Below are positions 1 to 64,000 of a stretch of DNA of 64,000 nucleotides, one piece after another. The position numbers and the translations under genes are program-made. Position 1 is the first letter of the stretch; each line of letters starts with the position of its first letter. The DNA comes from an uncultured Clostridia bacterium (GTDB lineage Bacteria > Bacillota > Clostridia > Christensenellales > UBA1242): positions 1 to 64,000 of the forward strand of contig CAMSQA010000006.1 of NCBI GenBank assembly GCA_947062475.1, written 5' to 3'. The notes under the pieces are model-generated. The model was not told the DNA's origin, searched no databases, and saw only the letters and a list, made by a program, of their open reading frames with translations.

Positions 1-206
1 TAATATAATTTTTCATTATTTTTTTTATTTATTTTAAATTTAATTTAGTTTTAATTTAATTTTTTTTATTTTATTAATATTTTTGTTGATTTTTCTTTTG
101 GCTAGAGAGAAAAAAGATAATTATAATGTTTTTTTATTTATTTTTTTAAATTTTTTCAATTTTTTAATTAATTTACCAATATTTTTCAAATTTTTGTCAG
201 TCAACA

Positions 207-236
207 TTGAAATTGCTTAGTTGAGGATTTTATAAT
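207..236 (+). promoter_or_regulatory. Sigma-A-type promoter of the phage-like operon
   Basis: A -35 box TTGAAA (207-212) and a perfect -10 TATAAT (231-236) are separated by 18 bases. Transcription would start near 243, just before the first phage-like gene. The 200 bases to the left are extremely AT-rich, show no convincing reading frame, and look like intergenic DNA, so the operon appears to begin here rather than being cut by the window edge. Confidence 0.6.
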
Positions 237-268
237 ATGGGCAATTAGCTAATGAGATGGGAGGAGGC

Positions 269-559
269 GTGGAAGAACAGGACAAGATCAAAAAGGCACT
301 TATGAAAAAAGCACTTGGGTATAATGCAGATGAAGTTGTTGAAGAGTATGTAATTGACGATGAAGGTGAGGCTAGACTCTCTAAAAAGAAGGTCACTAGA
401 AAGCATTTTAGTCCTGACATTACAGCTGTTAAAGTTTTGCTTGAGAAGTATTATAAAACCTATGAAGATGAAGTTCTTGCCATGTCGGATGAAGTGCTTC
501 TTGCCGAAAAGGAAAAGCTTGAAAAACAATTGAAGGAGGTGAAAAATGGAATTAAATGA
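269..559 (+). CDS. Small phage-like hypothetical protein, first gene of the head module
   Basis: This 96-residue, charged, mostly helical protein has a lysine/glutamate-rich C-terminal half that could form a coiled coil. I chose the GTG at 269 because the upstream ATG at 257 lies on the GGGAGG ribosome site; the ATG would add four residues (MGGG). It is the first gene after the promoter and overlaps the next gene by 14 bases. Its place just before a portal gene is where a small terminase subunit often sits, but I see no motif that proves this, and no large terminase follows. Function unknown; membership of the phage module is inferred from context. Confidence 0.55.
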   Translation: MEEQDKIKKALMKKALGYNADEVVEEYVIDDEGEARLSKKKVTRKHFSPDITAVKVLLEKYYKTYEDEVLAMSDEVLLAEKEKLEKQLKEVKNGIK

Positions 560-764
560 ATGTAAGCATTTGACGAAATGTGATTTCTATGGTTGCAATA
601 ATGTGGCTAAATATAGTTTTTCAACAAAGGGACTTTTGAGACGCAATCTTTGCTTTTGTGAAGATTGTCTAAAGGGAATGTATCATGCCATAGGAAAGAT
701 GCAAACTCCAAAAGGTATAAACAGTCCATTTAAACTAAATAAAAGGTTGGGTGAAAAAAGATGA
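546..764 (+). CDS. Small cysteine-rich putative zinc-binding protein
   Basis: The product is 72 residues with two cysteine pairs: CKHLTKCDFYGC near the N terminus and CFCEDC in the middle. The spacing fits a small zinc ribbon or treble-clef finger. An AGGAGG site lies seven bases before the ATG. The stop overlaps the ATG of the portal gene (ATGA), which implies translational coupling in one operon. Zinc binding is inferred from the cysteines; the role, perhaps in head assembly or DNA handling, is unknown. Confidence 0.55.
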   Translation: MELNECKHLTKCDFYGCNNVAKYSFSTKGLLRRNLCFCEDCLKGMYHAIGKMQTPKGINSPFKLNKRLGEKR

Positions 765-2611
765 TAAATGAAGATGAACAAATTGTTAAGGAAGTAATTG
801 ATGATTTTAAAAAACGTGCTGAAATGAGAAGAAGTTTTGATCTTATTTGGCAAATCAATATGAATTTTTTGATGGGAAATCAATTTTGCAATGTTGGTTA
901 TGGCAATCGCCTAGAAGAAGTAGATAGACAGTTTTTCTGGCAAGAGCGAGAGGTTTTTAATCATATCGCACCAATTTTTGACATTCGTTATGCAAAACTT
1001 TCAAAAGTTAAGCCAGATATAAATATTATTCCAGCGACAAATGATGAACGAGATAAAATTACTGCGAAAGTTTCAAAAAAAATCTATAGTTCTATTAAAA
1101 ACAAACTTGATATAAATACCAAAATCAATCAAGCAATTAAGTGGTCTGAAGTTTGTGGAACAGCTTTCTATAAAATTGGTTGGAATCCAAATGGAGGTCA
1201 AATTATTGCAAAGGACGAAAATGGACAAGAAATTAGAAGTGGCGAAGTTGAGTTTTCGGCTGTAAGTCCATTTGAAATTTATCCTGATTCATCAGTTTGT
1301 GAAAGCATAGAAGAGTGTCAAAGTATCATTCACGCTAAAGCATTTTCAACAAGGCAAATTGAAAATATGTATGGTGTGAAAGTTAAAGGCGAAAAAATAA
1401 ATACCTATGCACTTGATAATGTAAGTTTTGGAGTTGGAGGTTTGGGCTTTAACGGAACAGTGCCAAAAATGATTGAAAATGTCAAAGAGGATAGTGCGGT
1501 TGTAATTGAGCGATATTCTCGTCCAAGCAGTGATTATCCAAATGGCAGATTGACAATTGTGGCGGGTAATAAGCTTGTTTTTGATGGAGAACTTCCATTT
1601 ATATTTGATGATGGTGAAAGGGATTTACCATTTGTAAGACAGACAAGTATAGCTGAACCTGGATGTTTTTGGGGGACAAGTGTGATTGAAAGATTGATTC
1701 CCGTGCAAAGGGCATACAATGCTGTCAAAAACCGCAAGCATGAATTTATAAATAGGTTATCACTTGGGGTGCTGAGCGTGGAAGATGGCTCTGTTGATCT
1801 TGACAACCTTGAAGATGAGGGGCTTTGTCCTGGCAAAGTGCTTGTTTATAGGCAGGGTGCAAGCGAGCCTAAGTATTTGCAAAGCGAGACTTTGCCAAGT
1901 GGCATTGAAAAGGAAGAATCAAATTTACTTGATGAATTTAAATCAATAAGTGGTGTCAGTGATCTTTTAAGTGCTGGTTCACTTACTTCTCAGATGAGTG
2001 GTGTTGCGATTGAACTGATGATTTCCCAAGATGAAACAAGACTTAATGCTTCTATTGACAGCATTAATACCTCTGTAAAACATATCGCTAAAAAGATTTT
2101 GCAGTTGTATAAACAATTTGCAACTCTTCCAAGACTTGCAAGAGTTATTGGAGAAAATGGACAGATTGAAATGTTTTATTTCTCTTCAAGCGATATTTCA
2201 AGTGATGACATTGAAATTGAAAGTCAAACAGAGGGATTTAATACATTGTCGCAAAGACGTGAAATGATTATGTCACTTCTTAAAAATGGCGTGCTTAGCG
2301 ATGAGAATAATCAACTTTCAAACAGAATGAAATGTAAAATTCTTGAAATGCTTGGCATGGGTATTTGGGAAAATGCACAAGATGTCAATGAACTTCATAT
2401 TAAAAAAGCCAGCAATGAAAACCTTAAGATGCTGAGCGGGGAAGAGATAAAAGCAAGTGAAATTGACAATCATGAACTTCATATAAACGAGCATATTGCA
2501 TTTATGCTTGGTGAAGATTTTGAAAAAGCATGCAAGAATGATGTGAATTTGGAAGAAAAATTCTTGCAGCATATAAATAATCATAAAAAATTTAATTTAG
2601 TGGAGGAATAA
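761..2611 (+). CDS. Phage portal protein
   Basis: This 616-residue protein is of the size and character of portal proteins of podovirus/P22-like phages: an N-terminal helical clip/wing region (RRSFDLIWQINMNFLMGNQF), a conserved HIAPIFDIRYAKLSKVKPDI segment, and a glutamine-rich, helical C-terminal barrel region. Portals form the dodecameric ring through which DNA enters and leaves the capsid. It starts at an ATG overlapping the previous stop and is followed three bases later by the scaffold gene, the usual portal-scaffold-capsid order. The reading frame is intact. Family assignment rests on length, composition and order, not on a search. Confidence 0.75.
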   Translation: MINEDEQIVKEVIDDFKKRAEMRRSFDLIWQINMNFLMGNQFCNVGYGNRLEEVDRQFFWQEREVFNHIAPIFDIRYAKLSKVKPDINIIPATNDERDKITAKVSKKIYSSIKNKLDINTKINQAIKWSEVCGTAFYKIGWNPNGGQIIAKDENGQEIRSGEVEFSAVSPFEIYPDSSVCESIEECQSIIHAKAFSTRQIENMYGVKVKGEKINTYALDNVSFGVGGLGFNGTVPKMIENVKEDSAVVIERYSRPSSDYPNGRLTIVAGNKLVFDGELPFIFDDGERDLPFVRQTSIAEPGCFWGTSVIERLIPVQRAYNAVKNRKHEFINRLSLGVLSVEDGSVDLDNLEDEGLCPGKVLVYRQGASEPKYLQSETLPSGIEKEESNLLDEFKSISGVSDLLSAGSLTSQMSGVAIELMISQDETRLNASIDSINTSVKHIAKKILQLYKQFATLPRLARVIGENGQIEMFYFSSSDISSDDIEIESQTEGFNTLSQRREMIMSLLKNGVLSDENNQLSNRMKCKILEMLGMGIWENAQDVNELHIKKASNENLKMLSGEEIKASEIDNHELHINEHIAFMLGEDFEKACKNDVNLEEKFLQHINNHKKFNLVEE

Positions 2612-2613
2612 TT

Positions 2614-3417
2614 ATGGAAGAAAATAGAGAACAACCGATTATAATGCCAGCAACCGCTTTAAACCGAGCAGATGAGAGAAGTGCTATGAGCGAAATCGGC
2701 TCTCTGCATGATTTAGGGAAATTTAAAACTGTGCAGGCTTTGAAAGACGCGTATGATAGTTTGCAGGTGGAGTTTACTAAAAAATGCCAAAAACTTAGTC
2801 AGTTACAAAAAGATAAAACTGAAGATTTGACAAATCAAAGAGGTGAAAAGGCAATTTCTGAAGTCAATAAAAATCAAGAAGATTTATCACAAAATGAAGA
2901 TAATTTAATTGAAAATGATGAAAATATTAATAAAAACGAAGAAAATATCGTCAAAAACCAAGAAATTGACTTGATTAATCAAAAAAGTTTGAAGGAAAAG
3001 AAGTCGGATAATATTGAAATTGAAGCCGAAAATTCAAACGATAACTCTTTGGATGAGGAAATGGCAAAGTTCCTTGAAAGTAATTTTGACGCAAGTAGTT
3101 ATGCTGATGAAATCAAACAAAGATTTCAAAGTGTAAACATTAAAAATTCTGACCCTTTTGCGGTTGCATGGGCAGAAGTCCTTATCTCTCATATAAAAGA
3201 GGGGGATAAACTTAGCGACCCAATAATCAATCAATATGTTTTATCTGATGAAAATGTAAGAAAAAAGATAGTCGAAGATTATCTTGTTCAGCTAAACAAA
3301 TCAAAACCACCAATTGTCATATCTTCGCAAAGCGGAGAAAGGTTGTCAGGTGTCATGCCTGACAGCCCTAAAACGCTTGATGATGCAAAGAGGCTTGTGG
3401 GCAAGATGTTTAGCTAA
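2614..3417 (+). CDS. Phage scaffolding protein
   Basis: This 267-residue protein is highly acidic and rich in Asn, Glu, Lys and Gln, with a coiled-coil stretch (residues about 40-140) full of repeated NENDEN/NKNEEN-like segments. Scaffolds sit between portal and capsid genes, act as internal assembly chaperones and are lost from the mature head. A GGAGGAATAATT site precedes the ATG. The C terminus (TLDDAKRLVGKMFS) is amphipathic, consistent with a coat-binding tail. No Ser-His-Asp protease signature is evident, so a fused head-maturation protease is unlikely. Confidence 0.65.
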   Translation: MEENREQPIIMPATALNRADERSAMSEIGSLHDLGKFKTVQALKDAYDSLQVEFTKKCQKLSQLQKDKTEDLTNQRGEKAISEVNKNQEDLSQNEDNLIENDENINKNEENIVKNQEIDLINQKSLKEKKSDNIEIEAENSNDNSLDEEMAKFLESNFDASSYADEIKQRFQSVNIKNSDPFAVAWAEVLISHIKEGDKLSDPIINQYVLSDENVRKKIVEDYLVQLNKSKPPIVISSQSGERLSGVMPDSPKTLDDAKRLVGKMFS

Positions 3418-3501
3418 AAAAAATTATATTTCTCTTTAAAACATATAAGCAATTGAAATTAATTTTACTTTTTTTAAAATTAAAATATTTTGGAGGGAAA
3501 A

Positions 3502-4716
3502 ATGGTAACATTACAAACTGCTGAAAGTGCTTTGAAGAATGTTTATCTTGGCGTGGTTGCAAATCAACTTAACGTCAATGCAAATCCACTTTTGGCGAAA
3601 ATAAAAAAATCAAGTAAAGATGTTTGGGGAAAAGAAGTCCGCAAACTTGCACCTTTTGGTATAAACGGAGGAATTGGTGCTGGCAGTGAAACTGATAGTC
3701 TTCCTAATTCTTCTGGCAATGGTTATGTTCAATTTATTGCAGAACTTAAAAACTTATACGGAAAAATTGAAATTTCTGATAAAGCAGTCAGAGCTTCAGC
3801 AAATAATGTTGGTGCTTTCGTCAATCTTTTATCTGATGAAATGGAAGGACTTGTAAAAGCTAGTGCATTTAATCTTGGAAGAATGTTGTATGGTGATGGC
3901 AGCGGCAAGCTTGCAGTAGTTGACAGCATTACTGGAACAACTGTAAAATGCAACAAAGTGAATAATCTTATTGAAGGTATGCTTGTAGATGTTTATTCTT
4001 CAGCAGGGAAAAAGAACACTGCTCCTATAAAAATTACTTATGTAGATAGAGTAAATAAAACTTTTACTTATCTTTCTTCTGCTGAACTTACTATCGCAAA
4101 AAATGATGTTCTTTACGTTCAAGGCTCAAAAGATTTTGAGATAAGCGGTCTTGGCAAATTGTTTGACACAAGTGCAACATCTATCTATGGAGTAAGTAAG
4201 AGTGAGCATCCATGGCTTAATCCTTATCAAGCGACTTCAGAAACTGAAATTTCAGATATATTAATTCAACAGGCAATTGATTTTCTTGATATGAATACTG
4301 ACAGTAAAATCAATTTTATTTCTTGCTCAAGCACAGTAAGAAGGGCTTATCAAGAATATTTAGGTGCTTATAGAAGAAATATTGATATTGCAGAACTTGA
4401 AGGTGGCTATAAGACTATTTCTCACAATGGCATTCCTGTTGTTGCTGATAGATTTGTTGATGATGACACAATGTATTTGTTAAATACAAATGACTTTACT
4501 CTTCATGAACTTTGTGACTGGCAATGGATTGAAGGTGAAGATGGCAGAATTTTAAAACAAAATCAGGGTTTCCCTACATATAGTGCAACCCTAGTAAAAT
4601 ATGCAGAGCTTATTTGTGATAAGCCATGCGGCCAAGCTAAAATTTCTGGCATAAAATCAAGTGTAACAAATCCTTTTACTTCAAACATTACTGTCAATAC
4701 AGCAAATGAAGCATAA
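3502..4716 (+). CDS. Phage major capsid protein
   Basis: The 404-residue product follows portal and scaffold and has the length and beta-rich, Gly/Ser/Ala-rich composition of an HK97-fold coat protein. The sequence reads as an N-terminal arm (LQTAESALKNVYLGVVANQL), then a mixed core, then a GYKTISHNGIPVVADRFVDD segment typical of the capsid A domain. I place the start at ATG 3502 because GGAGGG lies just upstream; an in-frame TTG at 3490 would overlap that site. An 84-base gap from the scaffold gene contains no gene. A strong terminator follows, so capsid is the last gene of the first transcription segment. Confidence 0.75.
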   Translation: MVTLQTAESALKNVYLGVVANQLNVNANPLLAKIKKSSKDVWGKEVRKLAPFGINGGIGAGSETDSLPNSSGNGYVQFIAELKNLYGKIEISDKAVRASANNVGAFVNLLSDEMEGLVKASAFNLGRMLYGDGSGKLAVVDSITGTTVKCNKVNNLIEGMLVDVYSSAGKKNTAPIKITYVDRVNKTFTYLSSAELTIAKNDVLYVQGSKDFEISGLGKLFDTSATSIYGVSKSEHPWLNPYQATSETEISDILIQQAIDFLDMNTDSKINFISCSSTVRRAYQEYLGAYRRNIDIAELEGGYKTISHNGIPVVADRFVDDDTMYLLNTNDFTLHELCDWQWIEGEDGRILKQNQGFPTYSATLVKYAELICDKPCGQAKISGIKSSVTNPFTSNITVNTANEA

Positions 4717-4734
4717 GATATAATTTGGTAAAAT

Positions 4735-4777
4735 AGGCAAAAAACAGAGAAAAAATCAAGGTTTTTTGCCTTTTTTC
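4735..4777 (+). terminator. Rho-independent terminator after the capsid gene
   Basis: An 11-base-pair stem (AGGCAAAAAAC pairing with GTTTTTTGCCT) is followed by a T run. It would reduce or end transcription after the capsid gene, leaving later module genes at lower dose. Confidence 0.8.
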
Positions 4778-4819
4778 TTTAAATTTTTTAATATTTTTAA
4801 ATTTATGAGGTGAATTATA

Positions 4820-5134
4820 ATGAATTTAATCAAGATTATAGGTGATGTATTTTTCATCTGTCAGAGGCTTAAAGAGGTTGATGAAAGCTATGAAGTATAT
4901 TTCAATTTGTCAACAAAAAGCTATGAAGTCCATTCAAACAAGCAGCAGAAAAACAGCTATTGTTTTAAAGTCCCTTATCCTATTTTAGATGAGAGAACAA
5001 TTGATTATGCAATCAAAACACGTGCAGAAAATCGAGATAAAATCATTGAGGAAATCGAACTTAACAACAAACTCATAGAGGAAAAAAATATTAAAAATCA
5101 AGTTAATTTATTAAAGGAGGCGTTATGCTTGTAA
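4820..5134 (+). CDS. Hypothetical protein in the phage head module
   Basis: This 104-residue protein begins after a GAGGTGA site. It has a beta-rich N-terminal half (FNLSTKSYEVHSNKQQ) and a charged helical C terminus. It overlaps the next gene by ten bases. It lies between capsid and connector, where small head-decoration or head-completion proteins are often encoded. No diagnostic motif is visible; function unknown. Confidence 0.55.
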   Translation: MNLIKIIGDVFFICQRLKEVDESYEVYFNLSTKSYEVHSNKQQKNSYCFKVPYPILDERTIDYAIKTRAENRDKIIEEIELNNKLIEEKNIKNQVNLLKEALCL

Positions 5135-5676
5135 AAGATATTATTCTTAAAGTTTGTGACTTCACTGAAAATGATGAGTTGGCACAGGCTTTAATAAATG
5201 AAACTGCTCTTGATGAAGATAAACAAAATTTATTAAACAAACTGATTAAATGCTTCAATCTTGTCAGAAATGAGATTGTAAGTGAATTTATTCCTATTGT
5301 CAAAATGGAACGTTTTGTTTGCGACAATGGAAGGATAAATTTCAACCAATTTAATGGCAAGGTGATTGATATTCTTTCTGTCAAGGATAAATTTGGCAAT
5401 AACGTCAGGTTTAAAATATGTGACGATTTTATAGAATTTGACGGAAAGGATGTATGTGTTTGGTATAATGCATCGGCTGATGAACTTGACAAAGATGACC
5501 GATTTTTTTCGACTATTTCTGAGCGTGTTTATGCTTATGGCATTGTGCGTGAATATTATTTTATTCAGACGTTGTATGAGGATGCTAAAGTGTGGGATGA
5601 ACGTTTTAAATCAAGTTTGCAAGCCTTTGAAAGAAAAAAAGGAGGGACGGAATTGCCTCGTAGGAGGTGGATCTGA
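5125..5676 (+). CDS. Putative head-tail connector protein
   Basis: The product is 183 residues, helical at both ends with a central beta segment (DVCVWYNASADELDKDDRF) and a C-terminal helix ending in RRRW. Size and place, between capsid and a large structural protein, resemble phage head-completion/adaptor proteins. The start follows AAAGGAGGCGTT. The stop overlaps the next gene's ATG, so both are translated together. The assignment is based mainly on gene order. Confidence 0.5.
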   Translation: MLVKDIILKVCDFTENDELAQALINETALDEDKQNLLNKLIKCFNLVRNEIVSEFIPIVKMERFVCDNGRINFNQFNGKVIDILSVKDKFGNNVRFKICDDFIEFDGKDVCVWYNASADELDKDDRFFSTISERVYAYGIVREYYFIQTLYEDAKVWDERFKSSLQAFERKKGGTELPRRRWI

Positions 5677-7190
5677 TGTTTTATAAAAAAACTCTTCAAA
5701 TCAAAAAGGGTATTGAAAAGGAATTTGAGTTTGACATGTTTGCCACAAATCAAAATTTGGAGACCGACCAGACTCAATTAAAAATTGGTGCTCCAAGAAA
5801 GGCTTTCAATTTCATTTCGGCTGATGGAACACTTAAAAATGGATATGGATTTAAAAAACTTGCAATGCCAGAAAGTGAAAGCAATATTGAAAATGAGACA
5901 GTCATTTCAATAAGAGGAAATGAAGTCAAAAACATATGGAAACATAAATGTTATGACAATGGCCTAGATAAAAATAAATATTATCTTTTTTATTTCAATG
6001 ATGAAGGAAATGCATGTTTTGACAACCTTTTTGCTTCAAGACCTTTGACAACTTTCAAACCTACAGGATATATTGATACGCCATTTGTATCTTACTATCG
6101 AAAGGGTTTGCAGGATGCAATGCTTCTTTCAGGAGATGTGAAAGATGATGACAACAATACTGTCAAAAAAGTTATGGTCATGACTGAAAATCATACTTAC
6201 ACAAATGAAAATGCCCCAAAAATAATGTCATGTTGTTGTCATTATGGAAAGTTGTTTGCAATTACAGCAAATGCGAGAGGCACTCTTATTTATAGCGAGG
6301 AAAATGATGTGCTTGAGTGGAGTAATGAAAAGACAAAAGATCTTGATTTCAGCGACCCACGTGGCGACCTTAATAAGATCATTTCTTTCAATGATTACCT
6401 TTATCTATTTCGAGATTTTGGTATAACCCGCATTTCTGAATATGGCAAAGATGACTTATTTGAAATATGTCATATATACCAAGCAGACAGCTATATCAAT
6501 CCAAACACAATTGCCGAGACTGGCGATAAAGTGTATTTTTTGGAAGGCGGAAGAATAAAAGTTTTTAATGGCTCGTCAATCAAAGATGTTGAGCTTGATG
6601 GTTTGAGCATTTTGCAGGAAAATGACAATCGTTTTGCTTATGGCGAATGTTTTGACGGGAAATATTATCTTGCTTGTCGTGGAAGCTTTGATGATGATAA
6701 TCTTGTTGGCTGTGAAGGTGAGCAAGGCGGATTTAAAAATAATTTGCTTATAGTTTATGATACGCTCAGCAAACATATTGACATCATGAGAGGTGTTGAC
6801 ATAAAAAAACTTCTCGCTCTGACAAATAAATTCAAGTCCAAGCTTGTTGCTTGCTTCAATGGCAAACATAAAGGCAAGATTGGTGAGCTTGTCAAAAATG
6901 GAAAGGTGTTTGATGAAAATTTGGATGCTGTTTGGGAAAGTGGAAAAACAGATTTCGGCTTTAATGGCAAACTTAAAAGGATAAAATCCTTTTTAATCAA
7001 AAGCGAAGGTGATTGCCTTGTCACCTTTAAAAGTGAACGCGGTGAAAAAACTTTCGCCGTCAAAGGCAAAGAAGTTGTGCAAAATATTCGAGCAAACATT
7101 TTGGGAAATCAATTTATTGTGAAGATAGAATCGCAACAATGTGACATGGTGTATATCAGCAATTTTGTGCTGAAAGTGAGTTGTGGCTGA
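5676..7190 (+). CDS. Large phage structural protein, likely beta-propeller tail-hub or plug protein
   Basis: This 504-residue protein is made mostly of short beta strands with repeated blade-like turns (GKLFAITANARGTLIYSEEND, GDKVYFLEGGRIKVFNGSS, FDGKYYLACRGSFDDD). This resembles the beta-propeller head-closure/tail-needle-hub proteins of short-tailed phages. ATG 5676 is preferred over an in-frame GTG at 5667 because AGGAGG lies seven bases upstream of it. It follows the connector and precedes the holin-like genes. Structure and role are inferred from the repeat pattern and order; no catalytic motif is seen. A receptor-binding role is an alternative. Confidence 0.5.
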   Translation: MFYKKTLQIKKGIEKEFEFDMFATNQNLETDQTQLKIGAPRKAFNFISADGTLKNGYGFKKLAMPESESNIENETVISIRGNEVKNIWKHKCYDNGLDKNKYYLFYFNDEGNACFDNLFASRPLTTFKPTGYIDTPFVSYYRKGLQDAMLLSGDVKDDDNNTVKKVMVMTENHTYTNENAPKIMSCCCHYGKLFAITANARGTLIYSEENDVLEWSNEKTKDLDFSDPRGDLNKIISFNDYLYLFRDFGITRISEYGKDDLFEICHIYQADSYINPNTIAETGDKVYFLEGGRIKVFNGSSIKDVELDGLSILQENDNRFAYGECFDGKYYLACRGSFDDDNLVGCEGEQGGFKNNLLIVYDTLSKHIDIMRGVDIKKLLALTNKFKSKLVACFNGKHKGKIGELVKNGKVFDENLDAVWESGKTDFGFNGKLKRIKSFLIKSEGDCLVTFKSERGEKTFAVKGKEVVQNIRANILGNQFIVKIESQQCDMVYISNFVLKVSCG

Positions 7191-7297
7191 TGTTCGACAA
7201 ATTGAGAAATCATATTGATCAGATTAATAGAAGAGAATTTCTAGTCGAGGAATATCTCTTAAAAAAAATGCTTCAAAAAAGCAGGAGGAAAAAATAA
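7190..7297 (+). CDS. 35-residue basic peptide, phage module
   Basis: This small frame starts at an ATG overlapping the stop of the preceding gene (TGATG) and ends in SRRKK two bases before the next gene. It is basic and predicted helical (MFDKLRNHIDQINRREF). The tight overlap at both ends suggests a real translated peptide that bridges the large structural gene and the holin genes. Function unknown. Confidence 0.5.
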   Translation: MFDKLRNHIDQINRREFLVEEYLLKKMLQKSRRKK

Positions 7298-7298
7298 T

Positions 7299-7526
7299 AT
7301 GGATTTCTGGTCTGAACTTGTAAAAACTGTGATTAGTAATGGAATTTTTGCTATGCTGTTTGTTTATCTGCTTTTCTATATTCTTAAGGATAGCCAAAAA
7401 AGAGAAGATGCCTATCGCAAAACCATTGACGAACTTGCCCAGCACCTTACCGTAATTGAAGATGTCAAAGAGGAAGTTGCAGAGATAAAAGATTTTCTTG
7501 AAAGGAGGTCTGATGATGAAATATAA
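7299..7526 (+). CDS. BhlA/UviB-like holin-type protein
   Basis: The 75-residue product has one N-terminal membrane helix (residues about 12-29, ISNGIFAMLFVYLLFYIL) and a charged coiled-coil tail (IDELAQHLTVIEDVKEEV). This is the usual layout of the BhlA/UviB family, small membrane proteins linked to phage lysis or bacteriocin release. An AGGAGG site lies upstream. No endolysin gene follows in this window, so lysis would need a partner elsewhere, or the protein has another role. Confidence 0.65.
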   Translation: MDFWSELVKTVISNGIFAMLFVYLLFYILKDSQKREDAYRKTIDELAQHLTVIEDVKEEVAEIKDFLERRSDDEI

Positions 7527-7845
7527 ATCATATGGCTTTTGGACAGCCCTTGCTGGTGCAGTCACTCTTTTTGTGGGCACAATCACAAAATGCTTTGGCA
7601 TTTCTTTCAATGCTGCAATAGTTGAAGATGTCATCATGGCTTTTGCTGGCATACTGGTGGTGCTTGGAATAGTGTGCATGCCAATCGATAAAGAAAAAAA
7701 TCCAGATTCTCAAGACGAGAAAGAGGATGTTTGCAAAATTGAAGAAAATGTCTGCGATGATAGCAATGAAAAACATGAAGAAGAAAGCAAAAAATACTCT
7801 TTTCAAGAGAAAAATTCAAAAAATGATGATAAAAACCAAAACTAA
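7516..7845 (+). CDS. Phage holin-like membrane protein
   Basis: This 109-residue protein has two hydrophobic segments (FWTALAGAVTLFVGTI and VIMAFAGILVVLGIVCM) joined by a short loop, followed by a long acidic tail. This is the topology of small phage holins. Two adjacent ATG codons (7513, 7516) follow GGAGG; 7516 gives the better seven-base spacing. It overlaps the previous gene and is the last gene before a strong terminator. Confidence 0.6.
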   Translation: MKYKSYGFWTALAGAVTLFVGTITKCFGISFNAAIVEDVIMAFAGILVVLGIVCMPIDKEKNPDSQDEKEDVCKIEENVCDDSNEKHEEESKKYSFQEKNSKNDDKNQN

Positions 7846-7853
7846 TCAAAAAA

Positions 7854-7885
7854 CCCTCTATATGATTTATGGAGGGCTTTTTTGT
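7854..7885 (+). terminator. Terminator ending the phage-like operon
   Basis: A stem of CCCTCTATA with the complementary TATGGAGGG (one wobble pair) is followed by a T run. It closes the phage-derived module. Confidence 0.8.
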
Positions 7886-7916
7886 TTGTAAAACTTTTGT
7901 TTCTAATAGTTTTAAA

Positions 7917-7933
7917 TGTCGAAATTTGTCGAA
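7917..7933 (+). promoter_or_regulatory. Tandem Spo0A-type boxes
   Basis: Two exact TGTCGAA heptamers start at 7917 and 7927, ten bases apart in the same direction. TGTCGAA is the known Spo0A (0A) box, and Spo0A dimers bind head-to-tail boxes one helical turn apart. The site lies about 100 bases before a possible promoter (TTGATT, 17 bases, TATCCT, within about 8036-8064) of the next gene. Regulation by Spo0A is an inference. Confidence 0.6.
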
Positions 7934-8091
7934 AGAATACAAAAATGGATATTGATAAGATGAATAAAAACTTGCTTAAAAGGAGGTTATTTCAATATTT
8001 TTGCAAACTTTTTAAATTTTCTTTGCTTTTGCTATTGATTTATTGGTGAAGGTGTGTTATCCTATAGATAAGAAAACTCTAGGGGGATATT

Positions 8092-9177
8092 ATGAAGAAA
8101 AATAAGAAAGAAAGAGAAGTGAAAGAAGTCCTTAAAAACGAAGATAAACCATACAAATTTTGGACGACCACCAAAAAAATCTTTGCAGGCATTATTGTCG
8201 CTGTCATCGTTGCAGGTGCTGCAATCGGTCTTGCAGTTGGCCTTACAAGCAATAATAACAATGTTCCAACTCCACCTAGTGGCCCAAGCATTGAACAGCC
8301 TTCAAATCCAGGAAATCCTGGCGTGATTGTCCCTCCAGAGCAAGAAAAACCAGGTGATGGCGAAATCGTAAATCCAGATCCAGGACCTGAAAATCCAGAT
8401 CCTGATAATCCAAATCAAGGCGGTGATCAAAACCCTGAAGTGAAAATTGAAAATGTAGGTGACCTCCTCCAAAATCATGCTCAGACACTTAATAATGCAT
8501 TGAATAAAAATCTCTTTGAAAACGTAGGAAAAGATGTAATAAATAGATTTTTTAAGACAGAAAAAGCTTCAAATATTGATTGGTATGTGCAAGACGGCAA
8601 AGATGCAAACTCAATAAAAGGTTTTGATTTAAAATTCAATTATGATGCAGGAAGTGGTTCTGAAAGATATATCGTTTGCAGTGTGAAGTTGCAAGATGCA
8701 ATACAAATTGCTGACCTTCACAGTGCAAATGGTATAACAAATGAAACAATCACAAATGCAATAAAAGCACAAGCAGACAATTTGGAGTGTGCACAAAAAT
8801 ATTCTTTCACTTACACTGAAGCAGACAAAACCACAAATATCGAATTGAAAAATGCAATTTGCGACAAATTGTTTGGTAAAAACGAGACTGCAGAAAGATA
8901 TATTGTTGATGTAGGTCATAAGATTGATAGCGAAGGTTTAAGCGATGTTCGTGAATTTAAAGTTGTGGAAATCACTGAAAATGGAGTGCAAGAAAAAACT
9001 GTTTGGATAAAGGATAATGGCAAAGATTATCAAGAAAACTTTGAAAAAGGTGAATATAGAGAAGTTTACGAAGCTCAAAAAGTAGATTTTACTGGAAATA
9101 AAATTGAGCAAAGTGCAGAAAGTCTTGCGGATTATATGCTTGAAATGCCAGACGGAAGCTATTTTGAATTATGCTGA
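8092..9177 (+). CDS. Membrane-anchored exported protein with proline-rich linker
   Basis: The 361-residue protein has a charged cytoplasmic N terminus, a single membrane helix (residues about 29-51, IFAGIIVAVIVAGAAIGLAV), a long Pro/Asn/Gly/Asp-rich linker with repeated PDPGPENPDPDNP-type units (about 56-120), and a C-terminal globular domain outside the cell. A GGGGG site precedes the ATG. The family is not recognised. Two Spo0A-type boxes sit upstream and its neighbour at 9506 is another exported protein with such boxes, so a role in envelope change during stationary phase or sporulation is possible. Confidence 0.6.
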   Translation: MKKNKKEREVKEVLKNEDKPYKFWTTTKKIFAGIIVAVIVAGAAIGLAVGLTSNNNNVPTPPSGPSIEQPSNPGNPGVIVPPEQEKPGDGEIVNPDPGPENPDPDNPNQGGDQNPEVKIENVGDLLQNHAQTLNNALNKNLFENVGKDVINRFFKTEKASNIDWYVQDGKDANSIKGFDLKFNYDAGSGSERYIVCSVKLQDAIQIADLHSANGITNETITNAIKAQADNLECAQKYSFTYTEADKTTNIELKNAICDKLFGKNETAERYIVDVGHKIDSEGLSDVREFKVVEITENGVQEKTVWIKDNGKDYQENFEKGEYREVYEAQKVDFTGNKIEQSAESLADYMLEMPDGSYFELC

Positions 9178-9178
9178 T

Positions 9179-9209
9179 AAAAAAAGATTGCAAAAATGCA
9201 ATCTTTTTT
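9179..9209 (+). terminator. Rho-independent terminator
   Basis: AAAAAGATTGCA and TGCAATCTTTTTT form a long perfect stem with a four-base loop, ending in T residues, directly after the stop codon at 9177. Confidence 0.85.
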
Positions 9210-9211
9210 GA

Positions 9212-9418
9212 TGTCGTAAATGGCAGAAAAACATCGAAAATAAAAGAATAATATCGAAATATCAGATATTTTGTCATAATTTAAATAAAAATGTTGAAAC
9301 AATAAAATTATTGTAGAAAAATAGAGAAAAATATCGAAAGATTGATAAAAATGTCGAAATATGTAAGAATATGTTGAAAAATTAAATATAATGTCAAAAT
9401 GTGTCGAATAATGTCGAA
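9212..9418 (+). promoter_or_regulatory. Helically phased array of Spo0A-box-like heptamers
   Basis: TGTCGAA or close variants recur in one orientation at positions all ending in 2: exact at 9352, 9402 and 9412; one mismatch at 9252, 9292, 9312, 9332, 9372 and 9392; two mismatches at 9212, 9232 and 9272. Further degenerate units fill some gaps (for example 9322, 9362). All starts differ by multiples of ten bases over about 200 bp. The array ends 33 bases before the -35 box of the 9506 gene. It could be a cooperative Spo0A binding platform or a decaying 10-bp tandem repeat that contains the box. Confidence 0.6.
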
Positions 9419-9450
9419 ACTTAAGAACACAGGCAATTGTTGAAAAACAG

Positions 9451-9479
9451 TTGATTTTTATTTAAAAATAGGATAAAAT
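9451..9479 (+). promoter_or_regulatory. Promoter of the 694-residue lipoprotein gene
   Basis: TTGATT (9451-9456) and TAAAAT (9474-9479) are spaced by 17 bases, a good sigma-A match. Transcription would start about 9486, just before the AAGGAGGGAG ribosome site. The phased TGTCGAA array lies immediately upstream, where an activator would bind. Confidence 0.6.
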
Positions 9480-9505
9480 ATTTATAATAAAAGAAGGAGG
9501 GAGAT

Positions 9506-11590
9506 ATGAAAATAAAAGTTATGCGGATTGTTGCAATAATTTTGCTTTGTTGTGTTTCTCTTCTTTGTGTGGGTTGTGTGTTTGATAATACTGCTCAAGC
9601 ACCTGGCGATGATATGGGAAATTATGACCCTGACAATCCAGAAATACCTGATGAATATGACCCAGAAAATGCTGTGATAAGCATGTATGGCTCAAAGGTG
9701 CTTTATCGCCCAAACTCTTATGATTATGATGCTGGCTCTGGTGGCAATGGTGAAAAAAACAATTATTATGGCAATTATGCATTTTCAGTTTTAGAAGCAC
9801 TTTATAATTTTTATGGTATCACAAGTAACGCTGCTTATATAAATCAGGTCATGACAAAAAATGATGTAAATTATGATGTCACACAAATGATCAATAATTT
9901 GCCTTATTTTTATGATAGTATAAGATATCAAGTGAATGCAATTGGCACAGTCACACATGAAAAGGTTGGAGAGGGTGAAACTGAAGAGATTGAAAATTCA
10001 AAAGATCAATACTTTTTTGTTGCTGCCGATCACTCATCTCATTGGAAATGGTCTTTTGATTATGATGTCAATGAAGCGGTGACACCTTTTATTTCTGTTG
10101 AAGAAGAGGCAGTGATATATAGTGGAAATTATATTTATAATATTTTATATGGAAATGAAGAAAATTTTAAAATAGAATATCCTCAAGCTTATGATGTGGG
10201 GAAATTTAAAGACAATTATCAAAAAATTTATTTAGGCACAAGTGATAAAGCTGATGAAGAAAACTATTCTGATTTTGTCAAGACAATGGAATATGTGGTG
10301 TATAGTTATGCTTTAAATTTGGAGCCTCAAGCTGTGAATGTCACAATAAACAGAGGTGATAATCAGATTTTTGACCCTGCAACTGGTGAACATAATTTAT
10401 ATAGAATCACAATAGGTTCTTATGACAATGTGGATGCGGCACTTGAGGATATCACTGATTTGTTTCATAAAATAGGCTCTCATGTAGGGCTGATGAAAGA
10501 CCAAATCAGAAAGATTGCAAACTGGATCAAAGTCAACGTGATTGGGCTTGACACAAATATAAAAAATGATACTCTTTCAACCTATGACAGTGCGACAGCT
10601 GTCTATGATGCAGAAGGCAATTTGATTGACATTGAGTTTGCTGAAATTCCTTCAACAGAGACAAATGTCAACAGAAATTATGATGAAGCGGTTGATAAAA
10701 TTGTGAATTATGTTTGTCAATTTGCGACAATTGGCAGTGATTCTGATGGTGATGTGACCATTGATGACAGATTTTTGGCATCTGAGGTGAAGGAATATGC
10801 TGGGGATACATTCTTTATTGGAGGGGATGAAAACTTTCCAAAGCCACCTGAAAACATTGAGAATTTATCACCAAAAAGCATGTTGCCACTTGAGTATCAG
10901 TCTGTTGTGATTATGCTTGACAAGCCAGTTGCAATGAGTGACATGGCGGTTGCGCTTAAGTATGACGCTGATCTTAGTGGAACGACGCAAGGCGTATATG
11001 ACATGAGCAAGTATCTTGACATCATAGTGGAGCTTAACTATTACAGTCACAGGGCAAACAGGCTTATCACAATTGACAGTCAGAGGACGAGGGTCTATGA
11101 TGGGCCATATGAATTTGGTGTTGGGCCTGACACATATCCTGAGTATAATTTGCCTGACGATCATGGCACTGTTTGGTTTACGATTGATGGCAACAATCCT
11201 GATTATAAAGATCTTTTGATTGACACAGATGTGATTGAGGGTGTGCTTCCGATTGGGGCTTTCAACACTGACATTGGTGGAGGCATTCTTAAAACTGATG
11301 TTGGGCATAATGGATATAAAAAACCATTGGTTTCAAAAAATCCGCTTATACTTGTGGGCACAACTGATGTGAGAAAATATTATTCAATCATCGAGCCTGA
11401 CGATGGTGAGATTGGAGACCCTGAACTTACTTACACTACTGGAAGGCTTAATCCAGACAAGTTTAGTGGTTCTGATGGATGTGACTATCTTGAAATCACT
11501 TACAAGGTTTTGAAGAAGAAGGGTGACAGAAACACCAATTATTCATTCTACACAGGGCTTGTCAACTTTATGGATGCTGACATAAATTAA
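9506..11590 (+). CDS. Large secreted lipoprotein of unknown function
   Basis: The 694-residue protein begins with a lipoprotein signal peptide: a basic start, a hydrophobic stretch, and lipobox LLCVGC with the acceptor Cys at residue 24. The mature part starts with a Asp/Pro/Asn-rich linker (PDNPEIPDEYDPEN) and continues as a large, Tyr- and Asp-rich extracellular region with no enzyme motif I recognise. The ribosome site AAGGAGGGAG is strong and a terminator follows. Upstream lies the phased Spo0A-box array. Its composition resembles the neighbour at 8092, and both are probably envelope proteins. Confidence 0.65.
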   Translation: MKIKVMRIVAIILLCCVSLLCVGCVFDNTAQAPGDDMGNYDPDNPEIPDEYDPENAVISMYGSKVLYRPNSYDYDAGSGGNGEKNNYYGNYAFSVLEALYNFYGITSNAAYINQVMTKNDVNYDVTQMINNLPYFYDSIRYQVNAIGTVTHEKVGEGETEEIENSKDQYFFVAADHSSHWKWSFDYDVNEAVTPFISVEEEAVIYSGNYIYNILYGNEENFKIEYPQAYDVGKFKDNYQKIYLGTSDKADEENYSDFVKTMEYVVYSYALNLEPQAVNVTINRGDNQIFDPATGEHNLYRITIGSYDNVDAALEDITDLFHKIGSHVGLMKDQIRKIANWIKVNVIGLDTNIKNDTLSTYDSATAVYDAEGNLIDIEFAEIPSTETNVNRNYDEAVDKIVNYVCQFATIGSDSDGDVTIDDRFLASEVKEYAGDTFFIGGDENFPKPPENIENLSPKSMLPLEYQSVVIMLDKPVAMSDMAVALKYDADLSGTTQGVYDMSKYLDIIVELNYYSHRANRLITIDSQRTRVYDGPYEFGVGPDTYPEYNLPDDHGTVWFTIDGNNPDYKDLLIDTDVIEGVLPIGAFNTDIGGGILKTDVGHNGYKKPLVSKNPLILVGTTDVRKYYSIIEPDDGEIGDPELTYTTGRLNPDKFSGSDGCDYLEITYKVLKKKGDRNTNYSFYTGLVNFMDADIN

Positions 11591-11599
11591 TATAAAAAG

Positions 11600-11630
11600 A
11601 CATCTTCTAGATTTGAAGATGTTTTTTTTT
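11600..11630 (+). terminator. Rho-independent terminator
   Basis: ACATCTTC and GAAGATGT form an eight-base-pair stem followed by ten T residues, directly after the lipoprotein gene. Confidence 0.85.
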
Positions 11631-11749
11631 GTGATTTTATTTTTTCCGCTTGATTTTTCTATAGGATTTTTGATGTGGTGGGAAAGAGAAGATATTATAT
11701 TCATTCACCTCGTAAAGTTTGATTTTGAAGTGGCAGTGAGTGAAAGAAG

Positions 11750-11835
11750 AGGGGGCTTTGGGATAAGACGGGGAAAGCGAGCGTGCGAAGGGCCGCCGTA
11801 GGTGGGCGAGCGTGCGAGCGGAGCTATGCGGAGTG
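11750..11835. repeat. GC-rich patch with a 12-bp direct repeat
   Basis: The 330-base gap between the lipoprotein gene and comEC holds an unusually GC-rich patch in otherwise AT-rich DNA. GCGAGCGTGCGA occurs twice (11777-11788 and 11806-11817), 29 bases apart, flanking a GGGCCGCCG core. It has no cloverleaf and no convincing gene. It may be a mobile or repeated intergenic element or a structured RNA. The rest of the gap has short GTGATA/AATAAAG repeats (about 11833-11870) and nothing else I can name. Confidence 0.4.
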
Positions 11836-11959
11836 ATAAAGTAATAAAGTGATACAATGATAGAGAGATTAAGCAAGTGAGAGGCAGTGCAAAATAAATT
11901 TTTAAAGAATAAAATTTGCTAGACAAAAGCATAGTGAAAATTGTAGAATTTAAGTGAAT

Positions 11960-14089
11960 ATGAAAGAAAAAGTCAGCACAAAATTAAAAGCAATCAATTT
12001 TCGATTAATCTTCTTTGGATTTTTATCGTTATTGTTTGGCATAATTGTGGCAAGAGAACTTTATAGTGGAGGGCTTGAAAAGATAATCATAACAAGTGTT
12101 GTCCTATTTGTTGTGATTGTGATTTTTTGTTATGCAAGAAGATTTAAAAGTTTGATTATGATATTGTGTTTGTTTCTTGTTGGAAATGGGTTATACTTCT
12201 TGGCAATTAAGACTTTTGATGATGTAAAAGAATATGATGGTCGGGTTGCGATTGTGGGAAGAGTGAGTGACGATATAAGAAATTATGACTATAGTGACAG
12301 GATTGTAATCGATAATGTAAAAATCAATGGTGAAAGTGGAAGAAAAATTGAAGTCGATGTGCAAAGTGGTTATGGCAGACTAAAAGCTGGTGATGTCATT
12401 GCCTTTGAAGGTGAGATTGAGAATGTTAAGCCATTTGTTTTAAGAAATTTTAATTCTCGTTATCACAGAAATGGTGTGAGATACACCTGCGATGTAAGTT
12501 TTAAAAATATTATCATAATCGAGCAAGACAAAGTCAAATTTGATGAGATGATTAGATTGAAAGTCAAGGAAAATCTTTTCAAATTTATGAGCGAGCGTAA
12601 TGCAGGTTTAAGTTATGCCGTCCTTTTTGGTGGCAAGAATGAAATTGATGGTGATGTTTACAAAACCTTTAAAAATGTTGGAATTATTCATTTATTGACT
12701 GTCAGTGGGTTACACGTAGGTTTTTTGGTGACGATATTTTATGGACTTTTAAAGAAATGTCATGTCAATCGCTTTGTCAGGACGATTATCACCATAATTT
12801 TTATCTGTTTTTATGCCTATCTTTGTGAGTTTTCGCCTGCAGTTATGAGAGCTGGGCTTATGGCAATGTTTTTCATCACCTCAAAAAGTTTTCATAAATG
12901 TTATGACACACTTACAAGTTTGGGTCTGTCTGGTTTTATAATTCTTCTGATAAGACCTCTTTACGCACTTGATATTGGCTATTTGATGTCTTGCTTCACA
13001 GTGTTTTCTATTGTGATGTTGTGTCCAGTGTTTACAAAGCTGTTTTCAAAAGTCATTCCGCACAAAATTGCAGAGCTTATCGCACTTTCAATTTCGGCAC
13101 AGATTGGAATTTTGCCCTTTCTTGGATATTTTGGGTCACAAGTTCATCTTCTCGCCTTTGTCATCAACAGCATAGTTGTGCCAATCTTTGCAATTTTGTA
13201 TCCTTTTCTATTTGTGGTTAGCATGTTTGGCACATTCATACCTTTTATAAATTATCTTCTTGTGCTTGCAGATTTTGTGTTTGATTTTATTGTTGCTATT
13301 GCACAATTTTTTGAAAAGTCGTGGCTGTCTTTTCCGATTGATGCAGAGTATTTTGGTGCCACGATAGTATTGTTTGTTGGGCTGTTTATGCTTAGCGGAT
13401 ATTTCATGACGGAGGGCTTTAAAAAGTTTTTGATATTTTCTCTTCTTTCACTTGCTCTTGCCTTTTCAATCGGGATATATAAAATCCCTATAAAAGAGAA
13501 AAATAACATTGTTGTTTTAAGTTCTGGTTCTCGCCAAAGTTTGATTGTCAACAATTCGGCAGGTGAAAGTCTTGTTGTGGGCTATGACTATGCTCTTGAA
13601 AGATATAATCGCTCTTACAATGTTGGCGGACTTGATTATTTTCTTTCAAACTCAACACAATTTTCAGAGAAGGTCATTGATGATTATTCTAAGTTTGGCA
13701 TTAAAAGATTTTTCGGCTATGGTGGGATGGCAAACCAAGAAAAATATCATCTTCTTCAATATGGTCAAGTTGTGAAAATAGGCGGATTTGAAATTGAGTA
13801 TATAGATTATGATAATGAAATAATAGGTTCTCGAATAAAGACCGATAAATTTTGTATTTTTGTTGCCATTGATGGTGATTTGAGTTATAATATTATCAAA
13901 AGCGAAATCCTGCCAAAAGTCAAACCTGATGTTGTTTTTATTGGCAGTGGCGAAATTGAAGAGAAAAGCCATGACTTCTTGCTTGTGACAAATGACAAAA
14001 ATCAATATGCCGATTTTTCAAGCAAGAAAAATGGAAATTTTAAATTATGTTATGGTGGCAGCAGTTTCACCATGAGGGGGATAGATTGA
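11960..14089 (+). CDS. comEC: ComEC-type DNA uptake channel protein
   Basis: This 709-residue membrane protein has two N-terminal membrane helices, an exported OB-like region (DGRVAIVGRVSDDIRN), and a multi-helix Competence domain with the hallmark HLLTVSGLHVGFLV at about residue 240. ComEC carries single-stranded DNA across the membrane during natural transformation. The C-terminal third matches the position of the metallo-beta-lactamase-like domain but lacks an HxHxDH motif (it reads VVGYDYALERYN), so nuclease activity is doubtful. An ATG at 11960 is preferred over a GTG at 11954. The stop overlaps the holA start, a common comEC-holA order. Confidence 0.8.
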   Translation: MKEKVSTKLKAINFRLIFFGFLSLLFGIIVARELYSGGLEKIIITSVVLFVVIVIFCYARRFKSLIMILCLFLVGNGLYFLAIKTFDDVKEYDGRVAIVGRVSDDIRNYDYSDRIVIDNVKINGESGRKIEVDVQSGYGRLKAGDVIAFEGEIENVKPFVLRNFNSRYHRNGVRYTCDVSFKNIIIIEQDKVKFDEMIRLKVKENLFKFMSERNAGLSYAVLFGGKNEIDGDVYKTFKNVGIIHLLTVSGLHVGFLVTIFYGLLKKCHVNRFVRTIITIIFICFYAYLCEFSPAVMRAGLMAMFFITSKSFHKCYDTLTSLGLSGFIILLIRPLYALDIGYLMSCFTVFSIVMLCPVFTKLFSKVIPHKIAELIALSISAQIGILPFLGYFGSQVHLLAFVINSIVVPIFAILYPFLFVVSMFGTFIPFINYLLVLADFVFDFIVAIAQFFEKSWLSFPIDAEYFGATIVLFVGLFMLSGYFMTEGFKKFLIFSLLSLALAFSIGIYKIPIKEKNNIVVLSSGSRQSLIVNNSAGESLVVGYDYALERYNRSYNVGGLDYFLSNSTQFSEKVIDDYSKFGIKRFFGYGGMANQEKYHLLQYGQVVKIGGFEIEYIDYDNEIIGSRIKTDKFCIFVAIDGDLSYNIIKSEILPKVKPDVVFIGSGEIEEKSHDFLLVTNDKNQYADFSSKKNGNFKLCYGGSSFTMRGID

Positions 14090-15030
14090 AAAAATTGAAG
14101 GCGGGACTTAAAGAAAGGATTGATAATTGTTATCTTTTTGAAGGTGACGATTATGAGCTTTTTTGTCGTGGCTATTCAATGATTTTAAGGGCGAGTGGAC
14201 TTGCAATTCCAGAAATCAACCTTGCAATATTTGATGATGAAAACTATTCAATGAAGGCGGTTATTGATGCCTGTCAGGTTATGCCTATGGGCACAGAATA
14301 TCGGGTTGTGCTTTTGAAAAATATAGAAAAATTTAATGAAAATGACAAAAAAATGCTTGCAAATTATCTCAAATTGCCAATTTCAACCACAATTTTGATT
14401 ATTTTTGACTTTTATAATAAATTGTCAACCCTCAAAAATTCATGCACTTTTGTTGATTGCAACCGCTTTGACAGGGCAACTTTATCTTCTGTTGTCGTCA
14501 ATGATTTTGCAAAGAAAAACAAAAAAATTAGTGCTGAAGCACTTGAGTGCTTGATTGATTATTGCAATGGTTATCTTTCCCGCATTGTCTGTGAGATTGA
14601 CAAACTTGTCTATTATGATTTTGAAAATTCACTGATTACAAAGAAGATGATTGAAGAGCTTGTCGCAAAGGACAATGAAGTTGTGGTCTTTCAGCTGACT
14701 GAGGCAATTGCAACACGAAAGGCGGACAGGGCATTGCAAATTTTGGAAGCTGTTAAAAAAGAAATGGGAATATTTGGTCTTATCATAAATCATTTTAGAA
14801 GGCTTTTCTTTATTTCAATTTCAGACCTTGAGGACGCACAACTTGCATCGCTTTTAAATGTCAAAGAATATGCTATTTCAAAGCAAAAAGCTCAGGTCAA
14901 AAACTTTTCTAAAATGCAACTAAAAAAAATCTACGCCCTTCTTGAAGAGGTGGATTATTCAATCAAAAGCGGGGCTATGCTTCAAGAAAACGCACTTTAT
15001 TATCTTGTCCTTTCAATCCTTTATATTTAA
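14086..15030 (+). CDS. holA: DNA polymerase III delta subunit
   Basis: The 314-residue product has the AAA+-like clamp-loader delta layout: an N-terminal region with YLFEGDDYELFCRGY (degenerate Walker A position), a middle helical lid and a C-terminal collar (KSGAMLQENALYYLVLSILYI). Delta opens the beta sliding clamp for loading at primed DNA. I place the start at TTG 14086, which overlaps the comEC stop, because GAGGGGG lies six bases upstream; the longer frame to 14047 would lie inside comEC. Gene order comEC-holA is typical of Bacillota. Confidence 0.8.
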   Translation: MKKLKAGLKERIDNCYLFEGDDYELFCRGYSMILRASGLAIPEINLAIFDDENYSMKAVIDACQVMPMGTEYRVVLLKNIEKFNENDKKMLANYLKLPISTTILIIFDFYNKLSTLKNSCTFVDCNRFDRATLSSVVVNDFAKKNKKISAEALECLIDYCNGYLSRIVCEIDKLVYYDFENSLITKKMIEELVAKDNEVVVFQLTEAIATRKADRALQILEAVKKEMGIFGLIINHFRRLFFISISDLEDAQLASLLNVKEYAISKQKAQVKNFSKMQLKKIYALLEEVDYSIKSGAMLQENALYYLVLSILYI

Positions 15031-15034
15031 ATTC

Positions 15035-15070
15035 AAAACAAAACTTCTTATATGGGAGTTTTGTTTTTTT
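15035..15070. terminator. Bidirectional terminator between convergent genes
   Basis: A stem of AAACAAAACTTC with GGAGTTTTGTTT is flanked by A and T runs. It ends holA on the plus strand and could also end the minus-strand gene at 15069. Confidence 0.7.
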
Positions 15071-15386
15071 AATCAAAAAATATAGTGTTTGTGTGCTTAT
15101 TTATAAGTCCGCCTTTTTGCAAACCTATTGTTTTTTCGATTTTTTCAATAACTTCCAATGGGATTAAGTCATCAAGGATTTTGTCCAGTTGGTCAAGTGT
15201 GATATCACATCTCATTGCAAATTCTTTGCGGGTTAAATGATTTTTTGCAATATATATCAATATTGGGTGCAATTTTATTTTGCTTCTTGAAATTTCATCA
15301 ATCTCAAAATCAGATATCTTTTGATTAGGGTCAAAAAAATCAATATGATCTTCATTTAAGAAAAATTCAAATTCTTTATTTTTCAT
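15069..15386 (-). CDS. Small putative helix-turn-helix protein
   Basis: The protein is 105 residues. Its middle (HLTRKEFAMRCDITLDQLDKILDD, residues about 50-75) reads as a helix-turn-helix like those of the XRE family. The ATG at 15386 follows GAGAGG with seven-base spacing; a TTG five codons upstream is less likely. It is divergent from the regulator at 15463, and the shared gap contains an inverted repeat, so the two may control each other. The target is unknown. Confidence 0.5.
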   Translation of the reverse strand: MKNKEFEFFLNEDHIDFFDPNQKISDFEIDEISRSKIKLHPILIYIAKNHLTRKEFAMRCDITLDQLDKILDDLIPLEVIEKIEKTIGLQKGGLINKHTNTIFFD

Positions 15387-15413
15387 ATATATACCTCTCA
15401 AATAATACCAATA

Positions 15414-15455
15414 TTGGGAATTATGTAATTATTTTTCCCAAATAAGAGATAATAC
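15414..15455. promoter_or_regulatory. Operator-like inverted repeat and promoter of the first XRE regulator
   Basis: TTGGGAA (15414-15420) and TTCCCAA (15435-15441) are exact inverted copies 21 bases apart, two helical turns. A -10 element TAATAC (15450-15455) lies seven bases before the ATG at 15463. A near-identical block with TTTTCCCA lies before the next paralogue (15736-15743), again 15 bases before its -10. This looks like a shared operator for related repressors. Confidence 0.5.
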
Positions 15456-15462
15456 AATTGTT

Positions 15463-15669
15463 ATGACAAAAGCAGGCGATAGAATAAAATCATTAAGAAA
15501 AGAAAGAAAATTAACTTTATTGACTCTTGCTGAGGCAACAGGCTTGTCTAAATCAGCAATAAATAGATGGGAAAATAATAAGGCAGACATAAATGGTGAG
15601 GCGATTGTTAAACTTGCAATATTTTTTAATGTAAGTGCAGATTATTTGCTAGGAATTTCAGATTTTTGA
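15463..15669 (+). CDS. XRE-family transcriptional regulator (copy 1)
   Basis: The 68-residue protein is almost entirely a Cro/C1-type helix-turn-helix: KSLRKERKLTLLTLAEATGL then SKSAINRWENNKADINGEAIVKLA, ending in SADYLLGISDF. Such small proteins are phage-repressor-like DNA-binding proteins acting as dimers. There is no clear ribosome site and the -10 box lies only seven bases before the ATG, suggesting a leaderless mRNA. It is one of three tandem paralogues. Confidence 0.75.
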   Translation: MTKAGDRIKSLRKERKLTLLTLAEATGLSKSAINRWENNKADINGEAIVKLAIFFNVSADYLLGISDF

Positions 15670-15709
15670 TTATATCTAAAAGTATTATGTTATTCTCTAA
15701 ATATTATAA

Positions 15710-15758
15710 TTCCCATTTTCGGGAAAGTCAAATATTTTTCCCATAAATGAGATATAAT
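15710..15758 (+). promoter_or_regulatory. Operator-like region and promoter of the second XRE regulator
   Basis: TTCCC (15710-15714) and GGGAA (15721-15725) are inverted copies; a further TTTTCCCA (15736-15743) sits 15 bases before -10 TATAAT (15753-15758). The layout copies the region before the first regulator, so the promoters share ancestry and perhaps the same repressor. Confidence 0.5.
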
Positions 15759-15767
15759 TTTTGTATT

Positions 15768-15974
15768 ATGAAATTAGCAGCAGAGAGAATTAAAAGTTTA
15801 AGAGATGAAAGAGGATTGACTCAAGTTGAACTTGGAAAAGTGATTGGGGTGTCAAAATCATCAATATGTAGGTGGGAAAAGGATCAAGCAGACTTAAAGG
15901 GTGAGTATGCTATTCGCCTTGCTGAATATTTTGATGTGTCTATTGATTATCTGCTTGGAAAAACTGAGTATTGA
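15768..15974 (+). CDS. XRE-family transcriptional regulator (copy 2)
   Basis: This 68-residue Cro/C1-type helix-turn-helix protein (IKSLRDERGLTQVELGKVIG, then SKSSICRWEKDQADLKGEYAIRLA) ends SIDYLLGKTEY. I start it at ATG 15768, which gives the same length as copies 1 and 3; the longer frame from 15747 runs through the promoter. It is similar to copy 1 along its whole length, consistent with tandem duplication. Likely a repressor of its own or a neighbour's promoter. Confidence 0.75.
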   Translation: MKLAAERIKSLRDERGLTQVELGKVIGVSKSSICRWEKDQADLKGEYAIRLAEYFDVSIDYLLGKTEY

Positions 15975-15995
15975 AATTTTTCAAAAGAAGGGATT

Positions 15996-16202
15996 ATGAC
16001 AAAATTTGCAGAACGATTGTTTGAACTTAGAGAAGAAAACAAAGTTACAATGGAAGTTTTAGCTGAATATTTGAAAGTAAATAAATCGACCATAAGTAAA
16101 TGGGAGAGGAAAAAGAGCACTCCAAATATTGATTATGCTTATCAAATTGCACTGTATTTCAATGTGTCTTGTGATTTTTTGTTAGGTTTAGAAGATAATT
16201 AA
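15996..16202 (+). CDS. XRE-family transcriptional regulator (copy 3)
   Basis: The 68-residue product has the same helix-turn-helix layout (LFELREENKVTMEVLAEYLKV, then NKSTISKWERKKSTPNIDYA) and ends in SCDFLLGLEDN. It follows copy 2 by 21 bases with only a weak AAGGGA site between, so the two are probably cotranscribed. It has diverged further from copies 1 and 2 than they have from each other. Confidence 0.75.
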   Translation: MTKFAERLFELREENKVTMEVLAEYLKVNKSTISKWERKKSTPNIDYAYQIALYFNVSCDFLLGLEDN

Positions 16203-16207
16203 ATAAT

Positions 16208-16246
16208 ATAACCATTGATTATTTGCTGGGAAAAACTGAATTTTAA
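16208..16246 (+). pseudogene. Remnant of a fourth XRE regulator
   Basis: Directly after copy 3, a short frame reads ITIDYLLGKTEF and a stop, nearly identical to the C-terminal end of copy 2. The rest of this copy is gone. It shows that the cluster was larger and has lost at least one member, perhaps by recombination between copies. Confidence 0.6.
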
Positions 16247-16272
16247 AATGGGGGAAATATCCCCATTTTTTA
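16246..16272 (+). terminator. Terminator after the regulator cluster
   Basis: AAATGGGG and CCCCATTT form an eight-base-pair stem followed by T residues. Confidence 0.75.
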
Positions 16273-16427
16273 TTAAACTTTACTTTTTTTATTATTTTTG
16301 CGATAAAACTTTACTTTTTGAAAGTGATTTGCCTTTGTAAGTAAAGCAATTTATTTTTCGCCATGTTGCCTTTTTTGATTGTGTTTTTATTTTGATTGTG
16401 TTATATTATTTTTTAGAGGTATGTTTT

Positions 16428-17735
16428 ATGATTAAGCCTATTGTGGCAATTGTTGGTAGACCAAATGTGGGGAAAAGCACATTTTTTAATAAAATTTGTG
16501 GCAAAAGAATAAGCATTGTTGATGATACGCCAGGTGTAACACGTGACAGAATTTATGCTGATGCCAATTGGGCTGGTCATGATTTCACATTGATTGACAC
16601 GGGCGGAATTGACAGTGGCAGTGATGACCTTTTTCAGGCTGACATAAAAAAGCAGGCATTGTTTGCGGTGCAAGAGGCAGACGTTGTGGTGCTTCTTGTT
16701 GACGGTAGAGTGGGGGTCACCACCAATGATGAAGAAGTGGCTTCAATTCTTCTTCGTCACAAGGTGCCAGTTGTCTTGGTGGTCAATAAGCTTGACAATT
16801 TTGAGGTTGAAAAGACCTATGAGTTTTATAGTCTTGGTCTTGGTGAGCCCCATCCGCTTTCAGTGCATCAAAGCAAGGGAATAGGCGATATATTGGATGA
16901 GATAGTCAAAAATTTTAAGCTAAAAGATATTGAATATGACCAAAGTGTGACAAGGGTTGCAGTTGTCGGCAGACCAAATGTGGGCAAGAGTAGCATTGTC
17001 AACAGGCTCATCGGCAGTGATAGAGTGGTTGTCAGTGACATTGAAGGGACAACAAGGGATGCGGTGCTTGTGCCATTTAAATACAATAAAAAGGACTATG
17101 CTCTTGTTGACACAGCGGGGCTTAGAAGGCAGCGCTCGGTTGAAAGGGTCTCGATTGAGGGGTATTCGGTGCTGAGGACTATGTCGGCGATTGATGAGGC
17201 AGATGTTGCAATCATCGTCTTTGATGGAAGCAAGGATTTGACTGAACAGGATATTCGCATTGCAGGCTATGTTGACGAGGCTGGCAAGCCAAGTGTGATT
17301 GTTGTCAACAAGTGGGACATCAAAATAAAAAGTAAGGATGACTATATCACGATGCTGAAAAATGAACTTGCTTTTATGAGTTATTTCAAAGTAATATTTG
17401 TCTCTGCGTTGACGGGTGCCAGCATTGGTCAGATTATGGAAAAGGTGGAAGAAAGTTATGCTAATGCCTGCAAAAGAATTTCAACAGGTCAGCTTAATGA
17501 TCTTCTTCATGATGCGATTTTGAATTTTGAGCCTCCTGCTCATAATGGGGCAAGGGTGAAAATAAGATACATCACCCAAGCATCGACAAATCCGCCTACC
17601 TTTGTTTTATTTGTCAACAATCCAAAACTTATCAATTTTTCATACAAAAGATATCTTGAAAATAGATTTAGAGAAAGAATAGACCTTGCTGGCACTCCTG
17701 TGAGGTTTGTAATTAAAGGAAAGGGGGAGGAATAA
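16428..17735 (+). CDS. der: Ribosome biogenesis GTPase Der (EngA)
   Basis: This 435-residue protein is a double GTPase. It has two P-loops, GRPNVGKST near residue 10 and GRPNVGKSS near residue 182, matching switch motifs (DTPGVTRD, DTAGLRRQ), two NKxD motifs (NKLD, NKWD), and a C-terminal KH-like domain. Der binds the 50S subunit and is needed for its maturation. I place the start at ATG 16428 after GAGGT, which gives the usual family length; the longer frame adds 12 odd residues. The stop overlaps the plsY start. Confidence 0.9.
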   Translation: MIKPIVAIVGRPNVGKSTFFNKICGKRISIVDDTPGVTRDRIYADANWAGHDFTLIDTGGIDSGSDDLFQADIKKQALFAVQEADVVVLLVDGRVGVTTNDEEVASILLRHKVPVVLVVNKLDNFEVEKTYEFYSLGLGEPHPLSVHQSKGIGDILDEIVKNFKLKDIEYDQSVTRVAVVGRPNVGKSSIVNRLIGSDRVVVSDIEGTTRDAVLVPFKYNKKDYALVDTAGLRRQRSVERVSIEGYSVLRTMSAIDEADVAIIVFDGSKDLTEQDIRIAGYVDEAGKPSVIVVNKWDIKIKSKDDYITMLKNELAFMSYFKVIFVSALTGASIGQIMEKVEESYANACKRISTGQLNDLLHDAILNFEPPAHNGARVKIRYITQASTNPPTFVLFVNNPKLINFSYKRYLENRFRERIDLAGTPVRFVIKGKGEE

Positions 17736-18523
17736 TGGTTGAATCAGTATTATTTTTAGTGCTTGCAAGTTTTGTTAGCTATTTTATTGGGACTATCAAT
17801 TTTTCAAAGATTATTGCTTGGCGGGCAAGACGCAAAGACATTACTCAACTTGGAAGCAACAATCCTGGTGCGATGAACATGCTTCGCAATTTTGGATTTG
17901 GACTTGCACTTTTGACTTTTGTGGCAGAGGTGCTTAAAGCTGGTCTGACTTGTCTTACATTTAAGCTTATTTATGACCATTTTGATGTTTGGGGTGGCGG
18001 TGATTTTGTCTATTATCTTGCTGGTTTTTTTCTCATGCTTGGCTATAATTTCCCTATTTGGAACAAGTTTAAGGGTGGAAAAGGAGTGGCATGTATGTCG
18101 GGTATCTTCATTTTTTCACCAATTTGGTATGTGAGTCTTGGCTGGTTTGTTGTTTGCTTCTTCCTATTTTTGATTATCGATATTGGCTCGGTGATTTCTT
18201 TCACTTTCACTGGTGGACTTGCAATTGCAACAACTGTTTTCTTCTGGCTTCAAAACTATTCTGTCTGGGTGGCTTCTTATGTGACAGCTATGGTTTGGGT
18301 GCTTTATATTCTCATTCTTTTCAGGCATAGGGCAAACTTTAAGCGACTGTTTAATGGCACTGAAACTAAGGTTGGCTTTAAGGATAAAGTCAAAAAGGTT
18401 TTCAAACACAACAAAGGTGAGCGAATAATTGACGAAGCAAATGTGGAAAGTGATGTTGAAGCTGAAATCGTCATTGAAGAGCAAAATGATTATCAAAAAC
18501 CTTCTGAAGAAGATAAAGAATAA
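17735..18523 (+). CDS. plsY: Acyl-phosphate:glycerol-3-phosphate acyltransferase PlsY
   Basis: The product is an integral membrane protein with several helices and the PlsY motifs LGSNNPGAMNMLR (about residue 38) and NFPIWNKFKGGKGVA (about residue 105). PlsY makes lysophosphatidic acid from acyl-phosphate in phospholipid synthesis. At 262 residues it is longer than the usual 200 or so because of an acidic, charged cytoplasmic tail after the last helix. It overlaps der by one base. The der-plsY pair is common in Bacillota. Confidence 0.9.
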   Translation: MVESVLFLVLASFVSYFIGTINFSKIIAWRARRKDITQLGSNNPGAMNMLRNFGFGLALLTFVAEVLKAGLTCLTFKLIYDHFDVWGGGDFVYYLAGFFLMLGYNFPIWNKFKGGKGVACMSGIFIFSPIWYVSLGWFVVCFFLFLIIDIGSVISFTFTGGLAIATTVFFWLQNYSVWVASYVTAMVWVLYILILFRHRANFKRLFNGTETKVGFKDKVKKVFKHNKGERIIDEANVESDVEAEIVIEEQNDYQKPSEEDKE

Positions 18524-18552
18524 AAAAGATGTCTATTATAGACATTTTTTAT
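18523..18552 (+). terminator. Terminator after plsY
   Basis: ATGTCTA and TAGACAT form a stem with a three-base loop, flanked by A and T runs. Confidence 0.8.
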
Positions 18553-18630
18553 TGAAATTTATATCATTCGTTTTCAAAATAGTTATTGACTAAATTTATT
18601 ATTGTGATATAATTCTAAGAAGGAGTAATT

Positions 18631-19506
18631 ATGAAATATGTTTATTTTTCAGAAGAAGAATTGCTTTATAAAATTAAAACTTTTGGTGGAGAGGTAGTCA
18701 AGAGTTTTGCTGACGAAGTTTTAGATAATGAAAAATTAATGTATGAGGCTATTAAGACTTATCCTTATGCTTTAGATTATGCTTCAAAAAGGTTGCAAAA
18801 TGATAAAGATTTTGTTATAAAGGCTGTTCAATATTATCCTCGTGCTCTTCACTACGCATCAGAAGAATTGCAAGATAATATAATAATTGTCACTGAAGCA
18901 GTCAAAAGAGATGGAATATCTCTTAGGTTTGCTTCAGAAAGATTGAGAGATGATAAAAAAACAGTTTTAGTTGCTGTCAAAAATAATGGCTTAGCATTGG
19001 AAGAAGCGTCAAAAACATTGCAAGATGATTATGATGTTGTCAAAGAGGCTGTCAAATCGAAGCCGCTTGCTTTAGAATATGCCTCAGAAGAACAGAGGGA
19101 TAATCTTGAAATCGTGCTTGCAGCCATGCTTAAAGATGAAAGTGTATTTGATTATGCCTCTAGTAGGCTTTACTATAATAGAGCCATACGAAATGCAAGT
19201 AAAGAAACCCTAAAACAATGGTATGCCATTTGCAAAGATCCTAAAAATTTTGCAATGCTTGACAGAGATTTCTTTTTAAGAAAAAACAGAAGATATTTGG
19301 AAGTTGCCATTGAGGCTGTAAAAGAACAATTGAAAAAGCTACCTGACACAGAAGAGAACAGGGCATATATTCAAAATATGATAAAATTTATAAAAGAAAT
19401 TACTGAAAGCAAAAAGTTGAAAGTTAAGGAAGAGAGAAAACGGCAGAAAATCCAACAAAATTATGAAAAAGAAATTGATCGTGGTTTAGATGATATCATA
19501 AAATAA
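18631..19506 (+). CDS. DUF4116-type repeat protein
   Basis: The 291-residue protein contains six 25-residue helical repeats (residues about 30-180) with consensus D.(x)4V..AV...P.AL.YAS..LQ, matching the DUF4116 repeat family, probably an elongated alpha-solenoid for protein binding. The C-terminal part has TEENRAYIQNMIKFIKEITE and a charged tail ending GLDDIIK; a similar tail ends the ankyrin-like protein at 21241. It has its own promoter (TTGACT 18586, 16 bases, TATAAT 18608) and a GGAG site. Function unknown; it sits between plsY and spoIVA. Confidence 0.7.
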   Translation: MKYVYFSEEELLYKIKTFGGEVVKSFADEVLDNEKLMYEAIKTYPYALDYASKRLQNDKDFVIKAVQYYPRALHYASEELQDNIIIVTEAVKRDGISLRFASERLRDDKKTVLVAVKNNGLALEEASKTLQDDYDVVKEAVKSKPLALEYASEEQRDNLEIVLAAMLKDESVFDYASSRLYYNRAIRNASKETLKQWYAICKDPKNFAMLDRDFFLRKNRRYLEVAIEAVKEQLKKLPDTEENRAYIQNMIKFIKEITESKKLKVKEERKRQKIQQNYEKEIDRGLDDIIK

Positions 19507-19520
19507 TATGATTTTTTAGT

Positions 19521-19551
19521 AAAAAAGCATGCTTGCGAGTATGCTTTTTTT
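19521..19551 (+). terminator. Terminator before spoIVA
   Basis: AAAAAGCAT and ATGCTTTTT pair around a GCTTGCGAGT loop and run into T residues. Confidence 0.75.
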
Positions 19552-19632
19552 GACTTTATATTTTATTTTTCCGCTTTTGTTCTAACTTCTATTTTGCTTG
19601 CATAAGTTATCGTGTCGCATGGAGGATAAATA

Positions 19633-21108
19633 ATGGAAAAATTTGAAATATATGAAGATATCAAGACGCGAACTAATGGCGATATATATATTGGTGTAGT
19701 TGGGCCAGTCAGAGTTGGCAAATCCACCTTTATCACGGAATTTATGAAAAAGTTAGTTGTGCCAAATATCGAAGAAAAAAACAACAAAAAGAGGACGATT
19801 GATGAACTTCCTCAGTCGGCTGATGGCAAAACTATAATGACAACTCAACCACATTTTGTGCCAAATGAAGCAGTCAAAATCAAGGTTGCTAATGCAGAAA
19901 TGAAGGTGAGAATGATTGATTGTGTTGGCTATGTTGTGGGTGGAGTAATGGGACACACAGAAGGTGACAAACCTCGTCTTGTCAAAACTCCTTGGTCAGA
20001 AGATGAGCTTCCTTTTGAAGAAGCTGCCGAGCTTGGCACTGATAAGGTCATCAATGAGCATTCAACAATTGGTGTTGTTGTGACAACTGACGGATCTGTC
20101 ACAGACATCGCTAGAAACAATTATGTTGACGCAGAAGAGAGGGTAGTTGCCCAGATGAAAGCAAGTGGAAAACCTTTTGTCATCGTTTTAAACTGCAAAA
20201 ATCCAAATGCCGCTGAGAGTAAAAAACTTGCTGGCGCACTTGAGACAAAATATGAAGTGCCAGTTGTATCAATGAATGCTCTTGAAATGAAAGATGAGGA
20301 CGTTGACAGGGTAGTAGAAAAGATTTTGATGGAATTTCCTGTCACATCAATCAAAATATCAATGCCTGAGTGGCTTAGAGCGCTTGACTATGAGAGCGAT
20401 ATAATATCTGAAATTGCAGGCGAGATGAAGAGAATTAGTGCGAGTATAAATAAGCTTAGCGATGCAGACAAAAATCAAATTGCGTTTGCTGAAAGTGCAT
20501 CCTTTGAGCCTATCACTGTTTCAACTATCGAGGCGGGCAATGGGACTGTTAAGTTTAATATTATTCCAAAAGACGGTCTTTTCTATCAGGTGCTTTCAAG
20601 AGAATGTGGCTATGAAATTGTTGATGATTTTCAGCTTATCAGTTATATCAAAGAGCTTGCAATTGCAAAACTTGAATATGATAAAATCAAAGGTGCACTT
20701 GAAGAGGTGAGACAGACTGGATATGGCATTGTTGAGCCTAGACGAGAAGACCTCGAACTTGGCGAACCTGAAATTATCAAGCAGGGTAATCGTTATGGTG
20801 TCAAGATTAAAGCTACAGCTCCATCACTTCACATCATGCGTGTGGATGTTTCGGCAGAAGTCACTCCAATTGTGGGAAATGAAGACCAAAGTCAAGATCT
20901 TGCCAAAAATCTTGTTGAACAATTTGACGCAGACCCTCAATCAATTTGGGATACAAACATACTTGGCAAAAGTCTCTTTAGCCTTGTTGGTGACAGTATC
21001 AATTCAAAGATTGTGCTTATGCCAGTTGAAGCACAGCGTAAGATGAGAAAAACTCTTTCTAGAATTGTCAATGAAGGAAAGGGCGGAGTGCTTTGCATAC
21101 TTCTATAA
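19633..21108 (+). CDS. spoIVA: Stage IV sporulation protein A, spore coat basement ATPase
   Basis: This 491-residue protein is full-length SpoIVA. It has a TRAFAC-class Walker A (GPVRVGKST, about residue 25), the conserved MIDCVGYVVGGVMGHTEG segment, a long middle domain, and the family's C terminus KGGVLCILL. SpoIVA hydrolyses ATP and polymerises on the outer forespore membrane as the platform for coat assembly. In Bacillus it is made in the mother cell under sigma-E; I could not find a convincing sigma-E promoter in the short gap upstream. It is strong evidence that the lineage forms endospores. A GGAGG site precedes the ATG. Confidence 0.95.
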   Translation: MEKFEIYEDIKTRTNGDIYIGVVGPVRVGKSTFITEFMKKLVVPNIEEKNNKKRTIDELPQSADGKTIMTTQPHFVPNEAVKIKVANAEMKVRMIDCVGYVVGGVMGHTEGDKPRLVKTPWSEDELPFEEAAELGTDKVINEHSTIGVVVTTDGSVTDIARNNYVDAEERVVAQMKASGKPFVIVLNCKNPNAAESKKLAGALETKYEVPVVSMNALEMKDEDVDRVVEKILMEFPVTSIKISMPEWLRALDYESDIISEIAGEMKRISASINKLSDADKNQIAFAESASFEPITVSTIEAGNGTVKFNIIPKDGLFYQVLSRECGYEIVDDFQLISYIKELAIAKLEYDKIKGALEEVRQTGYGIVEPRREDLELGEPEIIKQGNRYGVKIKATAPSLHIMRVDVSAEVTPIVGNEDQSQDLAKNLVEQFDADPQSIWDTNILGKSLFSLVGDSINSKIVLMPVEAQRKMRKTLSRIVNEGKGGVLCILL

Positions 21109-21121
21109 ATTTTATTAAATC

Positions 21122-21154
21122 AAAAAGGCATGTCAGGTAGATATGCTTTTTTTA
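21122..21154 (+). terminator. Terminator after spoIVA
   Basis: AAAAAGGCAT pairs with ATATGCTTTTT around a short loop and a T run. Similar GATATGC-TTTTTT terminators recur at 22086 and 30795. Confidence 0.75.
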
Positions 21155-21240
21155 TAAAAAATAAAGAATATTTTTTTAAAAACCATTGACAATCTACCAT
21201 TCCGGTGTATAATTAAGTTAAGAACTTGTGGAGGTAGAAT

Positions 21241-21957
21241 ATGAATATTGAGATATTGGATGAAAAAATAGAAAATTTTTATGTAACTTGTAATTTTGAT
21301 GGAATTAAAAATATGATTGAAAGTGGTGAAATAGATGTCAATGTTGAATTTCCAAATGGTAGAAATCTTCTTACAAAACTGCTTAAAATTGCAGGAGAAA
21401 ATAATGTGGCTTTAATTGATCTTGAATTTACAAAATATTTAATTGATAAAGGCATTGATTTGAATAAAGTGGAAACTGAAACAAACAATTCAGCACTTAG
21501 TTTTGCTTGTCAGAATCTTGCTTGTCAGAAAAATGGTTTGGTTCATGTCTCAAAATTAAATCACATTGAGAAGTTTGAAAAGCTTTTGATTAAATCTGGT
21601 GCAGACACATATGTCAATGGTAAAAGTGTTTTTGATAAAGTTCTCTTTAGTGATCCTGCGTTGACAATTATGAAATGTTTGGATGAAGATCCTAAAAATT
21701 TTGATGTTGTTGTTCCTTTAAGATATTTTGATAACGAAAAAGACATGCTTCAATGCTTTCTTAATGTAATTAAAAACAAACTTAAAATTCTTGAACCAAC
21801 AGAAGAAAATATGGATTATGCAAAAAATATAACAAATCTTATCAAAGAAACAATTGAAACAAAAACAAAAGAGGTTGTTGCAATGCTCGACGAAGAACTT
21901 AAAAAACAAGAATTTAAAAATGAAATTGAAGATATGTTTGATGAAATCAAATATTAA
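21241..21957 (+). CDS. Ankyrin-repeat-like protein
   Basis: The 238-residue protein has ankyrin-like units in its first 150 residues (KNMIESGEIDVNVEFPNGRNLL, TKYLIDKGIDLNKV...NSALSFACQN, EKLLIKSGADTYVNGKSVFDKV), suggesting a small protein-binding solenoid. Its C-terminal 70 residues (TEENMDYAKNITNLIKETIE ... EDMFDEIKY) resemble the tail of the DUF4116 protein on the other side of spoIVA. A promoter (TTGACA 21186, 16 bases, TATAAT 21208) and a GGAGG site are clear. Function unknown. Confidence 0.65.
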   Translation: MNIEILDEKIENFYVTCNFDGIKNMIESGEIDVNVEFPNGRNLLTKLLKIAGENNVALIDLEFTKYLIDKGIDLNKVETETNNSALSFACQNLACQKNGLVHVSKLNHIEKFEKLLIKSGADTYVNGKSVFDKVLFSDPALTIMKCLDEDPKNFDVVVPLRYFDNEKDMLQCFLNVIKNKLKILEPTEENMDYAKNITNLIKETIETKTKEVVAMLDEELKKQEFKNEIEDMFDEIKY

Positions 21958-21968
21958 TGAGGTTTATT

Positions 21969-22076
21969 ATGGACAAAAAAGAATATTGCGACAAGATTGA
22001 CGGTGAATTTGCAAAGCTGGAGAAACTTATTTTTGGTCAAAAAGAAAAGTCTGTGAAAGAGGAAAAGAAAAATTAA
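21969..22076 (+). CDS. 35-residue charged peptide
   Basis: A short frame begins 12 bases after the ankyrin-like gene with a GAGG site and reads MDKKEYCDKIDGEFAKLEKL, ending in a Lys/Glu-rich tail. It is probably helical. Its position before the terminator makes it the last gene of the small operon. Real translation is plausible but not proven. Confidence 0.45.
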   Translation: MDKKEYCDKIDGEFAKLEKLIFGQKEKSVKEEKKN

Positions 22077-22085
22077 ACAATATAT

Positions 22086-22119
22086 AAAAAAGTGTATCAG
22101 ATAGATATGCTTTTTTTAA
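22086..22119 (+). terminator. Terminator before pcrA
   Basis: AAAAAGTGTATC and GATATGCTTTTTT form an imperfect stem with a T run; it resembles the terminators at 21122 and 30795. Confidence 0.6.
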
Positions 22120-22166
22120 TAATGTTTATCTTGGGGAAATTAGTTTACTTTTGTTTGCCACTTTGA

Positions 22167-22172
22167 TATAAT
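22167..22172 (+). promoter_or_regulatory. -10 element directly before pcrA (possible leaderless transcript)
   Basis: A perfect TATAAT, preceded by TG (TGATATAAT, extended -10), ends seven bases before the pcrA ATG at 22180. Transcription would begin at or next to the A of the ATG, and no ribosome site exists in between. This predicts a leaderless or nearly leaderless mRNA. Confidence 0.5.
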
Positions 22173-22179
22173 TTAGATT

Positions 22180-26468
<4,289 letters not shown>

Positions 26469-26475
26469 AATTAAT

Positions 26476-26506
26476 AAAAACATCTTAATTTTTAGATGTT
26501 TTTTAT
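26476..26506 (+). terminator. Terminator after ligA
   Basis: ACATCT and AGATGT form a short stem after an A run and before a T run. Confidence 0.65.
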
Positions 26507-26600
26507 TATTATTTTTATTATTATTTATTTTTATTATTATTTATTTTTATTATTATTTATTTTTTTTATTATTATTATTATTTTTATTATTTAATTTTTT
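26507..26600. repeat. AT-only tandem repeat tract
   Basis: The gap between ligA and the next gene contains three exact copies of a 16-base unit (ATTTTTATTATTATTT) at 26511-26558, flanked by imperfect TTATTATTA units. The tract contains only A and T. Such tracts change length by slippage and could vary between strains. Confidence 0.7.
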
Positions 26601-26694
26601 CTTTTTTTAATTAAATTATTTTAATAAAAATAAACATTGACTTTTATTTTTATTATGTTATACTTAAAATATATTGATTGCTTGGGAGACAATT

Positions 26695-28383
26695 ATGAAA
26701 CTTGGACTTGAAGGGATAAATTTATACAATCCTCTAGAAGGTAAGCTTGACAAGGTTATTGATTATTTTGTTGAATTTTATGGAGAGCAATTTAGAGAAA
26801 AAATTGAAGAAAGATTAAAAAACACAATCTTTATTTTTGTTGATAGATTAAATGCGGAATCTTCGCCAATCAAGTTGTATTTTGAGTATGTAAACAATAA
26901 TAAATTGAAAGAGATTGAAGGAAAGTTGAGAGATAAAGGCATTTTAATGACTTTTAATACTTTTGACATTGAAAAACAAATGGAAGAAATGAAAATGCTT
27001 CAAAAGAAAAACTTTATCGATTTAGATGAAAATGATAAGAAATTTTTGAAGCAGTTTGATACTCTTGCGTCAAAAGATGATCTTGAAGAGCATTTTAAAA
27101 GCGATGATAACAAAATTGAATTTATAAATTATTTTGAAAAGATTAATTCTATTTTAAACGAAGACTATAATGAATTATGCGAAAAAATAAAACTTGGTTA
27201 TATTGATGAAAATGCGAAAAATAAAAATAATAAATTGTTTTTAAGTCAGTGTGCTAATTTGTTTGGAAAAGCACTTATAAAATATCTTAATATAGATCCG
27301 ACTATTGAAAACAAGAAGGAAATAATCAAATATGTCCCTTTAATAAATAAATATCTTTTAAGAGAGCATAAAGCTCTTCTAAGAGGAGAATTTGAAGAAT
27401 TTGATGTAAACATCTTTAAAGGTTTATTGCAATTATCAGATAAATTCAAGGATTCTTCAATTGAAAATGTTTTGGGAATTTTTGATATGTGCAAGGATAA
27501 ATTCATAAATCTTTATGAAGATAAAATGGCACAAGAATATATTTTAAAAGCAGGACTTGGTCAAAAAGTAGAGGATATAAAAAACAAATATTTTATGGGT
27601 GATTATGAAGAAACAAGCATAAAAGATTTTATAACCCAAAAATGTTCCATGAGCAAAGGTTTCACGATTTTAGATGCTGAAAAAGCCAATCCTAATAAGA
27701 TTGCAAGTATAATTGTAGTTAATTCTTACATGGGTCTATCTGATGATGTGATTATTCATGAAATGAATCATGCTGTTTCTACAAACTCAAGCTTTTCAAA
27801 TAATAAGCTGCATCATAAGATTGGAATTCATAAATACGATTATAATGTTTTAAACGGTGATGTAACTGCTTATAATGAAGATTATGGCAGTTTAAATGAA
27901 GTTTTCACAGAATATACAGCACAAAAAATTGTCAAAAAAATGCATGAGGATAATTTTAAAATTGGATATTTCGATCACGAGGGTGTTTCTTATAGAATTG
28001 CATTTTCATTTCTAGAAGAATTTTTTGAAGAAAATATGAAAGAATTAATAGATATTTACACCAGTGAAGATATCGATACTATCAACAAATATTTTGATCG
28101 AGAAGAGTTTGATGGGTTAACAAAATTAATTAAAGAGCTATTCGATACTTTTATGTATGTAGGTAGGGAAAGGTTTCAAGATATACAATATGAAATTTCA
28201 ACTTTTGTAAAAACACATAATTGCAGTATATTTGAAATTGCATCAAGGTCAGATATTAATTTTTCAAAGTATGCAAAAATATTTTTAGATTTTGCAAAGA
28301 AGATAAAAGTAATTTTAGATAAGATAAAACTCCAAAAAATTGAGGACGAAAAGGATATCGATTTAGATTTAATAAGCATTTAG
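26695..28383 (+). CDS. HExxH putative zinc metallopeptidase (paralogue A)
   Basis: The 562-residue protein has no signal peptide. An N-terminal conserved region (NPLEGKLDKVIDYFVEFYG) and long helical middle precede HEMNH at residues 355-359, with NEVFTEYTAQK (Glu 402 or 406) about 45 residues later. This spacing suits a gluzincin-type zinc site with a third glutamate ligand. Family unknown. It is paralogous to the next gene: both share the N-terminal region, the HExxH segment and the LNE..(x)E..AQK motif. A promoter (TTGACT 26637, TATACT) and GGGAG site precede the ATG at 26695. Confidence 0.65.
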   Translation: MKLGLEGINLYNPLEGKLDKVIDYFVEFYGEQFREKIEERLKNTIFIFVDRLNAESSPIKLYFEYVNNNKLKEIEGKLRDKGILMTFNTFDIEKQMEEMKMLQKKNFIDLDENDKKFLKQFDTLASKDDLEEHFKSDDNKIEFINYFEKINSILNEDYNELCEKIKLGYIDENAKNKNNKLFLSQCANLFGKALIKYLNIDPTIENKKEIIKYVPLINKYLLREHKALLRGEFEEFDVNIFKGLLQLSDKFKDSSIENVLGIFDMCKDKFINLYEDKMAQEYILKAGLGQKVEDIKNKYFMGDYEETSIKDFITQKCSMSKGFTILDAEKANPNKIASIIVVNSYMGLSDDVIIHEMNHAVSTNSSFSNNKLHHKIGIHKYDYNVLNGDVTAYNEDYGSLNEVFTEYTAQKIVKKMHEDNFKIGYFDHEGVSYRIAFSFLEEFFEENMKELIDIYTSEDIDTINKYFDREEFDGLTKLIKELFDTFMYVGRERFQDIQYEISTFVKTHNCSIFEIASRSDINFSKYAKIFLDFAKKIKVILDKIKLQKIEDEKDIDLDLISI

Positions 28384-28432
28384 CGCTTAAAAGATTATCA
28401 ATTTTATTTAAACAACATAAAATATTATATAG

Positions 28433-28458
28433 GCCAAACATTTGTTTGGCTTTTTTTT
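28433..28458 (+). terminator. Terminator between the paralogous HExxH genes
   Basis: GCCAAACA and TGTTTGGC form a perfect stem with a two-base loop and an eight-T tail. Confidence 0.85.
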
Positions 28459-28534
28459 AGCAATGAAAGATATCAAAAACACGCAAGTGTTTTCTTATTA
28501 AATTGCATAAATGAATTGATAATGAGGTATGAAA

Positions 28535-30319
28535 ATGATTAGGCATGGCTTTGAGAATATAAAAAATGTATTCAATCCAGTTGAAGGAAAGTTACATCAA
28601 ATTATTGAATATTTTGTAATGTTTTATGGTGAAAGATATAGGACAAGGATTGAAGAAAAACTTAATAATACATTTTTCATCTTTTATGACCGCAAGGACA
28701 CAATTGTTTTAGAAGGTTATTTTCAAAGTTTAAAAGATATTTTGGCAGGAGAGTTTTACGAAGAATTTGCTGGTTGTGAAAAAGGAAGTTTTCTTGAAGA
28801 AAAATACTCATATCAAAAACTTGAATATTATTTAAAGCAGATTGCGGCTTGGAAGAAAAAAATCGTCATAAATGACGCAGATAATATCTTTAATTTTTTA
28901 AAATGCCACCATCAAAAAAAGCTTTTGACTGATGATTTTGAAAATTTTAAGTTGAGACTGAAAGAAGAGAGTTTCAACAAAAAACTAAAAGAAGTATTTG
29001 AAGAGTTTGAAAGTCTCTATAAATATTGTTATCAAGATGACTTAGAATATCTTACAGCAGAACTTGCAAGAATGAATTGTCTATTACCAGACGATAGTTT
29101 TCAAAAACTTGAAGAGCAATTTGAAAATCAGGTGAAAGATACTGTTGCAATAATGCTTATAAAATTTTTAAAGATTGAAATCACATGTGACAATGTTGAA
29201 TATCTTGATAGCATTGCAATGTTTTTGATGGATTTTTTTGCAACAAAAGAAGATTTTTTATTAAACAAAGATTTGACTAAATATCAAGATATAAAAAACA
29301 AACTTTATAGTATTTCAAACTATCATGTGCAAGATTTAAAGGAATTAAGTCAAGAGCAAAGAAAGCAGTGTATTGATAATTTAATAGATTATCCACTTGA
29401 GCTAGTAAAAAACAAATTAAAGGAGTTGCAGAAAGAAAAAAATAAAAAACTTTCAAGGACAAGAGCAAATTTTGATGACGTTTACAAACTTATTAATGAT
29501 AGGGTGGCGGGTAAAAATGCTTATAAAAATCTTGTTGATATGTTTAAAGAAAATATCCTTTCAAAGGATGCTTACACTATGGTTTGTCCAGGACTGCCTG
29601 ATGAAAATAAATCTTATAGTATTGTTTTTTGTAATTCAATATTAAAAATGCTTGATAGTGTTTTGATTCATGAATTAAATCATGTCGTTTCAAGTTTTGC
29701 AAGTGCTAAAAGGCATCAATTGGAAGGTTGTAATGAGTGCGTTGAAATATTTTGCAAAATAGGTTTTGTGACAAAAACTTTTTATGAAAATCATGGCAAG
29801 TTTAAATGTTCCACATGGCAACAACCAGACTATACAGCTTTAAATGAGGCAATTAATGAATTTCTTGCTCAAAAGATAAGTTCGCTTATGCTTGATGATG
29901 GTTTTCAGATTGGGCTTCATAAGACAAATGAGGATAAGGTGTGCAGCTATAGTTATGACTTTCCTCTTCTCAAAAGTTTTTTTGAAAATAATCTTGAGGA
30001 TATAATTATGTGCAATATGGCTGATGATGAAACTTTATTATTTCAGAAGTTTGGAAAAGGGAATATCGACTTACTTGCTCAGGCGGTATATAATTATAGT
30101 GAACTTAGAAATTCAAATTATGACAACTATAAGGATTTTGTCTGTGAAGTTAAGGCAAGAATAGGGGAATTTGATGGCTTTAAATGCTTAAATTGTGAAT
30201 TTATCAATTGGTCAGAAAATGCTTCCAAGTTTTTACAGTGCTTTGCAATTGCAGAGAAAGCAAATAAGCAAATTATTTTATTTAAAGAAACAATAAATGA
30301 AAAAATTTTAAATAAATAA
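28535..30319 (+). CDS. HExxH putative zinc metallopeptidase (paralogue B)
   Basis: The 594-residue protein is a diverged paralogue of the gene before it (NPVEGKLHQIIEYFVMFYGER at the N terminus). HELNH lies at residues 379-383 and LNEAINEFLAQK follows (Glu 438 or 442). It lacks a signal peptide and is rich in Lys, Glu and Phe. ATG 28535 is chosen because GAGGT lies six bases upstream, while the ATG at 28529 is too close. The terminator between the two genes means separate control. Peptidase activity is inferred from the motif only; the substrate is unknown. Confidence 0.65.
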   Translation: MIRHGFENIKNVFNPVEGKLHQIIEYFVMFYGERYRTRIEEKLNNTFFIFYDRKDTIVLEGYFQSLKDILAGEFYEEFAGCEKGSFLEEKYSYQKLEYYLKQIAAWKKKIVINDADNIFNFLKCHHQKKLLTDDFENFKLRLKEESFNKKLKEVFEEFESLYKYCYQDDLEYLTAELARMNCLLPDDSFQKLEEQFENQVKDTVAIMLIKFLKIEITCDNVEYLDSIAMFLMDFFATKEDFLLNKDLTKYQDIKNKLYSISNYHVQDLKELSQEQRKQCIDNLIDYPLELVKNKLKELQKEKNKKLSRTRANFDDVYKLINDRVAGKNAYKNLVDMFKENILSKDAYTMVCPGLPDENKSYSIVFCNSILKMLDSVLIHELNHVVSSFASAKRHQLEGCNECVEIFCKIGFVTKTFYENHGKFKCSTWQQPDYTALNEAINEFLAQKISSLMLDDGFQIGLHKTNEDKVCSYSYDFPLLKSFFENNLEDIIMCNMADDETLLFQKFGKGNIDLLAQAVYNYSELRNSNYDNYKDFVCEVKARIGEFDGFKCLNCEFINWSENASKFLQCFAIAEKANKQIILFKETINEKILNK

Positions 30320-30390
30320 GTTTTTAAGTGGTTTTACTGTTTCTTTACAATTAATAAATGATTTTAATTTAAAAATCTTGTCATTATAAT

Positions 30391-30706
30391 TTGGAAGCAA
30401 AATATTATTTTGACGATGTAAAACACTGGGAAAAAAGTTTCGACTGTGAGCAAGATATATGCGAAAAACATGATTACAATATTACAAATTTAGAAAACGA
30501 TGTTTTAAAATATGAATGATTTTATAATTGCAAAGCATTTCCAAAACTGGATTTATCAAATTTTGACACTTCAATAATATGTTTTATGATTGTTCAAACT
30601 TAATTGAATTGGCTCTTTCAAGTTTTGACAAAAAAATGCTGATTGTTTCGGTATGTTTTTGTATTGTTCTAAACTTAAAAAAGTTTATGTAGGGCAGAAC
30701 TGGTAA
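30391..30706 (+). pseudogene. Decayed DUF285/BspA-type leucine-rich surface protein
   Basis: A fragment reads KLDLSNFDTS in one frame (about 30545), then MFYDCSNLIELALSSFDKK in another (about 30582), then YCSKLKKVYVGQNW in a third, ending at 30706. These are the DUF285 repeat pieces (LDLSSFDT ... MFYNCS.L ... VYVG..W) of BspA-like surface proteins. At least two frameshifts separate them. A preceding 42-codon open stretch (30391-30519, WEKSFDCEQDICEK) has no good start and may belong to the same dead gene. The rest of this 540-base gap holds nothing else I can name. Confidence 0.6.
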
Positions 30707-30794
30707 GTTGATATTATAGATATAAAATATAATAAGATAGAATTTATAAAAAAATAATTCCAAATAAATACACTTTTTTTTAAATTTATAAAAA

Positions 30795-30826
30795 CAAAAA
30801 GTCATATCAAACGATATGCTTTTTTA
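30795..30826 (+). terminator. Terminator after the pseudogene
   Basis: AAAAAGTCATATC and GATATGCTTTTTT pair imperfectly around AAAC. It isolates the str operon from upstream transcription. Confidence 0.65.
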
Positions 30827-30873
30827 GTCTTAAAAAATGTTTTAATTATCTTCAATTCTGTTGCTAAAAATGC

Positions 30874-30902
30874 TTGACAATAGGGCGGGGTTATGTTATA
30901 AT
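30874..30902 (+). promoter_or_regulatory. Strong promoter of the str operon leader
   Basis: Exact consensus TTGACA (30874-30879) and TATAAT (30897-30902) with ideal 17-base spacing. It is one of the best sigma-A promoters in the window, as expected for ribosomal protein genes. The start is predicted near 30909, about 245 bases before rpsL. Confidence 0.85.
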
Positions 30903-30908
30903 TTGCCC

Positions 30909-31113
30909 GTATGCTTCGTTGTCGGAGGCAATGCTTTATGGCATAACATAGTTATGCTTCCTTTAAAAAGGAATGGGCAGAAACAAACAGCAGGTGAGTT
31001 TATCTTGCCGATTTGCATTCTATTGCAAAGTTGCACATTTGTGCAATCGTGCTGTTCATGTTTTACAAAATAAAAGCATTTTTCATGCACGACAACAAAT
31101 GTCGTGCTTTTTT
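30909..31113 (+). ncRNA. Structured leader RNA with terminator upstream of rpsL
   Basis: Between the promoter and rpsL lies a roughly 205-base RNA with several perfect local hairpins: GCATAAC/GTTATGC (about 30941-30957), TTCC/GGAA (about 30959), TTGCA/TGCAA (about 31014) and TTGCACA/TGTGCAA (about 31031). It ends in an intrinsic terminator, GCACGAC/GTCGTGC with six T (31087-31113), only 42 bases before the rpsL ATG. It is either an attenuator leader controlling the str operon or a separate small RNA. I do not recognise the family. Confidence 0.55.
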
Positions 31114-31154
31114 AAGACAAAATTCTTTAGAAATAAAGTTAAAAGGAGAAAATC

Positions 31155-31535
31155 ATGCCTACATTTAATCAACTTGTGAGAAAAGGTCGTAAAGATGCGA
31201 AGAAGAAGTCAAAAGCTCCTATTCTTCAAGAATGTCCTCAGAAAAGAGGTGTTTGTCTTTCTGTTAAGACTGCAACTCCAAAAAAGCCAAACTCAGCTCT
31301 TCGTAAAATTGCCAGAGTAAAATTCTCAAATGGCTTTGAAGGAACTTGCTATATTCCTGGCGTTGGGCACAACCTTCAAGAGCATAGTGTTGTTCTTGTT
31401 CGTGGTGGCAGAGTTAAGGACCTTCCTGGTGTTCGTTATCACATCATTCGTGGAAGTCTTGATACAGCTGGTGTTCAAAACAGAAAACAATCAAGATCTA
31501 AATACGGTGCTAAACGCCCAAAGAAATCTAAATAA
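31155..31535 (+). CDS. rpsL: 30S ribosomal protein S12
   Basis: This 126-residue protein is standard S12: [13 protein letters not shown] start, [11 protein letters not shown] and [13 protein letters not shown] loops, basic end. S12 lies at the decoding centre. Both lysines whose change gives streptomycin resistance elsewhere (in TPKKPNS and GRVKDLPG) are wild type. AAGGAG precedes the ATG. It is the first gene of the str operon (rpsL-rpsG-fusA-tuf), behind the structured leader. Confidence 0.97.
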
Positions 31536-31596
31536 TTGATTTCTATTTGATGAATTTTCATCGACTTAAACAAAATTTTTAAAAGGAGAAAAAATT

Positions 31597-32070
31597 ATGC
31601 CAAGAAGAAATAGTGCCGTAAAAAGAGAAGTTCTTGCTGATCCTATTTACAAAAGTAAGGTTGTGACAAAACTTATCAACCAAGTTATGGAATCAGGAAA
31701 GAAAGGTCTTGCACAAAGAATTGTTTACGGTTCATTTGACATTATCAAAGAGAAAATGGATCTTGATCCAATTGAAGTTTTCACAACTGCTCTTGAAAAT
31801 GTTAAGCCTGTTCTTGAAACTAAATCAAGAAGAGTTGGTGGTGCTACTTACCAAGTTCCAATGGAAATCAGACCTGAAAGACGCCAAACTCTTGCTATTC
31901 GCTGGATTGTAAGTTTTGCAAGAAAGAGAAGTGGCGAAAGAGGAATGGATGCTAAGCTTGCAGGTGAAATCATGGATGCTTACAATTCAACTGGTGCTTC
32001 AATTAAGAGAAGAGATGAAATGCACAGAATGGCTGAAGCAAACAAGGCTTTTGCTCACTTCAAGTGGTAA
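31597..32070 (+). CDS. rpsG: 30S ribosomal protein S7
   Basis: The 157-residue product is typical bacterial S7 ([20 protein letters not shown], then [17 protein letters not shown]), a primary 16S rRNA-binding protein of the 30S head. It follows rpsL by 61 bases with an AAAAGGAG site. S7 is the usual translational autoregulator of the str operon in E. coli; whether that holds here is unknown. Confidence 0.97.
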
Positions 32071-32207
32071 AAGCAATCTTTATTCGGCTTACGCTGATAT
32101 GCAAAAAAATTATTTAAACTTTAACTAGATGAAAAAGTTTAAAAATAAGGAAAAAAGTTAATATAATTAACATATTTAAGGATGAAAATCCTAAAAAGGA
32201 GAAAATT

Positions 32208-34280
32208 ATGTCAGAAAATCTAGAATTAACTAGAAATGTCGGTATCATGGCTCATATCGATGCTGGTAAGACTACAACCACTGAAAGAATTCTTTATTAC
32301 ACTGGTAAAAGTCATAAAATCGGCGAAGTTCATGACGGTGCTGCTACTATGGACTGGATGGCTCAAGAGCAAGAGCGTGGTATCACAATCACTTCTGCTT
32401 GTACTACTTGCAACTGGAAGGGACATAAAATCAACATCATCGACACCCCAGGACACGTTGACTTCACAATTGAAGTTGAACGTTCACTTAAAGTGCTTGA
32501 TGGAACTGTGCTTGTATTGTCTGCTCGTGATAAGGTTCAACCTCAAACTGAAACTGTTTGGCGTCAGGCAACAAAATACAAAGTCCCTGCAATTATTTAT
32601 GTAAACAAAATGGATAGAGATGCTGCTGACTTCTTTGCTTGCGTTGAGTCTATTGAAAGAAGACTTAAAACAAAAGCTCTTCCTATTCAGATGCCAATTG
32701 GTGAAGCTGATACTTTCTTAGGAATTATCGACCTTCTCAATATGAAAGCTGAAATTTATAAGGATGACATGGGCACTCAGATTGAAATCACTGATATCCC
32801 AGCAGAGCTTAAAGACAAAGCGGAAGAACTTAGAAGCAACCTTATCGAAAATGTTGTTGAAACTGATGATGCACTTTTAGAGAGATATTTTGCAGGAGAA
32901 GAAATATCTATTGAAGAGCTTAAAAAAGCCATCAGAAATGCAACAATTGCAAAAACATTCACACCTGTTCTTTGTGGTTCATCTTACAAAAACAAGGGTG
33001 TTCAAATGCTTCTTGATGCTATGGTTGAATACCTTCCATCTCCACTTGATATTCCTGCAATTAAAGGTATCAATCCTGATAGTGAAGAAGAGGAAGAGAG
33101 AAAGGCTGATGAAAAAGAACCTTTTGCTGGTCTTGCTTTCAAATTTATGACTGACCCATTTGTTGGCGGTCTTACATTCTTCCGCGTTTACTCTGGTAAA
33201 CTTACAGCTGGAAGTTATGTTTACAATTCAAACACTGGCAAAACTGAGAGAGTTGGTCGTCTTATCCGTATGCACTCAAATACAAGAACTGAAATTTCAG
33301 AAGTTGGAGCAGGGGATATTGCGGCAATTGTTGGTCTTAAAGATACAATTACTGGACACACTCTTTGTGATGAAAAACATCCTATTCAACTTGAAAGTAT
33401 GGAATTCCCAGAACCAGTTATTCAGCTTGCTATTGAACCTAAGACAAAAGATATGCAAGAAAAAATGGCTCTCGCTCTTGCAAAACTTATGAGAGAAGAT
33501 CCATCATTCAGAGTGACTTCAAATGTTGAAACTGGACAAACACTTATTGCTGGTATGGGTGAACTTCACCTTGAAATCATCGTTGACAGACTTTTAAGAG
33601 AGTTTAAAGTTGAAGCTACTGTTGGTAAGCCACAAGTTTCATATCGTGAAGCTATCAAAAAAGCTGTTCGTTGCGAAGGAAAATTCATTCGTCAAAGTGG
33701 TGGTAAAGGTCAATATGGTCACTGCGTTATCGATATGGAACCATTGCCTGCAGGTTCAGGTTATGAATTTATTGATAAGACTGTTGGTGGCTCAGTTCCA
33801 AAAGAATATATTCAACCAATCAATGTTGGTATTCAGGAAGCACGTATGAATGGTGTTCTTGCTGGTTATGAAACTGTTGACTTTAGAGTAACACTTGTCG
33901 ATGGTTCTTACCACGAAGTTGACTCTTCAGAAATGGCGTTTAAAATTGCTGGTTCAATGGCTTTCCAAGATGGATGTAAAAAGGCTGATGCTGTAATTTT
34001 AGAGCCTATCATGAAAGTTACTGTTGAAGTGCCTGATGAATATCTTGGCACAGTTATGGGCAATCTTACCTCTCGTCGTGGAATGCTTACAGGAAATGAA
34101 TCTTCTTCAGGTATTCAAATTGTGAATGCTGAAGTTCCTCTTGCAGAAATGTTTGGTTATGCAACAGACCTTCGTTCACAGACACAAGGCAGAGGCAATT
34201 ATGTTATGGAACCTCTTAGATACCAAGAAGTGCCAAAATCTATTGCAAACACTATCATTGGTGAAAGAGCAAAAGCATAA
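32208..34280 (+). CDS. fusA: Elongation factor G
   Basis: This 690-residue GTPase carries all EF-G motifs: [20 protein letters not shown]-loop, RGITITSA switch [13 protein letters not shown], and domains II-V with [19 protein letters not shown] moves the tRNAs and mRNA after peptide bond formation. An AAAAGGAG site precedes the ATG. The gap before it has a short hairpin-free AT-rich stretch. Full length, no anomalies. Confidence 0.97.
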
Positions 34281-34321
34281 CACAAAAAGTTGTGCTGGAT
34301 AAAAATCAAAAATTCAATTAA

Positions 34322-34369
34322 AAATTTATCTCCCCTTTTCTAGAATAGGAGAGGGAGAGATAAAATTTA
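34322..34369 (+). terminator. Long imperfect hairpin between fusA and tuf
   Basis: AAATTTATCTCCCC and the GGGAGAGATAAAATTT on the other side form a long, slightly bulged stem around TTTTCTAGAATAGGA. It lacks a strong T tail, so it may be an RNA-processing or partial termination site separating fusA from the separately promoted tuf. Confidence 0.45.
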
Positions 34370-34387
34370 TTAAATTGCAAAAAAATC

Positions 34388-34428
34388 TTGCAAAAACGTT
34401 TTGCAAAATAAAAAAATTGTGTTAAAAT
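34388..34428 (+). promoter_or_regulatory. tuf promoter overlapped by a perfect palindrome
   Basis: TTGCAA (34401-34406), 16 bases, TAAAAT (34423-34428) form a promoter for tuf. The -35 box is the right arm of a perfect inverted repeat, TTGCAAAA and TTTTGCAA around ACG (34388-34406), which is a candidate operator. Confidence 0.45.
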
Positions 34429-34462
34429 AACATTAGTAATTTAAAAAAGGAGATTATTAAAT

Positions 34463-35650
34463 ATGGCAGAAGCTTATGTTAGATCTAAGCCACACGTTAA
34501 CGTTGGAACTATCGGCCACGTTGACCATGGTAAGACAACTCTTACAGCCGCTATTACATTTATGTATGGCACTCAAAAAATGAAATATGATGAAATCGAT
34601 AAAGCCCCAGAAGAAAAGGCTAGAGGTATTACAATCAATACTTCTCACGTAGAATACGAAACAGAAACTCGTCACTACGCTCACGTAGACTGCCCAGGAC
34701 ACGCTGACTACGTTAAAAACATGATTACTGGTGCTGCTCAAATGGACGGAGCTATCCTCGTAGTTGCAGCTACTGATGGTCCAATGCCTCAAACTAGAGA
34801 GCACATCCTTCTTGCAAGACAAGTTGGTGTTCCTTACATTATCGTATTTATGAACAAAACTGATCAAGTAGATGATCCAGAACTTCTTGAACTTGTTGAA
34901 ATGGAAATCCGTGACCTTCTTAGTGCTTACGACTTCCCAGGAGATGACACTCCAATCATCAAAGGTTCAGCTCTTAAAGCTCTTGAAGCTGCTCAGGCTG
35001 GTAAACTCGATGATCCAGCTTGCCAGTGCATTAAAGAACTTGCTGCTGCTCTTGATTCTTATATCCCAGAGCCTACAAGAGACACTGACAAACCTTTCCT
35101 TATGCCTGTTGAAGACGTTTTCACAATCACTGGTCGTGGAACTGTTGCAACTGGTAGAGTTGAAAGAGGATCTGTTAAAGTTGGTGACACTGTAGAACTT
35201 GTTGGTCTTGGCGAATCTAGACAAACAGTTGTTACAGGCGTTGAAATGTTCCACAAGTCACTTGATGCAGCTCTTGCTGGTGACAATGCTGGACTTCTTC
35301 TTCGTGGCGTTCAAAGAACAGAAATCGAAAGAGGACAAGTTCTTTGCAAACCTGGCACTATTCACCCTCATACAAAATATACTGCTGAAGTATATGTTCT
35401 TAAGAAAGAAGAAGGTGGCCGTCATACTCCATTCTTCAATGGCTATAGACCACAATTCTATTTCAGAACTACTGACGTTACTGGTGTAGTAGAACTTGAA
35501 AAAGGCGTAGAAATGGTTATGCCTGGTGACCACATCAATATGACTATTACTTTAAATAAACCAGTTGCTATTGAACAAGGACTTCGTTTCGCTATCCGTG
35601 AAGGTGGCAGAACAGTTGGTTCTGGTGTAGTATCAACAGTTATTGAATAA
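34463..35650 (+). CDS. tuf: Elongation factor Tu
   Basis: The 395-residue product is EF-Tu: [19 protein letters not shown]-loop, [14 protein letters not shown] switch [21 protein letters not shown], and the two C-terminal beta barrels. It delivers aminoacyl-tRNA to the ribosome. AAAAAAGGAG precedes the ATG. Codon choice differs from neighbours (more ACT, GGT, GTA, AAC), as expected for a very highly expressed gene. Confidence 0.97.
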
Positions 35651-35660
35651 TAGATATATA

Positions 35661-35694
35661 AAAAAATAGGTGCAGCTGATGTGCCTATTTTTTT
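35661..35694 (+). terminator. Terminator of tuf
   Basis: AAAAAATAGG and CCTATTTTTTT pair around a short loop and end in T residues. Confidence 0.85.
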
Positions 35695-35829
35695 GTTGCA
35701 AAATTAGAAATATGCTGACAATATGCAAAATATATAATTTCAGTTTTTTTAAGTAGAGCGGGATAATTAATCTAAATATTCTTTACTTTTTCATAAAATT
35801 ATATAAAAATCTTAGAAAACTTTTTTATA

Positions 35830-36448
35830 AAAGACGATAGCATATTTGTTTTAGATTATTTTAATAAGGATAATATTGATAAATCAATGGAAAAGTTCAA
35901 AAGAGATAACTCTATAGAGTTTTCTACCTCAATAAGAGATTTTGATAGATATAAAATTTGTGACAAACATGGATACTATCTTGATGATGTCCTTGAAGCA
36001 GCAAAACAAACCAAAGAAATTTTAAACATTCAATTTGCAGAAAAGGATTTAATATTTACATTAAGAAGTAAACCTTCTAATTTACTTGGCCTTGATACAG
36101 ATTATTTAATAAAAGTTGAGAACCAAGAGGGCAAAGAAGTTGCAAATTGTAAATTTAATATTTTAAATAAAAAAATATTGCAAACTTGGTTGGATTGAAA
36201 TTGTTGATAAAGATTATATCAAAATAGGTTTAGGGACACAGATGCTTAATACAGTTGAAGAAACTGCTAGAAAGATGGAAGCATATTCAATAACTGCAAG
36301 GATTCAACCTTTTGGTGAATTTGCTGATAGGACATTTGAGTTTTATAAAAAGAATGGTTTTGAAATTGTACATTATTATGAAGACAGAAAGGTTTATGGA
36401 AATAAGAAGTTGCCAGAGCTTGAAGATGAATATGAAATAGAAATGTAA
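35830..36448 (+). pseudogene. Frameshifted GNAT acetyltransferase
   Basis: Two open stretches in different frames together encode a GNAT-like protein: the first (to 36198) contains LIKVENQEGKEVANCKF, the second (from about 36179) reads CKLGWIEIVDKDYIKIGLGTQMLNT and FYKKNGFEIVHYYEDRKVYG, which are the acetyl-CoA-binding and C-terminal GNAT segments. The frames change at a seven-A run near 36168-36176 (ATAAAAAAATATT). The N-terminal start is also unclear. This is either a real pseudogene, phase variation at the A run, or an assembly error. Confidence 0.65.
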
Positions 36449-36500
36449 TATTTTTTTATAAAATAGATTAAAATGATCAATTAAAAGATTTAAATAATTG

Positions 36501-36533
36501 AAAAAAATCAGAGAAAATATCTCTGATTTTTTT
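36501..36533 (+). terminator. Terminator after the acetyltransferase remnant
   Basis: AAAAATCAGAGA and TCTCTGATTTTT form a perfect stem with a five-base loop and T tail. It also lies downstream of the minus-strand miniprotein gene. Confidence 0.8.
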
Positions 36534-36647
36534 ATTAATAGAAAGATAATTATGCTTTTTTTACATTAAATTTGCGATTTTTTATGCTTTTTTCTTGATT
36601 TTTACGCTAATTTTGCTTAATTTTACGATTTTACTTTATTTTTCTTA

Positions 36648-36845
36648 TTATTTATTGCAGCAGTTTCCGCAACCACATAAGAGTAAAAGTAAGATTAATG
36701 TGCAGCAGTCCATGCCACAGCCATTGCCATTTCCGCAAAGGCATTGTAAAATTATGAGCCATAAAATAAGTGAGCATGGGTCACAACCGCAACCGCCGAA
36801 GCCATTGCCACAACCATTGCCACATGAGTTGTTAAAGAAATTCAT
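36648..36845 (-). CDS. Cysteine/glycine-rich 65-residue miniprotein
   Basis: The product has 14 cysteines in 65 residues, many as CGxGxC or CC, around two hydrophobic stretches (LILWLIILQ and LILLLLL). The two halves look like a repeat: GCGCDPCSLILWLIILQCLC and CGMDCCTLILLLLLCGCG. A strong AGGAGG site lies seven bases before the ATG, so translation is likely. Similar cysteine-rich small proteins occur in spore-formers, some as exosporium or coat components, but I cannot assign a family. It is divergent from the large surface protein at 37254, sharing its upstream region. Confidence 0.6.
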   Translation of the reverse strand: MNFFNNSCGNGCGNGFGGCGCDPCSLILWLIILQCLCGNGNGCGMDCCTLILLLLLCGCGNCCNK

Positions 36846-36895
36846 TTGTTCCTCCTATAAAATTCCCTATGTATTTGGAAAGGAATATAAGAGTT

Positions 36896-37253
36896 GATGC
36901 TTTGCAGCGTTGCTTCTTATTTCCCTTTCACATTAACATACTACTATTTTGTTCAATAAAATGTGCATATTTTTTTATTTTCAATCAGAAAATTTTAGAT
37001 TTAATTATTTATTAATAATTTGCTTAAGATTGCATTTTCAATCTAAGCTGAAATATATTAAAGGATTTTTTCAATAAATTTTATGAAAATTAGCAGTCTA
37101 TTTTTCGACAAAACTAGTGCATTTTTGACAACATAAAAGTTTGTAGCAAGCACAAAATATTTTTGATTTATATAACAATTTTGTTGACTTAATTTTTAAA
37201 ATGTTTTACAATTAATTGTTAAATAATTCATTAAATAATTAGAGGAGATTGTT
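36896..37253. promoter_or_regulatory. Divergent regulatory region with promoter and Spo0A-like boxes
   Basis: This 358-base gap separates the cysteine-rich miniprotein (minus) from the large surface protein (plus). For the latter, TTGACT (about 37181) and TACAAT (about 37204) are 17 bases apart. On the minus strand an exact TGTCGAA (37104-37110) and TGTCAAA (37124-37130) are 20 bases apart, two helical turns. A single heptamer is expected by chance at this genome size, so the boxes are suggestive only. Confidence 0.4.
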
Positions 37254-40200
37254 ATGGTTAAACAAAAATCAAAATTCAAGGGTTTATTAAAAGGTGTGGC
37301 TGTTGGCTTTGCTTTTATTATGTGCAGTGCTTTCTTTCCAGCAAAGGTTATTGCCCAAGCTTTTGATAGTAATTTAGCAGATAAAGTTGGCGTTTTAGCA
37401 AATGGCATCAAGGTAAATGGACAAGGTGCTGATATTGTTGTTAAAAAAGGCAACACTGTCAATATTCCTGAAGCTGTTTATGAATATAAAACTGAGTCTG
37501 GAAAAGGTGAGCATATTATTGGCAAGGAAGATGAAAGCAGAATAAAATCTTCAATTGAAGTTTTTTATAAAGACACAAACGATAAAGTGGCTATTTCTGG
37601 CAATAGTTTTGTTGCGGATAGAGTTGGTCGTTATACAATCACTTATAATGTTGTTGATGGAGAAAACAATTATTCATATGATATGATTGTAAAATGTGAA
37701 GTGAGTGAAGCTTCTTTTGATTTCTCTGCTAATAATAAAAATATAATCCCAAGTGTTTATGATGTTTCTCTTACTGATAAAGATATCATACTTCCTCTTC
37801 CTTCTGTGAAAGATTCAAATAGTGAAATTTTAATATCCGAGAATGATAACGAATATTTCACAAACTTGGATAAAAATGATTTTGAGCTTCCTTCAAATGA
37901 TAGCAAAGGTGCTTTTGTTACGATTAGTCTTTCTCAAGGAAGCAAAATTGCAATTGATTCAAAAGAAATAGATGGAAAAACTGCATTTTACATTTCAAAT
38001 GAAAATCTTTTGAAGGTAAAAGGTCAAGAAATTCAAGTTTTCTATTCTTATTATCAAATGAGTGACAACAATCAACCTGTTTTTGTTTCTTCTGTTTCAA
38101 AAACATTTACTGTAAAAGAAGAATATTATTTCAAAAACTCTAAGGAAGAAGAAAAAGGCTATGATTTGGAAACTAAATGGTCTAGTTCAACTTCTGATAT
38201 TACAGCCGTTGTTGGTATTGAAAAAGAACTTCCTAAAATTACAGCAACAACAAAATCTACAAATTCTCCTGCAAATGAAGCTGTTGAAGTTTATTATCAA
38301 ATAAAAGTTCAAAAGAGAGGCTCAAATGGAAGTTATAGTGAAGACGTGACAGATAAGGTCATTACTGAGGATGGAAAATTCAAAGCTCATGATGAAGGCT
38401 CTTATATGTTCACATATGAAGTAGTTGACTTCTATGGCAATAAAGGTGATACAAACAAAACCAGATTTGAAATTACAAACGTTAAGGATTCTAGATCAGC
38501 AAGTGTATTTGTTTATGATGGCGGAAATAAAAATGCTTACAACGAAAAAGAAAATAAATATGAAAGCGCATTAAACAAACTCAAAATACAATCTGGCAAC
38601 CGCAACGTAATTATGTATGCCGTTGGCGGAACAGACAACTTTGTGGCTAAAGATAAGCTTACACTTAGAAGAACAATTATTGATAATACTTCAATGACAA
38701 TGTTTGATATCAGCGAAAAACTTTATCATGAATACAACCTTATTTTTGCTCCTGCAAGAGCAACTGGTGCAAGCGAAAGTGCTTCAGTTTATCAACAAAT
38801 TGTTGCTGACAATTATCATATTCGTGCACAAATGCTTTTGGAAGGAAAGAAAATTGATAATGACAACGAAATCAAAGCTTTTCTTAAAGAAAATAAATAT
38901 CTCTTGGTGACAACAGAGTTTAATAAAGACTTTGACGGAAATGACATTGTTGAAGGTCTCTCAACAAGTGATGAAAAAGCTACTGAAAAAATGATGCTTC
39001 TTGACAGTGAAGGTGAAGTTGGTTATGCATATATAGAATGCAAAAACACATCATTTAAAAACAAAAAATTGTTCTCTGATGGCACTTATACTTTCATTTA
39101 TGGTGCAAAAGACAACATCAATAATGAGACAACAACAAGAAATTCAGTCACTATTTCTACAGATTACAATGCTGAAGCAGTTCCAACAATAAGCTTTGCT
39201 ACTGCACTTCAAGACACATATCTTCCTTCTGACAAAATTGAATTTGACGTTGCATCAGCAACCGTATCTCAAGACTCAAGACTTGACACAGTGACTGCTT
39301 ATAGATATCTTGATGCAAGCAAAAATCCTGTTGCTTCTGACAAGACAAACAAGACTTTAAATTATTATATTCAAAGAGCAAACTCAAATCTTTCTTCTAA
39401 ATGGTATGCTCAAACTGAAAAAGTTATTGAAAGCGAAGGTTGGTATTTTGATAACAACAAATCTTCTTATAAGATTGACTTAAAACAAGAAAGACCACAA
39501 TCAGCAAAATATCTTGAAATTCTTTCTTATGCAATTGATGATTATGGCAATGCAGGTTTCTTCAACAAAGTTATCACAATAGCGGATGCAAATGATGGGG
39601 CTATGCCAATTCTTTTCAAAATTGAAAATCTTCCTTCTGAAGAAATTTTGACTGCACCAGAGGAGATTGAACTTCCAACACTTTTCTTCACTGATGATAA
39701 TGTTGATTACATGAATGGCGAGGTAAAAGTTTATAGACTTGTGAAAAATAGTGACGGAACTATTGATAAAATCGTCAACCAGTCTTTGAATATGAAAACT
39801 GATTTCGATTCTGTGCGTGAAACATTTATTCTCAAGGCTGGCTCTTTCAGAGCTTCAATTGGTGGAGATTATCAAGTTGCAATTACTGTTAGAGATTCAG
39901 GCAACCATAGTTATACAACTTATTTCAACTATCATTTAATTGATGGAATCGTTAATGATAAGCCAGAAATTGAAAATATAACCTCTGAAACTATTGACTT
40001 GAAAGCAGGACAAACTCATTATTTGGTTCCTCCAACAATTTCAGTTTCTACTTCTGATAAGTTTGGATATATTGGTATTGATAAAGAAGATGATGCAAAA
40101 ACAGCAACTTATTATACTACAACAATAATTTCTGCAACAGATTCTTATTCACTTGATAAATATTATTTCACAGGACATAAGAAGGGGACTTTTAAACTTC

Positions 40201-41372
40201 AATATAAAGCTTTCCTTATTCGTTATTCAAAAGATTCTTCTGTATTTGCAAATTCAAAAGATGCTGCAAATGATGGCATGATCTATCTTGAAAATGACAA
40301 ACTTTGTTATCAATATAATGATGAACAATATTATGTTTATATTGAAAAGACAACAGATGTAGAAGGAGTTGAAAATTATCTCCTTCATGCAAACAAATCT
40401 GTGCTTGGAATTGATAAAGAAGAAGATCTTGACGAAGCTGGACTTAAAGAACTTGCAAAGATTGTGAAAATTGATGTTTGTGAAAGCAAAATTCAAACAA
40501 TAAATGTAGGCGGCGTTGAAATCAATGTAACATTTGATGAAAATGTCTATCCAGATGCTTTTGAAGAAACTGACAACACAATCGAAATTAAAAAACCAAA
40601 GAACATCGAATTTAATGGTGATGATTATCAAACAAATCTTAAAGATTCAACAGTTACAATCACAAGGACTTCTGGAAATACAACAATAAACCTTGCTGAA
40701 ATTTCATTTGAAGAATGGGCAAACCAAGAAGATTTGAAAAATAAAGAAAATTTCACAGTAAACAATGGCGAAATTTCTCTAAAACTTGTTGACAATGGCA
40801 GATATACTATCAAATATTCTATTCAAGCAATGGATAAAACAGGTGTCAACGTTGATAGTCCAAAAACTGTAGAATATACTATCAAAAATGGTGACGTTGT
40901 TGGTCCAAAGGTAAAACTTGAAAATAATTTTGTAAAAACAACTTACAAGTTGGGTGATACAATGAAACTTAATTTAGCTGGTCTTACAGTTTCTGATAAT
41001 GTCACTGAAGATGTCAACTATCTCAAGAAAAATATGGTTGTTCGTCTTTCAAATCCTGATTCAGGAAGCGGAAATTATATAACTCTTGAAAATAAGTCTG
41101 AAGTTGAAGGCGAATATATCTACACACATAAACTTGAAACTGCTGGGACTTACACTTTGACTGTAATTGTGAAAGATAAAGCAGGAAATGAGACAAGTTC
41201 TAGTGTGACATTTGAAGTTTCAACAAAAGAATCAAAAGATGTTGATGTTAAGGAAGTTATGGGAGGAGTTTTAATTGGACTTTCTGTTGCTGTCCTTGCT
41301 GGAGTTGTAATTTACTTTGTTGTAAGCAAAGTAAAACTTGATAAAAAAGAAAAGAAATATAAAAATAAATAA
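37254..41372 (+). CDS. Large surface protein with Ig-like/cadherin-like beta domains
   Basis: The 1372-residue protein has an N-terminal signal peptide (residues 1-37, VAVGFAFIMCSAFFPAKVIAQA), about ten repeated beta-sandwich segments ending in patterns such as VGRYTITYNVVDG, GSYMFTYEVVDFYGN, GDYQVAITVRDSGNH and GTYTLTVIVKDKAGNE, and a C-terminal membrane helix (GGVLIGLSVAVLAGVVIYFVV) with a lysine-rich tail. No LPxTG motif is seen. It is probably a membrane-anchored, rod-like surface protein for adhesion or envelope structure. GGAG precedes the ATG. Codon use is richer in ACA and AAT than in housekeeping genes. Confidence 0.75.
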   Translation: MVKQKSKFKGLLKGVAVGFAFIMCSAFFPAKVIAQAFDSNLADKVGVLANGIKVNGQGADIVVKKGNTVNIPEAVYEYKTESGKGEHIIGKEDESRIKSSIEVFYKDTNDKVAISGNSFVADRVGRYTITYNVVDGENNYSYDMIVKCEVSEASFDFSANNKNIIPSVYDVSLTDKDIILPLPSVKDSNSEILISENDNEYFTNLDKNDFELPSNDSKGAFVTISLSQGSKIAIDSKEIDGKTAFYISNENLLKVKGQEIQVFYSYYQMSDNNQPVFVSSVSKTFTVKEEYYFKNSKEEEKGYDLETKWSSSTSDITAVVGIEKELPKITATTKSTNSPANEAVEVYYQIKVQKRGSNGSYSEDVTDKVITEDGKFKAHDEGSYMFTYEVVDFYGNKGDTNKTRFEITNVKDSRSASVFVYDGGNKNAYNEKENKYESALNKLKIQSGNRNVIMYAVGGTDNFVAKDKLTLRRTIIDNTSMTMFDISEKLYHEYNLIFAPARATGASESASVYQQIVADNYHIRAQMLLEGKKIDNDNEIKAFLKENKYLLVTTEFNKDFDGNDIVEGLSTSDEKATEKMMLLDSEGEVGYAYIECKNTSFKNKKLFSDGTYTFIYGAKDNINNETTTRNSVTISTDYNAEAVPTISFATALQDTYLPSDKIEFDVASATVSQDSRLDTVTAYRYLDASKNPVASDKTNKTLNYYIQRANSNLSSKWYAQTEKVIESEGWYFDNNKSSYKIDLKQERPQSAKYLEILSYAIDDYGNAGFFNKVITIADANDGAMPILFKIENLPSEEILTAPEEIELPTLFFTDDNVDYMNGEVKVYRLVKNSDGTIDKIVNQSLNMKTDFDSVRETFILKAGSFRASIGGDYQVAITVRDSGNHSYTTYFNYHLIDGIVNDKPEIENITSETIDLKAGQTHYLVPPTISVSTSDKFGYIGIDKEDDAKTATYYTTTIISATDSYSLDKYYFTGHKKGTFKLQYKAFLIRYSKDSSVFANSKDAANDGMIYLENDKLCYQYNDEQYYVYIEKTTDVEGVENYLLHANKSVLGIDKEEDLDEAGLKELAKIVKIDVCESKIQTINVGGVEINVTFDENVYPDAFEETDNTIEIKKPKNIEFNGDDYQTNLKDSTVTITRTSGNTTINLAEISFEEWANQEDLKNKENFTVNNGEISLKLVDNGRYTIKYSIQAMDKTGVNVDSPKTVEYTIKNGDVVGPKVKLENNFVKTTYKLGDTMKLNLAGLTVSDNVTEDVNYLKKNMVVRLSNPDSGSGNYITLENKSEVEGEYIYTHKLETAGTYTLTVIVKDKAGNETSSSVTFEVSTKESKDVDVKEVMGGVLIGLSVAVLAGVVIYFVVSKVKLDKKEKKYKNK

Positions 41373-41387
41373 AATTTATATATTAAG

Positions 41388-41419
41388 AAAAAGTGGTTTT
41401 AATAAAGCCACTTTTTTTA
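41388..41419 (+). terminator. Terminator of the surface protein gene
   Basis: AAAAAGTGG and CCACTTTTTTT pair around an 11-base loop and T tail. Confidence 0.8.
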
Positions 41420-41562
41420 TATAAAAATAGTAAATCTGAAAAATTTTAAACAAATATTTATACCTCTTTTTTAACATGATTAAAAAAAATTATTGACCAT
41501 AATCACAAATAAAATTATGTATTTTTCTTGACAAATTGAAAGCTTTATGATATGATATTTGA

Positions 41563-41668
41563 GTATCCGCATGTGTAGGGTCATAAGTTTAATCAAACAA
41601 ATTTAGAAAGACATTTATAAGATTGACACCCGAAATAAAAACAGCGAGTTTGGTTAGAGGAGGTAAAG
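41563..41668 (+). ncRNA. Candidate ribosomal protein L21 leader
   Basis: A promoter TTGACA (41528-41533), 17 bases, TATGAT (41551-41556) is followed by about 105 untranslated bases before rplU. GGGTCA (about 41578) can pair with TGACACCC (about 41623) with a small bulge, leaving a long internal loop. A structured L21 leader upstream of rplU is known in Bacillota. Whether this one matches that family needs a covariance-model search. Confidence 0.45.
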
Positions 41669-41670
41669 AA

Positions 41671-41979
41671 ATGTTTGCTATAATTCAATGTGGTGGAAAG
41701 CAATACAAAGTTAGTGAAAACGATATTATTTCAGTAGAAAAAATCACTAATGCAGTTGGTGAAAAAATCAACTTAGATGTAATGCTTTATAGTGACGGAA
41801 AAACTGTTGTTGCAGGAAATCCACTTGTTGCTGGTGCTGTATGTGAAGCAGAAGTTGTCGCTCATGGAAAGGGTGACAAAATTGTTGTTTTCAAATATAA
41901 GCCAAAGAAAAACGAGAGAAAAAAACAAGGTCACAGACAACCATTCACTCAATTAAAAATAACTTCTATTAAAAAGTAA
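41671..41979 (+). CDS. rplU: 50S ribosomal protein L21
   Basis: This 102-residue product is standard L21 (MFAIIQCGGKQYKVSENDII ... KPKKNERKKQGHRQPFTQLKI). It binds 23S rRNA. ATG 41671 follows GAGGAGG; the longer frame to 41623 runs through the leader. It is the first gene of the rplU-prp-rpmA operon. Confidence 0.97.
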   Translation: MFAIIQCGGKQYKVSENDIISVEKITNAVGEKINLDVMLYSDGKTVVAGNPLVAGAVCEAEVVAHGKGDKIVVFKYKPKKNERKKQGHRQPFTQLKITSIKK

Positions 41980-41987
41980 GGTTTATT

Positions 41988-42308
41988 ATGACAAAAATTA
42001 CTTTTTATAAAAAAAACAACCTTATAATTGGTTTTGAAGTGAAGGGGCATACAGGTAAAGATGAATTTGGCAAAGACTTACTCTGTGCTCAGATTTCCAC
42101 AGTTGCACAACTTGCAATTGTCGGAATTGAAGAAGTCGGAAAGATAAAAGCTTTTCATGAAATCACTGATGGCTATCTTAAAATCATGGTTTCTGAAAAA
42201 GATGCTTTAGGTCAAGCTCAATTTCTATTTAATACTTGTATGCAATCATTTAATTCTATTTTGATAGGTGAAGAAAAATTCGCAAAATTGGAGGTAAAAA
42301 ATGTTTAA
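41988..42308 (+). CDS. prp: Ribosomal-processing cysteine protease Prp
   Basis: The 106-residue protein has the Prp catalytic pair: His in GFEVKGHTG and Cys in LLCAQIST (about residues 21 and 33). Prp removes the N-terminal extension of L27 in Bacillota that lack the mature N terminus. It lies between rplU and rpmA, its invariant position, and overlaps rpmA by eight bases. Its substrate site is visible in the next gene. Confidence 0.93.
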
Positions 42309-42573
42309 ATTTAATGCTCAACTTTTTGCTCATAAAAAGGGTGGTGGTTCAACAAAAAACGGTCGTGATTCACAAAGCAAAAGACTTGGTGTGAAGGCAT
42401 ACGGCGGTGAAAATGTGACTGCAGGCTCTATAATTGTAAGACAAAGAGGCACAAGAATTTATCCTGGTGTAAATGTTGGAATGGGAAAAGATTACACACT
42501 TTTCGCAACAACTGATGGCAAAGTTAAATTCGGCATGTCAAATGGCAAAAAGATTGTTTCAATTGAAAAATAA
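42301..42573 (+). CDS. rpmA: 50S ribosomal protein L27 with Prp-cleaved extension
   Basis: The 90-residue L27 starts [21 protein letters not shown]. The extension MFKFNAQLF followed by AHKKGGGST fits the known Firmicutes pattern in which Prp cuts after the Phe. The mature N terminus reaches the peptidyl transferase centre. A GGAGGT site inside prp precedes the ATG. A terminator follows, so the operon ends here. Confidence 0.95.
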
Positions 42574-42579
42574 TTTATT

Positions 42580-42609
42580 AAAAAGACTGATAATTTTCAG
42601 TCTTTTTTG
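42580..42609 (+). terminator. Terminator of the rplU-prp-rpmA operon
   Basis: AAAAGACTGA and TCAGTCTTTT form a stem with a short loop and T tail. Confidence 0.85.
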
Positions 42610-42690
42610 TTTTAAAATCTAATATTTGATATAATTTACACTTTTTGACTATATTTTTATTAAATTATTTGTTTTTGAAGCTATTTATTG

Positions 42691-42696
42691 TATAAT
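42691..42696 (+). promoter_or_regulatory. -10 element directly before the 8-oxoguanine glycosylase gene
   Basis: TATAAT ends six bases before the ATG at 42703 and no ribosome site is present, again predicting a leaderless mRNA. Confidence 0.5.
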
Positions 42697-42702
42697 AAAG
42701 TT

Positions 42703-43530
42703 ATGAAATATAATATAGAAGAAAATGAAATAAGGATCTATTCAAAAGATGAATTTAATCCAGAGCATATTTTAGAATGTGGGCAAGTTTTTTGTTTTAA
42801 AAAGGAAGGCGAAGTTTATAAAGTTTTTCCAGAAAGTCAGTATGCAGAAATTTCAGAAAAAGAGAAATATTATTCGATAAAAACTGAAAATATCGATTAT
42901 TTTATCAATTTTTTTGATTTAAAAAGCGATTATAAGCAAATTAAGGAAAATCTTTCTAAGCACGAAATATTAAAAAAGCCAATTGAATTTGGGTTTGGAA
43001 TCAGAATTTTAAATCAAGATTTATTCGAAACTATGATTTCTTTTATCATTTCAGCAAATAATAATATTAAGCGTATTAAACTTATATTAAATAATATTCG
43101 CAAAAGTCTGGGTGAAAGAGTCTGTGGAGATATATATTCTTTTCCAAGTTATCAAAAATTACTTGAATGTGATGAACAGTTTTTTAAAGATGTTGGTGCG
43201 GGATATAGGGCAAGTTATTTATACAAAGTTTTAAGACAAATTACGCCAAAAGAACTTGAAGAAATCAAAAGTTATGACCTCGATAAATTAAGAGCAAAAC
43301 TTATTTCTCTTTCAGGGATTGGTCCAAAAGTTGCTGATTGTCTGTTGCTATTTGGTTATCATAAAGGAGAAGTTTTCCCTGTTGATACTTGGATTGCACA
43401 AATGTATAACAAATATTATTATCCGCTTTCTAATAGAGAACAAATAAGAAATAATCTAATAGAAGAATTTGGTTCATTATCAGGTTTTGCTCAACAATAT
43501 TTGTTTTACTTTCAACGTTCATCAAATTAA
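42703..43530 (+). CDS. ogg: 8-oxoguanine DNA glycosylase (OGG type)
   Basis: This 275-residue protein is a helix-hairpin-helix-GPD glycosylase: the hairpin LSGIGPKVADCLLLFGY carries the catalytic lysine, and the GPD aspartate lies in VFPVDTWIAQMY. An N-terminal antiparallel region (residues 1-95) matches the OGG N-domain. It removes 8-oxoguanine opposite C and cleaves the abasic site. ATG 42703 is preferred to the upstream in-frame codon at 42688. It appears monocistronic. Confidence 0.85.
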   Translation: MKYNIEENEIRIYSKDEFNPEHILECGQVFCFKKEGEVYKVFPESQYAEISEKEKYYSIKTENIDYFINFFDLKSDYKQIKENLSKHEILKKPIEFGFGIRILNQDLFETMISFIISANNNIKRIKLILNNIRKSLGERVCGDIYSFPSYQKLLECDEQFFKDVGAGYRASYLYKVLRQITPKELEEIKSYDLDKLRAKLISLSGIGPKVADCLLLFGYHKGEVFPVDTWIAQMYNKYYYPLSNREQIRNNLIEEFGSLSGFAQQYLFYFQRSSN

Positions 43531-43668
43531 AGAAATTTATAACTTATTTTAATTTAATAGTATTTACAATTAAAATAAAGTGTGATATAATTATTTTGAA
43601 ATAGAATTCAAATTAAATATTATAAAAATTTTTATATTTTATAAATGGGAATTTTTAAGGAGGAATAA

Positions 43669-44709
43669 ATGTCAAATTCGATGTTATTAAAATTTGGAAC
43701 TACTGAAATAGTCCTTGTATCAGTTTTTGGAGCAATTTTGTTGGGATTTATAATCTATTTGTGTTTTGTTCCTCTTAAAAATTATTTTACTGCTTTATTC
43801 TCTGGGGCTTATATTCCTTCTTTTAGATTAATAAGTATAAAAAATCGTAAGCTTATAGTTGCCAATATCGTTAATAGTTATGTTATGGCAAAAAAATCAA
43901 AACTTGAAATTTCGCTAAAAGAGATTGAAACACTTTCACTTTCTGGAGGTGATGTAGTTGCAGTAATTTCTTCTTTGAACCTCGCAAAAAATGCTGGTTT
44001 TAATTTGAGTTTCAATCTTGCAAGTGCGATAGAACTTGCTACTCAAGATGTTTTTAATAAAGTTCAAGACAGCATCAATTCAAAAGTGGTGGCAATTGAT
44101 GATATAAGGGCTTTCACTCAAGATGAAGTGGAAATAATTGTAAACGCAAAAATGTCAGTGAAATTATGTATTGATAGATTTATAGATGGTCTTGGAATTG
44201 AAGATTTAAAAACAACTGTTGCTGCATGGATTCTCGAAAACATTTCAAAGTCGAAAGATCATAAAGATATTTTGAAAGAACCAAATAAATTGTTGTTATC
44301 AAATCTTGATTTACGTGTGGTTGCACAAAAATCAATGTTTAATGTAATTGACATAAATATTGTAAATATTGACATAGGACGTGATTTAAACAAAGAAAAT
44401 GAACTTAAATTGGCAGAAAAAGAAAAAACATATGCAAGTATTGACGCGGAAAGGCGTAAAAATGCAGAGGAAATCAAAGAAATCAGAATGAGAGCAAAGA
44501 CTGAAGAAATGAAATCCGCTGTTCTTGAAGCCGAAGCAGATGTGCCACGTGCTATTTCACAGGCAATAAGAGAGGGAAGATTCTCTGTGATGGATTATTA
44601 TAAACTTATGAATTTACAGGCTGATACCGCGATGAGACGAGCAATTATCAACAACAACAGAGCTGATGATAATGATGACGATGATGACGATGAAGGAGAT
44701 TTCTTCTAA
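43669..44709 (+). CDS. floA: Flotillin-like protein FloA
   Basis: The 346-residue protein has an N-terminal membrane-inserted segment (residues about 13-37), an SPFH-like region, and a glutamate/alanine-rich coiled coil (ELKLAEKEKTYASIDAERRKN ... EAEADVPRAISQAIREG), ending in an acidic DDDDDDDE tail. FloA organises membrane microdomains in Bacillota. AAGGAGG precedes the ATG. It is followed by a small membrane protein, then yqfC, as in the yqf cluster of Bacillus. Confidence 0.9.
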   Translation: MSNSMLLKFGTTEIVLVSVFGAILLGFIIYLCFVPLKNYFTALFSGAYIPSFRLISIKNRKLIVANIVNSYVMAKKSKLEISLKEIETLSLSGGDVVAVISSLNLAKNAGFNLSFNLASAIELATQDVFNKVQDSINSKVVAIDDIRAFTQDEVEIIVNAKMSVKLCIDRFIDGLGIEDLKTTVAAWILENISKSKDHKDILKEPNKLLLSNLDLRVVAQKSMFNVIDINIVNIDIGRDLNKENELKLAEKEKTYASIDAERRKNAEEIKEIRMRAKTEEMKSAVLEAEADVPRAISQAIREGRFSVMDYYKLMNLQADTAMRRAIINNNRADDNDDDDDDEGDFF

Positions 44710-45272
44710 TGAATTATAAAATTTTAATCATTATTGGTGCTGCAGTAATAGCTTTGATAATATTGTTTATTCTATTTCTTACAATTTCAAACAAGAGAAA
44801 ATCTAAAAAACTTCAAGAAAATTTAAATAAGTATAAAAATGAAAATAAAGAAAGTGACGATTCTATCTCATTAATGACCGAAGATGTAGGGAAAAATTTG
44901 TCAGAAGACGAGCTATTTAATGATTTTTCTTCTGATCAAACAAAAGAAGAAGATGAAATTGAAGATTTTGATGATCTCGACTTTAAATTAGAGGACTTTT
45001 TGCCAAGTGAGGATAAATTAGGACATAAAAGAGATCATAATAGAAATTTAAATAATTATTATGATAAAAGCACTGTAAACTCAAGCTATGATAAAGTAGC
45101 CAAAGAAAGAAAAGCAAGAGATGACGATTTTGAACAGTTTTTAGATGAACATTCTTTTACAAGAAAAGCTTTTGATAAGTCATTGCTTTCTCAAATAAAA
45201 AATTTACCACCTGAAATTAAGGCAGTGATAATGAGCAATGTTTTTGATAAATTTAATGACGATGATAAATAA
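44709..45272 (+). CDS. Membrane-anchored acidic hypothetical protein after floA
   Basis: The 187-residue product has one N-terminal membrane helix (IGAAVIALIILFILFLTI) followed by a Ser/Asp/Glu-rich linker and a C-terminal conserved-looking helix pair (KAFDKSLLSQIKNLPPEIKAVIMSNVFDKF). Its ATG overlaps the floA stop (TAATG), so it is translationally coupled and may work with FloA. It occupies the yqfB-like slot but I cannot confirm the family. Confidence 0.55.
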   Translation: MNYKILIIIGAAVIALIILFILFLTISNKRKSKKLQENLNKYKNENKESDDSISLMTEDVGKNLSEDELFNDFSSDQTKEEDEIEDFDDLDFKLEDFLPSEDKLGHKRDHNRNLNNYYDKSTVNSSYDKVAKERKARDDDFEQFLDEHSFTRKAFDKSLLSQIKNLPPEIKAVIMSNVFDKFNDDDK

Positions 45273-45362
45273 ATATCAAGTTAGTTTCATCGCTATTAAT
45301 ATCTTTAATAATTTAATAATTTATAATAAACACGCATAAACATATCGTAACGGAGGTTTTGC

Positions 45363-45620
45363 GTGTTTAATTTTTTTGACGAACTTAAAAAGAAATCGAC
45401 AAATGCCGAAATGCTTTCAAACTTTAATATCGTAAACATGTCAGGTATGCTTATGTATGTTGAGGGGCATCAAGGATTGACAGTCCTTTCTACCAAGATG
45501 ATTGCTTTTAAGGTGAAGAAAGGCAGGTATGTAGTTGAAGGAGAGGATTTAAAATTGTCGGAATTGACTGAAAATACAATGATTATTCAGGGGAAAATTG
45601 TCAAAACGGAGTTGTTTTAA
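45363..45620 (+). CDS. yqfC: YqfC/YabP family sporulation protein
   Basis: The 85-residue protein has the YabP/YqfC beta fold (MLMYVEGHQGLTVLSTKMIAF, then LSELTENTMIIQGKI). In Bacillus it is made in the mother cell early in sporulation. It uses GTG as start, after GGAGG with a six-base gap. The stop overlaps the yqfD start (TAATG). Its role is known only in outline. Confidence 0.85.
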   Translation: MFNFFDELKKKSTNAEMLSNFNIVNMSGMLMYVEGHQGLTVLSTKMIAFKVKKGRYVVEGEDLKLSELTENTMIIQGKIVKTELF

Positions 45621-46741
45621 TGTTTAAGAAGGGCAGAACTTGCGTTAAAGTCAAAGGACTAAATCAAGAACGTGCAATAAATAATATAGTCAAAAAAATT
45701 AAAATTTACAATTACAACCGAATTGAACATGATGTTTGCGAATTTGAAGTGGATTTTTCAAATCATAAAGTTTTAATACAAATACTCGCTGAAGCAAATC
45801 TTGAAATAACCAAAATTTCACATCAAGGAATTTTATCAAATTTTAAAAGATTATTATGTAGTTATGGAATCATAGTTGCACTTTTGATTTGTAGCATTTT
45901 TTATTGCTTGCAATATTCATTTATTTTAAAAATTGATGTATTTGGTTTGGATAAGAAGGCTTCAGGTGAGATTATTTCATTTGTAAATAAAAATATGAGT
46001 AGTAGATATAAAGGCAAGATTGATACAAAACAAATTGAATTTAATGTCAAAAAAAATTTTGAAGAAGTCAGTTCAATAAGTGTTGCGATAATTGGACAAA
46101 GCTTAATAATAAATATAAATGAAGCAGTCATCCCAGAAGAAATGAAGGAAGGAGAGGCAATAATTTGTCAATTTGATGGTCTTATCACCGATATTAATCT
46201 TGTGCAAGGCACTTTAGCAGTGGATGTTGGAGATATTGTTCAGAAAGGCGATATACTCGTTCATCCATACATTATTGACGCAGAAGGAAAGCAGAGAATG
46301 GTTGCCCCTAAGGCAGAAATATATGCGGATATTTGGCTTAGCGGAATTGAAAACCATTATGAGCATTATACTTCAACAGAACGAACAGGTAAAAAGTTTG
46401 TAAAAAGTGAAATTTATATTGGCAAAATTTTGTTATATTCAAATTCTGCTATCTTTCCATTTGAAGAATATCAGACAGAAGAAAATATCATCTGCCTTAC
46501 CAAAAACAATATTCTTCCTTTGTATAGAAAAAATATAATATGTTATCAAACAGAAACTAAAGTAATAGATGAGAAATTTTCAGCAGTCCAAGATCAAATA
46601 ATTGAAAAAGCTCGCAAAAAAGCCTTGATTTTTTTGAAAGAAAATGAGATAATTAAAGAAGAAAATTACACAATAAGAGAAGAGGACGGATTTCATCAAA
46701 TTGAATTTGTGCTGACTGTCAATCGAAACATAGGAGGATAA
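45620..46741 (+). CDS. yqfD: Sporulation protein YqfD
   Basis: The 373-residue protein has a cytoplasmic N terminus, a membrane helix (IIVALLICSIFYCLQYSFIL, about residues 76-95) and a large extracellular beta-rich domain including VAPKAEIYADIW. YqfD belongs to the sigma-E regulon in Bacillus and is needed for efficient sporulation. It is translated together with yqfC. In most Bacillota phoH follows; here ybeY follows directly. Confidence 0.88.
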   Translation: MFKKGRTCVKVKGLNQERAINNIVKKIKIYNYNRIEHDVCEFEVDFSNHKVLIQILAEANLEITKISHQGILSNFKRLLCSYGIIVALLICSIFYCLQYSFILKIDVFGLDKKASGEIISFVNKNMSSRYKGKIDTKQIEFNVKKNFEEVSSISVAIIGQSLIININEAVIPEEMKEGEAIICQFDGLITDINLVQGTLAVDVGDIVQKGDILVHPYIIDAEGKQRMVAPKAEIYADIWLSGIENHYEHYTSTERTGKKFVKSEIYIGKILLYSNSAIFPFEEYQTEENIICLTKNNILPLYRKNIICYQTETKVIDEKFSAVQDQIIEKARKKALIFLKENEIIKEENYTIREEDGFHQIEFVLTVNRNIGG

Positions 46742-47215
46742 ATGTATATAAATTTTGAAGGAGTGGGGCATAAATATAGAAAGCTTATTAAAAAAATTTA
46801 TAGTAAGGCAATGTTTGTCACTGACAATGTAATTGAAAACTCATGGCTGACAATTTCTTTTGTATCAAAAGAGCGTATTCAAGAACTTAATAAGCTTTAT
46901 CGTAAAGTTGACAAATGCACAGATGTTTTGTCATTCCCTATGCTTGATATTGTTTATCCACAAAAATTAAAAGATTTTATGGATGAGTTTTCACCAGATG
47001 GTTCATTATACATCGGCGATGTCGTCATATGTCCTAAGATTGCAAAACAACAGGCAAAAAGTTTCAAGCATAGCAAAAAAAGGGAAATAGGATTTTTGGC
47101 TTTGCATGGACTTTTGCATTTGCTTGGTTTTGATCACATAGAAACTGAAGATGAAAAAATTATGATGGAAATGAGCAATAAAATTCTTGATGAGCTTAAC
47201 ATTAAAAGGAGCTGA
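46742..47215 (+). CDS. ybeY: Endoribonuclease YbeY
   Basis: The 157-residue protein has the zinc motif HGLLHLLGFDH (H-x3-H-x5-H, about residue 121). YbeY processes the 3' end of 16S rRNA and takes part in ribosome quality control. It starts right after yqfD behind GGAGG and is followed two bases later by era. The pair ybeY-era is conserved. Confidence 0.95.
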   Translation: MYINFEGVGHKYRKLIKKIYSKAMFVTDNVIENSWLTISFVSKERIQELNKLYRKVDKCTDVLSFPMLDIVYPQKLKDFMDEFSPDGSLYIGDVVICPKIAKQQAKSFKHSKKREIGFLALHGLLHLLGFDHIETEDEKIMMEMSNKILDELNIKRS

Positions 47216-47217
47216 AG

Positions 47218-48054
47218 ATGTTTTATAGTGGATATGTGGCACTTATAGGAAAACCAAATGCTGGCAAAAGCAGTTTAGTAAATGCTCTTGTTGGAGAAAA
47301 AGTTGCAATTATTTCACGAAAACCCCAAACAACAAGAGATAATATTTTAGGCATGTATAATCGAGAGGATTGTCAAATTATTTTTGTTGATACACCTGGT
47401 GTTCATCACAGTAAAAATAATCTTGATAAATCAATGATGAAAAATGTGCGTTCGGCAATTGCAGGGGTTGACTTAGTTTTATATCTTATAGACGGGACTT
47501 TAATACCAGATGAGGAAGAACTTGACTATATAAATCATATCTCTTGTGATAAAATGGTTGTAAGGACAAAAATAGATATTAAAAATCAAAAGCCCTTTGA
47601 TAGTGATTTAAATATCTCATCAAAAACAGGAGAGAATTTAGATATACTTATCGAAAAAATAAAGAAACATTTAACTGTCACTGATAAACCTTTTTATATT
47701 TATCCACCTGACTATTATACTGACAGAAGTGTGAAGTATATCATAGCAGAAGAAATAAGAGAAAATGCACTAAATAATCTTGAAAGAGAAATACCTCATG
47801 GCGTTGCTGTTGAAATTATAAAATTTGATGAGAGAGATGAGATTGTTTATATTGATGCAGATATAATTTGTGAACAGGATAGTCATAAGGGCATCATCAT
47901 AGGTAAGGGCGGAAGTCTACTGAAGAAAATTGGCATGAATGTGAGAAAGTTTGCAGAAGCACTTCTTGAGAAAAAGGTCATGTTAAAACTATTTGTGAAA
48001 GTTGAAAAAGACTGGAGAAATAAACCACAAAAAATAAAAAATCTAGGATATTAA
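47218..48054 (+). CDS. era: GTPase Era
   Basis: This 278-residue protein has an N-terminal GTPase domain (GKPNAGKSS, DTPGVHHSKNNL, a TKID-like RTKID) and a C-terminal KH domain (HKGIIIGKGGSLLKKIG) that binds the 3' end of 16S rRNA. Era promotes 30S maturation. It is a little shorter than the usual 300 residues. AAGGAG precedes the ATG. Confidence 0.95.
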   Translation: MFYSGYVALIGKPNAGKSSLVNALVGEKVAIISRKPQTTRDNILGMYNREDCQIIFVDTPGVHHSKNNLDKSMMKNVRSAIAGVDLVLYLIDGTLIPDEEELDYINHISCDKMVVRTKIDIKNQKPFDSDLNISSKTGENLDILIEKIKKHLTVTDKPFYIYPPDYYTDRSVKYIIAEEIRENALNNLEREIPHGVAVEIIKFDERDEIVYIDADIICEQDSHKGIIIGKGGSLLKKIGMNVRKFAEALLEKKVMLKLFVKVEKDWRNKPQKIKNLGY

Positions 48055-48068
48055 ACTAGATTTTTTTA
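48036..48068 (+). terminator. Terminator overlapping the end of era
   Basis: AAAAATCTAG and CTAGATTTTTTT pair across the era stop codon and run into T residues. Confidence 0.8.
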
Positions 48069-48174
48069 ATGTAAAAAAATATGAATTATAAGAAAATATC
48101 TAAAAAATGACATTATTTTTGTTATTTTTTTGAATTTAACTATGTTTTTTTAATAATTTTAATTAAATATCTTC

Positions 48175-49044
48175 TTATTCTATTATTTCAACTTCACACT
48201 CAAGATCGACGTTAAAGCATTTTTTGACCTGTCTTTTGCATATGTCAATAAGAAATTTGACATCTTGAAAAGAAGCATTATTTTTATTAATGATGAAGTT
48301 TGCATGAACAGGCGAAATTTCTGCACCACCTTTTTCATAGCCCTTTAGACCACAACTCTCAATAAGTTTTCCAGCAAATTGAAAAGGAGGATTTTTAAAA
48401 ACAGATCCGCAACAAAAACCTTTTGGTTGTGAAAGATTTCTTTTTATCATGCAGTTTGAAAGAGTATTTTTTATATGATAGTATTTGCTTTTATTTAAGT
48501 TAAACTTAGCAGATAGAATGATGCAATTATTCAAATTTGTTTTGTGATAAGAATATTCTATATTTTCTTTTTGAAGTTTTATTACATTTCCATTGCAGAA
48601 AACTTTGACATATTCAAGATAGTCGAAAATACTTCTTCCAAACGCAGAAGCATTCATTTTGATAGCACCACCAAGTGTTGCTGGAATTGAAGAAAGTTCT
48701 TCAAAGCCTGAGTAACAGCGTTTGTAAGTATAATGAAAAATTTTTGCAAGCGGGGTTGATGCAGAAACATAAAGGCTGTCACCTTTCATAAAAATTTCTT
48801 GTTGCATTCCTTTTGTTGAGATGGCAAATATTTTGGCTTTGTCGCTTATTAAAAGATTAGTGCCATTTCCAAGAATGATGAATGGTAGTTTATATGTTTT
48901 TAAAAATTGATATATATTTTTTAGTTCTGTTTCATTTTTTGGATAAAACGCACCACAAATATTTCCAGCTGTTTTAATTGTTGTTAAATTTGAAATGCGT
49001 TCATTTTCTATGTATTTCGTTTTTGATATTATTTTTTTGTTCAT
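48175..49044 (-). CDS. murB: UDP-N-acetylenolpyruvoylglucosamine reductase
   Basis: The 289-residue flavoenzyme has the FAD-binding segments ILGNGTNLLISD and SIPATLGGAIKMNASAFG, the catalytic-serine motif CGSVFKNP, and the AEISPVHANFIIN segment. It reduces enolpyruvyl-UDP-GlcNAc to UDP-MurNAc in peptidoglycan synthesis. ATG 49044 has no clear ribosome site; a TTG three codons upstream is a weaker choice. It is divergent from murC with a 90-base gap, so the two cell wall genes may share control. Confidence 0.88.
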   Translation of the reverse strand: MNKKIISKTKYIENERISNLTTIKTAGNICGAFYPKNETELKNIYQFLKTYKLPFIILGNGTNLLISDKAKIFAISTKGMQQEIFMKGDSLYVSASTPLAKIFHYTYKRCYSGFEELSSIPATLGGAIKMNASAFGRSIFDYLEYVKVFCNGNVIKLQKENIEYSYHKTNLNNCIILSAKFNLNKSKYYHIKNTLSNCMIKRNLSQPKGFCCGSVFKNPPFQFAGKLIESCGLKGYEKGGAEISPVHANFIINKNNASFQDVKFLIDICKRQVKKCFNVDLECEVEIIE

Positions 49045-49135
49045 ATAAAACAACTTATGACTTTGGATGCAAACTTGTTATAAAAAAGAAAACAAAAATT
49101 TATCTCTTTTAAATCTTTTTTTCATATATAATAAT

Positions 49136-50503
49136 ATGCTTAGTAAATTTAATTCATTTTATATTATGGGAATTGGTGGAATAAGTATGTCTGCTATTGC
49201 ACAAATTTTAAAAAATAATAATTTCCAAATATATGGTTCTGATTTAGTTGATTCTGAATTGATAGAAAAACTTAAAGATGAAAATATAGAGATAATGATA
49301 GGTCATGCACCTGAGTTTGTTGATAAGTGTGATGCTGTGATAAGAACGGGGGCAATAGGCGATGATGACAGTGATATTATACTTGCAAAAAAATTAAATA
49401 AACCAATATTTTCAAGAGCGGAGATTTTAGGAGAGATTACAAAAAAATATAAGCTTATTTCAATTTCTGGCTCTCATGGTAAGACCACGACAACTGGTAT
49501 GATTGCCTCAATATTATTGTCCGCTGGCAAAGATCCAACAATTCATATAGGAGGCATTCTAAACAACATAAATTCCAATTTATATATTGGGAAAAGTGAT
49601 ATTTTTGTGACTGAAGCATGTGAATATAAGGATAGTTTTTTGACATTGAAAAACTATATTTCTATCATTTTAAATATTCAAGAAGATCATCTTGACTATT
49701 TTAAAAATCTAGACAACATTTTTCGTTCTTTTAATAAGTTTGTAGACAATACTTCTATCGATGGTATTGTTATATACAATTTAGATGAATATGACAGCAG
49801 GTTGAAATTGCCTGAAAATTCATTATCTTTTGGATTTAAAGATGGGGCAGTTTTTCAGGCAAAAAATATTGAAGAATATTCAGTAGGTAAATATTGCTTT
49901 GATTTGTTTTATAATGGTGAAAAACTTGATAAATTGTTTTTACCTTGTTATGGAAAACATAATGTCTATAATGCACTGGCAAGCTGTGCATGTGCACTTT
50001 CTTTGAATATTGAAATAGAGCAGATTAAAAAGGGCTTAAATAATTTCTTAGGAATAAAACGAAGAAATGAACAAATTTGCGACTATAACGGACATTTCAT
50101 AATTCATGATTATGCCCATCATCCTGCTGAAATTGAAGCATCTATAAAAGCGTTACGGGAAATATGCAGAAATGAAAGATTAATAGTGGTTTTTCAGCCT
50201 CATACTTTCACAAGAACGAAAACGTTGTTTAATCAATTTTTAAAATGTTTTGATATGTGCGATGAGGTTTGGCTTTTGCCAATTTATCCTGCACGCGAAA
50301 AACCGATAGAAGGTGTCACATCTGAGAATTTGTCACAAAAAATCGAAGAAAATGGTAAAAAAAGCCGATATTTTAATGATTTTTCCTCTTGTAAGCAAGA
50401 AATATTGAAAGAAATTGATAAAACTGCTGTGATTGCTATTCTAGGTGCAGGTGATATTGAAAAGCTTGCCTATCAATTGAAGGAACATTATGACGATAAA
50501 TAA
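49136..50503 (+). CDS. murC: UDP-N-acetylmuramate-L-alanine ligase
   Basis: This 455-residue Mur ligase has the N-terminal dinucleotide-like fold (FYIMGIGGISMSAIAQIL), the ATP loop SGSHGKTTTTGMIA, the VTEACEYKDSFL active-site region, and HDYAHHPAEIEASIKALRE typical of MurC. It adds L-alanine to UDP-MurNAc. ATG 49136 gives the usual N terminus; a longer frame to 49067 would overlap the divergent promoter region. A TATAAT-like -10 lies just before the ATG, so the leader is very short. Confidence 0.93.
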   Translation: MLSKFNSFYIMGIGGISMSAIAQILKNNNFQIYGSDLVDSELIEKLKDENIEIMIGHAPEFVDKCDAVIRTGAIGDDDSDIILAKKLNKPIFSRAEILGEITKKYKLISISGSHGKTTTTGMIASILLSAGKDPTIHIGGILNNINSNLYIGKSDIFVTEACEYKDSFLTLKNYISIILNIQEDHLDYFKNLDNIFRSFNKFVDNTSIDGIVIYNLDEYDSRLKLPENSLSFGFKDGAVFQAKNIEEYSVGKYCFDLFYNGEKLDKLFLPCYGKHNVYNALASCACALSLNIEIEQIKKGLNNFLGIKRRNEQICDYNGHFIIHDYAHHPAEIEASIKALREICRNERLIVVFQPHTFTRTKTLFNQFLKCFDMCDEVWLLPIYPAREKPIEGVTSENLSQKIEENGKKSRYFNDFSSCKQEILKEIDKTAVIAILGAGDIEKLAYQLKEHYDDK

Positions 50504-50570
50504 AAATAGATGGCTATTGACTAAATTTTTGATATATGATATAATTTTCTTATACATTAATGAGGAAATT

Positions 50571-51143
50571 ATGAATAAATATTTTGAAAATATGAATATT
50601 GAGACTTTTGTTGGAATGAAGTTTGGAGAAAACAACAGGGATTATGATTATCAAGTAGCAGCTGCAAAAAAGGATATAGACAAATTATCTTTTATTATCA
50701 TTGAAAACAGTGAAAGTTATAATCAAAATCAATTGCAAATTGTTGAGCAACTGCAAGATGAGACTTTAAAAGAAGATTATGATAAAGTTTTAAGAATGGT
50801 TTGTGATAGTAAAAATATAGATAATTCTTTGCGTTTTGTTGAAATTAAAATTAAAAATCCATTATTAAGAGCAAACAATAGCGATATTTACAGTGTTTCA
50901 ACAAGATGTGATATTGCTGATGATCTTCTTTGTTTTAGAATAAAAGAAAATAATTTTTTTTCAAAAGATGATATAAAAAAAGAATTAACAAGCAAAAATT
51001 TTTTAAATGATTTAAGAAAACTTTTCTTTAAGGTTTTTGGTGATGAATACAAAAAAGAGCTAAATGATTATTATTGCACTTTAGCAAAAGATAATTGTGA
51101 AAAAAACAAATCACAAGATATTGAAGATGAAAAAGTTATATAA
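50571..51143 (+). CDS. Hypothetical protein downstream of murC
   Basis: The 190-residue, charged protein has mixed helices and strands and no recognised motif. ATG 50571 follows GAGG and its own promoter (TTGACT about 50517, TATAAT about 50538). The upstream in-frame codon at 50490 lies inside murC and is unlikely. It ends at a bidirectional terminator shared with the convergent uridine kinase gene. Function unknown. Confidence 0.6.
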   Translation: MNKYFENMNIETFVGMKFGENNRDYDYQVAAAKKDIDKLSFIIIENSESYNQNQLQIVEQLQDETLKEDYDKVLRMVCDSKNIDNSLRFVEIKIKNPLLRANNSDIYSVSTRCDIADDLLCFRIKENNFFSKDDIKKELTSKNFLNDLRKLFFKVFGDEYKKELNDYYCTLAKDNCEKNKSQDIEDEKVI

Positions 51144-51160
51144 AAAATATTTATAAAATA

Positions 51161-51196
51161 AAAAAACTCCATTGTTTGAAATATGGAGTTTTTTAA
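51161..51196. terminator. Bidirectional terminator between convergent genes
   Basis: AAAAAACTCCAT and ATGGAGTTTTTT form a perfect stem with A and T runs on both sides. Confidence 0.85.
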
Positions 51197-51231
51197 AGTT
51201 ATAAAGCATAACTATAAATTTGAAATTTTTA

Positions 51232-52602
51232 TTAGTTTCTTTCAAACTCTTCTTGAAGATTTCTTCTCTTTTTCGTAAGTTCGCGATAAGATTTTTTGAT
51301 TGGCTTATTCATATTTAGTTGTTGGCTAAATTTTTTATATAAATTGATATTGTCATTTTCAAGTTCTATAAAAGTTCCAAGATTTTCAACTTCATCAATT
51401 CTTAATATTTTACCATCTAAAAGGTAGGTGGTTCTTGTCTTTTCGACTATGTCAGAGGCTAAAAAGCCACCATTTTTAAAATATGACATCATTTTGTCAC
51501 TTTGCCTATTTTCTTTTGAAAAAGAAGTTAAATCATAGCTTTCAATTTTTCTTGAAAAATTGCTATCTTGAAATTTGAATGTGAGTTTTGTGATTAGGTT
51601 GTCTATTTCTCTTAAAGAAATTGAAAGATTGAAAGGTGCTTCATTGTTTTTATTTTCTAAATAATAATCTTTTTGTTTGCAAACATCAATTTTTTTAGCT
51701 CCAAGTGAGTTTAAATTATTGTGAACAGCATTGGTAGAAGAAAATTTCACCTGTTTTTGAGAATTTTTAGCATTCACTTCTTTTTCTGTGAGGCTGGTGT
51801 TTAAAATATATTTTGCATTATTCAAGGTTGGCAGTATAAACTTGGCATAAGCAGGCATGATAACATCCAAAAATGATATCAATATTAATTCTGGGGTAAG
51901 CTTGCTTCTTTGCTGTAAGATATCACGATTAAGTCTGCGAGAGAGCAAAGTATTAGGGTCACAATCAATGGCGGCTGTGACATAATCGATGTCTTGCAAC
52001 TTTGATAACAACTCATCTCTTAAAGCATATAGACCTTCGACGATAAGCAAATCATAATCTTTGCTATTGATTTCTATAGATTTATCGATTTCACTGCTGT
52101 GAAAACTATATTGAGGAAGGGTGGTTATCTCTTTATTTAATATAGATTTAATTTTGCTTGCAAGTAAATCAAAGTCGATTGCAAAAGGTTCATCAAAATT
52201 CATGTTTGCAAACTGATATAAAATCTCATCTATAAATTTATCTTGGTCTACGACAGGAATGTAAGGAGAAATTAATTTTTTAAAATTATCGATTTGTTCT
52301 CCTTTCAATTTTTCCTGCAAAGGGAAGCTTAATGTAATTTGTTTTAAAATAATAGAGATTTCATTTGTGAAATTTTTATATTTAATAAAAGGTTCTTTTT
52401 GAATAGTCTTTTCAACAGCAATCTTTGCAACACCTTTATAAAAATTATCAGCAGACACTAATAAAACACCATTGTTTTTTGATAAATATCCTGTAAGACG
52501 TTCGCTATTAAAACTTTTACCTGAACTGCTTGCACCAGCAATTAAAATTAAATTTTTTCCTTTTTGAACCTCTTTTTCAATCGCTTCCATCCATTTTTTC
52601 AT
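51232..52602 (-). CDS. Uridine kinase-like P-loop protein fused to a CYTH-like domain
   Basis: The 456-residue product has an N-terminal uridine/pantothenate-kinase-like NTPase (IAGASSSGKSFNSERL P-loop, SADNFYKG, DLLIVEGLYALRDELL, SRRLNRDI) and, after residue about 310, a CYTH-like triphosphate-tunnel domain ending FVEKT-type strands (VEKTRTTYLLDGKILRIDEV, LGTFIELE). The kinase half would phosphorylate uridine or a similar nucleoside; the CYTH half may act on triphosphates. AAGAGG precedes the ATG. The fusion's exact substrate is unknown. Confidence 0.7.
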   Translation of the reverse strand: MKKWMEAIEKEVQKGKNLILIAGASSSGKSFNSERLTGYLSKNNGVLLVSADNFYKGVAKIAVEKTIQKEPFIKYKNFTNEISIILKQITLSFPLQEKLKGEQIDNFKKLISPYIPVVDQDKFIDEILYQFANMNFDEPFAIDFDLLASKIKSILNKEITTLPQYSFHSSEIDKSIEINSKDYDLLIVEGLYALRDELLSKLQDIDYVTAAIDCDPNTLLSRRLNRDILQQRSKLTPELILISFLDVIMPAYAKFILPTLNNAKYILNTSLTEKEVNAKNSQKQVKFSSTNAVHNNLNSLGAKKIDVCKQKDYYLENKNNEAPFNLSISLREIDNLITKLTFKFQDSNFSRKIESYDLTSFSKENRQSDKMMSYFKNGGFLASDIVEKTRTTYLLDGKILRIDEVENLGTFIELENDNINLYKKFSQQLNMNKPIKKSYRELTKKRRNLQEEFERN

Positions 52603-52691
52603 GATAAACCTCTTAAATTAATTTATATAAAAATAATATTACAAAATTAGCAAAATGTCAAGATTAAAAAGAATAAGCAAAATTAAATAGG

Positions 52692-52728
52692 ATAATTTCA
52701 TTGAAATTATTAAATGATGTGATATAAT
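52692..52728 (+). promoter_or_regulatory. Promoter with overlapping palindrome before the acetyltransferase gene
   Basis: A perfect inverted repeat of ATAATTTCA and TGAAATTAT around one base (52692-52710) overlaps the -35 TTGAAA (52701-52706); -10 TATAAT (52723-52728) lies 16 bases on and only six bases before the ATG. It is a candidate repressor site and a leaderless start. Confidence 0.5.
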
Positions 52729-52734
52729 AGGCTT

Positions 52735-53244
52735 ATGAAATTAGTTTGGAAAAACTCATCTCTCCAAGAAAATAATTTGGTTATGGAATGGCTGTCAGCA
52801 GATGATAGACAAATGCTTTGCATGAAAGATAAAGATTGGAATGATACTGCAAAAGATATTGAAGAATGTTTGAGATATGCTGATTATGGTCAATTTAAAA
52901 ATCTTATTGGATATCTTGATGCTAAGCCTGCAGTAGCTGTTATGCTTGGAGTTGAAAATTCTGGTGAGGTATTACATATTTACAACATTGCAGTAAATCC
53001 TTCTCAAAGAAAAAAGGGAATTGCATATAAGGCAGTAAAGGAAATATTGCAAAATCCCGAAAAATTTGATTTGAGAAAAACTTATCATATTATCAAGGCT
53101 TCAATATTGCCTGAAAATAAAGCAAGTTTAAAATTGTTCAACAAAGCAGGACTTTCAAATTTGATAAATGAGGATGAATATATTGTTGCAAGCAAAGATC
53201 TTCGCTTGCAGGAAAAATATGATTATGATGAATTTACTATTTGA
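52735..53244 (+). CDS. GNAT-family acetyltransferase
   Basis: The 169-residue protein has a GNAT core: the strand-loop LHIYNIAVNPSQRKKGIAYKAVKEIL, which carries the acetyl-CoA-binding Q/RxxGxG/A-type loop (RKKGIA), and IIKASILPENKASLKLFNKAGL. The acceptor is unknown; it could be an antibiotic, a protein or a small amine. No ribosome site precedes the ATG. It ends about 280 bases before cas9 but has its own promoter and is not part of the CRISPR operon. Confidence 0.75.
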   Translation: MKLVWKNSSLQENNLVMEWLSADDRQMLCMKDKDWNDTAKDIEECLRYADYGQFKNLIGYLDAKPAVAVMLGVENSGEVLHIYNIAVNPSQRKKGIAYKAVKEILQNPEKFDLRKTYHIIKASILPENKASLKLFNKAGLSNLINEDEYIVASKDLRLQEKYDYDEFTI

Positions 53245-53255
53245 TTTAAAAAAAA

Positions 53256-53290
53256 CTAAAAAACGCATCCGAAAATAATGGTGCTTTTTC
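53256..53290 (+). terminator. Weak terminator after the acetyltransferase gene
   Basis: AAAAACGCATCC and GGTGCTTTTT form an imperfect stem with a T run. Confidence 0.4.
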
Positions 53291-53364
53291 TGTGAATAAT
53301 CTCAATTTTAAAAAATAATTAATAAGAATTTTGTCAAAAGAGATTTAATATAAATGATATATGA

Positions 53365-53370
53365 TATAAT
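53365..53370 (+). promoter_or_regulatory. Probable cas9 operon -10 element
   Basis: TATAAT preceded by TG (TGATATAAT, extended -10) with no good -35. Transcription would start near 53377, leaving a 144-base leader that runs antisense through the whole tracrRNA gene before reaching cas9. Confidence 0.5.
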
Positions 53371-53390
53371 CAAATTAATGATTGGTGATA

Positions 53391-53480
53391 AAAAAAGAGA
53401 AAACTTAAAAAAGTTTTCTCCTTTTCCCGCCAATGCAGTAATGATTAGAATACATTTATTTGAACTCGTTATGTTATTCC
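53391..53480 (-). ncRNA. tracrRNA (minus strand, upstream of cas9)
   Basis: Read on the minus strand, GAATAACATAAC (53479-53468) is an exact complement of 12 bases of the CRISPR repeat. After a GAGT bulge, TCAAAT (53463-53458) pairs with the repeat's 5' end, leaving GA unpaired on the crRNA side. This GA/four-base bulge matches the repeat:anti-repeat duplex known for S. pyogenes Cas9. A small stem follows (AATGTA 53456-53451 with TGCATT 53437-53432), and then a perfect 10-base-pair terminator hairpin (53420-53397) with a T tail. Length is about 90 bases. The RNA pairs with pre-crRNA for RNase III processing and binds Cas9. Confidence 0.85.
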
Positions 53481-53486
53481 ATAGAT

Positions 53487-53515
53487 AATATAACAGATTT
53501 TTACAAAGGAGTCAA
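53487..53515 (-). promoter_or_regulatory. tracrRNA promoter overlapping the cas9 ribosome site
   Basis: On the minus strand, TTGACT (53515-53510), 17 bases, TATATT (53492-53487) give a start near 53480, exactly at the anti-repeat. The -35 box lies within the cas9 translation initiation region (AAGGAGTCAAGGGAA), so the same bases serve two functions on the two strands. Confidence 0.75.
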
Positions 53516-53520
53516 GGGAA

Positions 53521-56500
53521 ATGACAAAATTTTTTTTAGGTTTAGATATAGGGACAAATAGTTGCGGATGGGCTGTGACAGACGAAAATTATAATTTACT
53601 TCGTCGCAAAGGAAAAGATTTGTGGGGAGTGAGACTTTTTGAAGGCGCAAAAGCTGCACAAGAAAGACGTGAAATTAGGACTAATAGACGTCGCCATGAT
53701 AGAAAAAAATTGGAATTATCTTGGGTGAGAGATATCTTTGCAGATGAGATTGCAAAAGTTGACAAAGATTTTCTCACAAGGGTGAAATATAGCAACTTGT
53801 GGTTGGAAGACAAAATGAAAATGTCAAGTTCTTTAAAAAGCAAGGACTCGCTTTTTCATGGAGAAATTGATGGCAAGATTTGGACTGATAGCGATTATTA
53901 TGAAAAATATCCAACAATTTATCATCTCAGAAAAGAGTTAATAGAAAGTCCTGCAAAGGACATCAGATTGCTATATTTGGCAGTTCATAATATAATAAAA
54001 CATCGTGGTCATTTTTTATATGGGGGCAATTTTGGAGAAAATATAAATTTTCTTTCCACTTTCAATGATCTGCTTAGTGATTATGCAAATTTTTTAGACC
54101 AAGAAGATGGATTAATCGAGACAAAATTCTTGTCAGAAAACGAAGTTGAAGAAATTTTAAAATGTATTAAAAGCAAGAGTGGTGTGAGAGCTACAAAACT
54201 CAAATTTAATGAAATTTTTGATGCGAAAACCAAGTCGGAAAAAGCTTTGGTTGGTGCATTTGTAGATGGAAATCTTAATCTTGAATATTTGTTTGATGAG
54301 GAAATAGAGGAAGGAAAATTAAATTTTAAAGATGAAGCTGTTGAAGATATATTGGAAGAACTTAGTGGCGTTTTGTCAGAGCAGCAATTATCATTGATAT
54401 ATAAAATACAAGAGATATATTCGACTATTCAGTTGAAAATAATTCTTTCTGACCATGATTATATCTGTCAAGCAATGGTCGAAAGTTATGAAGAACATGA
54501 AAGACAACTGCAAAAATTTAAAAAATTTATTAAAAAATATTATCAAGATGAATACAACAATATCTTTAGAAATCCTAGAGATGGAAAAGATTCAGATAAA
54601 AATGTAGGCTATACTCAATATGTAAACTGCAATTTGACAAATGGCAAAAAACAGGTGGTTGACTTAAACGTCCCAAGCAGAGCGAAGGAAGAGTTTTATA
54701 AATATGTGAAAAAAATACTTTCAAATACCCCAAAAAACTTGCAAGATGATCAAATGAAAGAGAAATTTGAAGGAGAAAAAGATTATTTTCTTTCACTGAT
54801 TCAAGAAGATAGATTTTTGCCAAAACAAAGATCAAAAGCAAACAGTGTTTTTCCAAATAAGCTATATGAAAAAGAACTTAAAAAAATTCTTTCAATGAGT
54901 GCTGAAAAATTTACATTTTTAAATGAAATCGACACTTCTTGTGGTCTTTCAAATTCACAAAAGCTGATGCAGATTTTATCTTTCAGAGTGCCATATTTTG
55001 TGGGGCCAATAGGGCAAAATTTAGAAGGACAGTTGCATGGATGGGCAGAAAAAATTTCAAATATCGACTATAAACCATGGACATTAAGTAAAATTGTCGA
55101 TTTTGATAATGCTGAAGATGCTTTTATTAGAAGAATGACAAACAAGTGTTCATATTTAAAAGATAAAGACGTTTTGCCAAAAAATTCAATTCTTTATTCA
55201 AAATTTAGAGTTTTAAACGAACTTAACAAACTTAGAATAAATGGCAATCAAATTTCTGTAGACCTCAAGAAAAAACTTTTTGAAGAACTTTTTTGTCTTT
55301 TGCCAAAGGTATCAACTAAAGACGTTAAAAAATTTTTGATACGAGAGGGATTATTTTCTATAAATGAAATCAATGATATCGAGCTTAGCGGCGTTGATAA
55401 AGAATTTGCAAATAATTTTTCAAGTTATACAAAACTTGCAAATCATTCAATTTTTGGCAATGAATTTGTAGATAAGCATATTCAAGAGCTAGAAAAAATT
55501 ATCAAATATCATACAATAATTTCAGATAAAAACAGATTAGATAAAAGAATTAGAAGAGAATTTTCTGAAATTTTCACTGATGAGCAATTTAAATATCTAA
55601 AAGGTTTAAATTTCAAAGACTGGGGAGCATTATCATATGAATTTTTGTGTGGAATAAAGTTTGCAAATAGAGAAACAGGCGAAATTACTACAATTATAGA
55701 TGAAATGTGGGAAACAAATCAAAATCTTCAAGAAATTTTAAACAATGGCAAGTATACAATCTCAGAAAAGTTATTTAAAAGCAATGAGAAGTCATTAAAA
55801 AATATAATTTATGATGATGTGGAAGCACTTTATTGTTCGCCTGCTGTAAAAAGAGGGGTGTGGCAAGCTATAAAACTTATAAAAGAAATAGTTTCAGTTA
55901 TGGGGGACATGCCTGAAAAAGTGTTTGTTGAAGTGACACGTGAAAATGGAGAAAAAGGTGAGTTAGGACGCAAAAGTCCTCGAAAAAGCAAACTTGAAAA
56001 TTTGTATAATTCTAAAACTTTTAAAAAGAATGTTTTCATTTCTTCACAAGAAATTGCAAGTTTGTTGGAAGAATTAAACAAAAAAGATGTCACAAATTTG
56101 AGAAGCGAAAAATTGTATCTCTATTTCTTACAAGCGGGTAAATGCATGTATTGTGGAGAACCTATTGACTTAAATGATATCTATAATGACAATCTATATG
56201 ATGTCGATCATATAATTCCTCAAGCAATCATAAAGGATGACAGCATAGACAACAAAGTTCTTGTAAAAAGAAAACTCAATGCTGATAAATCTAAAATATA
56301 TCCTTTGCCTTATGAAATTATTGCAAAACAAAAGAGTTTTTGGAAGACATTGCTTGATAATGGCTTTATTTCTAAAGAAAAATATGCGAGACTTATCAGA
56401 ACTTCTCCGCTTACAGAGGATGACTTAGGTCAGTTTATTGCTCGTCAACTTGTTGAAACAAACCAAACTGCAAAAGCTGTAATTGACTTTTTGAAAGCAT

Positions 56501-57786
56501 GTATGGATGACCCACGCAGGGTGATTTACAGCAAGGCTAAACTGGTGTCAAATTTTAGACAGATTTTTTCCATAATAAAATGTAGAGATATAAATAACCT
56601 TCACCATGCTCAAGATGCATATCTTAATATCGTCGTAGGAAATATTATAAATACAAAATTTACTGATGATCCTCGCAATTTTTATAAACAAAAAGAAAAA
56701 CAAATTTCGTCATGCAATGAGAATATAGAAAGAAAAGAAGAAGGCTCAAATATTAAAAATATATTTACAGGCACTGTTTTTTCGCATTTGACACACAAAC
56801 CTGTTTGGAGTGCGGCAAGAGATATAACAAAAGTTAAAAAAGTATGTATGAAAACCAGTCCGATAATTTCAAAAATGAGTTTTTCAAATCTTAATGGTGC
56901 TTTTTATAAAGAGACAGTTCATAAAAGCAACAAGAATAATCAAAAGACTGAGGCTTCTATTTCTCTAAAAAGTGATTTGAATAATCCATTGAAGGATACC
57001 CAAAAATATGGCGGATTTAATGACCTAAAAAATGCATATTTTATGCTTGTTGAAGGAAAAAACAAGAAGGGGCAAATTATTAGGACAATCGAAGCTGTTC
57101 CTATAATGGTTTATGTTAAATATGTTGGCAAGCCAAACTTTAAAGAGAATATTCTTGAATATATATCAAAGGCAGGAAACCTTAGTGAAACAAAAATTTT
57201 GATAGACAAAATAAATGTTCAATCCACTTTTTTGATTGGCAATGGAAGATATTTGTTGGGTGGAAAGTCTGATAACACTCTTACGTTACATAATGCAAAT
57301 CAAATGTTTCTCGATGATGAAAGCTGTAAATACATTAAGACAATTTCGAAATATTTTAAACACATAGATGACAAAACAGATTCAGCTCTTGTCCAAAATG
57401 ATGAAAAAATAATTGTCTCTCCTGCTTCAAAAGAGAAAAATAAAGAGATAACCTTGACAAAGAATGAAAACTTAAGACTTTATGAAAAGATTTTAGACCG
57501 ATTGTCTAGCAAACAATATGAAAGTATGCAGCTTGGCTCAGTTTTTCTTCCTAAACTTAAAGCGAAAAAAGAAATGTTTATCTCATTAAAAGTTCAAGAT
57601 CAAGTGCAGGTTCTTCATGAAATCATAAAACGCTGTTCGACTGGTCCATCTTATGCCGATTTATCAAAGTTGAATGATGGAAAAATGGTAGGAAAGATTG
57701 CCATCAATAAAAATGTTACAGGAAAAAATATAGTATTGATTAAAAATTCGGTTTCAGGCTTATTCGAACAAAGGATTAAATTATAA
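53521..57786 (+). CDS. cas9: CRISPR-associated endonuclease Cas9, type II-A
   Basis: The 1421-residue protein is a full Cas9. RuvC-I is LGLDIGTNSCGWAV (Asp 9); an arginine-rich bridge helix follows (RREIRTNRRRHDRKK); RuvC-II is VFVEVTREN (Glu 804); the HNH domain has YDVDHIIPQA (Asp 896, His 897) with Asn in DNKVL; RuvC-III is INNLHHAQDAYLN (His 1029, Asp 1032). A CMYCG pair precedes HNH. All catalytic residues are present, so double-strand cleavage is expected. It is slightly longer than S. pyogenes Cas9 (1368). The PAM cannot be read from the sequence. It overlaps cas1 by one base (TAATG). Confidence 0.97.
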   Translation: MTKFFLGLDIGTNSCGWAVTDENYNLLRRKGKDLWGVRLFEGAKAAQERREIRTNRRRHDRKKLELSWVRDIFADEIAKVDKDFLTRVKYSNLWLEDKMKMSSSLKSKDSLFHGEIDGKIWTDSDYYEKYPTIYHLRKELIESPAKDIRLLYLAVHNIIKHRGHFLYGGNFGENINFLSTFNDLLSDYANFLDQEDGLIETKFLSENEVEEILKCIKSKSGVRATKLKFNEIFDAKTKSEKALVGAFVDGNLNLEYLFDEEIEEGKLNFKDEAVEDILEELSGVLSEQQLSLIYKIQEIYSTIQLKIILSDHDYICQAMVESYEEHERQLQKFKKFIKKYYQDEYNNIFRNPRDGKDSDKNVGYTQYVNCNLTNGKKQVVDLNVPSRAKEEFYKYVKKILSNTPKNLQDDQMKEKFEGEKDYFLSLIQEDRFLPKQRSKANSVFPNKLYEKELKKILSMSAEKFTFLNEIDTSCGLSNSQKLMQILSFRVPYFVGPIGQNLEGQLHGWAEKISNIDYKPWTLSKIVDFDNAEDAFIRRMTNKCSYLKDKDVLPKNSILYSKFRVLNELNKLRINGNQISVDLKKKLFEELFCLLPKVSTKDVKKFLIREGLFSINEINDIELSGVDKEFANNFSSYTKLANHSIFGNEFVDKHIQELEKIIKYHTIISDKNRLDKRIRREFSEIFTDEQFKYLKGLNFKDWGALSYEFLCGIKFANRETGEITTIIDEMWETNQNLQEILNNGKYTISEKLFKSNEKSLKNIIYDDVEALYCSPAVKRGVWQAIKLIKEIVSVMGDMPEKVFVEVTRENGEKGELGRKSPRKSKLENLYNSKTFKKNVFISSQEIASLLEELNKKDVTNLRSEKLYLYFLQAGKCMYCGEPIDLNDIYNDNLYDVDHIIPQAIIKDDSIDNKVLVKRKLNADKSKIYPLPYEIIAKQKSFWKTLLDNGFISKEKYARLIRTSPLTEDDLGQFIARQLVETNQTAKAVIDFLKACMDDPRRVIYSKAKLVSNFRQIFSIIKCRDINNLHHAQDAYLNIVVGNIINTKFTDDPRNFYKQKEKQISSCNENIERKEEGSNIKNIFTGTVFSHLTHKPVWSAARDITKVKKVCMKTSPIISKMSFSNLNGAFYKETVHKSNKNNQKTEASISLKSDLNNPLKDTQKYGGFNDLKNAYFMLVEGKNKKGQIIRTIEAVPIMVYVKYVGKPNFKENILEYISKAGNLSETKILIDKINVQSTFLIGNGRYLLGGKSDNTLTLHNANQMFLDDESCKYIKTISKYFKHIDDKTDSALVQNDEKIIVSPASKEKNKEITLTKNENLRLYEKILDRLSSKQYESMQLGSVFLPKLKAKKEMFISLKVQDQVQVLHEIIKRCSTGPSYADLSKLNDGKMVGKIAINKNVTGKNIVLIKNSVSGLFEQRIKL

Positions 57787-58646
57787 TGAGTTTTAGGACG
57801 ATTGTGATAAAGGAGCGAGCAAAATTGGATTTAAAACTAAATTATTTAGTTTGCAGAAATGACAAAGAGGTCAAGGTCTATATTCCTGAAATATCTCAAC
57901 TTATCTTAGAATCGACAGGAATTTCTTTGACCTGTGCGCTTATAAGTGAACTAGTAAAAAACAATGTAAAAATAGTCTTTTGTGATCAAAAACACAATCC
58001 TGAAAGTGAAATATTGCCATATTATGGAAATTATCAAACTGCGAAAAGATTGAGAGATCAAATCGCATGGCCTTTAGAGGCTAAAGCAAATGCTTGGTCA
58101 GAAATAATTAAAAATAAAATTTATCAACAAGCTAAGTTATTAAAAGAACTTAAATTTACAAAAGAATGCGAGATGCTTGAAAAATATTATAATCAAGTTA
58201 TGCTTAATGATTCCACAAATAGGGAGGGACATTCGGCAAAAGTATATTTTAATGCTTTATTTGGCATGGATTTCTCTCGAAGAGAGGGCGAAAAATTTAA
58301 TGCTGCATTAAATTATGGTTATGCGATTATACTTTCTTGTTTTAATAGAGAAATTGTCAAAAGCGGATATCTTACTCAACTTGGAATTTGGCATAAAAAT
58401 GAGTTTAATGATTTTAATCTTGCAAGTGATTTTATGGAACCTTTTAGAATCTTGATTGATAGAATTGTTGTGAATCTCAACGAAGAAGAGGATTTTAGAA
58501 GTCAAATTTTGGAAATTTTTAATATTCAAGTAAAAATCAAGGGAAAAAGTTATTATTTAGAAAAAGCAATCTCAGTTTATTGCAAAAGTCTCTTTGATCG
58601 CTTAAATAATAATGACAATGGTGAAATTTTGTTTTATGAGATGTAG
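57786..58646 (+). CDS. cas1: CRISPR integrase Cas1
   Basis: The 286-residue protein has the Cas1 metal-binding residues Glu 147 (NREGHSAKVYF), His 203 (GIWHKNEFNDF) and Glu 218 (DFMEPFR). With Cas2 it inserts new spacers at the leader end of the array. It is translated with cas9 through TAATG and is the usual type II Cas1 length. Confidence 0.95.
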   Translation: MSFRTIVIKERAKLDLKLNYLVCRNDKEVKVYIPEISQLILESTGISLTCALISELVKNNVKIVFCDQKHNPESEILPYYGNYQTAKRLRDQIAWPLEAKANAWSEIIKNKIYQQAKLLKELKFTKECEMLEKYYNQVMLNDSTNREGHSAKVYFNALFGMDFSRREGEKFNAALNYGYAIILSCFNREIVKSGYLTQLGIWHKNEFNDFNLASDFMEPFRILIDRIVVNLNEEEDFRSQILEIFNIQVKIKGKSYYLEKAISVYCKSLFDRLNNNDNGEILFYEM

Positions 58647-58650
58647 AGTT

Positions 58651-58956
58651 ATGAGAATGTTAGTGTTTTTTGATTTGCCCATGCTTACCAAAGCAAATTT
58701 AAGTGAGTATAGAAATTTTAGAAGTTTTTTACTTAAAAGTGGTTTTATTATGATGCAAAAGTCGGTATATTCAAAACTGGTTTTAAACAATAATTCAACC
58801 AAATTATTACGCACACAAGTAGTAAAAAATTTACCTAAATATGGTCTTGTTCAATTACTGACTGTTACTGAAAAACAGTTTGCAGAAATTGAATATCTTG
58901 TGGGGCAATCAAACAGCAAGGTTCTTTCAAGTATCGATAGGGTGGTGAAATTATGA
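58651..58956 (+). CDS. cas2: CRISPR adaptation protein Cas2
   Basis: The 101-residue protein starts MRMLVFFDLPM, the hallmark Cas2 beginning, and continues with the ferredoxin-like fold (FRSFLLKSGFIMMQKSVYSKL). Cas2 forms the centre of the Cas1-Cas2 integration complex. I choose ATG 58651, five bases after the cas1 stop; longer starts to 58612 or 58636 are inside cas1. The stop overlaps the csn2 start (ATGA). Confidence 0.93.
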   Translation: MRMLVFFDLPMLTKANLSEYRNFRSFLLKSGFIMMQKSVYSKLVLNNNSTKLLRTQVVKNLPKYGLVQLLTVTEKQFAEIEYLVGQSNSKVLSSIDRVVKL

Positions 58957-59615
58957 AAATGGTGCATCCTAATGTGGATTATTGTTTTGATTTTCAAAAA
59001 AATTACTTTTATTCATTTGTTATAGAAAATGCCGATGAATATTTTAAACTGACTAAACAACTTATTTCTCAATCGGAAGGTGGTGATGGGGAATGGGTGT
59101 TGTCGGAAATTCTTCCTATTGACTTAACAAAAAATACATTGGTTTTATTTGATTTTTATAATATATCTTGTAATAATAAAAAGATGGAAAGCTTATTGAA
59201 AAATAGAATTTTGAATTTATCTTCCCAAATTGATATAAGTGAAATTCTTACAAGAATAAATAAAGATTTTATAGATTTGACAGAATTAATAATATCAAAT
59301 TTAGATTTTAGTGTTGACGCAAATAATGAAATTACCTTTGAAATCTTATTAAAAATTATCAAATTTAATTTCAATGAAGAAAAAACTTTGCTTGAAAAGA
59401 TTATTAGTTTTATTGGTGTTTATTGTCAGTTAGTTCCTATAAAACTGGTTGTTCTTATAGGTTTAGGTGCTGTTTTAAATGCGAAGGATATAGAAAAACT
59501 TATAAAAGAAATTGATTATAAAGATATAAAAATTATGTTTATTGACAGTTGTGATAATGAAATTTGTCATAAAGAAAATAAAATAATAATTGATAAAGAT
59601 TTGTGTTTAATATAA
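58953..59615 (+). CDS. csn2: Csn2, type II-A adaptation protein
   Basis: The 220-residue protein fits Csn2 in size, place and composition: an NTPase-like fold without a Walker A, with LVLFDFYNISCNNKKMESLL and IPIKLVVLIGLGAVLNAKDI-like hydrophobic strands (about residues 62 and 165). Csn2 forms a tetrameric ring on DNA ends and is required for spacer acquisition in subtype II-A. Its presence defines the locus as II-A. It overlaps cas2 by four bases; the array promoter begins inside its last codons. Confidence 0.85.
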   Translation: MKMVHPNVDYCFDFQKNYFYSFVIENADEYFKLTKQLISQSEGGDGEWVLSEILPIDLTKNTLVLFDFYNISCNNKKMESLLKNRILNLSSQIDISEILTRINKDFIDLTELIISNLDFSVDANNEITFEILLKIIKFNFNEEKTLLEKIISFIGVYCQLVPIKLVVLIGLGAVLNAKDIEKLIKEIDYKDIKIMFIDSCDNEICHKENKIIIDKDLCLI

Positions 59616-59688
59616 AAATATGTTACAATATTTTTGAAAGGTGATGTTTAGAATAAATGCGGTGGCATGACATATTTTCAAAATTGAG
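59601..59688 (+). promoter_or_regulatory. CRISPR leader with array promoter
   Basis: TTGTGT (59601-59606), 17 bases, TACAAT (59624-59629, with TG three bases earlier) would start the pre-crRNA near 59636. The leader is about 70 bases and its last bases read AAATTGAG directly against the first repeat, similar to the leader-anchor end known in other II-A arrays. New spacers would be added here. Confidence 0.6.
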
Positions 59689-60714
59689 GTTTGAGAGTTA
59701 TGTTATTCTAGACATCACTAAAATAATCTCCTTTTATTTACAAGTATAGTATAAGTTTGAGAGTTATGTTATTCTAGACATCACTAAAATATTATTCTTG
59801 TTTCAAAAGGCTATGCTGATGTTTGAGAGTTATGTTATTCTAGACATCACTAAAATGTCAGTGAAGGTCATTGATGATGTTCCGCTGTTTGAGAGTTATG
59901 TTATTCTAGACATCACTAAAATCAGCTTTGACGAATAAATGTATAACACATTGTTTGAGAGTTATGTTATTCTAGACATCACTAAAATATGTTCGTTTGA
60001 TAATATTCTTATTATTCTGTTTGAGAGTTATGTTATTCTAGACATCACTAAAACGCAAACAGTGGCTATAGGCGACTATGCAAAGTTTGAGAGTTATGTT
60101 ATTCTAGACATCACTAAAACTTCTCTGCGTCAATTAATAGTTGTTGAGCCGTTTGAGAGTTATGTTATTCTAGACATCACTAAAACAATTGCTCTTTATT
60201 TAAAACAAATGGCTTGGTTTGAGAGTTATGTTATTCTAGACATCACTAAAACTTGATAAATTGTGTGGTTTATTAAACGAAAGTTTGAGAGTTATGTTAT
60301 TCTAGACATCACTAAAACTTGTTCCGAAAGATTTAACTAAATTCATAAGTTTGAGAGTTATGTTATTCTAGACATCACTAAAACAAAACATTCATTTCAT
60401 TCGTGTTATTCTTGGTTTGAGAGTTATGTTATTCTAGACATCACTAAAACTACAATTCCATAAGTTGAACATCTGCATCAGTTTGAGAGTTATGTTATTC
60501 TAGACATCACTAAAACTGATATTGGCGCAATCAATAGCCATCCTATGTTTGAGAGTTATGTTATTCTAGACATCACTAAAACTGTTTGCATAAAGATATT
60601 AGCATTACAAGTGTTTGAGAGTTATGTTATTTTAAATATTATTAAAATAAATGTCAATATCATCGCGTCCGTGTTGTTGTTTGAAAGTTATGTTTTTCTG
60701 AACTTCACTTGATC
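59689..60714 (+). CRISPR. Type II-A CRISPR array, 16 repeats
   Basis: Repeats of 36 bases (start GTTTGAGAGTTATGTT, end ACATCACTAAAAC or T) recur every 66 bases with 30-base spacers, beginning at 59689, 59755, 59821 and so on to 60547. The first 14 are identical except for the last base: T in repeats 1-5, C in repeats 6-14. Repeats 15 (60613) and 16 (60679) are in register but degenerate. The array is transcribed away from csn2. All spacers are different from each other by eye; none obviously matches this window. Confidence 0.97.
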
Positions 60715-60745
60715 TTACTAGATTGATTTGCATACCGTTTCTCTT

Positions 60746-60845
60746 GCTTGAGTGTTATTTTATTCTTTATTATAATAAGACATGTCAATTACAAAGTCTT
60801 TAATGGTTGATTTGAAAGTTTTGTTATTCTTAATAAATCATTGAT
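60746..60845 (+). repeat. Two further decayed CRISPR repeats at the trailer end
   Basis: At 60746-60781 and 60810-60845 the sequence still resembles the repeat (GCTTGAGTGTTATTTTATTC and TTTGAAAGTTTTGTTATTCT), with spacing of about 64-67 bases. They are probably the oldest units of the array and no longer functional. Confidence 0.55.
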
Positions 60846-60892
60846 ATTTTGATAATTTTTTGTTATTTTATAATTAAAAATAATTAGTATAT

Positions 60893-60930
60893 AAAAAAGA
60901 CCAAAATATTTTTACTTTCGGTCTTTTTTA
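60893..60930. terminator. Bidirectional terminator between the array and the NAD-related operon
   Basis: AAAAAGACC and GGTCTTTTTT pair around a 17-base loop, with A and T runs on both sides; it can end the array transcript and the minus-strand operon. Confidence 0.75.
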
Positions 60931-60932
60931 TT

Positions 60933-62522
60933 TTACATGCTTGCTAAAAGACATGATAAATGCCATTGGCAAATCTCTACAAGTGTGGTCTCATCGTTGA
61001 AGCCAATGATTTTCATTAAATGGACAAAAGAATTGTTTAAATCTTTTAATTTAATATTTTGTCCTAATGATTTATAAAACTCTAAGTTTAGCTTCCAAAG
61101 TTTTATAGACAAACTTTTTTGATTGTTTGTATGGATGCTTGCTCTGGTTGATAAATTTACATATGGCAGCATGTAAGGAGCACGTGAGATTGATTTATCA
61201 GGAAGAAGTGTAACCAGTCCGCCATTATTTGCACCTACAATAAAGTCTCGCAAATCTACAACATCAAAGTATTTTTCTTTTAAAAGGCTAGAAAATAGAA
61301 ATATATTATTAATTTTTACATTTTTGGGTAAAAGAGCTTTTACATTTTTTATAGTTGAACCACTTACACTGTCATCGTCAACAAGGGTATATTCTCCATC
61401 TTTTATGACTTTTAGTTGTTCTTCAAGGGACGGCAGGCCAGACCTTGATAACATACGATTATAATGGAGTTGAGGTGAAGAAATATCAAATTCTCGACTA
61501 ATAGATAGATTATATGTGCCAATGAAATAGCCGTCTAAGCTGATTGTTTCTTGAGCTTGTAAAAGGTTGAATGCAATTTTTAATTGCTTGGAAACTTCGT
61601 GAGAAATAATTTTGACATTTTTCCCAAATTCTTTTTGATAAAGTTTTATTAATTTATTTTTGAATGTCTGTCTTGCCCTTTCAAGAACATCTTTATTGGC
61701 TATTTTCAAAAGGTTATCAAATGGCAGGAGACCTTCATCTCTAATCAAAAAGTTGCCCTCAAAATTTTGATCGGGTTTGGCATTCTTAGCATTGTTTCTT
61801 ATAAACCTTGACGATAATTTAAAAGTTTCATCATAATTTTCGATAAAAATGCAATTTTTACTTAAAATTTTTGACTTTGCAGCATAAAAATCCTCACTTT
61901 TAGTATTTCTGTTAACACAAATTCCAATGCCGTCATCTTCAAAGCAGTAGTTGAAATATGCATTATCAGCACCAAAAACATAAGCAACTTTTATCCTTTT
62001 ATCAACGTGTAATTGTAAATATTTTTCAAGTCTATCAATAACGCTTGTAAAATTTATATAGCTTTTTACATACATACTTTCCCATGTGTCAATCATAAGC
62101 CAATCAGAATTATCGACTGCTTTTTGACAATCAAAAATTCTTTGTCCTAAAGATGTTGAATAATATGGCTTAGTAGACACATAATCATCATGCGAAGGGG
62201 AAAAATATCCACCAATAACACTATATCCTAAATCTTGCAGATGTTTTTTTGCAAGTTCCATCATTGACAAATGTCCTTCATGAATTGGCAAAAAACCTCC
62301 AGTTGAAAGAAGAACAACTGGATTTTTGGCGTTTTCAATATCTTTTAAAAGTTTGCCCACAGGAGTGGTCAACAGATTGAGATTATAAAATTCTTTTGCT
62401 TCAATTGTGCTTTCTATAAAGCCTGCATCAATCAAAAGATTTAGATCTTTATATTTATTATAGACCTTGCTGTAAAATCTATCATCTTTGATTTTTTTTA
62501 ATAAATTTTCGTTAAATTTCAT
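60933..62522 (-). CDS. NMN-adenylyltransferase-like / phosphoribosyltransferase-like fusion protein
   Basis: The 529-residue protein has two parts. Residues about 65-260 form a nucleotidyltransferase: GGFLPIHEGH with the (H/T)xGH motif at 81-84, and KLSSRFIRN (237-242) matching the ISSTxxR motif. Residues about 300-450 form a type I phosphoribosyltransferase with PRPP loop LVDDDSVSGST (380-390). Because nadE is upstream in the same operon, a role in NAD or a related dinucleotide is likely, e.g. making a mononucleotide from PRPP and then adenylating it. Known NAD-pathway phosphoribosyltransferases are type II, so the base used is uncertain. Confidence 0.65.
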   Translation of the reverse strand: MKFNENLLKKIKDDRFYSKVYNKYKDLNLLIDAGFIESTIEAKEFYNLNLLTTPVGKLLKDIENAKNPVVLLSTGGFLPIHEGHLSMMELAKKHLQDLGYSVIGGYFSPSHDDYVSTKPYYSTSLGQRIFDCQKAVDNSDWLMIDTWESMYVKSYINFTSVIDRLEKYLQLHVDKRIKVAYVFGADNAYFNYCFEDDGIGICVNRNTKSEDFYAAKSKILSKNCIFIENYDETFKLSSRFIRNNAKNAKPDQNFEGNFLIRDEGLLPFDNLLKIANKDVLERARQTFKNKLIKLYQKEFGKNVKIISHEVSKQLKIAFNLLQAQETISLDGYFIGTYNLSISREFDISSPQLHYNRMLSRSGLPSLEEQLKVIKDGEYTLVDDDSVSGSTIKNVKALLPKNVKINNIFLFSSLLKEKYFDVVDLRDFIVGANNGGLVTLLPDKSISRAPYMLPYVNLSTRASIHTNNQKSLSIKLWKLNLEFYKSLGQNIKLKDLNNSFVHLMKIIGFNDETTLVEICQWHLSCLLASM

Positions 62523-62571
62523 TTTATTTCTTATATTTCCTATTATTTTTAGAATTTTTTTTATTTTTTAA

Positions 62572-63567
62572 CTATTTTTTCATTATTTCAGTTATTATTT
62601 TATGATAATCTTCCCAACCGCCTTTGGCAGAAGAATCCCATAAATCGAGATGAATTGCAGGTGATTTTGACATGTATTTATGCAAATTATATCGATGTAA
62701 ATTTTCAAGGTTTGAGGCATAAAGCTCAAATTGCTGTCTTGCTTCTTGTGAAAGTGATGACAAAATTTTTTCTTTCTTACTTTCATCATAGTTGATATAA
62801 TTTAAGTAATATTCCACGAAATCATAAGGTGCACCAAACACCATTTCATCGCTTCGATTATCATACATGTCTCCACTTGGAGTTACATCAATTATACTCT
62901 TTGGCACTTGAAGTTCTTTTGCAATCTTATATACTTCAGATTTGTGAATGTCAGATATCAATTGAAGGTCGACCATTCCGTCAGAGGCCTTTCCTATATA
63001 ACCAAGATATGTTCCTTCATCACGGTTTGTTGTCCCGCAAATTACAGCATTAAGTCCTTCTTGGCAAAGTAGGCTGGTTGTGTAATATAGCACAGGAGTT
63101 CGACTATAAGGACCAAGTTGACCAATAGCCCATGCCTGCCCAGTAATATCAATTTCACTTTCAAGAGTATTTCTGATAAGTTGATTTATTTCTGATAAGT
63201 CAATGATATAAGGATTTAGCCCAAGCACCTGGCAGAGTTCTTTGCCACGATTTGTTGCATCGTCTTGATTGGTCACACCAATAGATTTTCTTATTGGAAG
63301 AAGTAGAGGGAGGATTTTTTTAATAGGTGAGTTTTCTTGTTTTGATGCGAAATTGACGAGTGCAAGCACAACTGCAGAATCTATTCCTCCACTTACTGCG
63401 ACTACACAAGATTTTAGATTGAATTTGTTCATATAAGAATTTAATAAAGCGGCTTTTTCTACTATATAATCTTTTGCAATAAAGTTTTTTTCTTGTCGCA
63501 AATTTTTTACGAGATTTTCAATTTCATCGCAAATTGGTTTTGAGCTTTGTTTATTGTATACTTTCAT
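62572..63567 (-). CDS. nadE: NAD synthetase
   Basis: The 331-residue product has the ATP-pyrophosphatase loop VAVSGGIDSAV, QDDATNRGKELCQVLG, and GTTNRDEGTYLGYIGKASDGMVDLQ, conserved in NadE. It turns nicotinate adenine dinucleotide into NAD. There is no glutaminase domain, so it likely uses free ammonia. ATG 63567 overlaps the radical SAM stop (ATGA) and follows AAGGAGG; the longer frame to 63594 is less likely. It lies between a radical SAM gene and the NMNAT-like fusion. Confidence 0.92.
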   Translation of the reverse strand: MKVYNKQSSKPICDEIENLVKNLRQEKNFIAKDYIVEKAALLNSYMNKFNLKSCVVAVSGGIDSAVVLALVNFASKQENSPIKKILPLLLPIRKSIGVTNQDDATNRGKELCQVLGLNPYIIDLSEINQLIRNTLESEIDITGQAWAIGQLGPYSRTPVLYYTTSLLCQEGLNAVICGTTNRDEGTYLGYIGKASDGMVDLQLISDIHKSEVYKIAKELQVPKSIIDVTPSGDMYDNRSDEMVFGAPYDFVEYYLNYINYDESKKEKILSSLSQEARQQFELYASNLENLHRYNLHKYMSKSPAIHLDLWDSSAKGGWEDYHKIITEIMKK

Positions 63568-64000
63568 AAAAGTATTCCTCCTTCTTTTTCCCATTCATAT
63601 CGGATATGTCCGTCTGGGAAGAATATAAGTTGTCTGCCATTTTCAGGATTTTCATCCCTTGTATTGATGTTGAGTGGAAGTGAATACATGACATTTTGTC
63701 CGTAAACATCATAAACAGTTCCTATACGATTGTAAACTAAAAGTTTTGTGCCGACATTGTCAAGATATGCTCGGATTTCTTCCTTCTTTTCATCACTAAG
63801 TTTATTTTCGATAATCCAATCGTGTGCTGACTGGCGTCTAAACTCATCATTTACTGGTCTAAGTGTGACCTGTTCAACTTTGTTTTCTTTTGCAAAATTG
63901 ATAAAGTTTTGTATCTCTTCTGTTGTATCCATCATTCCTTTACACATTACACAGGTTAGTCTAAGAGAAAAGCCTATTTGATGAAGATAAGAAATCAACT
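63564..64000 (-). CDS. Radical SAM protein, C-terminal part (cut by the window end)
   Basis: The visible 144 residues include a TIM-barrel end with EIQNFINFAKENKVEQVTLRPV and a C-terminal GRQLIFFPDGHIRYEWEKEGG segment, typical of radical SAM enzymes. The CxxxCxxC cluster motif lies outside the window. Its stop overlaps nadE, so the two are cotranslated. Reaction unknown. It could modify a small molecule or peptide linked to the NAD genes downstream. Confidence 0.65.
   Translation of the reverse strand, partial: LISYLHQIGFSLRLTCVMCKGMMDTTEEIQNFINFAKENKVEQVTLRPVNDEFRRQSAHDWIIENKLSDEKKEEIRAYLDNVGTKLLVYNRIGTVYDVYGQNVMYSLPLNINTRDENPENGRQLIFFPDGHIRYEWEKEGGILL

Follow-up and report, generated by a model that had tools for sequence, protein, structure and literature searches.

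A phased array of Spo0A-box-like sequences upstream of a lipoprotein gene in an uncultured Clostridia bacterium

The 0A boxes of Bacillus subtilis and Clostridioides difficile, such as those of abrB and spo0A, have the 7-bp core TGTCGAA, are arranged as tandems one helical turn apart, and are found before sporulation genes and before spo0A itself (PMC3485338, PMC12090719). Spo0A contacts G2, C4 and G5 of this core and its isolated DNA-binding domain binds targets, with each change of a contact base costing approximately ten-fold in affinity in C. difficile (PMC3485338), and the protein binds as dimers according to the literature cited in PMC12090719. The locus described here lies in a 64,000-nucleotide stretch of the genome of an uncultured gut Clostridia bacterium (hereafter, the window), and this bacterium and its genus share with the described systems the core, the helical-turn tandems, the presence of Spo0A, and boxes before sporulation genes and spo0A. 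It is different, however, in that four boxes have been footprinted at spo0A of B. subtilis, whereas here 12 boxes, mostly one mismatch off TGTCGAA, occupy a single phase over 208 bp before a lipoprotein gene, in an array that is not conserved. A search of open-access papers found no array of ten or more Spo0A boxes. If the boxes here are bound, they form the longest phased cluster of Spo0A sites known to us, and the locus would be a natural system for testing how the steepness of the Spo0A response depends on the number of sites and their spacing.

The array is made up of eleven TGTCGAAA-like boxes at steps of 20 bp, or two helical turns, the first at 9212 and the last at 9412, and of an additional half-way box at 9402 (Table 1). 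Written in rows of 20 from 9212, the units begin, in order, with TGTCGTAA, CATCGAAA, TATCGAAA, TGTCATAA, TGTTGAAA, TGTAGAAA, TATCGAAA, TGTCGAAA, TGTTGAAA, TGTCAAAA and TGTCGAAA. TGTCGAA is exact at 9352, 9402 and 9412, has one mismatch at 9212, 9252, 9292, 9312, 9332, 9372 and 9392, and has two at 9232 (CATCGAA) and 9272 (TGTCATA). All boxes that had been listed in a first-pass annotation of this DNA were confirmed in position. That annotation had described a phased run in 10-bp register; the single phase modulo 10 holds, but the period is 20 bp, and a uniform register of one box per 10 bp was ruled out, the unit being 20 bp with weak half-way sites. Apart from the one at 9402, these half-way sites match the box at 2.9 of 7 positions vs. 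2.0 expected (p = 0.007).

Ten matches to TGTCGAA with at most one mismatch (three exact, seven with one mismatch) fall in the same phase modulo 10, whereas 5,000 dinucleotide shuffles gave a mean of 1.2 such matches and an in-phase maximum of three. Identity within the array at a lag of 20 is 0.59, compared with 0.36 in the shuffles (SD 0.03, maximum 0.48), and the enrichment at a lag of 10 that had been proposed as a check was also seen, with an identity of 0.50 that none of the 5,000 shuffles reached. Background statistics were drawn from 454 kb of genome stretches, the window included, in which the best other in-phase cluster has three boxes, and pattern searches were run over the whole genome, where this array is the sole match to three boxes 20 bp apart. 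Between them, these two scans rule out that such arrays are abundant across this genome.

The array is oriented towards the sigma-A-type promoter of the lipoprotein gene and, as had been noted previously, lies just upstream of it. It ends approximately 70 bp upstream of the inferred start, whereas typical Spo0A sites overlap the -35 element. The type of promoter, TTGATTTTT...(T)AGGnTAnAAT, recurs before most orthologs whether or not boxes are present. On its other side, the array is directly preceded by a terminator-like element, which follows gene 8092-9177 and was missed by a terminator scan, having few G-C pairs; a similar element is found in the same place in the closest relative. The lipoprotein itself gave nothing convincing in Pfam, PHROGs or PDB profile searches. 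The gene for the membrane-anchored protein adjoins the lipoprotein gene in relatives too, and the only two exact tandem pairs of the genome are both at this two-gene module, at 7917 before the membrane protein and at 9402 before the lipoprotein; the pair at 7917 is absent from the first-pass annotation. Directly upstream of the module, window positions 761-7845 hold a phage structural remnant that includes a P22-like portal (761), a podovirus-type capsid (3490), a BhlA holin (7299) and a second holin (7531). G008 has holins in the equivalent position, and in G014 and G021 similar sequence lies close to the module.

Table 1. Coordinates of the array, its neighboring genes and signals, and related features. 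Positions without a locus prefix are those of the window.
Feature	Location	Strand	Remarks
Exact tandem pair TGTCGAAATTTGTCGAA	7917..7933	+	5' of gene 8092-9177
361-aa membrane-anchored protein	8092..9177	+	First gene of the two-gene module
Terminator-like inverted repeat and T-run AAAAGATTGCAAAAATGCAATCTTTTTT	9182..9210	+	Read from the sequence
Spo0A-box-like array	9212..9419	+	Eleven 20-bp units, consensus TGTCGAAA then a 12-bp A-rich spacer
Box starts of the units	9212, 9232, 9252, 9272, 9292, 9312, 9332, 9352, 9372, 9392, 9412		
Promoter-proximal exact tandem pair TGTCGAATAATGTCGAA	9402..9418	+	10 bp apart
Near-box TGTTGAA	9438..9444	+	Out of array phase, just 5' of the -35; putative function
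Sigma-A-type promoter TTGATT-17-TAAAAT	9451..9479	+	Promoter of the lipoprotein gene
694-aa lipoprotein	9506..11590	+	Putative target gene; invariant lipobox Cys24, orthologs throughout the genus
spo0A of this genome	L001:1075-1824		
Spo0A_C-only paralogs	L002:189-590, L003:1417-1869		
G234 array	L299:1251-1800	Reverse complement of locus	Single-phase units resembling CGTCGAACAA

Spo0A, which had been expected in this genome (1.05 Mb, 97.7% complete), is present and its DNA-binding domain is conserved. Besides the full-length protein, two others have the Spo0A_C domain only (133 and 150 aa); Spo0A_C was matched at E 2e-38. NCBIfam TIGR02875 calls the full-length protein Spo0A with 211.5 bits, above the cut-off, and the alignment of its DNA-binding domain with B. 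subtilis Spo0A in PDB 1LQ1 is free of gaps. Throughout 61 genomes of the same genus, the tandem TGTCGAA-N3-TGTCGAA, with at most one mismatch, was counted 166 times compared with 27 for the reversed-pattern control, a six-fold excess (both figures are sums over the per-genome table). Among the tandems inspected, some precede pdaB, the ftsA/ftsZ region or alr, which has a neighboring ribbon-helix-helix-like gene, and sigK is preceded by one in seven genomes. At spo0A, a tandem was seen in seven genomes, each time in the same inverted orientation and some 510-570 bp 5' of the part that encodes the Spo0A_C domain. TGTCGAA tandems are a genuine signal at sporulation genes across the genus. Most boxes of the array itself differ from the Spo0A box at one contact base, and the earlier interpretation of the array is supported only in part.

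The explanation that we favor, with moderate confidence, is that the array is an enlarged cluster of putative sites for Spo0A, or for a Spo0A_C-only paralog, which would alter transcription of the lipoprotein gene. Spo0A-type proteins would line up head-to-tail on one face of the DNA, and one strong box with one weak half-way site in every 20 bp would fit head-to-tail dimers. Affinity would be highest close to the promoter, at the perfect boxes 9352, 9402 and 9412, and weaker outward, and transcription from the 9451-9479 promoter would change as the regulator accumulates. Since orthologs keep the promoter without boxes, the array more likely modulates promoter activity than creates it. We infer protein binding at the array, as well as which Spo0A-type protein would bind, the sign of the effect and any cooperativity.

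A possible, if rather unlikely, alternative is that the array is a decaying minisatellite, in which a box-bearing 20-bp unit was multiplied in this lineage by replication slippage or unequal exchange, and in which only the proximal pair is functional, with the distal units being passive leftovers. The array does resemble degenerate intergenic minisatellites in having tandem units of one length, in being specific to a lineage, and in the divergence of its copies. Unlike those, however, it shows constraint on a known protein-binding core, with spacers that diverge without change of length, and in a relative this core recurs between different spacers. Consensus matches were found at 77 of 88 positions in box columns compared with 74 of 120 in spacer columns (Fisher p = 2e-5), which is not the even spread of divergence over the unit that a neutral minisatellite would be expected to have, and the difference persists when A-consensus columns alone are compared (31 of 33 vs. 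60 of 90, p = 0.001). Spacer identity between units is near background, at 0.46 vs. 0.42 for shuffled spacers, neighboring units are no more similar than distant ones, and the ten spacers contain no indels, each being exactly 12 bp. A young, perfect minisatellite is ruled out by the spacer divergence and the lack of similarity between adjacent units. The divergence of spacers of unchanged length between boxes that were kept argues against a plain minisatellite as well, and suggests that the spacers drifted whereas the boxes and the distance between them were maintained.

The contact bases point in the other direction. The most informative positions of the unit are T1, G2, T3, C4 and G5, with 1.3-2.1 bits each. 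G2, C4 and G5 are the box bases most often lost; all three are kept in four of the 12 boxes, and the remaining eight each lack one. These losses, which affect most distal boxes, are mostly AT-directed transitions (G-to-A or C-to-T), with the non-contact T and A bases kept, a pattern that looks like mutational wear and that would favor the minisatellite. Given the approximately ten-fold affinity cost of each lost contact base, the distal array may be a run of weak putative sites at best, and one that is wearing away.

The same promoter was also compared in relatives. Orthologs of the lipoprotein across the genus have 39-63% identity in an alignment of twelve, with the lipobox Cys invariant, and most of their upstream regions hold just the terminator of the previous gene and a TTGATTTTT...TAnAAT promoter. 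Any tandem at all was found in four of 35 ortholog upstream regions, one of the four being inside hairpin-like sequence, and boxes precede the orthologous gene in the closest relative and in one other species. The array was therefore rejected as a conserved element of the ortholog group, whereas boxes as such were accepted as shared with the closest relative, which has a cluster of its own there. In this relative (G128), in which SpoIVA is 97% identical and the lipoprotein 63%, the orthologous gene is preceded by TGTCGAAAGATGTCGAAAACTGCTGAA and TGTCGAATAATAGCAGAA, a differently arranged cluster with three boxes 10 bp apart directly after the terminator and with TGTCGAATAATAGCAGAA near the promoter (L268:1221) as the apparent counterpart of 9402-9418. 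The presence of boxes at the same promoter in G128 suggests that boxes there probably predate the split of these two species, whereas the long 20-bp array is, on this comparison, a lineage-specific expansion, organized differently in its closest relative as the minisatellite explanation would have it. A different kind of array occupies this promoter in another relative (L274; G137 = G007), where GTAAAA-n-TTTTAC palindromes extend over approximately 250 bp 5' of the lipoprotein ortholog together with one Spo0A-box pair.

Arrays of a comparable kind also exist elsewhere, and bear on both explanations. In G073, a half-size TauE gene is preceded by eight TGTCGAAA boxes at 20-bp steps, save for one step of 29 bp, and this independent array has the same box with unrelated spacers, which speaks against the minisatellite. 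In G124, TGTTGAA units extend over approximately 200 bp in front of an amidase gene, and G047 has a TGTTGAA array before pdaB, where the genome studied here has TGTCGAATTTTGTTGAA. Leaving aside G000, G073 and G124, the genus shows no enrichment of 20-bp triples (14 vs. 11 in the control). In G124 and G047, 10/20-bp arrays with the TGTTGAA core are found between convergent genes as well, a setting in which a role in promoter control is not obvious and which favors the minisatellite. Beyond the genus, in other families and genera of the order, runs of about five boxes occur in G330, G369 and G389, and in G234, from another family, an array of approximately 550 bp made of 10-bp units abuts a terminase-like gene. 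Phased arrays with this core therefore recur and, judged from where they lie, not all of them can be promoter elements. The loci of the arrays in relatives are unrelated, which would speak against an origin- or centromere-like array. It is mainly this occurrence of arrays outside promoters that limits our confidence in the binding-site reading. TGTTGAA tandems or arrays were seen at several loci of G047 (L192-L195) and G124 (L177 and L197), and genes for collagen-like (BclA-like) repeat proteins lie beside such arrays at L177:1694-2863 (G124) and L195:2108-2950 (G047).

A further alternative, that phased A-tracts form an intrinsically curved region which aids RNA polymerase or a nucleoid protein and in which the boxes are incidental, is improbable. 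The array does contain repeated A4-A5 runs upstream of a promoter, and its period-10 signal is strong for both A and G+C (power 19.6 and 15.5), but the period is exactly 10.0 rather than approximately 10.5, where the power is about 1, curvature has no need of the T1, G2, T3, C4 and G5 that are the most informative bases, and the promoter is kept in orthologs without any such region. Least probable is that it is mainly the Spo0A_C-only paralogs that read the boxes, as repressors or anti-activators that compete with Spo0A, since the DNA contacts of the paralogs are only partly conserved, even though Spo0A_C matches occur in all 61 genus genomes (1-6 each, many of them short DNA-binding-domain-only proteins), triple boxes adjoin paralog genes in G061, and TGTTGAA arrays are present in G047, in whose assembly full-length spo0A was not found but from which it may simply be missing.

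For the favored cluster of Spo0A-type sites, the nature of the signal depends on the Spo0A receiver. To our knowledge, phosphorylation input is regarded as universal for Spo0A. Aligned with B. subtilis Spo0A, 30 of 31 Spo0A sequences of the genus (L056-L085 included) have Glu in place of the Asp that is phosphorylated there; the first acidic residue is kept, and most of the sequences lack the second. The Asp-to-Glu change was also seen against Spo0A N-domain PDB chains, and the alignment is gap-free at this site. In aspartate-less receivers (ALRs), of which ChxR and RitR are examples, Glu is the commonest replacement, and the first acidic residue is usually retained but the second usually missing; the Spo0A of this genus follows this pattern, although Asp-to-Glu alone is often insufficient to activate Spo0A (PMC4395418). 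A search of open-access papers yielded no Spo0A in which Glu replaces the acceptor Asp. We also know of no Spo0A ortholog that has been described as an ALR. A search with the HisKA family alone gave no match in 13 of 16 genus members, this genome included, compared with 2-27 matches in eight of nine other genomes of the order that were searched.

The genus Spo0A thus appears to have lost its phosphorylation switch. The first-pass annotation had suggested that the array could be a very cooperative, threshold-type switch for an envelope gene; with a receiver that has no phospho-acceptor Asp and a genome that has no HisKA kinase, a threshold based on phosphorylation is unlikely, and a threshold switch would instead sense the amount of Spo0A. 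A broader proposal, which we consider unlikely as a whole, is that the genus controls sporulation without any phosphorylation, with a built-in Glu and no HisKA, with regulator amount read by extended phased arrays, and with short Spo0A_C-only proteins as competitors, in which case the array in the window would be an extreme concentration-reading promoter. The changes in the Spo0A receiver and the apparent loss of HisKA kinases may outweigh the array in importance, as this is an uncultured Clostridia lineage with genomes of approximately 1 Mb that has kept Spo0A and sporulation genes whilst apparently losing the phosphorylation input, and the start of sporulation without a phosphorelay becomes a directly testable question in it. 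Elsewhere in the window, positions 59689-60699 hold a CRISPR-like array with a 36-bp repeat, GTTTGAGAGTTATGTTATTCTAGACATCACTAAAAC, and a period of 66 bp.
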